34,430 bases of DNA from Malaciobacter halophilus. Its GTDB lineage: Bacteria; Campylobacterota; Campylobacteria; Campylobacterales; Arcobacteraceae. The stretch lies in assembly GCF_002837275.1 (NCBI RefSeq), contig NZ_NXIF01000040.1, positions 1 to 34,430 of the forward strand. The letters are read 5' to 3'. Below the pieces are notes generated by a model. It searched no databases and was not told where the DNA came from. It worked only from the letters and a program-made list of their open reading frames with translations. This document shows, in pieces, positions 1-34,430 of this stretch. Position 1 is the stretch's first letter; each line of letters starts with the position of its first letter. The position numbers were made by a program, and so were the translations under genes.

Positions 1-1081
1 CACCCATAAAATCAAAAATATAAATGTTATAAAAAATGAAATTTTACATCTGCATAAAAATATAAACTCTTTTAATACAATAAAACAAATTAATACTCAG
101 CTTTTCTTTATAAATAAAAGTAAAATAGATAAAAACTATTCATTTTACACAATAAAACAGATACAAAAAGAGGAGTTTAAAAATTTAGTTTTAAATTTTT
201 CAAATATAAAACTTATAAATGAACATCTTTATGAAAAAGAGAAACTAACTTCAAAAAGTTTTGAAAAAATTTTTTTAAAAAGTAGTGTTACAACAACATT
301 TATAACAACAAAAATATCTTTTTATGGTCTAAAAAATAAATTTTTATTCTCATTAGAGCTTCAAAATTCTACACTTTTTGTAAAAGAAGCAAAAGAGATT
401 ATGACTCTTTTTTGTATATTTTTAACAATATTTTTAATTTTACTATTTTATATTACTTATCTTTATCAAAAAACAGTTAAAGAACACAATAGTGAACTTG
501 AAAACAGAGTTGAAGAAAGAACCTTACAAATTAGTTCAGCTTTAAAAGAGTTAGAAAAAGTAAATTTAAAACTTTATGACTTAGCACATACTGACTTTTT
601 AACAAAAACAATGAATAGAAGACACTTCTTTATGCATGCAAAAAATGCTTTTAATACCACAAACAAAGAATTAAACACACTTTGTGTTATTATGATAGAT
701 ATTGATAACTTTAAAAGATTAAATGATTCATTTGGTCATGACTTAGGAGATAGAGTTTTAATATCTTTTAGTAAATGTGTTAAACAATGTATTAAAGAAG
801 ATACAATTTTTGGAAGATTAGGTGGAGAAGAGTTTGCAATTGTTTTAGAACATACAAAACTAAATGAAGCCATAAAGATTGCAAATAGAATCAGAAAAAA
901 TATAGAAAAAATAGAATTAGTAACAAAAAATGAAAATATTCATATTACTGCAAGTTTTGGAGTAAGCGATATTAAAAACTGCTCAAGTATAGATGAAATG
1001 CTTCAAAAAGCTGATACTCATCTTTATAGTGCAAAAAATTCAGGAAAAAATAGAGTAAGAAGTAGATTAAATCTTATTTAA
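1..1081 (+). CDS. Membrane-anchored diguanylate cyclase (GGDEF), 5' end outside the window
   Basis: The reading frame that ends at 1081 is open back to base 2, so the ATG at 401 is an internal methionine and the gene starts upstream of the window. The visible protein has a Lys/Asn-rich extracytoplasmic stretch (about 130 residues), one hydrophobic segment right after the 401 ATG, a short coiled coil (NRVEERT...), and a C-terminal GGDEF domain with the active-site motif RLGGEEF. Such domains make c-di-GMP from two GTP. The usual RxxD inhibitory site before GGEEF reads KEDT, so product inhibition at the I-site is probably absent. The periplasmic part suggests signal sensing; its ligand is unknown. 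Its stop codon overlaps that of the convergent helicase gene. Confidence 0.9.
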   Translation, partial: THKIKNINVIKNEILHLHKNINSFNTIKQINTQLFFINKSKIDKNYSFYTIKQIQKEEFKNLVLNFSNIKLINEHLYEKEKLTSKSFEKIFLKSSVTTTFITTKISFYGLKNKFLFSLELQNSTLFVKEAKEIMTLFCIFLTIFLILLFYITYLYQKTVKEHNSELENRVEERTLQISSALKELEKVNLKLYDLAHTDFLTKTMNRRHFFMHAKNAFNTTNKELNTLCVIMIDIDNFKRLNDSFGHDLGDRVLISFSKCVKQCIKEDTIFGRLGGEEFAIVLEHTKLNEAIKIANRIRKNIEKIELVTKNENIHITASFGVSDIKNCSSIDEMLQKADTHLYSAKNSGKNRVRSRLNLI

Positions 1082-3129
1082 GAGTCTGTTTTTGTCTCAT
1101 TTCTAATTAATCCTGCTTCTTTTAAAAATGGTGAGTTTACAAAATCAATTTTTTTGATTCTATCATATTTAGCAAAGCTTAAATACAAAACATCTTTTGC
1201 TCTTGTAACTGCTACATAAAAAAGGCGTCTCTCTTCTTCTAAACTTCCACCTTTACTCATCAATTTTCTATTTGGAAATCTTCCATCCATTAAATCAATT
1301 ACATAGACCTCTTTAAACTCTAAACCTTTACTTGCATGTACAGATAATAGATTTACTCCATCACCTTCACTCATCTCACTTCCGCCTAGAACCATCGAAT
1401 TTATAAATTTTGAAAGATCAGTGTAATGTGTTGATAATCTTCTTAATAAAACAGCTTTTCTATTTATTTTTGAAATAGAGTTATTTTTTAGTTCTAAATT
1501 AATAGAACCATCTTTTTGTGTTGCTCTTTTTGTAGATAAAATCTCTTTAATTCTGTTAAAAAGAGGACTTCTTACAATATGCTCAATTTGAGAACTTGGA
1601 GTCTTTACTCTTCTTAACTCTTTTATTAATTTATAAAAGTCATATAAATAAGTAGCTCCTTCTACACTTAGCTTTGGATGCTTTAAAATTGGATTAGACA
1701 AAAACCTCTCTTCAAAACCACAATCTTTAAATTTAGCTAAACTTCCAAGCTCTATAAAATCATCAAAAAGACCTAATTGTATATTTTTAACTTTATTTGA
1801 TTCATAAGGGTTTTTAATCTTTTCATCAGGATTAAATAGACCATCAAAAAGTCTTCCATGACCTAACTTTACTAAAGCATCAAAAATATCTTTTGCAATT
1901 GCTTTTCCAATACCTTTTCCATACTCTATTACATGAATAAAAGCCATCATGTCATTATGAGATATTTGCATCATCAAAATATCAAGAATAAACTTAACTT
2001 CCATTGCATCAAAAAAAGACATTCCTCCTTTTCTTTTAGCAGGAATATTAAACTCTCTTAAGTTAACTTCTATTCCATCTGCACTTGAATTATTTCTAAA
2101 AATAATTGCAATCTCATTATGTGCAGTATTACTTTGAGATATTAGTTTTGAGATATATTCATACTGCCCAAAAAGTTCATTAAAAGCTAAAAGTTTTGGT
2201 TTAATATCTACATCATTTCTCATCACTTCAAGGTTTTTTTCATAAATTCTTTCATTATGTTCAATAACCCTAGTTGCCAAATCTAGTATTGGTCTTGAAG
2301 AGCGGTAATTTTTTCTTAAAGTATATACATTTGCACCTTTATATCTTGTAGAAAAAGTTGAAATAATTCCAATATCAGAGCCATTAAAAGCATAAATACT
2401 TTGGTCATAATCTCCTACACAAAATAAAGATTTTGGTTTAAAAGCATCAAGCAATCTTCCTTGTAAAGGATTTGTATCTTGATACTCATCTACTAATATC
2501 TCTTTAAATTCAAACTCTGTTTCTTTTAAAGTATTTAACATTAATACTAATAAATCATCAAAATTAACATATCCATATTTTTTCTTTAAATCATCAAATT
2601 CTAAAACTACATCTTCATAAATTGGTGTATAAAGCTCATGTGCAGCATTTTTGGAAATTATCCATTGTCCAAACTCTTCTCCATCATTTGAATTTAAAAA
2701 CAGTGAGTATAAATCATATAAATATCCACCATCATAAGGATTTGCTTCATCATCTCTATTATAAAATACTCTTTTTTCATATAAAGATTTAAATAGAGTT
2801 TTTAACTCATTTGGTTGCTTTAATGTAATATTTATTTCTAGTTTTCTAAGTAATTTGTAAGATACTGAATGAAAAGTTCCTGCCATAATTTTTGTAGCAA
2901 TCTCTTTTCCAAAAAACTTTGCAACTCTTTGAACCATCTCAGCTGCTGCTTTATTTGTAAAAGTTAATAGTAAAATTTCATCTGGTTTAACTCCACTATT
3001 GATTAGATTTGCAATTCTTCCAACAATAGTAGATGTTTTACCTGTCCCTGCACTTGCAATAATTAAGTTATATCCAGAGTCACAAGTTGCAGCTTCTAGT
3101 TGTTCTTTGTTTAGATTTGATAAAGGCAT
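1078..3129 (-). CDS. UvrD/Rep-family ATP-dependent DNA helicase
   Basis: 683 residues, the usual size for a superfamily 1A 3'-5' helicase. The N-terminal Q-motif region (LNKEQLEAAT) is followed by Walker A SAGTGKTS (about residues 26-33), motif Ib-like TFTNKAAAEM, Walker B LVDEYQDTN (about 212-220), QSIYAFNGS (motif III), LRKNYRSS (motif IV) and, near the C-terminus, VHASKGLEF (motif V) and VAVTRAK (motif VI). It should unwind DNA using ATP in repair or replication restart. It could be the UvrD, Rep or PcrA counterpart; sequence alone does not separate these. The ATG at 3129 has only a weak ribosome-binding site. The gene stands alone, with an AT-rich 79-base gap upstream, and its stop overlaps the convergent GGDEF gene by 4 bases. 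Confidence 0.93.
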   Translation of the reverse strand: MPLSNLNKEQLEAATCDSGYNLIIASAGTGKTSTIVGRIANLINSGVKPDEILLLTFTNKAAAEMVQRVAKFFGKEIATKIMAGTFHSVSYKLLRKLEINITLKQPNELKTLFKSLYEKRVFYNRDDEANPYDGGYLYDLYSLFLNSNDGEEFGQWIISKNAAHELYTPIYEDVVLEFDDLKKKYGYVNFDDLLVLMLNTLKETEFEFKEILVDEYQDTNPLQGRLLDAFKPKSLFCVGDYDQSIYAFNGSDIGIISTFSTRYKGANVYTLRKNYRSSRPILDLATRVIEHNERIYEKNLEVMRNDVDIKPKLLAFNELFGQYEYISKLISQSNTAHNEIAIIFRNNSSADGIEVNLREFNIPAKRKGGMSFFDAMEVKFILDILMMQISHNDMMAFIHVIEYGKGIGKAIAKDIFDALVKLGHGRLFDGLFNPDEKIKNPYESNKVKNIQLGLFDDFIELGSLAKFKDCGFEERFLSNPILKHPKLSVEGATYLYDFYKLIKELRRVKTPSSQIEHIVRSPLFNRIKEILSTKRATQKDGSINLELKNNSISKINRKAVLLRRLSTHYTDLSKFINSMVLGGSEMSEGDGVNLLSVHASKGLEFKEVYVIDLMDGRFPNRKLMSKGGSLEEERRLFYVAVTRAKDVLYLSFAKYDRIKKIDFVNSPFLKEAGLIRNETKTDS

Positions 3130-3208
3130 TAGTTGAATTCATTTTTATGTGTAAGTTTAATCATTTTCGAATATTAGCATAAAAATACTTTGCATTTATT
3201 TCAATCAA

Positions 3209-3751
3209 TTAGTTCTTAGGAAAATCCTTAATAATAGTAATTACAAGTTCTCCAACTGTAATTCCAAACTTTTTCATTTTAGAGTGATTTATAATTACAC
3301 CATCTTCTTGTAAATGTAACCAATCCTTTACATCAATATTTATAGTACTACCATTATAAGGAACTTGCATTGTATAATCAATCATTACAGTATTTCCATT
3401 TGCTATCATTGAAGCTTTACCTACAATATCTCCTGCTGTACCTATATATTTCCCATTTGAAGTTGATTTTAATGTCCAAACTCTTGTTTGTTTTTCCCCA
3501 TCATTATAAATAAACTTTTCATTTAAAGTTCCTATATTATTCTCATCCCAACTTCCAACTAAATCGCCTTTAAATGTTCTTATTATTTCTCCACTTCTAT
3601 TTTTCACTAAACCATATGCAGTTAACTTTCCATTAAAATACTCTTCTGGAATAAATTTTGGAGTAGTATTGTCAAAATCACTAATTTTCATAGAACCACA
3701 ACCTCCTAAAAAAAAGCAAAATCCTAGTGTATAAAATATTTTTAAATTCAT
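3209..3751 (-). CDS. DUF3833-type lipoprotein
   Basis: 180 residues from the ATG at 3751. I chose this start because AAGGA lies 5 bases upstream and it places a lipoprotein signal at the N-terminus: MNLKIFYTLGFCFFLGGC, lipobox LGGC with Cys18. A longer frame reaching 3862 adds a basic, non-signal-like extension inside the preceding gene. After the lipid anchor the protein is a soluble beta-rich domain (motifs YFNGKLTAYGLVKNRSG and GTAGDIVGKA) typical of DUF3833, a family of unknown function usually found beside Cfa-like and FAD enzymes. It overlaps the upstream cfa-like gene by 4 bases (ATGA), so translation is probably coupled. It is the last gene of the lipid cluster. Membrane-attached, probably facing the periplasm. 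Confidence 0.82.
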   Translation of the reverse strand: MNLKIFYTLGFCFFLGGCGSMKISDFDNTTPKFIPEEYFNGKLTAYGLVKNRSGEIIRTFKGDLVGSWDENNIGTLNEKFIYNDGEKQTRVWTLKSTSNGKYIGTAGDIVGKASMIANGNTVMIDYTMQVPYNGSTINIDVKDWLHLQEDGVIINHSKMKKFGITVGELVITIIKDFPKN

Positions 3752-4971
3752 ACTAATCCTTTGTTTAAATATATATTTTGGTCTCTTGAAAATACTAATT
3801 GAACAAGATTTATATTTCTTGTTATAAAAGCAGCTTCGCAATAGTTTAAATACATTTTCCACATTCTTATAAAATAATTATCAAAACCTAACTTTTTAAC
3901 TTCATCTAAACTATTTGTAAACTTTTCATGCCAAATATTTAAAGTTTTTGCATAATCTTCTGTAAACTCTTCCATATGCAAAAGATTTAATCTTGTACTT
4001 TTTGAAGTTACATCTAAAATCTTTCCTACGCTAGGAAGATGTCCACCTGGGAAAATATACTTTTGAATAAAATCTGTACTTTTACAATACTGTTCATATC
4101 TACAATCTGGCATTGTAATTACTTGCATTGCTAAAACACCATTTGGTTTTAGTAGTTCTTGGCACTTTTTAAAAAAAACATCAAAATACTCTTTTCCTAC
4201 TGCTTCAAACATCTCAACAGCAATAATTGCATCATACTTCCCTTTCAAATCTCTATAATCTTTAAGCAAAATCTCTATTGCTTCTTCAATTTTTTCTTCT
4301 TTAAATCTTTTAAGACACATAGCTTTTTGTTCTTTACTTAAAGTTACAGTTGTAACCTTACAAGCTTTTTCTTTAGCAAGATGTATAGCCATAGACCCCC
4401 AACCTGAACCTATTTCTAGAACATGAGAGTTTTCCTTTACTCTTAATTTATTTGCTAATAATGTAATTTTTCTTTTTTGTGCTTCAAATAAATCTTCATC
4501 TTTATTATCAAAAACTGCACTTGAATACATCATAGTTTTATCTAAAAAAAGTTTGAAAAAATCATTTGATAAATCATAATGTTGTGAGATATTTTTTTTT
4601 GAGTTTGTTTTTGAATTTTTTCTAAGAATATGTTTAAATCTATTAAATTGAGGAAATAGATTAATAAGCTTATTATTTCTTTCATCACTACTTAAAGTAC
4701 CAAGAGCATTAGAGTTCAACAAAGCAAGTGAAATTAAATTTGTAAGATTATTTGTCTCAAACTCTTCATCCATATAACTTTCTGCAAAACCTATATCTCC
4801 ATATAATAATACTCTTTTGAAAAAATTATTATTAAAAATATGAAGAGTTGCTTTTGGATTAGTATTATCTCCAAATATCTCTTTTTTACCATTTGTAAAG
4901 ATAACTTCTAATGTACCTTTTTCTATTTTTGATAAAAACTTATATCCAAACTTCTCCCAAAACTTTTTCAT
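3748..4971 (-). CDS. cfa: Cfa-like SAM-dependent fatty-acyl-phospholipid methyltransferase
   Basis: 407 residues. The frame can start at a TTG (4974) or an ATG (4971); I chose ATG because GGAG lies 6 bases before it but only 3 before the TTG. The SAM-binding loop VLEIGSGWGS, the acidic segment VEMFEAVGKEY and the PGGHLPS motif are those of cyclopropane-fatty-acyl-phospholipid synthases (mycolic-acid synthase family). The enzyme adds a methyl or methylene carbon from SAM to the double bond of a membrane fatty acid. In Rhodobacter a related enzyme makes a methylated intermediate of furan fatty acids. Because an FAD oxidoreductase, DUF1365 and DUF3833 are its neighbours, it may act in a modified-fatty-acid route, not as the housekeeping Cfa. 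Translationally coupled to the DUF1365 gene (TGATG). Confidence 0.9.
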   Translation of the reverse strand: MKKFWEKFGYKFLSKIEKGTLEVIFTNGKKEIFGDNTNPKATLHIFNNNFFKRVLLYGDIGFAESYMDEEFETNNLTNLISLALLNSNALGTLSSDERNNKLINLFPQFNRFKHILRKNSKTNSKKNISQHYDLSNDFFKLFLDKTMMYSSAVFDNKDEDLFEAQKRKITLLANKLRVKENSHVLEIGSGWGSMAIHLAKEKACKVTTVTLSKEQKAMCLKRFKEEKIEEAIEILLKDYRDLKGKYDAIIAVEMFEAVGKEYFDVFFKKCQELLKPNGVLAMQVITMPDCRYEQYCKSTDFIQKYIFPGGHLPSVGKILDVTSKSTRLNLLHMEEFTEDYAKTLNIWHEKFTNSLDEVKKLGFDNYFIRMWKMYLNYCEAAFITRNINLVQLVFSRDQNIYLNKGLV

Positions 4972-5717
4972 CAAAATCTCCTTATTTTATCTTGCTTTGT
5001 AGGACTATGCCACTTTAAACTCTTTTTATAAAGTTTTATAGCTTGCCAAAATGTTCTTGTAACTACGAAAGTTGTTAAAAACCAATATTTAAAAAATAGT
5101 TTCAAGATATTTTTACTACTAAACGTTATTGGTTTACCACTAAAAATAGCTGTAAGGCTTTTATTGTTTTTCTCATGATAATCAATTTTCAAACTTAAAA
5201 GTTGGGGCTTAAAAGTTAATGTAAAAAAATATGTACCATCTTTATTAAAAAAAGGAGATACATACATATTTTTTGTGATAGTTGCTTTATACTTACTATT
5301 TTTTTGCTCTTTTAACTTTAAATCATATATAGTTTTTCCTCCATTATAGTTATTAACTTCTGCTAACATATAAATAGGCTTATTATTTTTTATAACTAAA
5401 AGAAGACTAATAGGATTAAATACAAAGTTAAAAATACGAGGAAGTGTAATAAACCTTAAAGAAATATCTTTTTTTTCTATATCAAATTTATTTAATAACT
5501 CTTCTACATTTTGTATAAAATCTTCACTCTTGCCAAAATGGTCTTTTGCATAAAATGAAAATAGATTTAAACTATTTATAGAAAAATATTTTTGATTTTG
5601 TAAACTTTTAAAATCATCTAAATCAATATCTAAGAGATAAAAACCATATGTAAACTGATGTTGTTTAGGCTCAAATCTTTTATGATATATTTTACCTTCT
5701 AAAAATTGATGACTCAT
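4971..5717 (-). CDS. DUF1365 family protein
   Basis: 248 residues. The N-terminus (GKIYHKRFEPKQHQFTYGFY) and the central RIFNFVFNPISL and NNYNGGKTIYDL segments are typical of DUF1365. No catalytic motif is known to me. The family almost always sits between an FAD-dependent amine-oxidase-like protein and a Cfa-like methyltransferase, exactly as here, so a shared role in fatty-acid modification is likely. The C-terminal quarter is hydrophobic and basic (FFKYWFLTTFVV...), consistent with membrane association. The start codon overlaps the stop of the FAD gene by 4 bases (ATGA) and its own stop overlaps the cfa-like start. Confidence 0.85.
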   Translation of the reverse strand: MSHQFLEGKIYHKRFEPKQHQFTYGFYLLDIDLDDFKSLQNQKYFSINSLNLFSFYAKDHFGKSEDFIQNVEELLNKFDIEKKDISLRFITLPRIFNFVFNPISLLLVIKNNKPIYMLAEVNNYNGGKTIYDLKLKEQKNSKYKATITKNMYVSPFFNKDGTYFFTLTFKPQLLSLKIDYHEKNNKSLTAIFSGKPITFSSKNILKLFFKYWFLTTFVVTRTFWQAIKLYKKSLKWHSPTKQDKIRRF

Positions 5718-6949
5718 AATTCACATCCAAACTCTTTTGCAATTGTATTTGCACTAAATAGTCCATCTTCATGAAAACCATATCTCCAATATGCTCCTGC
5801 AAAATATGTATTATTTTTACCATTTATAAGTTCTCTTTTTTCTTGAGCATTTATTGCTTCTTTATCAAATTGTGGGTGTTCATAAGTAATTTTTTCTATA
5901 TACTTTTTAAACTCATATGTTTCATTTAATGTTACAAAGTAGTTTTTTTGAGTTTTTAAATTTTGTAATTTATTTATCCAATAAGATAAACTAACACTTG
6001 TTCTATCTTCATTATTTGTATAGTTCCATGAAGCATAAGCTTTTTTATTTGGATATAAAGCATTTGTATCTGTATGTAATATTGCATTATTTTGTTTATA
6101 AGAAAAACAAGATAAAATCTCTTTCTCCTCTTGTGTAGCATCTTCTAAAAGCTTTAATACATCAGGAGCATGACACGCAAAAATCACTTTATCATAGATA
6201 AAACACTCATTATGACTATTTTGTAAAACTACTTTTTGTTTTTCTCTTTTTATTTTAACAATATCACTATTTACTACGATTTTTCCAGAAATATATTGTG
6301 CTATTTTTTTTACATAATTTATTGAACCATTACTAACAGTTAACCACTGATGATGAGTATTTACACCAAGTAAGCCATGGTTTTTAAAAAACTGAAGAAA
6401 TGTTCTTGCAGGAAAATCATTTATTTTAGTATCAGGTGTTGACCAAATAGCAGCGCCCATAGGTAAGATATATCTTTGTTTAAATACTTCTGAGAAATCT
6501 TTTAAATACTCTCCTAAAGTTTTATTTAAATCCTTATGTTCTATTTTTAAATCATTATTTGCTTTTTTATTAAACTTTAAAATATCCATAATCATTTTAT
6601 AGTGATTATACGAAAATATATTCTTTTTTTGAAAGAACATTCCACTTAATGAGTCTGCATTATATGCTACATCAGTTTTTTTATCCCAAAAACCAAAACT
6701 CATATTGCTATTTTCAACTTTTACACCAAGTTGCTTAAATAGTTTAGTTAACAAGGGGTATGTTTCATAATTAAAAACTAAAAAGCCAGTATCAATACCA
6801 AACTCTTTTTCACCTTCATGTACAAATGTTGTCCTTGCATGTCCACCTAATCTTACCTCTTTTTCATACAAATCTACATCATGTTTTTTACTAAGTAAAT
6901 ATGCACTTCCTAAACCACTTATTCCTGCACCAATAACTGCTATTTTCAT
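5714..6949 (-). CDS. FAD-dependent oxidoreductase (amine-oxidase/desaturase-like)
   Basis: 411 residues. The N-terminal dinucleotide-binding motif VIGAGISGLGSAYLL (Gly7, Gly9, Gly12), the acidic strand end DLYEKE and the LGGHARTT loop are typical of the NAD/FAD-binding amine-oxidase superfamily. The C-terminal FAGAYWRYGFHEDGLFSA closes the FAD site. Members of this subgroup accompany DUF1365 and Cfa-like proteins; in Rhodobacter furan fatty-acid synthesis an FAD enzyme desaturates a methylated fatty acid, which is the role I infer here. Protoporphyrinogen-oxidase-like annotation is a common alternative for such proteins. AGGAAG lies 6 bases before the ATG, and the start overlaps the end of the restored frame of the small frameshifted ORF upstream. 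Confidence 0.88.
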   Translation of the reverse strand: MKIAVIGAGISGLGSAYLLSKKHDVDLYEKEVRLGGHARTTFVHEGEKEFGIDTGFLVFNYETYPLLTKLFKQLGVKVENSNMSFGFWDKKTDVAYNADSLSGMFFQKKNIFSYNHYKMIMDILKFNKKANNDLKIEHKDLNKTLGEYLKDFSEVFKQRYILPMGAAIWSTPDTKINDFPARTFLQFFKNHGLLGVNTHHQWLTVSNGSINYVKKIAQYISGKIVVNSDIVKIKREKQKVVLQNSHNECFIYDKVIFACHAPDVLKLLEDATQEEKEILSCFSYKQNNAILHTDTNALYPNKKAYASWNYTNNEDRTSVSLSYWINKLQNLKTQKNYFVTLNETYEFKKYIEKITYEHPQFDKEAINAQEKRELINGKNNTYFAGAYWRYGFHEDGLFSANTIAKEFGCEL

Positions 6950-7099
6950 TTGTATCTTCCTTGACTATCTTGTTTTGTAAATATTAAGCTATTTAAATCT
7001 ACATAAGGCTCTAAACTTTTTTATACTTACAAACTCTACTGGCTTTAAAGCATAAGCACTTAAAGAAAATGTTAAAAAAAGTAGTATTTTATAAAACAT
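6946..7099 (-). pseudogene. Small secreted-protein ORF with an apparent one-base frameshift
   Basis: A good ribosome-binding site (AGGAGAG) precedes ATG 7099. The frame reads a clear signal peptide, MFYKILLFLTFSLSAYA, then LKPVEFVSI, and meets a run of six A (7017-7022 on the + strand as T). Beyond it the frame ends at TAG after 36 codons. Removing one A keeps it open to a total of 50 codons (KSLEPYVDLNSLIFTKQ...) and ends in a TGA overlapping the ATG of the FAD gene, the coupling seen throughout this cluster. That fit suggests a real small periplasmic protein broken by a frameshift, a sequencing error, or slippage on the A run. No family recognised; it could also be the remnant of a longer gene. 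Confidence 0.55.
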
Positions 7100-7162
7100 T
7101 TCTCTCTCCTATGTAAATATTTTATTGTAAAATAGTGCTGTTTTGTACTTATAATTAGTCAG

Positions 7163-8419
7163 TTAATATTTTAAATATTTTGATTTTAGAAGAAATATTA
7201 TTGCAATAAATTTTAATAAAACAGGAAGTATAGAGTATAAAAAAGATAAAACAAATTGTGAAGTTTTAGATTCAGGACTTGAATCAAAATCAAAAACTCC
7301 TAATATAATAAAAGTAAGCCCAACAGCAGTTGCTAATGATAGCTTAGTAAGCATTGCCCAAAAACTAAATAGTACTCCAGTAAACTGAGCGTCATGCTTG
7401 GTAAACTCTTGTGCTATATCTGCTTGAATAGATGATGGCAAAAACATATCAGCACCTAAACTAAAACCTGAAACTACACAAATAATAATAAAAATATATA
7501 AATCCCCTTGAGATAAAAAAGGTACATATAAAAATGCCATTGAAGCTAAAAGCATTGAGTATAACCATATATTTTTCTTACCATATTTTTTAGATAAATA
7601 GTACCAAAAAGGTAAAGCTAAAACTCCTGATAAAAAATATATCAAGAGTAAAACTCCTATAAATTTTTCCTCTTTTAATACATGAGTTACAAAAAAAATA
7701 AATAGTGTTGCAGGTATAGCATTTGCTGTATTATTTATAAAAAAAGCAACAAATAATTTTCTAAATCTAAAACTATTAATTTGAAGAAATTTTATTGACT
7801 CTTTTATTGTAATATCTGTATCTATTTTTTTAGTATCTTTTAATCCATAAATTAAAAAAAGTAAAAGAGGAATTATTAAGTATAAAACTAAACTCCACAT
7901 GAGTAATAAGGACTCTTTTTCGTCATTTGATACTTTAAAATAGTATGGTAAAAAAAGCGCTATTATAACAGCAATTATAGTAAAAAACTCTCTACTTGAA
8001 GCAAGTAAATTATTATGATTTTTATCATAACTTATCTCTGCACTTAAACTAAAATAAGGAATAGTAATAAAACTCCAACTTGTATATACAAGAAGTGAAA
8101 AAATAAATAGATAAAAAGCATTTGCATCTTTTATTGGATGTGTTAAAAAATAAAAAGATATTAGTACAAGAATAGTACCAAATATAATAAAACTACCTCT
8201 TTTAAAGTATTTATCACTTAATCTTCCAATAATTGGATCTGTAAACATATCAATAATTCTTGCAATTAATAAAACTAATCCAACTAAAGCTATATCAATG
8301 CCAACATCTTTTACATAAAAAGTTGGTAAATAAATATATAAAGGTAAACCTAAAATTGCTAAAGGAATGGCAAATAAGGAGTAAGAAAAAAGTTTTAATT
8401 TTGAAAGAGGTTTAGCCAT
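7163..8419 (-). CDS. MFS transporter, GPH (glycoside-pentoside-hexuronide) type
   Basis: 418 residues with about 12 hydrophobic segments. The N-terminal LPLYIYLPTFYVKDVG, and the loop RIIDMFTDPIIGRLSDK between segments 2 and 3, are characteristic of the GPH/MelB branch of the major facilitator superfamily. Characterised members import sugars with a cation, but members embedded in cfa/DUF1365/SDR clusters have no known substrate and might handle a lipid or lipid precursor; that is inference. It overlaps the upstream NTF2-like gene by 8 bases. After its stop a 63-base gap holds the ribosome-binding site of the small frameshifted ORF and TA-rich sequence that could act as a secondary promoter. 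Confidence 0.88.
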   Translation of the reverse strand: MAKPLSKLKLFSYSLFAIPLAILGLPLYIYLPTFYVKDVGIDIALVGLVLLIARIIDMFTDPIIGRLSDKYFKRGSFIIFGTILVLISFYFLTHPIKDANAFYLFIFSLLVYTSWSFITIPYFSLSAEISYDKNHNNLLASSREFFTIIAVIIALFLPYYFKVSNDEKESLLLMWSLVLYLIIPLLLFLIYGLKDTKKIDTDITIKESIKFLQINSFRFRKLFVAFFINNTANAIPATLFIFFVTHVLKEEKFIGVLLLIYFLSGVLALPFWYYLSKKYGKKNIWLYSMLLASMAFLYVPFLSQGDLYIFIIICVVSGFSLGADMFLPSSIQADIAQEFTKHDAQFTGVLFSFWAMLTKLSLATAVGLTFIILGVFDFDSSPESKTSQFVLSFLYSILPVLLKFIAIIFLLKSKYLKY

Positions 8420-8849
8420 CTATACTTATCTTTTTTTTTATAAATCTTAAAATAGCTCCAAGAATTGGTATATTCTCATAAATATTACTTGTAGCATCCC
8501 AATAATCAATATGAAACTCTACTTTTGAGTTTTCATTAAATTTTACAATACTTATACCATCAAAAAATTGAGTTTTTGAATCTTTCTTAGTTTTATAAGT
8601 AAACTTCCAATATATATAAGATTGCTTATTACTTGAGCTCATATCTAAAATTATAAATTTTGGTTCATACAAAGTTTCATACATATCTTGAAAAACTTCA
8701 TAAATTTTATCAACACCTACTACTTTTTGAAAGGGGTCTTGAAAAATAGATTTTTCATCAAAAAAATAGTTATAATTTTCATACAAACTATCTTTATTTA
8801 GATTTTCAAAAAATTTGCAATAAGCTTCTAAATTACTATTTGTACTCAT
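8412..8849 (-). CDS. NTF2/SnoaL-like small protein
   Basis: 145 residues, the size of a single NTF2-like cone domain. Visible family traits are the N-terminal helix (LEAYCKFFENLNKDSLYENYNYFF), FDEKSIFQDPF, the VVGVDKIYEVFQDMY segment and the final strand pair (KVEFHIDYWDAT). Proteins of this type sit next to an SDR in ChrR-type stress clusters. The fold is used by small isomerases and hydrolases but also by non-enzymes; no catalytic pair is obvious. Coupled to the SDR by ATGA and to the transporter by an 8-base overlap. Confidence 0.8.
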   Translation of the reverse strand: MSTNSNLEAYCKFFENLNKDSLYENYNYFFDEKSIFQDPFQKVVGVDKIYEVFQDMYETLYEPKFIILDMSSSNKQSYIYWKFTYKTKKDSKTQFFDGISIVKFNENSKVEFHIDYWDATSNIYENIPILGAILRFIKKKISIDG

Positions 8850-9601
8850 TTTAAAAGCCTTTTTGTAATAGCTAAAGAGATAAAATAAGGTAATATTTTC
8901 AATAATTTTAAAAATAATCCTAATTTAAAAGGAAACCTTATTTCAAAATTCTTATTTTTTTCTATTTCTAAAGCAATAATTTTTGCTGCATCAAAAGGTT
9001 GTAGAAGTTGAGGCATCTCAAAATCATTTTTTTTAGTAAGTCTAGTATTTACAAAGCCATGATTAATTATTTGTAATTTGATATTTATTTTTTCAAGTTC
9101 GGGATATAAAGATTGTAAGACATTAACCAATGCAGCTTTTGAAGCACTATATGCTCCACCATAAGGTAAACCAAAATCACTTGATAAACTACAATTAAAT
9201 ATCCATTTACAAGCTTTTTGAGTTTTAAAAAAATCTTTTAATATAGCAATTACTCTAATAGCTCCAAGATAATTAATATTTGTCATCTCTTCAAAATCTT
9301 TTATACTCCAGTTTTCAAGATCAAAACTATTATAAACTGCTGCATTATAAAAAAGCATATCAATTTCATGCTCTTGGGATTTTATTTTTTCAAGAGAGTC
9401 TTTTATAGAACTTTCACTACTGACATCCATATTTACTAAAGTAAGCTTATATGTATATCTCATCATTAGCTTAATTAGCTCTTTTGATTTTGTTGCACTT
9501 CTTGCACTTACAATAACGCTATAACCTTTTTCAAGCCAGATTTTAACAAGCTCTAAGCCTATTCCACTACTAGCTCCTATTATCCAGATTTTTTTAGACA
9601 T
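8846..9601 (-). CDS. Short-chain dehydrogenase/reductase (SDR)
   Basis: 251 residues, a classical SDR length. The cofactor motif IGASSGIG (residues 8-15), the NAAVYNS segment (NNAG equivalent), catalytic Ser in NCSLSSDFG and YSASK (Tyr151, Lys155) are all present, so NAD(P)-dependent oxidoreductase activity is expected. Substrate unknown; its position as the first gene of the lipid cluster suggests an acyl or aldehyde intermediate. AAAGGA lies 7 bases before ATG 9601. A -10-like TATACT (9634-9639, minus strand) lies about 33 bases upstream of the start, so the cluster's promoter is probably here. No sigma factor or ChrR gene is in view. Confidence 0.9.
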   Translation of the reverse strand: MSKKIWIIGASSGIGLELVKIWLEKGYSVIVSARSATKSKELIKLMMRYTYKLTLVNMDVSSESSIKDSLEKIKSQEHEIDMLFYNAAVYNSFDLENWSIKDFEEMTNINYLGAIRVIAILKDFFKTQKACKWIFNCSLSSDFGLPYGGAYSASKAALVNVLQSLYPELEKINIKLQIINHGFVNTRLTKKNDFEMPQLLQPFDAAKIIALEIEKNKNFEIRFPFKLGLFLKLLKILPYFISLAITKRLLK

Positions 9602-9633
9602 ATTATGTCCTTTATTTAAAAGCTTTAATCAAT

Positions 9634-9639
9634 AGTATA
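9634..9639 (-). promoter_or_regulatory. Candidate -10 of the SDR/lipid cluster
   Basis: On the minus strand TATACT lies upstream of the SDR gene, which follows after AAAGGA and a 7-base spacer. No convincing -35 is visible, which is common for sigma-70 promoters in Campylobacterota. Pattern only. Confidence 0.4.
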
Positions 9640-9691
9640 ATCATATAAGGTTTTTTAGTAGCATTTTTTTGTTAGTTTATTAAAAAAAAGA

Positions 9692-9724
9692 CAAAAAAAA
9701 AGGCCTTCAAAAGAAGGCCTTTTT
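9692..9724 (-). terminator. Strong intrinsic terminator
   Basis: A perfect 12-bp stem (AAAAAGGCCTTC 9697-9708 and GAAGGCCTTTTT 9713-9724) with an AAAA loop. Read on the minus strand it is followed by a run of nine T, the textbook Rho-independent form. It ends minus-strand transcription arriving from msrPQ or from the candidate small RNA and insulates the SDR cluster. It could work weakly on the plus strand, but no plus-strand gene feeds it. Confidence 0.9.
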
Positions 9725-9824
9725 ACACACAAGGAAACATAAAAAATTAGTTGTCGGAAAACTTCTAATTCGCTGTCTAATTTCTACTGGAAAATAAGTA
9801 AGTCCGTATTCTTGCTTATTTCTA
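9692..9824 (-). ncRNA. Candidate small RNA or structured 3' UTR downstream of msrPQ
   Basis: About 130 bases between a perfect -10 box and the strong terminator, with no ORF. Two inverted repeats are present: AAATAAG..AAG at 9791-9801 paired with CTT..CTTATTT at 9810-9820 (11-bp stem, one C-A mismatch on the minus strand, a U-G wobble if read on plus), and AATTAG/CTAATT at 9745-9770. It could be an independent small RNA, or the 3' UTR of msrPQ processed into one. Family not recognised; not tmRNA or SRP RNA by motif. Confidence 0.45.
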
Positions 9825-9829
9825 TGAAA

Positions 9830-9835
9830 ATTATA
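9830..9835 (-). promoter_or_regulatory. Consensus -10 box of the candidate small RNA
   Basis: TATAAT on the minus strand, predicted start near 9824. The -35 region is replaced by the phased 11-bp repeat array, as at activator-dependent promoters. Confidence 0.45.
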
Positions 9836-9840
9836 ACAGT

Positions 9841-9896
9841 ATAGTATTAACTAAACTTCAACAAATAGTTAACAAATAGTTAACTAAATAGTTAGA
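9841..9896 (-). repeat. Phased 11-bp direct repeats upstream of the -10 box
   Basis: On the minus strand GTTAACTATTT occurs as two exact adjacent copies (9884-9874 and 9873-9863), preceded by a near copy one base out of phase (about 9896-9886), and followed in phase by two weaker units starting GTTGA (9862) and GTTAA (9851). The array ends 5 bases before TATAAT. Eleven-base periodicity is about one helix turn and is the spacing of OmpR/PhoB-type response-regulator sites, so this may be an activator array. The regulator is unknown. Confidence 0.6.
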
Positions 9897-10443
9897 CTCT
9901 ATTTCTTCTAATAATTTGTTGTAGAAGTTTACTATAACCAATAGCTAAAATCACTATAATATATACAAACTGTATAAAAGTTAATGATTTTTGTGCCATT
10001 ACAAAATGAATAGTAATTAAAATCAAAGCTAAATATATCAATTTATGATAGTTATTAAATTTTTTAAATAGTGTTTTTGTTGATGTTATAGCCATAAATA
10101 ACACAATAAAAAATGCTATCATTCCTAAATATATAAAAGGTTTATCAATAGTTTGTTTTATTATAAAAGATATATCAAGTTGTGCATCTAATACAATAAA
10201 ATTCAAAAAGTGTAAAAAAGCATAAAAAAATCCAAAAACTCCTATTAATTTTCTAAATTTTATTAGATTAACCCACTTTTTTATCATAGATAAACAAATA
10301 GTAAAAAAAAGTAAAACTGTTGAAATAACACCTGTAACTGTATATATATACTTTATAGGGTCATTTATATTTTCTAAAATAAAAAGTTCATATGAAGTAA
10401 CTATTAAAGGTATTAAAAAAAATATAACTAATAAATATTTCAT
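9892..10443 (-). CDS. msrQ: MsrQ, heme-binding membrane subunit of the methionine sulfoxide reductase MsrPQ
   Basis: 183 residues, six hydrophobic segments, ferric-reductase-like transmembrane family (YedZ/MsrQ). Likely heme ligands His78 (YAFLHFLNF), His133 (NYHKLIYL) and His146 (TIHFVMAQ) are in place, as is the RKLIGVFGF segment. MsrQ passes electrons from the quinone pool or a flavin reductase to periplasmic MsrP. The start codon overlaps the msrP stop by one base (TAATG), so the pair is co-translated. Immediately after its stop comes the phased 11-bp repeat array. Confidence 0.92.
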   Translation of the reverse strand: MKYLLVIFFLIPLIVTSYELFILENINDPIKYIYTVTGVISTVLLFFTICLSMIKKWVNLIKFRKLIGVFGFFYAFLHFLNFIVLDAQLDISFIIKQTIDKPFIYLGMIAFFIVLFMAITSTKTLFKKFNNYHKLIYLALILITIHFVMAQKSLTFIQFVYIIVILAIGYSKLLQQIIRRNRV

Positions 10444-11402
10444 TAGAACTCCTTAGTTAAGTCCATACCCTTATATAAATGAGCTACTTGCTTTTCATAT
10501 CCATTAAACATTAAAGTATCTTGTTTAAAAAACTTTCCTAAAACTCTCTCTTTTGCTTGAGACCATCTTGGGTGATCAACATTTGGATTAACATTTGCAT
10601 AAAAGCCATACTCTTTTGGATTCTCTTTTTGCCAAGTATTAAGTGGTTGTTTATCTGTAAAAGAGATTCTTGCAATTGATTTTATTGATTTAAAACCATA
10701 CTTCCAAGGAACAATAAGTCTAATTGGTGCTCCATTTTGTTTTGGCATAGAAGAACCATATAGCCCAACAGCCATTAGTGTAAGTTCATTCATAGCCTCA
10801 TCCATTCTAAGTCCTTCAACATATGGATAGTCTATTGCTTTAAAAACCATATTTCTTTGGTCAGGAAACATATCATCATCAAATAAAGTTTCAAATCTTA
10901 TATACTTTGCACTTGATAAAGGCTTTAAATACTTAATAAGTTTAGATAATTCAAAACCAACCCAAGGAACAACCATAGACCATCCTTCTACACATCTAAA
11001 TCTATAAATTCTCTCTTCTAGTGCAAACTTTTTTAATAAATCATCAAAATCTAAAGTCATAGGTTTTTCAACTAAACCATCAACTTCAATTGTCCAATTT
11101 TTTGTATTTAAAGTGTGTGCTAAATCTTTTACTCTTTTTTGATTAGTTGTAAACTCATAAAAGTTATTATGGGAAGTTATTTGCTCATAACTATTTAATT
11201 TTAAATTATTGGGATTTTTATCTTCTTTAAAACTTAAATTTTTTATAGGTAAACTCTGTTTAGCTAAAGCTTGCATTACTGAACCACTTGCAACTAAACT
11301 TGCAGCTCCTAATTTTAAAAAGTTTCTTCTTTTATCAAATAACTCTTTTGAAGTTACTTCATTTTCACTAAGTTGCCAATCTTTTTTTGTAAGTTTATAC
11401 AT
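10443..11402 (-). CDS. msrP: MsrP, periplasmic molybdopterin methionine sulfoxide reductase
   Basis: 319 residues. The frame also has a GTG one codon upstream (11405), but AAGGA lies 6 bases before ATG 11402 and only 3 before the GTG, so I use the ATG. A twin-arginine signal RRNFLK (Arg25-Arg26) precedes a hydrophobic stretch ending LAKQ, consistent with Tat export of a folded cofactor protein. The sulfite-oxidase-like domain has the molybdenum-ligating Cys137 in [10 protein letters not shown], followed by VPWVGFEL, and the later [20 protein letters not shown]. It repairs oxidised methionines in envelope proteins with electrons from MsrQ. A palindrome and -10-like box sit just upstream, so it may have its own promoter. 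Confidence 0.94.
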
Positions 11403-11433
11403 CACATATCCTTGTAAAAGTGTTATTTTTTAG

Positions 11434-11460
11434 TTTATAACATATTTGTTAAGAATATGT
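11434..11460 (-). promoter_or_regulatory. Candidate msrP promoter with inverted-repeat operator
   Basis: A perfect inverted repeat ACATATT-N7-AATATGT covers 11440-11460. It abuts a -10-like TATAAA (11434-11439, minus strand) upstream of msrP. The position would let a dimeric repressor block polymerase. The arms are AT-rich, so chance is possible; the regulator is unknown. Confidence 0.4.
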
Positions 11461-11467
11461 GTAGTAT

Positions 11468-12655
11468 TTATTTGCCTTTTAATAATATTTTTAAATAACT
11501 ACTTGACCACAAAATCAAAATTAAAAGAAGAAAAAATGAAGAGATATTTATCCAAAAAATATAGTTTAATCCACTATTTAATGTAAAAGAAGCAAATACT
11601 CTTAAAACTATAACTATTTGTAAAAACAAGAATAAAAATATAGTAAAATTATTTGCATAAACTGTTCTATTAGAATGACCTAAAACCACCCTTGTTCCAA
11701 AACCTATTAAAATAGTTGTAAAATATCCTAATGCAAAACTATGTAAAGAGGCTTTTTCAAAAATACAATTAATATTTAAAAGATTAAAACTATTTTCTAA
11801 AACAGAGATAAAAAAACCAACAGGAATCCAATATAGTGAGATATACAGTACCCACATAATTGCACTAACTTTAAATATAGGTAATCTCCATTTTACTAAT
11901 TCATTAACAATAAAAATAAAAAATAAAGTATCTATAAAAAGAGTTAATAACGAATCATCTAAAATTGTAAAACTAACTTTAAAAACCATTAAAAAAAAGA
12001 AAGTTTCCATGATTTTAGAGCTTTTTCTAATTTTATATTCTGGTACTTTAACTTGTGTAAAAAAAGGTACCATTCTTTGAGATACTGCAAATACTATACC
12101 AAATAAAAATATATAAAATCCACTATTAACAGCTACTTGTTTTAGTAAAAAAGATATTGATGTATCAAAAAATGAAATAAAAAACAAAAAATGAGATAAC
12201 AAACCAATAAAAAAACAAATTAGTATCCATTTTGTATCATATTTATTTTTAACTTTACTATTTTTATGGATTTCATACAAGGTTTTAAAAGATAAAATTT
12301 GTGCAACTAAAAGAAGAAAAACAAAAATAAAAATAAAACTATTTTGGACAATTAAAGATAAAATAAATCCAATACTACTTAGAAAATAAAGATAAAAATG
12401 TTTCATATATTTTTCAACTTTTATTTGAGCTTGTACCAAAAATCTAGGAAATACAACATATAAAAAGCCAATGAAAAACTGTATAAAAACAATATGTATC
12501 ATACTATATGCATGATAAGTTAAGATAGAATCATTTAGTGATAACTCATTAGTATAAACACCAAAAAGCAAAAATAGAAAAAGAATAAAAAAAGCCATCC
12601 CACTAGAAAAAAAGGGTTGATGGGGCTGGCTAGAAAAGTTTTTGTACCAAGTCAT
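11468..12655 (-). CDS. nnrS: NnrS-family heme/copper membrane protein
   Basis: 395 residues, about 12 hydrophobic segments. The N-terminal HQPFFSSGMAFFILFLFLLFG matches the family start, and conserved histidines follow (LTYHAYSMIHIVFIQFFIGFLY) and near the C-terminus SLHSFALGYFTTILIGFGTRVVLGHSNR, a family hallmark. NnrS binds heme and copper and protects against nitric oxide stress, often in denitrifiers. No nitrite or NO reductase is in this window. AGGAG precedes ATG 12655 by 5 bases. It lies 65 bases upstream of msrP in the same direction; co-transcription is possible. Confidence 0.88.
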   Translation of the reverse strand: MTWYKNFSSQPHQPFFSSGMAFFILFLFLLFGVYTNELSLNDSILTYHAYSMIHIVFIQFFIGFLYVVFPRFLVQAQIKVEKYMKHFYLYFLSSIGFILSLIVQNSFIFIFVFLLLVAQILSFKTLYEIHKNSKVKNKYDTKWILICFFIGLLSHFLFFISFFDTSISFLLKQVAVNSGFYIFLFGIVFAVSQRMVPFFTQVKVPEYKIRKSSKIMETFFFLMVFKVSFTILDDSLLTLFIDTLFFIFIVNELVKWRLPIFKVSAIMWVLYISLYWIPVGFFISVLENSFNLLNINCIFEKASLHSFALGYFTTILIGFGTRVVLGHSNRTVYANNFTIFLFLFLQIVIVLRVFASFTLNSGLNYIFWINISSFFLLLILILWSSSYLKILLKGK

Positions 12656-12665
12656 AATTACTCCT

Positions 12666-12691
12666 AAAAAGAGAAGTTAAACTTCTCTTTT
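12666..12691 (-). terminator. Intrinsic terminator after tpx
   Basis: Stem AAAAGAGAAG (12667-12676) and CTTCTCTTTT (12682-12691) with loop TTAAA, followed on the minus strand by T-rich sequence. It lies between the tpx stop and the nnrS start, so tpx is probably transcribed separately. The T tract runs into the nnrS ribosome-binding site. Confidence 0.75.
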
Positions 12692-12734
12692 AATTTTTAA
12701 TAATTATAACTCAAATACTAATTAAAAAAATTGA

Positions 12735-13271
12735 CTATTGACAAGTTCCACAACAAGAAGTATTTGTTGCATCTTTTGCAGCTTCAAGTGCAGCTTCATA
12801 ATTTGGTTCTTCAGTGATTTCATTACAAATCTCTTTATAAGTAATTACTCCACTTGCATCAATTACAAATACAGCTCTTGCAGCGATTCCTGCTAAAACT
12901 CCATCTTCAATTAAGACTCCATAAGCTTTTGAAAGCTCTTTACTTCTAAAATCACTTCCAACTTTTAAGCTCTCAATTCCTTCAGTAGTACAAAATCTAC
13001 CCATAGCAAAAGGTAAATCCATTGAAACTACAATAACTTCTACATCTTCTAATTTTGTAGCCTCTTCATTAAACTTTCTTGCTTCTGCTGCACAAACTGG
13101 AGTATCTAAAGATGGAACAGTTACTACAACTTGAGCACAACCTTTTTCTCCACCTACTTCTATTTCACTTAAATCTTGTCCTACAATTTTTACAATAGGT
13201 GCAACATCTGAAACATTTACTTCATTTCCAGTAAGTTTAACTTCTTCACCTTTTAAATGCGTAACTGCCAT
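12735..13271 (-). CDS. tpx: Thiol peroxidase Tpx with an extra cysteine-rich tail
   Basis: 178 residues. The peroxidatic Cys60 lies in TVPSLDTPVC and the resolving Cys94 in GRFCTTEGI, the atypical 2-Cys peroxiredoxin arrangement; it reduces hydrogen and alkyl peroxides using thioredoxin. Typical Tpx proteins end near residue 165-170; this one continues to DATNTSCCGTCQ, adding Cys173, Cys174 and Cys177. Cys45 and Cys149 are also present. The tail could bind metal or act as an extra thiol relay; that is inference. Own ribosome-binding site (AAGGAT) and own terminator indicate a monocistronic gene. Codon use is richer in Gly/Ala/Val than its neighbours, as expected for a highly expressed protein. 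Confidence 0.95.
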   Translation of the reverse strand: MAVTHLKGEEVKLTGNEVNVSDVAPIVKIVGQDLSEIEVGGEKGCAQVVVTVPSLDTPVCAAEARKFNEEATKLEDVEVIVVSMDLPFAMGRFCTTEGIESLKVGSDFRSKELSKAYGVLIEDGVLAGIAARAVFVIDASGVITYKEICNEITEEPNYEAALEAAKDATNTSCCGTCQ

Positions 13272-13327
13272 TTTATATCCTTAATTGTTTAATTTAACTA
13301 TTATATAAAATTATTTTGAAACATTTC

Positions 13328-14170
13328 TTAATGGTTTAACTTTATAGCATTTGAATCTAAAACTACTCTATTTTCAGTAACTAATGTATTTAATGCAGAT
13401 TTAAATCTTTTTTTACTCATTTCAAAAAGTTTAGTAATTAATGCTGAATCACTTTTAGATGTAACTTCTAAATAATTATTATTTTGCTTTAAAACTTCAA
13501 CAATTTTATGTAAATCTTCATCACTATTTTTCACACCAATTTTTTGTAATATAATATCTAATTTGCCATCAGTTCTTACAGTTTTAACATACGCTTTTTT
13601 AATATCACCAATATTTAATTTTGTAAATATCTCTGAATGATAAATCATACCTTCAAATTTCTTATTTACATAAACTTTAAATCCTAAAGGAGTTTTTTTA
13701 TAAACTATTATCTCTACTTCATCATTTTTTTTGAAACTATTTACATTTTTATCGTACTCTTCTTTAAACTTTTCAGTGGCAATTAATCTATGTGTTTTTT
13801 CATCTTCTATAAGTTTTAAAACTCTTTTTTCTCCAACTTTAAAAGGTGATTTTTGTTTATTTTTAGGTACTAAAATATCTTTTGGCAAACCTATATCAAC
13901 AAAAGCACCAAATTTTGCTATATCAACTACTTCTAAAGGTGCTATTTCATTAAGCTTTATTTTAGGTGTTAAGGTAGTAGCAACTAATCTATCTTCACTA
14001 TCAGTATAGATAAAAACATCAATTAGTTTACCAAACTGCATCTGCTCTTTTATATAAACATTAGGAAGTAAAACTTCTGTTTCATCTTCACTTATTAAAT
14101 AAAGGCCAGGTTCACTAGCTCTATTTATCTTTAATGTATTAATTTGTCCTAATTTTATCTGTTTATTCAT
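13328..14170 (-). CDS. CvfB-like S1 RNA-binding protein
   Basis: 280 residues. The N-terminal third (GLYLISEDETEVLLPNVYI) is the first OB-like domain; an S1 domain follows (EVVDIAKFGAFVDIGLPKDILVPK), then another S1-like unit (IVYKKTPLGFKVYVNKKFEGMIYHSEI), and a C-terminal winged helix (SDSALITKLFEMSKKRFKSALNTLV). This order matches CvfB/YitL proteins, RNA-binding factors that affect virulence gene expression in Staphylococcus; the role in Campylobacterota is not established. Cytoplasmic. It lies 56 bases upstream of tpx. Confidence 0.87.
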   Translation of the reverse strand: MNKQIKLGQINTLKINRASEPGLYLISEDETEVLLPNVYIKEQMQFGKLIDVFIYTDSEDRLVATTLTPKIKLNEIAPLEVVDIAKFGAFVDIGLPKDILVPKNKQKSPFKVGEKRVLKLIEDEKTHRLIATEKFKEEYDKNVNSFKKNDEVEIIVYKKTPLGFKVYVNKKFEGMIYHSEIFTKLNIGDIKKAYVKTVRTDGKLDIILQKIGVKNSDEDLHKIVEVLKQNNNYLEVTSKSDSALITKLFEMSKKRFKSALNTLVTENRVVLDSNAIKLNH

Positions 14171-14215
14171 TTTGGTTATTCCGTTAATTTAAATTTTTGT
14201 TATTATATCTAAATA

Positions 14216-15025
14216 TTATCTTTTTATAACTTTTACAATAAAAAGAGTAACTACTCCAACTATAATAATGCTAGCTCCTGAACTTATATCGTAAAAATAG
14301 GATATTAATAAACCGCTTATTGTAAAAAATAGTGCAAAAAGTGAACTAATAATCATCATTGTTGAAAGTCTTGATGCAAAAAACTCTGCAAGATAAGTAG
14401 GTATTGTTAATAGTGCTATAACTAAAATCAATCCCACTACTCTAATCGCAGCAACTACACATAAGGCTGCTAAGATTAAGATTAAGGTATAAAAAAACCT
14501 AACACTAATACCTCTTAGTTTTGCAAATTCACTATCATATGATACAGCTAAAATCTCTTTATAAAAAATAGTTACAAGAAGTATGACTAAGCAATCTAAT
14601 ACTAACATATACAAAATATCTTCATTTGAAACTGCAATAATTGAACCAAATAAATAACTCATTAAATCTACATTATATCCAGGAGTTAAATCAACAAAAA
14701 TAATACCAACAGCCATACCCAAGGCCCACATCATTCCAATAATACTATCAATTCTTGTTTTATTATATTGTGTAATAAAAGCAATAAAAACTGCAGTTAA
14801 AACTGCAAATAGCGTAGCCCCAAATAAAATAGGAATACCTAAAAAAATTGCTAAACCAATTCCTCCATATGAACTATGTGCTATTCCACCTGCTAAAAAT
14901 GTAAGTCTATTTACTACAACTAAAGAACCAATTATTCCTGCTGCAATTGAGATTAAAACTCCAGCAAAAAGTGCATTTTGAACAAAGTCAAAAGATAAAG
15001 CTTGCATTAATATATTAGCATCCAT
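14216..15025 (-). CDS. znuB: Zinc-type ABC transporter permease ZnuB
   Basis: 269 residues from ATG 15025 (MDANILMQALSFDFVQNAL...), the usual start pattern of the ABC-3 family. The open frame extends to 15100 inside znuC, but the extra residues are polar and not family-like. About eight hydrophobic segments; the VVNRLTFLAGGIAHSSYGGIGLA loop and the DSEFAKLRGISV segment are family hallmarks. It forms the membrane channel for Zn (or Mn) import with ZnuC. The start overlaps the znuC end by 11 bases. The ribosome-binding site is weak, so expression probably relies on coupling. The periplasmic binding protein ZnuA is not in the window. Confidence 0.9.
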   Translation of the reverse strand: MDANILMQALSFDFVQNALFAGVLISIAAGIIGSLVVVNRLTFLAGGIAHSSYGGIGLAIFLGIPILFGATLFAVLTAVFIAFITQYNKTRIDSIIGMMWALGMAVGIIFVDLTPGYNVDLMSYLFGSIIAVSNEDILYMLVLDCLVILLVTIFYKEILAVSYDSEFAKLRGISVRFFYTLILILAALCVVAAIRVVGLILVIALLTIPTYLAEFFASRLSTMMIISSLFALFFTISGLLISYFYDISSGASIIIVGVVTLFIVKVIKR

Positions 15026-15755
15026 GTTTACATCCACAACTAGAGTTTTTTCCAAGGGCTGAAAGAAGTTCAACCTCGCATAAGTGTTCATTTTCATCAA
15101 TATTATTATTTAAATTATCAAGTTTATGATAAACTAAATTCTTATTTACATGTGCAACACTTTTTGCATAATTTAACAATACAGAAATATCATGACTTAC
15201 TACAACTATTGTAATACTTTTATTTAAATTTGCAAGTAGTTCATAAACCTCTTTTTGTCCTTTAACATCAATGCTTGCTGTTGGTTCATCAAGTAACATT
15301 ATTTCAGGATTTGCACAAAGAGCTCTAGCAATAAAAACCCTTTGCCTTTGTCCTCCACTTAAATTTCCTATCTTACTTTTTGCAAACTCTTTCATTCCAA
15401 CTTGTGATAAAGAGTTCATCGCACAAGAAATATCCTCTTTTGAATAACCAAAAAATCTCTTTTTTGAACCAATATGCCCCATAAGAACAACTTCAAGTGC
15501 AGTTATAGGAAAATCGATATTTAAATTTGTATTTTGAGGAACATATCCAAAACTATCATCGCTTAAATTCTTTTTGATTGTTCCTTTTTGAGGCTCTTTT
15601 AAATCTAAAATCAGTTTTAATAAAGTAGATTTTCCTCCACCATTTGGTCCAATAATAGCTAAAAAATCACCTTTTTTTATATCTAAATTAATATTTTCTA
15701 AAACATTTACTTTATCATATTTAAATGATAAATCTTTTATTTGTACTATATCCAA
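15015..15755 (-). CDS. znuC: Zinc-type ABC transporter ATPase ZnuC with Cys/His tail
   Basis: 246 residues. Walker A GPNGGGKSTL, Q-loop FGYVPQ, signature LSGGQRQR, Walker B EIMLLDEP and the switch VVSHD are all present. The start is a TTG at 15755: no ATG occurs in the first part of the domain, and AAAGG lies 7 bases upstream. The last residues are SSCGCKHGC, an unusual Cys/His cluster on a transporter ATPase that could sense or buffer zinc; that is inference. A 13-bp palindrome lies about 23 bases before the start codon, suggesting metal-dependent control. It energises ZnuB. Confidence 0.92.
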   Translation of the reverse strand: MDIVQIKDLSFKYDKVNVLENINLDIKKGDFLAIIGPNGGGKSTLLKLILDLKEPQKGTIKKNLSDDSFGYVPQNTNLNIDFPITALEVVLMGHIGSKKRFFGYSKEDISCAMNSLSQVGMKEFAKSKIGNLSGGQRQRVFIARALCANPEIMLLDEPTASIDVKGQKEVYELLANLNKSITIVVVSHDISVLLNYAKSVAHVNKNLVYHKLDNLNNNIDENEHLCEVELLSALGKNSSCGCKHGC

Positions 15756-15777
15756 ATATTTACCTTTATATTTAAAT

Positions 15778-15790
15778 GCAACTAAGTTGC
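15778..15790. promoter_or_regulatory. Palindromic candidate operator of znuCB
   Basis: GCAACTAAGTTGC is a perfect inverted repeat (6-base arms, one-base centre) in otherwise AT-rich leader sequence directly upstream of znuC. A Zur- or Fur-type regulator is the obvious candidate because of the transporter, but the sequence is not one I can match to a known Campylobacterota box. Confidence 0.5.
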
Positions 15791-15820
15791 GATAGTATCT
15801 AAAAATATATTAATTTTTTA

Positions 15821-16570
15821 TCAAAAAAAGTCTCTAATTTTAAGCCATAAAATTCCTAGATACTCATGAAAAGCTAATTCTGACTTGTATAAACTATATG
15901 CTTTTGGTCTAGAAAGAAATTTTCCTTTATCTTTTGCAAGATGATTTGTAACAGCAGGAATTGCATTTAATTTATATTTTTGAAATATCATCATAGCTCT
16001 TTTCATATGTGAAGCAGAAGTTACAACTATAAATTTTTCATCTTTCAAAAGTTTTTTTATAGCTAAAGCCTCTTCAATTGTATCTTTAGGTTTAGATAAA
16101 GTAATAATATCATTTACATCAACTTTTAAAGTCAAAGCAAGCTTTTCTTGCATTTTAGCATGGGAAGTAAGTTTATCTTTACCACTATATCCAGAAAAAA
16201 CAAGTTTACTAGAATTAAGCTCTTTATATATTCTATATGCTTCTAAAAACCTATTTAAAGCAGTGGTACTTAGCTGTGAAGTTATACTTAAGCTTTTATT
16301 TGTAGTATGCCCACTTCCTAAAACAACTATATATTTTACATCTTTTGGAATAGTTTTTAAAGCCTTATAACTACTTTCTAAAGGTAGTAATAATCTATTT
16401 GAAATGGGTTCATAAGATAATAAAATCAACCATAAAAAAGAGATTAGAAAAAGAAGTTTACTTTTAAAATATGATTTCTTATAAAAAAGAATTAAAGCTA
16501 ATAAAAAAATCATTAAGCCAATAGAAAAAGGCATTAAAAAGCTAGCAATAAATTTTTTTAGCAAAAACAT
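15821..16570 (-). CDS. YdcF/ElyC-like DUF218 membrane protein
   Basis: 249 residues from ATG 16570 (a TTG lies one codon upstream; the ATG overlaps the preceding stop as TGATG and is preferred). Two N-terminal hydrophobic segments, then a DUF218 domain: YIVVLGSGHTT, RFLEAYRIYKEL, LVFSGYSGKD, the acidic TIEEALAIKKLL and VVTSASHMKRAMMIFQK. ElyC in E. coli affects lipid-carrier and envelope metabolism; SanA and YdcF share the fold. The exact role here is unknown. It is the final gene of the amr operon, tightly coupled to amrS-amrB, which may mean only co-expression. Confidence 0.87.
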   Translation of the reverse strand: MFLLKKFIASFLMPFSIGLMIFLLALILFYKKSYFKSKLLFLISFLWLILLSYEPISNRLLLPLESSYKALKTIPKDVKYIVVLGSGHTTNKSLSITSQLSTTALNRFLEAYRIYKELNSSKLVFSGYSGKDKLTSHAKMQEKLALTLKVDVNDIITLSKPKDTIEEALAIKKLLKDEKFIVVTSASHMKRAMMIFQKYKLNAIPAVTNHLAKDKGKFLSRPKAYSLYKSELAFHEYLGILWLKIRDFF

Positions 16571-18351
16571 CAATTATTGTATCCTACTAAAACAGAAGCA
16601 TATCCTACAACTTTTGAATCATCTTTTGTTCTATCATAACTAGTACAATAGTGTAATACTTCATTTTCTAAACTCTTTTTAATAGAGGCTTTAACTAATG
16701 CTTTAACACCTATCATTCCACAAGCTTCTGCCCCTTTATCAAATAAAGATAAATCTTTTTTAACAATTGCATTCAAACAAATATTATCTATACTATTTGC
16801 CTCTTTTAAATTATAAAAATGACTTAAATCTGTACTAATAACTAAAAAAGTATCCTTTTCATCAACTATTTGTTGTATTAATTCACTTAATTCATTAAAA
16901 TCTATTTTTCCATAAACAATCTCAACAATTTCACTATTTGAAAAATAGTGTTTTATAAAGGGTGCTTGTGTTTCTGTTGAGTGCTCTTCATGGACTTCTT
17001 GTATATAATCACACCATTTATAATTCTTTATTAGTTTATTTGCATAATCTAAATCTATATTAATATCTCCTAAAGGAGTTTCATATTTATGTTTTAAACA
17101 AACAGAAGCTTTCTTAAAATAGAGTTTATGAGAAGGACCTATAACAACAACTCTTTTATATTCTTGATTTTTTGAAGCAATATTATAAGCTAAATTTGCA
17201 GTAAAGCCACTATAAATATAGCCAGCATGAGGCACTATAATAGCTTTTGGTTCTAAGGCTAGTTTTTTTAATTTGAATTTACTATTAAAATCTTTTATAA
17301 GTTTTATAATCTCATCTTTTTTACTAGGATAAAAAGTTCCTGCTACAACTGCTTTTCTTTTACTCATTTCATAAACTCCTTGAACTTTTGTATTACATTT
17401 AGGACATCTTCCATTAACAATAATATCTTTGTTTATTTTATAATACTCTCTACTTATTAACAACTCTTTACAAGTTTTACAATAAGTATTATTTTCATAT
17501 CCTATATTTCCAATATAGACATTATTTAAACCTATACTTTTTGCTAAATCGTAAGCTTGTTTTAGTTTATCAAAAGAAGTTCGTGGAAGTTCAAGGTCTT
17601 TATAATCAGGATGAAAAGCACTTAAATGCCAAGGAGTATCCTCTCCTAAATTCTCTTTTATAAAATTAGCAATCAAACTAAGCTCTTTTATAGAATCATT
17701 TTTACTAGGAATAATAAGAGTTGTAACCTCAACCCAAATTCCATTATTTTTAAAATGAATTAAGTTTTGTAAAACTTGATGTAAGTTTCCACCAAGCTCT
17801 TTTTTATAATAGCTATTACTAAAAGATTTTAAATCAATATTTACAGCATCTATAATACCTTGCATATCGTCAATAACTTCTTTGCTTTCAAAACCATTAC
17901 TTACAAAAACTGATTTTATATTATATTTTTTAGCTTCAACTGCTATATCTTTTGCAAAAGGATAAAAAATAGTTGGTTCATTATATGTATAAGAGATTGA
18001 TTTACAATCTTTTTGTATTGCTATTTGAACTATTTCTTGTGGTGAAATATAATTACTGGTATTTATATTTTTTTCTTGTGAAATTCCATGATTTTGACAA
18101 AAACTACACTTAAAATTACACCCAATAGTTCCTAAAGATAAAGATTTACTATTAGGTAAAAAGTGATAAAGAGGTTTTTTTTCAATTGGGTCTATATTAA
18201 AAGCACTAATGTGTCCATAAACTAAGCATTTTATACTATTATTGATATTTTTATTAACTCCACATAAACCCACTTGGTTTGGTTTTAAATGACAATAATA
18301 ACTACAAAGTAAACAGGTTTGTTTGCCATTTTTCTCTTTGTAATACTGCAT
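16570..18351 (-). CDS. amrS-amrB: AmrS-AmrB fusion: radical SAM enzyme joined to a MEMO1-like protein
   Basis: 593 residues in one uninterrupted frame. Residues 1-325 are the AmmeMemoRadiSam radical SAM enzyme: Cys13/16/20/30 at the N-terminus, the [4Fe-4S] motif CNFKCSFC (Cys78, Cys82, Cys85), SAM-site YTYNEPTIF, and a C-terminal zinc-ribbon-like pair Cys291/294 and Cys316/319. Residues about 329-593 are the MEMO-like partner (AmrB): VPHAGYIYSG (His375), GPSHKLYF (His408), EEHSTETQAPF, STDLSHF (His511) and Cys544, corresponding to metal ligands in human MEMO1. AmrS and AmrB are usually separate genes. The reaction of this system is, to my knowledge, not established. One base separates it from the response-regulator stop upstream. 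Confidence 0.93.
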   Translation of the reverse strand: MQYYKEKNGKQTCLLCSYYCHLKPNQVGLCGVNKNINNSIKCLVYGHISAFNIDPIEKKPLYHFLPNSKSLSLGTIGCNFKCSFCQNHGISQEKNINTSNYISPQEIVQIAIQKDCKSISYTYNEPTIFYPFAKDIAVEAKKYNIKSVFVSNGFESKEVIDDMQGIIDAVNIDLKSFSNSYYKKELGGNLHQVLQNLIHFKNNGIWVEVTTLIIPSKNDSIKELSLIANFIKENLGEDTPWHLSAFHPDYKDLELPRTSFDKLKQAYDLAKSIGLNNVYIGNIGYENNTYCKTCKELLISREYYKINKDIIVNGRCPKCNTKVQGVYEMSKRKAVVAGTFYPSKKDEIIKLIKDFNSKFKLKKLALEPKAIIVPHAGYIYSGFTANLAYNIASKNQEYKRVVVIGPSHKLYFKKASVCLKHKYETPLGDINIDLDYANKLIKNYKWCDYIQEVHEEHSTETQAPFIKHYFSNSEIVEIVYGKIDFNELSELIQQIVDEKDTFLVISTDLSHFYNLKEANSIDNICLNAIVKKDLSLFDKGAEACGMIGVKALVKASIKKSLENEVLHYCTSYDRTKDDSKVVGYASVLVGYNN

Positions 18352-18352
18352 T

Positions 18353-20197
18353 TTATCTATATGCCTCTAAATCCTCTAACTCTTCATAATCATCTTTATA
18401 TTTATCTCTAATTTCTAAAAACTCATCTAAGTTTTCAAAGAAAATATCAACAAGTTTTGGCTCAAAATGTTTTGCTTTTTGCTCTTTAAATAGATTTAAA
18501 ATCTTTTCTAATGGCCATGCTTTTTTATAACATCTATCACTTCCTAAAGCATCAAAAACATCTGCAACTGCAGTAATTCTTCCAAAAATATGAATTTGTT
18601 CTTTACTTAAGCCTCTAGGATAACCTGTTCCATCCCATTTTTCGTGATGTTCATAGGCAACCGTTGCAGAGGCTTTAAGAATTTGCCTAGAGGAGTTTTT
18701 AAGCATATCATAACCCAATTTCGCATGCTCTTTCATAACTTCAAACTCTTCTTTTGTAAATTTTCCTGGTTTATTTAAAATATTATCAGGAATAGCAACT
18801 TTACCAATATCATGCATAGGTGAAGCAACTCTTATTAACTCTGCTTCTTCTTGACTTAAACCATATTTTTTTGCTAACAAATATGAGTATTCAGCAACTC
18901 TTTTAACGTGATTTCCTGTCTCTTTACTTCTAGCTTCTCCAATTGTACCAAGAGAAAAAATTACATCTTTTTGGGTATCTTCAATCTCTTTATGCAAATT
19001 TATAGTTTCAGTAATATTTTTACCAATTCCCATAAACTCTTTTATATTTCCATCAATATCTTTAATTGCTCTAAAAGTAAAATCCATATTATAAAAACTA
19101 TTTTTGCTATTACAACAAAAATTTAAAACACCTCTGTATAAGCCCTTGTTTAAAATATCTTCAAAAACTTTTTCATACTCTTCATATGAACTTTTATCAA
19201 TAATTGTCAGAAATTCTTTACCTATTATATCAATCTCTTCTTCAAAGTGTAATAGCTGTAATAATCTATCATTTGCAAAAGTAATGTTTTTATTTATATC
19301 AACTCTTACAACAGAAGCACTTATATTAATCATATGTTCATACTCTTTTAATAAATGAACACTTTTTGTTGCATCTTCTTGTGAAGAAAAAAGTTTCTCT
19401 TGCAAAAACTCCTTGTACGCTTCTACTTCTGTTACATCATATCTAATAGCTATAAATTCATCAATCTCATTTTTTGAGTTTAGTATAGGTACAATCGTAG
19501 CATCAACTACGTATGTTAAACCATCCTTTGCTCTATTTTTAAATCTTCCTTGCCATACTCTTTTTTCAGTTTTTATAGTATGCCACATCTGTTTAAAAAA
19601 CTCTTTACTATTATTAGGATGCCTTACTAGATTATGTGAATTTCCAAGTAACTCTTCTAAAGTATATCCTGAAATATCACAAAATTGTTTATTTGCATAT
19701 ACTATTTTACCTTTTGCATCTGTTTTTGAAACAATAGCAGATTTATCAACAGCAATCTTATACTGCTCTAAAAGTTTTGTAACATTTTCATACTCTTTTT
19801 GACTTTGTATCTTTTTATAAGCTTTATTTACTTTATTAAAAAGAGTAGAAACATCTACAGGTTTTAGTAAATAATCATTTACAATATCAATTTGATTTGC
19901 TTGCTTTATAAAATCAGGTTGTGAAAAAGCAGAGAGTATAATAGCAGGAGTCTCACTATTTAGCTCTCTTATTTGTTTTAGCATCTCAAAACCATTTAAT
20001 TTTGGCATATTTACATCAGTTATTACCAAATCAATTTGTTCATTTTCAAAAGTTTGTAGTCCTTCTTGACCATTTGATGCAGTAAAAACTCTATTTGCTA
20101 TAAGATTTAAAATCTTAGCTATTTCATCTCTTATTAAATCTTCGTCTTCAACATATAAGATTGTTAAATCTTTTTTAGAAATCTCTTGCTGTTGCAT
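18353..20197 (-). CDS. Response regulator with two PAS domains and HD-GYP phosphodiesterase
   Basis: 614 residues. Receiver domain (1-125) with acidic pocket YVEDED, phospho-acceptor Asp61 (ITDVNMP) and Lys112; PAS1 about 145-255 (GKIVYANKQFCDISGYTLEEL); PAS2 about 285-395 (ITFANDRLLQLLHF); HD-GYP domain from about 410. Key HD-GYP residues are present: HxxRV (His430), MHDIGK (His462, Asp463), EHHEKWDGTGYP (His517, His518, GYP 525-527) and DVFDAL. It should hydrolyse c-di-GMP to GMP under phosphorylation and PAS control; HD-GYP sites bind iron or other metals. No histidine kinase is adjacent. It sits between amrA and amrS-amrB; AAGGAA for its start lies in the end of amrA. Confidence 0.93.
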   Translation of the reverse strand: MQQQEISKKDLTILYVEDEDLIRDEIAKILNLIANRVFTASNGQEGLQTFENEQIDLVITDVNMPKLNGFEMLKQIRELNSETPAIILSAFSQPDFIKQANQIDIVNDYLLKPVDVSTLFNKVNKAYKKIQSQKEYENVTKLLEQYKIAVDKSAIVSKTDAKGKIVYANKQFCDISGYTLEELLGNSHNLVRHPNNSKEFFKQMWHTIKTEKRVWQGRFKNRAKDGLTYVVDATIVPILNSKNEIDEFIAIRYDVTEVEAYKEFLQEKLFSSQEDATKSVHLLKEYEHMINISASVVRVDINKNITFANDRLLQLLHFEEEIDIIGKEFLTIIDKSSYEEYEKVFEDILNKGLYRGVLNFCCNSKNSFYNMDFTFRAIKDIDGNIKEFMGIGKNITETINLHKEIEDTQKDVIFSLGTIGEARSKETGNHVKRVAEYSYLLAKKYGLSQEEAELIRVASPMHDIGKVAIPDNILNKPGKFTKEEFEVMKEHAKLGYDMLKNSSRQILKASATVAYEHHEKWDGTGYPRGLSKEQIHIFGRITAVADVFDALGSDRCYKKAWPLEKILNLFKEQKAKHFEPKLVDIFFENLDEFLEIRDKYKDDYEELEDLEAYR

Positions 20198-20203
20198 AAA
20201 CTA

Positions 20204-20752
20204 CTATTCCTTAATTTTTAAAGCTTCATACACATAAATTTGTGCATTGTCATTTAAACAAGATGATGAAACACCTGCTTTAATACATAATGAGTCAATA
20301 AACTCATCAAAACCTGTAAGTTGCTCCCAAACTTGTGGTAAATAAGTGGCTTGATTACTATTATACTTTAAGATAACTCCATGTTTATTTGGTATTAATT
20401 TTTCTTTTAAATCATATCTATCAATGTAATCTAATTTTTTTGGTGGAGTTAAAACTGATACTTCAATTTTGATATTTGTGAAATCTTTAAACTTTAAAGG
20501 TTCAAATCTTGGATCATTAAAAGCTGCTTTTCTTGCATTTATAAAAACATCTTCATATAAAAAAGTATGAGCATTTAAAGAGCCTATACAACCTCTTAGC
20601 CTTCCATTTAGTGTAAGAGTTACAAAAGTTGCTCTTTGCTCATTTAACTCATCATAATTTGATAAATAAAACTGTTTATTTAAAATTAAAGAGTTATCAA
20701 AATATGTAAAAATGCTTTTTCTAGCAATATCTAAAAGAACTTTTAAATCCAT
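20204..20752 (-). CDS. amrA: AmrA, AMMECR1-domain protein
   Basis: 182 residues, a single AMMECR1 domain. The invariant LRGCIGSL motif is at 52-59 (Cys55), followed by DPRFEPL and IEVSVLTPP, and GVILKYNSNQATYLPQVWEQ further on, all family hallmarks. It is the third component of the AMMECR1/MEMO/radical SAM set and lies two genes from amrS-amrB. Function unknown; the conserved cysteine suggests a catalytic or carrier role, which is inference. Its start overlaps the hemH stop by one base (TAATG), so both are translated from one message. Confidence 0.93.
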   Translation of the reverse strand: MDLKVLLDIARKSIFTYFDNSLILNKQFYLSNYDELNEQRATFVTLTLNGRLRGCIGSLNAHTFLYEDVFINARKAAFNDPRFEPLKFKDFTNIKIEVSVLTPPKKLDYIDRYDLKEKLIPNKHGVILKYNSNQATYLPQVWEQLTGFDEFIDSLCIKAGVSSSCLNDNAQIYVYEALKIKE

Positions 20753-21684
20753 TATTTTCCTATTAGTTGTTTAATTGTATTTTGAAATTCTTCACTATCA
20801 TTTACACACTTGCACACTTTATAATCACTAACTCCTAACTCTTGTGCAATCTCTTTATATTCAATACTTAATTCAAAATCTGTTTCTGAATTATCAATAA
20901 TAAAAGCGATTGGATATATTAAAACTTTTTGATTTTTAAAATTTTTCAACATATCATCAAGTGAGGGTTCAAGCCATTTCATAGGACCAACTTTTGATTG
21001 ATAAGCTAAGTTTATTGATTTAAAATCATATCCTTTACTTTTTAATTTTTTTGATAATATATCAACATGCTCATTTACATGTTTTTCATATACATCTCCT
21101 GCATCAACTATTTTTTGAGGCAAACCATGAGCTGAAAAGATTAAATTATACTCACTTACATCTTCTACTTTTGATACTAGTTCATTTACAACTATTTCAT
21201 TAAAACTATCATTTTTATAAAAAGGTTCAATAACTTCTATATTAAATTCACCCTTTGCAGCTTCATAAAAATCTTCAACAGATGATTTAGTTGTTGTTGT
21301 AGAATATTGAGGATATAAAGGAAGTAAAACAACATCTTTTATTCCTTGTTTCTTAATCTCATTAATAGCTGTTGTTGCAAAAGGAGGAGTATATCTCATT
21401 GCTTGTGTTACATATATATCATCAAAATTATTATTTAGTTTCTCTACTAAATCTTCTGTTGTTTTATTAATAGGAGAAAAACCACCTATTTGTTCATAAT
21501 TTTTCCATGCTTCATTTAATCTTGAAGTAGTAATAAAAAAAGCAATCATTTTTCGTAAAAGACTACTTTTTACAGTAATTATGTTTTTATCATTAAACAT
21601 ATTAGTTAAAAACATTTTCAACTCATCTTTTGTTCTTGGACCACCCATATTTAATAAAACTAATGCTTTTTTATTTTTCATCAT
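20752..21684 (-). CDS. hemH: Ferrochelatase HemH
   Basis: 310 residues. It begins MMKNKKALVLLNMGGP, the standard ferrochelatase start, with TQAMRYTPPFATTAI, LLPLYPQYSTTTT and the catalytic histidine in FSAHGLP; C-terminal YPIAFIIDNSETDFELS is the second conserved block. It inserts ferrous iron into protoporphyrin IX to make heme. Two consecutive ATG codons (21684, 21681) are possible starts; TAGG is 4 and 7 bases upstream respectively. It overlaps the upstream ABC ATPase by 14 bases. Co-transcription with amrA places heme synthesis and the amr genes under one promoter. Confidence 0.96.
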   Translation of the reverse strand: MMKNKKALVLLNMGGPRTKDELKMFLTNMFNDKNIITVKSSLLRKMIAFFITTSRLNEAWKNYEQIGGFSPINKTTEDLVEKLNNNFDDIYVTQAMRYTPPFATTAINEIKKQGIKDVVLLPLYPQYSTTTTKSSVEDFYEAAKGEFNIEVIEPFYKNDSFNEIVVNELVSKVEDVSEYNLIFSAHGLPQKIVDAGDVYEKHVNEHVDILSKKLKSKGYDFKSINLAYQSKVGPMKWLEPSLDDMLKNFKNQKVLIYPIAFIIDNSETDFELSIEYKEIAQELGVSDYKVCKCVNDSEEFQNTIKQLIGK

Positions 21685-22279
21685 ATAACCTATTTAAATC
21701 TATTATTTTATCTGCACACCATTTTGCTAAAGAGATGTCATGCGTAATTAAAAGTATTGCACAATTATCTAAATATTTAATTAAAAGTTTCATTACTTCT
21801 AATGCTATTATATTATCCAAAGCTGATGTGGCTTCATCTACAAGTAAAAGTTCAGGTTTCATAAGTAAACTTCTTAAAATAGAACACCTTTGAAGTTGTC
21901 CTCCACTTAATTCATGAGGTTTTTTTTCTAAAAGTTTCTTATCCAAAGTTAGTTCACTACATAGTTTTGTTATTTCATCGTCTAAGTTTTTTTTATCAAC
22001 TACATCTTTAATTTGCTCTAATATTTTAAAAGATGGATGAAAAGAGCTATAAGGGTCTTGAAAAATTGAACTAACTTTTTTAACTTCAATTGTACCTTTT
22101 TGAGGTTTTAAGTTATTACAAATTAATTCAAATAGTGTACTTTTACCTTTTCCACTCTCTCCTACAATACATACTAACTCACCTTTTTTTAAATTTAAGC
22201 TAAAGTCTTTATATATCATCTTTTTATTATTATAAGAGAAATCAAGATTTTTAATACTCAATACCAAACTATCGCTCAT
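21671..22279 (-). CDS. Orphan ABC ATPase of the peptide/nickel type
   Basis: 202 residues, short for its family. Walker A GESGKGKST, Q-loop FQDPYSSFHP (the QDPYSS form is typical of Opp/Dpp/Nik ATPases), signature ELSGGQLQRC, Walker B LLLVDEAT and switch histidine LLITHD. The normal C-terminal oligopeptide-binding extension is missing. No permease or binding protein is nearby, so its partner is elsewhere or it has a different job. First gene of the hemH-amr operon; TATAAT on the minus strand about 30 bases before its start is a plausible -10. Confidence 0.86.
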   Translation of the reverse strand: MSDSLVLSIKNLDFSYNNKKMIYKDFSLNLKKGELVCIVGESGKGKSTLFELICNNLKPQKGTIEVKKVSSIFQDPYSSFHPSFKILEQIKDVVDKKNLDDEITKLCSELTLDKKLLEKKPHELSGGQLQRCSILRSLLMKPELLLVDEATSALDNIIALEVMKLLIKYLDNCAILLITHDISLAKWCADKIIDLNRLYDEK

Positions 22280-22443
22280 TGCCTACCTAAATACTTATAT
22301 ATTAAAGATTATAATATAATAAGATGGCTTTAAAATAGTATATAGATTAAATAAAGTTTATAAAAATATTAATATTTATATTAAAAGTTTATACAAGAAA
22401 AAAAAAGATAAAATTATCGTCTTACATATTTCAAGGAGAGATA
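22280..22443. promoter_or_regulatory. Divergent promoter region between the hemH-amr operon and cytochrome c
   Basis: 164 bases of nearly pure AT. Minus strand: TATAAT lies upstream of the ABC ATPase gene. Plus strand: TAAAAT near 22410-22415 precedes the cytochrome c gene, which has a strong AAGGAGAG ribosome-binding site. No clear operator seen. Confidence 0.4.
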
Positions 22444-22725
22444 ATGAAAAAAATTGTTTTAGGAACATTAATAGCTGCAGCTTCTGTAATGGCTGCAAAC
22501 TGGGCAGCATGTGCAAGTTGCCATGGCCAAAATGCAGAAAAAAAAGCTTTAGGTAAATCACAAGTTATTGCTGGTTGGGACGAAGCTAAAACTATTAAAG
22601 CATTACAAGGTTACAAAGACGGTTCTTATGGTGGAGCTATGAAAGGTGTAATGAAAGGACAAGTTGCAAGACTTTCAGATGCAGACATCAAAGATTTAGC
22701 TAAAAAAATTGCTTCATTTAAATAA
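22444..22725 (+). CDS. Small periplasmic class I cytochrome c (c553 type)
   Basis: 93 residues. Signal peptide MKKIVLGTLIAAASVMA, mature start near ANWAAC, heme motif CASCH (Cys23, Cys26, His27), a Met ligand in the MKGVMKGQVA region, and the C-terminal helix LSDADIKDLAKKIASFK. Mature size about 8 kDa, like the c553 cytochromes that feed electrons to cbb3 oxidase in Campylobacterota. Very strong ribosome-binding site and its own terminator point to a highly expressed single gene. The convergent ccoS-ccoI genes for cbb3 oxidase assembly strengthen this role. Confidence 0.94.
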   Translation: MKKIVLGTLIAAASVMAANWAACASCHGQNAEKKALGKSQVIAGWDEAKTIKALQGYKDGSYGGAMKGVMKGQVARLSDADIKDLAKKIASFK

Positions 22726-22750
22726 TTTATAATTTATCAATTATAGAAAG

Positions 22751-22784
22751 AAAGTAAGTCACTTATCTGACTTACTTTTTTTTT
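22751..22784 (+). terminator. Cytochrome c terminator overlapping the ccoS end
   Basis: Stem AAAGTAAGTCA (22751-22761) and TGACTTACTTT (22768-22778), loop CTTATC, then a T run to 22784. The stem spans the ccoS stop codon and last codons. On the minus strand the following sequence is only T-rich, so termination of ccoS there would be weaker. Confidence 0.88.
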
Positions 22785-22986
22785 GCCCTTTTTTTGCTTC
22801 TTCTATTTTAAGTTCTTTCTTTTTTGCATCATTTAAATCATCAGTTGAATCAAAAAGTAAGCCACCCATCATTTTATCACCATCATCAAACTGTCCACTT
22901 TTTGCACCCCAAATAAAAATCCCAAGAATAGCAAAGGATACTACAAGTCCAACAATAAGCATCATCAATAATGTATCTTCTATCAT
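22759..22986 (-). CDS. ccoS: cbb3 oxidase assembly protein CcoS
   Basis: 75 residues. One N-terminal membrane segment (LLMMLIVGLVVSFAILGIFIW) followed by GAKSGQFDD, the conserved CcoS motif, and a charged Lys-rich tail. CcoS is needed for cofactor insertion into the cbb3 oxidase CcoN subunit. It lies 9 bases after ccoI in the same direction; AAGGAAG precedes the ATG. The final codons lie in the hairpin that terminates the opposing cytochrome gene. Confidence 0.93.
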   Translation of the reverse strand: MIEDTLLMMLIVGLVVSFAILGIFIWGAKSGQFDDGDKMMGGLLFDSTDDLNDAKKKELKIEEAKKGQKKSKSDK

Positions 22987-22995
22987 ATAACTTCC

Positions 22996-25434
22996 TTATT
23001 TTCTTAATTTAATTCTCATTGAGTTACCCACAACTATAAGTGAACTTAAACTCATTGAAAGTGCAGCAACTAAAGGAATAACATATCCAGCCATTGCTAA
23101 AGGAATAGTTATTGCATTATATAATAAAGATATAAAAAGATTCTGCTTAATAAATTTATATGTTCTTCTTGAAATAGTAAAGGCTAACTCTAAACTATTT
23201 AATGAATTATTTAATAATACAATATCAGAAACACTTAAAGCAATATCAGCTGAATTTCCCATAGCAATAGAAACATCACTCTTTGCTAAAGCAACAGAAT
23301 CATTTATTCCATCTCCTGCCATAATTACATTTCTATTTTTATCTTTTAAGTCTTGTATAAACTGTGCTTTTTCTAAAGGATTAACCTCAGCAACATAGTT
23401 TTTAATTCCTACACTTGAAGCTACTTTTTTAGCAGTTGATTCATTATCTCCAGTTAACATAACAACTTCTAAACCAAGTTTTTTTATATTTGAAACAAAC
23501 TGTTTTGCACCCTCTTTTATCTCATCTTCAAGTTCAAAAGTAGCAATAACTTTAGAATCGATTGCAAATAAATATACAGAGTTTTTACTCTCAAATTTAT
23601 AATTAATATTATTATCTCTTAATAGTTTTATATTTCCACCAAGTAGTTTAAATAACTTACCATCTAAATTTTTATATTTTGCAACTACTCCTTTAGCATC
23701 AACACTTTGTATATCAAATAGTTGTTTTGTTTCAAGTTTAAAATTCTCTTTCATATAGGCTTTTACAGAGTTACTTATTGGATGGCTTGAACTATCTAAA
23801 AGTGTATATAAAAGATTTAATTTATGAATATTATCATCTAATATCCTTGCTTTTTTAACTTTTAGTTTTCCTTTTGTAATAGTTCCTGTTTTATCCATAA
23901 CTAAAGTGTCAGCTTTTGCCAAAGTTTCAATATATTTAGCTTCTTTAAATAATAAACCTTTTTTTGCAAGTTCTGAAATACCAATTAAACTAGCAATAGG
24001 TGTAGCTAATGCTAATGCACAAGGACAAGCAATCACAATAACAGATATAGCAACTATAAAAGATTTTTCAAAATGATTTGCACCATCATAATCAAAACCC
24101 AAATCAATACCAAAATAATACCAAACAATAAAAGTTAAAACTGATAAAGACAAAATTGCTAAACTAAAACCTTTTGAGATTTCATTTGCTTTATGCTCTA
24201 TTTTTGGTTTTGAACTAAGAGAGTCTTCTAAAAGCGTTACTATTGAGTTTAAAGTTGAATCTTCATAAGTTTTACTTACTTTATATCTAATAACTTTTTC
24301 ACAGTTTATTGTTCCACTAAATATTTTAGAACCTTTTTGTTTATCAACAGGTAAAGACTCTCCACTCATACTTGATTCATCAAATGAAGCACTACTTGAT
24401 TCTAATTCTCCATCAAAGGATGCTTTTTCTCCTGCTTTTAACTCAACAATATCTCCAACTTTCACACTATTAATAGGTAATACTTTTTTTATTTCATCTT
24501 CTATTACTACTGCTTCAAGGGGGATAGAACTTTTAATTTTATCAAGAGTATCAACTGCTGATTTTTTACCAATTACTTCAAGATATTTTCCAACTAAAAC
24601 AAAAGTAATAATCATAGCAACACTATCAAAATAGCTCTCTCCTTTTCCTCCAAAAAGAATATATAAAGAATAAATATATGAAAAAGTTGCTCCTGAACTA
24701 ACTAAAAAATCCATATTTAAAATACGATTTTTTAAGCCAAAATAAGCTCCTTTATAAAAAATCCACCCGCTATAAAAAAGTACAGGAGTGGCTAAAATAA
24801 ACTCTCCTAAATGTATAAAGCCTCTTACTTCTTCAGAAATACCTGTAAAAAAACCTGTATATTTTGCAACAGATAACATCATAATATTCATTGTTGCAAA
24901 AACTGCAACCATCATTCTAATAAAAAAATCTCTTTTGGATTTTGTAGCTTTTTCATCTGCTATTGTTGCATCATAAGCATAAGCGTTATAACCAATACTT
25001 CTTATTTTTAGTATTATTTCAGATAGTTTAATCTTTTCTTCATCCCAAACTACCTTTGCTTTATTTGTTGAAAAATTAATATTTGCTTCAATTATTCCAT
25101 CTGTATCATATAAGACTTTTTCGTTTAGCCAAACACATGCAGCACAATGAATTCCTTCAATAATTAAATCAACTCTTTTAAATCCCTCTTGTGTTGTTTT
25201 AATAAAATTATCTTCAAAACTTTTTGTGTCAAATCTTTGTACATCACTATCTACTTGAAGGGGAGGAGCAATTGATTTATTTCCAAGTTTATCATAAAAA
25301 GAGTCCAATCCATCATCTTTTAAAAGATGATAAACTCCTTGGCACCCTTTACAGCAAAAATTTAAAGAGTCCTCTTTTATCATAATATCTTCATCATACT
25401 CTAAGTGACAATGGTCACACTTTACTCTTGGCAC
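22996..25434 (-). CDS. ccoI: CcoI/FixI copper-transporting P-type ATPase
   Basis: 812 residues. N-terminal Cys-rich zinc-finger-like region typical of FixI (CDHC at 6-9, CCKGC at 27-31), heavy-metal-associated domain with GIHCAAC (Cys97, Cys100), eight membrane segments, actuator loop MSGES, membrane CPC motif (Cys470-Pro-Cys472), phosphorylation site DKTGT (Asp514), SSHP (His551), TGDN and GDGIND. It exports copper toward the periplasm for cbb3 oxidase assembly. The start is GTG at 25434, overlapping the asparaginase-like gene by 13 bases; AGGA lies 8 bases before the GTG, and the CDHC motif needs this start. Confidence 0.95.
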   Translation of the reverse strand: MPRVKCDHCHLEYDEDIMIKEDSLNFCCKGCQGVYHLLKDDGLDSFYDKLGNKSIAPPLQVDSDVQRFDTKSFEDNFIKTTQEGFKRVDLIIEGIHCAACVWLNEKVLYDTDGIIEANINFSTNKAKVVWDEEKIKLSEIILKIRSIGYNAYAYDATIADEKATKSKRDFFIRMMVAVFATMNIMMLSVAKYTGFFTGISEEVRGFIHLGEFILATPVLFYSGWIFYKGAYFGLKNRILNMDFLVSSGATFSYIYSLYILFGGKGESYFDSVAMIITFVLVGKYLEVIGKKSAVDTLDKIKSSIPLEAVVIEDEIKKVLPINSVKVGDIVELKAGEKASFDGELESSSASFDESSMSGESLPVDKQKGSKIFSGTINCEKVIRYKVSKTYEDSTLNSIVTLLEDSLSSKPKIEHKANEISKGFSLAILSLSVLTFIVWYYFGIDLGFDYDGANHFEKSFIVAISVIVIACPCALALATPIASLIGISELAKKGLLFKEAKYIETLAKADTLVMDKTGTITKGKLKVKKARILDDNIHKLNLLYTLLDSSSHPISNSVKAYMKENFKLETKQLFDIQSVDAKGVVAKYKNLDGKLFKLLGGNIKLLRDNNINYKFESKNSVYLFAIDSKVIATFELEDEIKEGAKQFVSNIKKLGLEVVMLTGDNESTAKKVASSVGIKNYVAEVNPLEKAQFIQDLKDKNRNVIMAGDGINDSVALAKSDVSIAMGNSADIALSVSDIVLLNNSLNSLELAFTISRRTYKFIKQNLFISLLYNAITIPLAMAGYVIPLVAALSMSLSSLIVVGNSMRIKLRK

Positions 25435-25919
25435 TGAAATATTCCTAAGTCTCTATTTTTAATAAGTTTTTCATGCTCTTTTACAAGCCCATGCATTGAT
25501 ATGAATACTCCTGTATTTTCATATGTTTGAAGAAAACTAAGCCCAATCATAAAGTTTGATGTAGCTTCAATTTGATCAATTGAGTAAGGATGCATTGCTC
25601 CTGTTAGAACAACTAATTTATCTTTTATTTTTGATTCAATAAATTTGGCAGTTTCGTCCATTGTATCTGTACCATGTACAATTAATATTTTATCATATTT
25701 ACCAATTGTTTCTACCATCTCTTCTCTATCATCATCATCTATTTTTAATGAGTCTTTAAAAATAATACCTTTAATATCAATTTTTAAATTACCTCTAGCA
25801 CACTTATTTAAAATATCTAAAATAGCTTTATTATCTTGTGCTACATCTAAAGTTCCTGTTTGTTCATTATACCTTTTATTAAAAGTTCCGCCTGTATTAA
25901 TCACTAGTAGTTTATTCAT
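25422..25919 (-). CDS. Single-domain asparaginase-like protein
   Basis: 165 residues, about half of a type I/II L-asparaginase (about 330). The first catalytic threonine motif NTGGTFNK and the second HGTDTM (Thr-Asp pair), plus VLTGAMHPY, are present; the C-terminal domain is absent with no sign of a frameshift, since the frame ends cleanly and the next gene begins in its tail. Full enzymes need both domains at the dimer interface for the active site, so activity on asparagine is uncertain. AGAGG precedes the ATG. Co-transcribed with ccoI-ccoS; functional link unknown. Confidence 0.85.
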   Translation of the reverse strand: MNKLLVINTGGTFNKRYNEQTGTLDVAQDNKAILDILNKCARGNLKIDIKGIIFKDSLKIDDDDREEMVETIGKYDKILIVHGTDTMDETAKFIESKIKDKLVVLTGAMHPYSIDQIEATSNFMIGLSFLQTYENTGVFISMHGLVKEHEKLIKNRDLGIFQCQE

Positions 25920-26024
25920 ATAACCTCTTTTAAATGCTTTTATGTTATTATTTTATATAAATGAATAATAATTTTCTAAAACAATAATTATTATTATACC
26001 GTATTAACTTTGGAGTAAGTCTTA
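25920..26024. promoter_or_regulatory. Divergent promoter region, asparaginase-like/ccoIS and response regulator
   Basis: 105 bases of AT-rich sequence between two divergent genes. Plus strand: TATTAT/TATACC near 25991-26000 followed by GGAG 9 bases before ATG 26025. An AATAATAATT...AATTATTATT inverted repeat around 25964-25995 is visible but of low complexity. Confidence 0.35.
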
Positions 26025-27644
26025 ATGATAAATAATATCTCAATATTAAAAAATATTACAATTTTGTATGCTGAAGATGAAGCAAGCTTAAGGGAAATTA
26101 CTTTAAATATTTTAAAAGGTTTTACTAAAAAGCAGTTTGTTGCTCAAGATGGTAAAGAAGGACTTGACCTTTTTAAAGAGAATGAAGAAGAGATTGACCT
26201 TATCATTACAGATGTAAATATGCCTCATATGAATGGTTTAGAGATGATAAAAGAGATTAAACAAATTAATCCTAATATTCCTATTATTGTTGCTACTGCA
26301 TTTTCTAATACAGAGTATTTATTAGAAGCTATTGATATTGGAGTTGATAAATATGTACTTAAACCAATAGATATGAAAAAATTACTTCAAACTATGAGCC
26401 AATCACTTTTGTATCATGAATTAAAAGATTTATATATTGATAAACTTACACACTTACCAAATAGAAATAGATTAAAAAAAGATTTAGCTCAAACAAATGA
26501 AGATTTAATGGCACTTATAAATATCGATAAATTCTCAACATTAAATGACCTATTTGGAGAGAATAATGGAGATAAAATACTTTCAGAATTTTCTGACAAC
26601 TTAAAAGAACACTTTACAAAAGATGAATATAAAATTTATAGAATAGAAGCAGATAAGTTTGCAGTTGTTTCAAAAGAGTACAATAAAGATATAAATGAAT
26701 TTAAAAAACTTTGCAAAGAGTTTGCAAACAATATTCAAAAAGAGTCAATAATTATAGATGATAATGAAGTTGATTTGAATGTAACAATAGGTATTGCAAA
26801 AGGAGATGGTAATAGAGCCTATAAATACTCTCAAAGAGTTATTGCTTATGCAAGAAGTAAATTTGAGCAAGTTATGATTTATGACGATTCTTTTAATATC
26901 CAAGAATCTTTTGAAGAGAATATAAAGTGGGTTAAGAAAATCAAAAATGGATTAAAAGATGGTAACTTTAAAGGTTTTTACCAACCAATAGTTGATAATA
27001 AAACACAAGAAATTTACAAATATGAAGCCTTAATTAGATTTATTGAAGATAATGGAGATGTTATCGCACCATTTCATTTTTTAGATATTGCAAAGAAAGC
27101 AAAACTATATCCACATGTAATTAAAGTAATGCTAAAAGAAGCACTACTACTAATAAATGAGAAACAAAAAAGAGTTGCAGTAAATATCTCTTTTGAAGAT
27201 ATAGCAAGTAGCGAAACTCAACACTTCATATATGAAGAATTAAAAAATGAACCCGAAGCTACAAAACTTTTAGAGTTTGAAATATTAGAAAGTGAAGAGA
27301 TTTCAGATATTCAAATTGTAAAAGATTTTATAAAAGAAGTTAAAGCCTTAGGCTGTACTGTTGGAGTTGATGATTTTGGTGCAGGATACTCAAACTTTAA
27401 TATGCTTACAAATTTAGATATTGATTTTGTAAAAATTGATAGTTCCTTAATAAAAGAAATCGACCACTCAAAAAATCAAGAAATTATTGTAAATACTATC
27501 TCTAACTTCTCAAAAGAGTTTGGGTTTACAACTGTTGCAGAGTTTGTAAGTAGTAAAGAGATATATGAAAAAGTAACATCTTTAGGAATTGACTATTCAC
27601 AAGGTTACTACTTTGGGAAACCTGTAAGTTTTGAAGAGGTATAA
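26025..27644 (+). CDS. Response regulator with degenerate GGDEF and intact EAL domain
   Basis: 539 residues. Receiver 1-125 (YAEDEA, Asp63 in ITDVNMP, Lys113 in VLKP). GGDEF-like domain about 135-285 keeps DKLTHLPNRNRL and the INIDKFSTLND segment but the active-site motif is RIEADKF (208-212), so it should not make c-di-GMP; it may bind GTP as a regulator. EAL domain about 300-539 keeps the catalytic set: Glu334 (EAL), Asn387, Glu419, Asp449-Asp450 (DDFGAGYSN), Lys470, Glu506 and Gln526. It is predicted to degrade c-di-GMP to pGpG on phosphorylation. Stands alone; no kinase adjacent. Its stop codon lies beside the A run that encodes the U tract of the opposing gmk terminator. Confidence 0.93.
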   Translation: MINNISILKNITILYAEDEASLREITLNILKGFTKKQFVAQDGKEGLDLFKENEEEIDLIITDVNMPHMNGLEMIKEIKQINPNIPIIVATAFSNTEYLLEAIDIGVDKYVLKPIDMKKLLQTMSQSLLYHELKDLYIDKLTHLPNRNRLKKDLAQTNEDLMALINIDKFSTLNDLFGENNGDKILSEFSDNLKEHFTKDEYKIYRIEADKFAVVSKEYNKDINEFKKLCKEFANNIQKESIIIDDNEVDLNVTIGIAKGDGNRAYKYSQRVIAYARSKFEQVMIYDDSFNIQESFEENIKWVKKIKNGLKDGNFKGFYQPIVDNKTQEIYKYEALIRFIEDNGDVIAPFHFLDIAKKAKLYPHVIKVMLKEALLLINEKQKRVAVNISFEDIASSETQHFIYEELKNEPEATKLLEFEILESEEISDIQIVKDFIKEVKALGCTVGVDDFGAGYSNFNMLTNLDIDFVKIDSSLIKEIDHSKNQEIIVNTISNFSKEFGFTTVAEFVSSKEIYEKVTSLGIDYSQGYYFGKPVSFEEV

Positions 27645-27666
27645 AAAAGGATGAGTTAATTCATCC
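27643..27666 (-). terminator. Terminator of the rpsB-gmk operon, overlapping the gmk stop
   Basis: On the minus strand GGATGA-ATTAAC-TCATCC (27666-27649) forms a 6-bp hairpin followed by six T (27648-27643). The gmk stop TAA is in the loop, so terminator and coding end are merged; the U tract overlaps the end of the convergent EAL gene. Confidence 0.8.
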
Positions 27667-28276
27667 ACTCTTTAATAATTAAATCTTTATTAAATAAAGT
27701 ACTTTTTATTCTAGCTGCATTTGCAATACTAACTAATTTTTTACTAGCTTTACTTAAATCATCATTTACTAAAAAATAGTCATATTTATCAATAGAATTA
27801 ATCTCTATTTTTGCATTTTTAACTCTTTTTTCAATAACATCTTTTGAATCAGTTGCTCTATTATTTAATCTATTTTCTAACTCTTTTAAGCTAGGTGTTG
27901 TTATAAAAACTGAAGTAACATAAGATGCAAGTTCAGTCTTTTTTACTAAGTCATGCCCTTGTACATCAATATCAAATATTACTAATTTTTCTTGAGCAAG
28001 AGCTTCTTTTACAGGCTTTAAAGAAGTACCATAATAGTTCCCATGAACATCTGCATACTCTAAAAAATTTCCAGCAGCAATATCTTTTTCAAACTCTTCT
28101 TTACTACAAAAAAGATAATCAACTCCATGTTTTTCACCCTCTCTTGGTGCTCTTGTAGTAGTAGATATTGAAAAATAATACTCATTTATATCTTTATAAA
28201 CCTCTTTTAAAAGTGTTGACTTCCCACATCCACTAGGACCAGAAATAAGTAATATTGCACCATGCTTATCTTGCAT
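27656..28276 (-). CDS. gmk: Guanylate kinase
   Basis: 206 residues. P-loop GPSGCGKST (13-21), STTTRAPREGEKHGVDYLF (GMP-binding block), FLEYADVHGNYYGTS and FDIDVQG are all classical guanylate kinase motifs. It phosphorylates GMP to GDP with ATP, supplying GTP and thus c-di-GMP precursors. Its start overlaps the stop of the acidic gene by one base (TAATG). Last gene of the rpsB operon, with the terminator merged into its stop. Confidence 0.97.
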   Translation of the reverse strand: MQDKHGAILLISGPSGCGKSTLLKEVYKDINEYYFSISTTTRAPREGEKHGVDYLFCSKEEFEKDIAAGNFLEYADVHGNYYGTSLKPVKEALAQEKLVIFDIDVQGHDLVKKTELASYVTSVFITTPSLKELENRLNNRATDSKDVIEKRVKNAKIEINSIDKYDYFLVNDDLSKASKKLVSIANAARIKSTLFNKDLIIKEWMN

Positions 28277-29076
28277 TAATTTTTTTCCTTCAAGCTTAAT
28301 TTTAAATCTATATCTTCTCCATTAGAAAGCTTATCAATTACACCTTGGTCAAACTTTTCAAGTAAAGGTCTTAACTCATCAATACTATATTTATTTAATA
28401 TGAGTTTTAAAGGCTGGTCTTGATTAATATCATAATCATTTACTTCACTTAAAGCATCATCAATAATATCAGATAACTCTTTCCAATCATTCTCTTTTTC
28501 ATCAGTAACAACTTCATTTTGAATATTGTCATATCTTAATATATCTGAGATTTTAGATAATTCATTATTGTCTAAAACTCCACCATCATTTAATGATGCC
28601 AAAGTTACAATACTCTCATCATTATCATCTTCTATATCAGAAGCAATATTATCAGCAAGTGATTCTACATAATTAGTTAAATCCTCTGTTGAATCATCAC
28701 TTAACATTGAAGCAGCAGAGTATTTTGCACTATTTTTAATATTCTCTTGTTTTTGTAAAGTCTCTTCTTCACCAATAAACTCAATTTGTTCTTTGATTAT
28801 TTCTTGAAGTTGTAAAGGAAGAAAAGGTCTAGGAATAATAAAATCTCTTGCTTTTTCAAAAGGAAGTTCATCATTACAAATTGCACCTAATTTAGAACAA
28901 TATTTTTTAAGAGTGTTAAACTTATCATCTATATACTCTTGGTCAATTATTATAAAATCTTTTTTTTCTTCAACATCATGATTACTTTGTACAAGCAACT
29001 CTAAATCAAGTTTTTTACATACAAGTGTAAAAATCTTTATAATTATTGGAGTATTACTAATCAACAATAAATTCAC
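28276..29076 (-). CDS. Acidic ChePep-like protein
   Basis: 266 residues from a GTG start: GAGGAG lies 5 bases upstream, and the GTGA overlap with the ABC gene stop shows coupling. Residues 1-110 resemble a degenerate receiver (MNLLLISNTP..., FIIIDQEYID, IIPRPFLPLQL), the middle is strongly acidic (SDIEDDNDES, VVTDEKEN), and the C-terminus is a helical segment (LKLILNKYSIDELRPLLEKF). In Helicobacter and Campylobacter the gene next to gmk encodes the poly-E-rich chemotaxis protein ChePep, a polar regulator with an N-terminal receiver-like domain. Position and architecture fit, but the acidic part is shorter and not Glu-repeat rich; orthology is inferred. Confidence 0.7.
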   Translation of the reverse strand: MNLLLISNTPIIIKIFTLVCKKLDLELLVQSNHDVEEKKDFIIIDQEYIDDKFNTLKKYCSKLGAICNDELPFEKARDFIIPRPFLPLQLQEIIKEQIEFIGEEETLQKQENIKNSAKYSAASMLSDDSTEDLTNYVESLADNIASDIEDDNDESIVTLASLNDGGVLDNNELSKISDILRYDNIQNEVVTDEKENDWKELSDIIDDALSEVNDYDINQDQPLKLILNKYSIDELRPLLEKFDQGVIDKLSNGEDIDLKLSLKEKN

Positions 29077-29759
29077 CTTATCTCCTCTAGCTTCAAATCA
29101 ACAAGTTTATAAGTTTTATCACACTTTTTAGCAAGTTCTTCATCATGAGTAACTAATATAAGTCCTGCATTACAAGAGTGTACATATTTAAAAAGTGCAT
29201 TAATTACATGAGTTGAAGTATCTTTATCTAGATTCCCAGTAGGTTCATCAGCAAAAATCACTTTTGGCTTTTTTGTTAATACCCTAGCTATTGATAATCT
29301 TTGCTGTTGACCTCCACTTAGTTCTCCAACTCCTTGATTGATTACATGCTCAATATCCAATGTCTTAAGCAGTTTTTCATCAATCTCATTTAAACTAAGT
29401 AGTGTGGCAATATCTAAATTCTCTTTTGCACTAAAACCTCTAAAAAGATAGTGTGCTTGAAATATTATACCAAAATCTTCTCTACGTATATTTAAAAGCT
29501 TTGATTTTTTTTGTTTATATATATCTTTTTGTTCAAAAAAAACTTCCCCACTATTTGGCATTAAAAGTGAAGATAGAATATTTAGTAAAGTTGACTTTCC
29601 ACTTCCACTCATTCCAATAATTGCAATAGTCTCTTTTTCATGTAAACATAGATTAATATTATTAAAAAGTTCGTAGTCAAATTTATGAGAAACCCCTTTT
29701 GCTTCTAGCAAAAGGGGTTTACTTGTAGAGTGTGACGAGTTAGAGTTTTGTTCGTGCAC
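29073..29759 (-). CDS. LolD/MacB-type ABC ATPase
   Basis: 228 residues. Walker A GMSGSGKST, Q-loop GIIFQAHYLF, signature GELSGGQQQR, Walker B VIFADEPTGNLD and switch VTHDEE. The ADEPTGNLD form and the QAHYLF loop are those of the LolD/MacB/FtsE group. No permease is adjacent; LolCE-like partners must be elsewhere if it serves lipoprotein export. The start is GTG at 29759, following tsf by 18 bases; the N-terminal 13 residues (MHEQNSNSSHSTS) are low complexity and not part of the domain. A perfect 13-bp hairpin overlaps codons 14-24. From memory an ATPase occupies the same place in C. jejuni. Confidence 0.88.
   Translation of the reverse strand: MHEQNSNSSHSTSKPLLLEAKGVSHKFDYELFNNINLCLHEKETIAIIGMSGSGKSTLLNILSSLLMPNSGEVFFEQKDIYKQKKSKLLNIRREDFGIIFQAHYLFRGFSAKENLDIATLLSLNEIDEKLLKTLDIEHVINQGVGELSGGQQQRLSIARVLTKKPKVIFADEPTGNLDKDTSTHVINALFKYVHSCNAGLILVTHDEELAKKCDKTYKLVDLKLEEIR
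29690..29720 (-). repeat. Perfect 13-bp inverted repeat inside the 5' coding end of the ABC gene
   Basis: AAACCCCTTTTGC (29690-29702) and GCAAAAGGGGTTT (29708-29720) with a 5-base loop. It is GC-rich for this genome and encodes the first strand of the ATPase domain. On the minus strand it is followed by TTTCTCAT-like sequence, so it may act as an attenuator between tsf and the downstream genes. Confidence 0.8.
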
Positions 29760-29777
29760 AATTAATCTTTATTAAGA

Positions 29778-30824
29778 TTATTTACCCATTTGTTTTGCAA
29801 CTTCCGCAGCAAAATCTTCTTCTTCTACCTCAATACCTTCACCAAGTTCAAATCTAATGTACTCAACGATTTTAATTGATGAATCAACTTCCGCAATTGC
29901 TTGTTCAACAGTTTTTTTATCATCCATTACATAAGCTTGAGATAATAAAGCAAGTCTTCCATCTAATTGAGTATTATCTTGAATATATCTTTCAATTTTT
30001 CCAGGAATAATTTTATCCCAGATTTTTTCAGGTTTACCTTGCTCTTTTAATTCTGCTTCAAATTTAGCTTTTGCATTTGCAAGAGCTTCATCTGTTAATT
30101 GAGATTTAGAAACAAAATCAGGAATGTTTTTTAATGGTTTTCCTAATCTTTTTAATTCATCATTTTCAGCTTCAATTTCAGCTTTAATTGCTCTATTTTC
30201 AGCTTCTACAAACTCTGAGTCTAAATCAGTATATGAAATAACTGTTGGTTTCATAGCTGAAGCATGCATAGCAATATTTCTTAATAATGTTGCAGTTTTT
30301 TCTTTTGCTGCATCATCACAAGTTGCAGCTAATAATACACCAACTTTTCCAGTTGCATGTACATAACCATTTACTACTGCACCTTCAACAGCAGCTAATT
30401 TTCTAGCAACTAAGTTTTCACCAATAGTTGCAATTTTTTCATTTAAAAATGTTGAGAACTCTTGTCCATTGATAGTTGAAGATGCTAAAGTTTCAGCATC
30501 TTTAATATCATTTTCTTGAGCATGTGCAGTAATCTCTTTAGTTAATGCAATAAAATTTTCATTTTTAGCAACAAAATCAGTTTGAGAGTTTAACTCTAAA
30601 ATTGTACCTTTTGTATTGTCTTCATTAATTAATACAGAAATTAAACCTTCTGCAGCAACATTTCCAGCTTTTTTAGCAGCTTTACCAAGACCAGCTTCTC
30701 TTAAGTGTTGAACTGACTTATCTAAATCACCTTCGCACTCATTTAAAGCATTTTTACAATCAAGCATACCTGCACCAGTCATCTCTCTTAATTGTTTAAT
30801 TAATTTTGGAGTTGCACCTGCCAT
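29778..30824 (-). CDS. tsf: Translation elongation factor Ts
   Basis: 348 residues, longer than the E. coli protein (283) but near the usual size in this phylum. N-terminal UBA-like domain KLIKQLREMTGAGMLDCKNAL, core TDFVAKNENF and a C-terminal LGEGIEVEEEDFAAEV. EF-Ts catalyses GDP/GTP exchange on EF-Tu. AGGAGG lies about 7 bases before the ATG, and only 2 bases separate it from the rpsB stop. Codon use is even and GC-richer than neighbours, as in highly expressed genes. Confidence 0.97.
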   Translation of the reverse strand: MAGATPKLIKQLREMTGAGMLDCKNALNECEGDLDKSVQHLREAGLGKAAKKAGNVAAEGLISVLINEDNTKGTILELNSQTDFVAKNENFIALTKEITAHAQENDIKDAETLASSTINGQEFSTFLNEKIATIGENLVARKLAAVEGAVVNGYVHATGKVGVLLAATCDDAAKEKTATLLRNIAMHASAMKPTVISYTDLDSEFVEAENRAIKAEIEAENDELKRLGKPLKNIPDFVSKSQLTDEALANAKAKFEAELKEQGKPEKIWDKIIPGKIERYIQDNTQLDGRLALLSQAYVMDDKKTVEQAIAEVDSSIKIVEYIRFELGEGIEVEEEDFAAEVAKQMGK

Positions 30825-30826
30825 GA

Positions 30827-31615
30827 TTATGCTTCCTCCTCAGTTTTTTCTTCTTCAGCTACTGCTTCAGCAACAACTTCTTTTGCTTCTTCTTCGCTTA
30901 CAGGAACTTCTACTTCATCATTTCCTTCAGCATCTGCAGCTGCAGCTTTACCTTCATTAATTGCTGCTGCCATTTCTTGGCAAAATAATTGAATTGATCT
31001 AATTGCATCATCATTTCCTGGAATTGGGAAATCTACAACATCAGGGTCGCAGTTTGTATCTAATGGAGCTACAACTTTAATTCCTAATCTTCTTGCTTCT
31101 TTAATAGCAATTTTTTCTTTAACAGCATCAAGAACAAACATCATATCTGGTAAATTTTTCATCTCTTTAATTCCACCAAGATATAACTCTAGTTTTTCTT
31201 CTTTTCTTGTAAGCATTAAAGCTTCTTTTTTAGTTAAAAGATCAAATTGACCTTCTTCTCTCATTTTTTTAATTACTTCTAATTTTCTAATTGATTTTTT
31301 AATTGTTCCATAGTTTGTTAGCATACCACCTAACCATCTGTGGTTAACATATGGCATACCACAAGATTCAGCAGCTTTTTTAACAGCTTCACTAGCTTGT
31401 TTTTTAGTACCAACAAAAATCATTGTTTGACCTTCAGCAGCTGCATCTCTTACTACATTATATGTATATCTGAAATATCTTAACGTTTTTTGTAAGTCAA
31501 TAATATAAATATTCTTTCTAACACCGAAAATGAATTTTTTCATTTTTGGATTCCATCTTCTTGTTTGGTGTCCAAAGTGTACACCACACTCTAATAGGTC
31601 TTTCATTGTAACCAT
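30827..31615 (-). CDS. rpsB: 30S ribosomal protein S2
   Basis: 262 residues. Signature segments [52 protein letters not shown] and [19 protein letters not shown], then an acidic C-terminal tail ([13 protein letters not shown]...). It binds the 30S head-platform junction and recruits S1. AGGAG precedes ATG 31615. First gene of the rpsB-tsf-ABC-ChePep-gmk operon, with a 137-base leader upstream. Confidence 0.98.
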
Positions 31616-31765
31616 ATTGATTCTCCTAAGTTTTTATTTTTTCAATTGGGTTTAGCCTCTGTGCCCCTTAGTATCAAACAAATAATACAACCCATTTTAG
31701 GATTGACACATGTGAGGTTTCTTATTCAAATTTATATTAAAAATATGATAAGAACGCGTATTTTA
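31616..31765 (-). promoter_or_regulatory. rpsB promoter and structured leader
   Basis: On the minus strand a -10-like TAAAAT (31765-31760) is followed by ACGCG, a GC-rich discriminator as at stringently controlled promoters. The leader from about 31753 to 31616 has an outer pairing TGGGTT/AACCCA enclosing a smaller pairing near GTAT/ATAC and the conspicuous GGGGCACAGAGGC segment just before the rpsB ribosome-binding site. S2 represses its own mRNA through the leader in several bacteria; a similar role here is inferred, not shown. Confidence 0.45.
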
Positions 31766-31800
31766 TCCAAGTTAACTTTAATTTAAGTTTAAGTAGAAAT

Positions 31801-31823
31801 GAAGAGAAGCGAAACTTCTCTTC
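31801..31823 (-). terminator. Hairpin terminator after proX
   Basis: GAAGAGAAG (31801-31809) and CTTCTCTTC (31815-31823), a perfect 9-bp stem with a CGAAA loop, 12 bases after the proX stop. On the minus strand the tract after it is ATTTCTACTT, only moderately T-rich, so it may be a weaker terminator. Confidence 0.65.
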
Positions 31824-31834
31824 AAAGTAGTAGA

Positions 31835-32812
31835 TTACTTAGCAGCTTTTGCTTCTTTTACCCATGCATCAATTTTAGCTTTATTTTTTTCAAGCCATAA
31901 TTTAGCATGTCTTTTTATATCTTTTTCTTTATTTTGTTCATTTGCCATAAGCATATTTTGACCAGAAATATCATTTACATCTATTTTAATAAGATTAAAT
32001 AACTTCGCAATATCTTTATGTTTTGTTCTTACACTTGCATTAGAAACAATTCTTTGATGATTAATATTAAATCCATAATCAGAACCATTAGGTAATTTTG
32101 TAGAATCAGTATTTGGATTTGCAGAGTGTGTTACTTGTAAAAACACTACATCTTTACCTGGAACTAACTTACCACTTACCCAATATGGAGTCCAAGTATA
32201 ATATAAAATTGGTTTTCCTGTTTTATAGTTTGCTATTGTATCAGCAATTATAGCTGAGTATTCCCCTTGATTATGTTCAATAGTATCTCTTAATTTAAAA
32301 GCATCTAATTGATATTCAATAACTTTTTCGCATCCCCAACCAGCATTACATCCACTTAAGTCAGCTTTTCCATCATTATCTAAATCAAAAAGTTTTGCAA
32401 TTTCTGGTTTTTTTAAATCATTAATATACTTAATATTATGTTTTTGTGCAGTCTTTTTATCAATTAAATAACCTTGAGCACAATTTGAGATAAACTTATC
32501 ATACTTTGTAATTTTTTTCTCTCCACCTAAGGCTTTAATTTTTCCATTATGTAATGGATCCCACATTGAAGCTAAAAAATACACTTCATCACTATTTGCA
32601 TTATTTGCAATAGTTTGAAATGCAATATCATAGTTTACTTCATTAAAGTCAACTATTTCATGACCCATCTTTTTTAAAGCTTCTGCTACAATTAAAGTTT
32701 GAAATACCTCTTCTGCTATTGTTGATTTTAGAACATGCACTTTAGCCCCAAACAATGAAGTAGCGACTAAAAGTGAAGCTAATCCTGAAATAATTAATTT
32801 TTTACCAAACAT
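31835..32812 (-). CDS. proX: Glycine betaine/proline ABC transporter substrate-binding protein ProX
   Basis: 325 residues. Signal peptide MFGKKLIISGLASLLVATS ending near LFGA. The mature part resembles E. coli ProX along its whole length (STIAEEVFQTLIVAEAL, AQGYLIDKKTA, DGKADLSGCNAGWGCE, KPILYYTWTPYWVSGKL, TKLPNGSDYGF). The three Trp that box the quaternary amine correspond to SMWDPLH, AGWGC and TWTPYW. It binds glycine betaine in the periplasm and delivers it to ProW. Nine bases separate it from proW. Last gene of proVWX, as in E. coli. Confidence 0.96.
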   Translation of the reverse strand: MFGKKLIISGLASLLVATSLFGAKVHVLKSTIAEEVFQTLIVAEALKKMGHEIVDFNEVNYDIAFQTIANNANSDEVYFLASMWDPLHNGKIKALGGEKKITKYDKFISNCAQGYLIDKKTAQKHNIKYINDLKKPEIAKLFDLDNDGKADLSGCNAGWGCEKVIEYQLDAFKLRDTIEHNQGEYSAIIADTIANYKTGKPILYYTWTPYWVSGKLVPGKDVVFLQVTHSANPNTDSTKLPNGSDYGFNINHQRIVSNASVRTKHKDIAKLFNLIKIDVNDISGQNMLMANEQNKEKDIKRHAKLWLEKNKAKIDAWVKEAKAAK

Positions 32813-32821
32813 CTATTCTCC

Positions 32822-33835
32822 TTATTTTTTTATTAGCTTATAAACTAAACCAATTGGTCCTTTTTGAAACCATCTTAATTTATTGCTTTTATCTTTTCTT
32901 CCCATCTCTTGTGTTAATCTATCTAAAATAACTGCTAATAAAACTATTCCTAGTCCACCAACAGCAGCAAGTCCAATATCAAGTCTTCCAATTCCTCTTA
33001 ATACCATTTGTCCTAATCCTCCAACTGAAATCATTGAAGCAATTACAACCATTGAAAGTGATAGCATTAGAGTTTGGTTTACTCCTGCCATAATTGTAGG
33101 CATTGCAACTGGAACTTGTACCTTAAATAACATTTGTGTACTACTAGCACCAAATGACCTTGATGCTTCAATTAAATCTTCTGGAACTTGTCTAATACCT
33201 AAATTTGTAAGTCTAATTAATGGTGGTAATGCAAATATAATTGTTACAATTACACCTGGAACATTACCAATTCCAAACAACATTACAATAGGAATTAAAT
33301 ATACAAAAGCAGGAGTTGTTTGCATTGCATCAAGTATAGGCCTTACAACTTTATTAACTGTATCACTTTTTGCACTCCATATTCCTAAAGGAAGCCCAAT
33401 TATAATAGAGAAAAATACTGCTGTTAAAACTAAAGCAAGAGTAATCATTGACTCTTCCCAAGCACCAATAAATCCAATAATAAAAAATGAAATCATTGTT
33501 CCTAAAGCCATCTTTTTAGTAGAAAACTGTAAGGCTAAAAGTACAAAAAATACAATAACTATATATGGGTTTAAAAATAGTAAAAATGACTCAATAGATT
33601 TTAAAACAAAATCAATTGGTAACTTTGCAGCTAAGAAAAACTCTCTAAAGTTTTCAACTGTCCAGTTAATAGCATCATTAGTCCAAGTATCAAATGGAAT
33701 AATAGCATCATCAAAAGGATTTAAAATATCAAAATCCTTACTCTCTTCAGGAGCTGCTGCTGTTTGTGTCCAATCTACTGATGATTCTTTATTCTCTTGC
33801 GCAGTAGAAGCATTTCCCCATGGATCACTACTCAT
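32822..33835 (-). CDS. proW: Glycine betaine ABC transporter permease ProW
   Basis: 337 residues. N-terminal soluble extension of about 80 residues (SSDPWGNAS..., [13 protein letters not shown]), then membrane segments and the permease coupling motif [29 protein letters not shown] (EAA loop), with [17 protein letters not shown] upstream. It forms the channel of the osmoprotectant importer. The start overlaps the proV end by 8 bases. Confidence 0.95.
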
Positions 33836-34430
33836 TTTCTACTCCTTCATCAAATACTTTAAGTAAACTACTTTTAGAAATAGTTCCTTTATATTTTCCT
33901 TTTTCATCTACAACAGCAGTTGGAAAAGTATGCTCTGCAATATCAGATATAAACTCAGATATTTGTAAATTTTCATCAATTGAGTCTTGTTTTATAATTG
34001 CATCATGTAAGCTACCGCCAATTTTTTGTTGTTCTTTTAAAGAATCCACTGTTAATAATCCAATATATATTCCATTCTTTTCAATAAAATATGCATAGTC
34101 CTCATCAAAATCACTAATATATTGTAATGCAGACTTTATTCCAAAACTTGGTTTATTAATAATTGTTGAGTGATTTTTCTTAACTATATGAGATGCATTT
34201 AATACTGATGTTACATCAACACCTTTAAAAAATGACCTAACATAATCATTTGCAGGATTATTTATAATCTCTTCTGGTGTACCAATTTGAGATATTTCTC
34301 CATGTTGCATAATTGCAATTCTATCGCCAATTCTAATTGCTTCATCTAAATCATGTGAAATAAAAACAATTGTTCTTTGCTCTTCACTTTGTAAAGTTAA
34401 AAGTTCATCTTGCATCTCTGTCCTAATTAA
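33828..34430 (-). CDS. proV: Glycine betaine ABC transporter ATPase ProV, 3' part
   Basis: The frame is open to the window edge, so the ATG at 34415 is internal: the codons before it (LIRTE) match the ProV core. Visible are the H-loop region [46 protein letters not shown], and two C-terminal CBS domains (about 100-195 of the visible part, ending [13 protein letters not shown]). Walker A, signature and Walker B lie outside. CBS domains gate the transporter by ionic strength in relatives. First gene of proVWX; its promoter is off the window. Confidence 0.95.

Follow-up and report, generated by a model that had tools for sequence, protein, structure and literature searches.

The phased 11-bp repeats on the minus strand of the window analysed here, a stretch of 34,430 nucleotides from Malaciobacter halophilus (contig NZ_NXIF01000040.1), emerge from comparative analysis as a conserved switch, a predicted operator occupying the -35 position upstream of a hitherto undescribed small RNA (sRNA) gene of Arcobacter-type bacteria. 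Conservation of the operator, the sRNA gene itself, a promoter common to htrA and enrichment of seed matches among the predicted targets lend computational support to a broader reading, which we consider likely, namely, that an envelope-stress two-component system induces HtrA together with Hfq-independent sRNAs repressing outer-membrane receptors. The initial annotation of this region had recognized the repeats and missed the RNA itself, its regulon and its targets.

The repeat array is real: the window contains a single GTTAAC-N5-GTTAAC (9868-9884), a pattern that none of 100 dinucleotide shuffles reproduced, and Tandem Repeats Finder delimits an 11-bp array at 9860-9894. The two exact GTTAAC copies annotated initially are confirmed, but the number of units in 11-bp phase is five rather than four. 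Four half-sites at exact 11-bp spacing (9846..9884, minus strand; GTTAAC 9884-9879, GTTAAC 9873-9868, GTTGAA 9862-9857 and GTTAAT 9851-9846) form the predicted operator, whereas the outermost, degenerate unit, TCTAAC (9890..9895, minus strand), is in phase with the others but not conserved in relatives; it runs into the msrQ stop codon (9894-9892) and is probably without function. As had been noted, the array leads to TATAAT on the minus strand (9835-9830), within an extended -10 box, TGTTATAAT (9830..9838), that is conserved in the aligned relatives. No -35 hexamer is found at the usual spacing from this TATAAT, and a consensus promoter scan called no promoter at 9830..9838. The GTTAAT half-site is separated from the -10 box by 10 bp, which is the geometry of PhoB, and direct 11-bp repeats are a trait across the OmpR family.

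The inner four half-sites are conserved in at least 20 relatives with gap-free spacing to the -10 box, and 22 operators, taken from the first half-site through the -10 box, align in gapless register, their half-sites starting at -55, -44, -33 and -22 from the TATAAT end. The exception is a diverged genus, g11 (G031 L013, G015 L107), which has kept the sRNA and the response regulator described below and has an operator reduced to two half-sites, with less space before the -10 box. Direct repeats in about 11-bp phase across the -35 region, the mark of an OmpR/PhoB-type operator, were found in 20+ sequences, and the earlier suggestion that an activator of this kind binds at the place of the -35 element gains comparative support, the same predicted operator recurring before htrA, which is accompanied by an OmpR-family regulator and a kinase. 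Copy number does not vary freely among the relatives; both the number of half-sites and their spacing are conserved, and a neutral tandem repeat is thereby ruled out.

The interval between msrQ and the next gene, previously described as gene-free, contains the small RNA gene (about 130 nt; 9695..9823, minus strand), which is defined by its homologues, by covariation and by a match to model R2 at 9693-9825 (E 1e-18). Transcription probably starts at about 9823 and ends in the T run after the terminator; the start near 9824 anticipated by the initial annotation fits the comparative data, which place a putative terminator-ended RNA unit downstream of the operator. Upstream lie msrQ (9892..10443, minus strand), encoding the heme subunit of the periplasmic methionine sulfoxide reductase, and msrP (10443..11405, minus strand), encoding its catalytic subunit, and the next gene downstream encodes an SDR-family oxidoreductase (8846..9601, minus strand). 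The RNA comprises a 5' stem-loop (9789..9822) with the loop AAUACGGA, matched by GCGAA-type loops in other members, an unstructured anti-Shine-Dalgarno seed, UUAUGUUUCCUUGUGUG (9726..9742), containing the invariant 13-mer UGUUUCCUUGUGU, and an intrinsic terminator, AAAAAGGCCTTC-TTTT-GAAGGCCTTTTT, followed by a T run (9697..9724), all on the minus strand. The terminator (9724-9697), with 12 stem pairs, compensatory changes at 11/12 of them and a T run, is the sole terminator-like site of the region, and the 13-mer TGTTTCCTTGTGT just before it is invariant across 17 aligned copies. A search with the 211-bp unit recovered all six genomes of the genus and weaker matches in other genera of the family, with all matches belonging to Arcobacteraceae, including Arcobacter sp. 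CECT 8985 and Arcobacter sp. BM102; several genomes carry two tandem copies of the unit, and model R2 matches in 15 of 60 relatives. In one relative (G001), a phage-like insertion with an S24-type repressor gene and others (L042:1071-7997) lies between msrQ and the sRNA. Within the window itself, positions 3209-9601 hold a cluster of genes for DUF3833, a CFA-type methyltransferase, DUF1365, an amine oxidase, a GPH symporter, a SnoaL-like protein and the SDR enzyme, which we take to resemble the singlet-oxygen (ChrR sigma-E) lipid operon of Rhodobacter.

Fold z-scores of single members range from -1.65 to -5.5, better than those of shuffles in most cases. In a structure-guided alignment of 21 members, 17 of the 21 stem pairs have changed on both sides, and 91.9% of paired cells are complementary compared with 74.5% after shuffling (0/500 shuffles reach the real value), a signal that is abolished by shifting the partner, with the caveat that these figures lean towards the structure because the alignment was fitted to it. 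An independent count based on the 5' hairpin arms of individually folded members found 115 of 130 pairs, whereas 2000 shuffles of the arms gave at most 97. RNAalifold predicted no structure on a plain MAFFT alignment because the hairpin arms were misaligned, which the structure-guided model remedied. No Rfam family scored above the gathering threshold for the small RNA, so that a known riboswitch or Rfam RNA is ruled out. The candidate gene has three features expected of a trans-acting sRNA, namely its own promoter, a Rho-independent terminator and a conserved structure.

A sequence-only model of the operator and the -10 box (R1), which matches the window at 9830-9885 (E 5e-13), was run on 60 relatives, with E<1e-5 taken as strong. 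Strong matches are confined to the window's own family, in which most carriers have two to five each, and 45 of 46, all of which were examined, lie ahead of htrA or of a short RNA ending in a terminator; the RNA behind the strong match at G019:C16 has no clear terminator. The model was built from 16 of the matched sequences, two htrA promoters among them, so these 16 are recovered by construction and the remaining matches are not. Before htrA, the operator lies about 30 nt from the start codon. The bare repeat, which the initial annotation had proposed to search for in the genome, is not diagnostic outside its promoter context, since scanning genome-wide for the consensus GTTAAY-N5-GTTAAY, one mismatch allowed, produced 13 matches versus 26 for the reversed control. 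Model R1 returned three strong matches in the window's own genome, at the studied RNA, at a second RNA with another seed (G000:C34) and at htrA (G000:C51). These are followed by a gap to a weak match (G000:C38, E 0.0018), which looks accidental.

The htrA operon runs from htrA through an OmpR-type response regulator to an ArsS-type kinase. The regulator has receiver and winged-helix (Trans_reg_C) domains and adjoins both htrA and the kinase in a CprRS-like arrangement; it scores under the NCBIfam cutoffs for CreB (165 vs 273), BaeR (161 vs 380) and CpxR (130 vs 341), whereas the kinase belongs to the ArsS family (NF038389, 391.8 bits vs a cutoff of 250). An ortholog of the regulator (at least 76% identity) is present in 25 of 37 genomes of the family, and a strong operator was found in 21 of these 25 versus 1 of the 12 others (p=1.6e-5); counted by genus, the figures are 11/14 versus 0/6 (p=0.002), an association that is partly confounded by shared ancestry and thus amounts to support rather than proof. 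Two observations run counter to the proposed system: the shortened operator of g11, and G008, the one genome with a strong operator in which no ortholog was found (280 contigs and probably incomplete). On this comparative evidence, the operator is most likely bound by the regulator of the htrA-regulator-kinase operon and probably worked by an envelope-stress sensor system. A different relative (G002) encodes, before another response regulator and kinase, a small exported protein that may carry a CpxP/Spy-like LTxxQ motif (L024:1581-2705).

The complement of the seed is a Shine-Dalgarno sequence with a 5' extension (ACACAAGGAAACAU), and the RNA is predicted to shut off the production of outer-membrane iron and nutrient receptors. 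Gene starts of the form CACAAGGA-N(2-9)-ATG (that is, CACAAGGAN(2-9)ATG), collected from six genomes of the genus, belong to 34 proteins, including 10 with a TonB plug domain, two Opr porins and one DUF3373 protein, as well as solute-binding proteins, lipoproteins and inner-membrane transporters, whereas a composition-matched control pattern, CCAAAGGA, yielded 22 proteins with no outer-membrane protein among them. There are 74 TonB plug genes in the six genomes. Orthologs are among the matching receptor genes, which leaves about four independent receptor groups as targets, plus the porins; the matching receptors differ from species to species, and good candidates in the genome of M. halophilus are receptors on C75 (L377), C26 (L410), C38 (L424, L399) and C34 (L381). 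In a duplex test of 66 receptor versus 193 background start regions, the latter drawn from a subset of loci rather than from whole genomes and with start codons picked automatically, the real seed gave an AUC of 0.823, and 51% of the receptors paired better than the 1% background threshold. Neither the 200 dinucleotide-shuffled nor the 200 flank-shuffled seeds reached the real seed (means 0.67 and 0.65; maximum 0.807; 0/400), the shuffled means indicating that part of the receptor signal is composition. The rRNA anti-Shine-Dalgarno sequence did not separate receptors from background (AUC 0.536); hence, stronger ribosome-binding sites are not the explanation.

The second sRNA (G000:C34:26407-26462; L027, L040) has the same operator, the seed UUCAUUGUUCUUCC and is conserved in the genus; a search with its target pattern matched mainly within genes, and TonB receptors are not set apart by its seed (AUC 0.645, like the shuffles). 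A third class of operator-controlled RNA, with CUCC-type seeds, was observed beside truD in five genomes (L053, L058, L060, L062 and L066 in G034, G018, G019, G030 and G013, respectively). Across RNAs of the operator class, the seeds include UUUCCUUGUGU, UUGUUCUUCC, CUCUCC and UUCUCC, and GCGAA recurs in the loop of the 5' hairpin, and often of the second hairpin too, in 15 of 21 representatives (for instance, L090, L092, L093, L027, L007 and L023); the 21 RNAs hold 19 copies, compared with 1.6 in shuffles, and these are spread across different seeds. That the 5' module stays constant while the seeds are exchanged suggests an element for protein binding or stability. Hfq is the chaperone usually needed by sRNAs of this kind. 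No match to PF17209 over the cutoff was detected in the 60 relatives, in which positive controls were found, and an Hfq-dependent sRNA is ruled out. A bolder idea, conceivable and in our view doubtful, is that of a modular envelope-stress sRNA family without Hfq, in which the operator and the GCGAA 5' stem-loop are constant, the seeds are exchanged and the loops mark a replacement RNA chaperone.

The same observations can be read in other ways. Phased T-rich repeats might represent a generic Campylobacterota sigma-70 promoter without a specific regulator: in Campylobacter jejuni, sigma-70 promoters have no -35 box and show a periodic signal at -7, -17, -27 and -38 (PMC3847290), which would explain the T-rich phasing around half-sites 3 and 4, at about -39..-34 and -28..-23. 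Generic periodicity, however, leaves unexplained the conservation of GTTAAC at -61..-56 and -50..-45 and of GTTAAT at -28..-23, and the strong matches, only three in the M. halophilus genome, although many sigma-70 promoters must exist, fall before only two classes of gene and follow the presence of a single response regulator, which renders this account decidedly unlikely. A more searching alternative is a real operator with another OmpR-family binder, either an orphan regulator of the CemR/HP1043 type or a second response regulator of 48-50% identity, htrA being one shared target. OmpR-family regulators are numerous in these genomes, direct 11-bp repeats are not peculiar to any one of them, and HP1043-type regulators likewise use direct repeats. 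The paper on CemR (PMC11334517) gives no motif for comparison. Nevertheless, the operator precedes the own operon of the htrA-linked regulator in most genomes, its presence tracks the ortholog of that regulator and the 48-50% paralog also occurs in genomes without strong operators (G006, G025, G016); we therefore view a different binder as unlikely.

Doubts of another kind concern the RNA and its targets. The RNA lies directly behind msrQ and, in many copies, includes the frame ATG-TTT-CCT-TGT-GTG-TAA, so it might be a remnant or 3' RNA from the msrPQ operon, or else the gene of a short peptide (MFPCV) instead of a trans-acting regulator. This is highly improbable given that the RNA has its own promoter, that copies exist away from msrQ, for example, beside uvrD in G001 after the phage-like insertion, and that base pairing is favoured by the target test with shuffled seeds; G007, G010 and G031 retain the RNA motif without the five-codon frame, and the peptide is ruled out for lack of conservation of the frame. 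Likewise, the match to TonB receptors could reflect a shared style of start regions (Fur boxes, AT richness, type of Shine-Dalgarno sequence) rather than pairing, in keeping with shuffled seeds also exceeding an AUC of 0.5. The failure of every shuffled seed to reach the real one, the share of receptors beyond the 1% threshold and the low values of the rRNA anti-Shine-Dalgarno sequence and of the second seed speak against this explanation, which we judge unlikely.

Under the preferred reading, that of an envelope-stress system with an sRNA arm, an envelope problem would be sensed by the ArsS-type kinase. Two dimers of the activated regulator would then bind the four half-sites, replacing the -35 element and standing beside RNA polymerase as PhoB does, and would turn on htrA and the regulator's own operon, the RNA of about 130 nt and the second sRNA with its different seed. 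Composed of a protective 5' stem-loop, the single-stranded UUUCCUUGUGUG seed and the terminator, the RNA would act without Hfq, presumably in the absence of this chaperone from the cell, its seed blocking the translation of TonB-dependent receptor mRNAs by pairing with their Shine-Dalgarno regions; some porins, lipoproteins and inner-membrane transporters may be further targets. Fewer proteins would thus burden the envelope while misfolded ones are cleared by HtrA. Most of what is known about sRNA arms of envelope-stress responses comes from Hfq-dependent gammaproteobacteria. If the model is correct, a two-component system producing both HtrA and receptor-silencing sRNAs in Hfq-less Campylobacterota would be an independent solution to the same problem, with an operator, a regulator, an RNA and a set of targets predicted and open to immediate testing. 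It also raises the question of which protein assists sRNAs in Campylobacterota and points to htrA-linked regulators elsewhere in the phylum.

By its domains and gene order, the regulator-kinase pair can be likened to CprRS of C. jejuni, and it shares with ArsRS of Helicobacter pylori an OmpR-type regulator with an ArsS-type kinase; the gene order in C. jejuni is htrA-cprR-cprS. CprRS is an envelope-related system with an essential regulator (PMC9449129). For ArsR, no clear consensus site has been described (PMC11162790), and this regulator represses an antisense RNA to ureB (PMC8322730), whereas the regulator considered here is predicted to drive a family of trans-acting sRNAs. Trans-acting sRNAs without Hfq are themselves known in Campylobacterota, as illustrated by NikS and RepG of H. 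pylori, the former acting on mRNAs of outer-membrane proteins (PMC8322730). The predicted sRNA resembles them in being trans-acting in a member of the phylum lacking Hfq, but NikS and RepG are controlled by NikR or growth phase, use repeat-targeting or other seeds and are unrelated in sequence and operator.

An OmpR-family regulator driving sRNAs that repress TonB-dependent receptors is also known from OmrA/OmrB under OmpR, which are Hfq-dependent and have the seed at the 5' end. In the RNA described here, the seed is located just before the terminator and the sequence is unrelated. MicA, RybB and MicL of Escherichia coli and Salmonella are induced by envelope stress alongside the periplasmic protease and chaperone response and repress the synthesis of outer-membrane proteins (PMC6737893). 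The predicted sRNA likewise would form, with HtrA, an arm of an envelope-stress response, but with a two-component operator in place of a sigma-E promoter, without Hfq, with an unrelated sequence and with predicted targets that are mainly TonB receptors. In the Cpx system, the response regulator controls degP/htrA and the sRNA CpxQ, a product of RNase E cleavage of the cpxP 3' UTR that depends on Hfq and acts on envelope proteins, a Na+/H+ antiporter among them (PMC6737893); by contrast, the present RNA is an independent gene with its own promoter, and the response regulator falls below the CpxR, BaeR and CreB cutoffs. Judged by analogy, the operator-controlled RNA is a counterpart of the sRNA arms of the sigma-E and Cpx responses rather than a member of those families.
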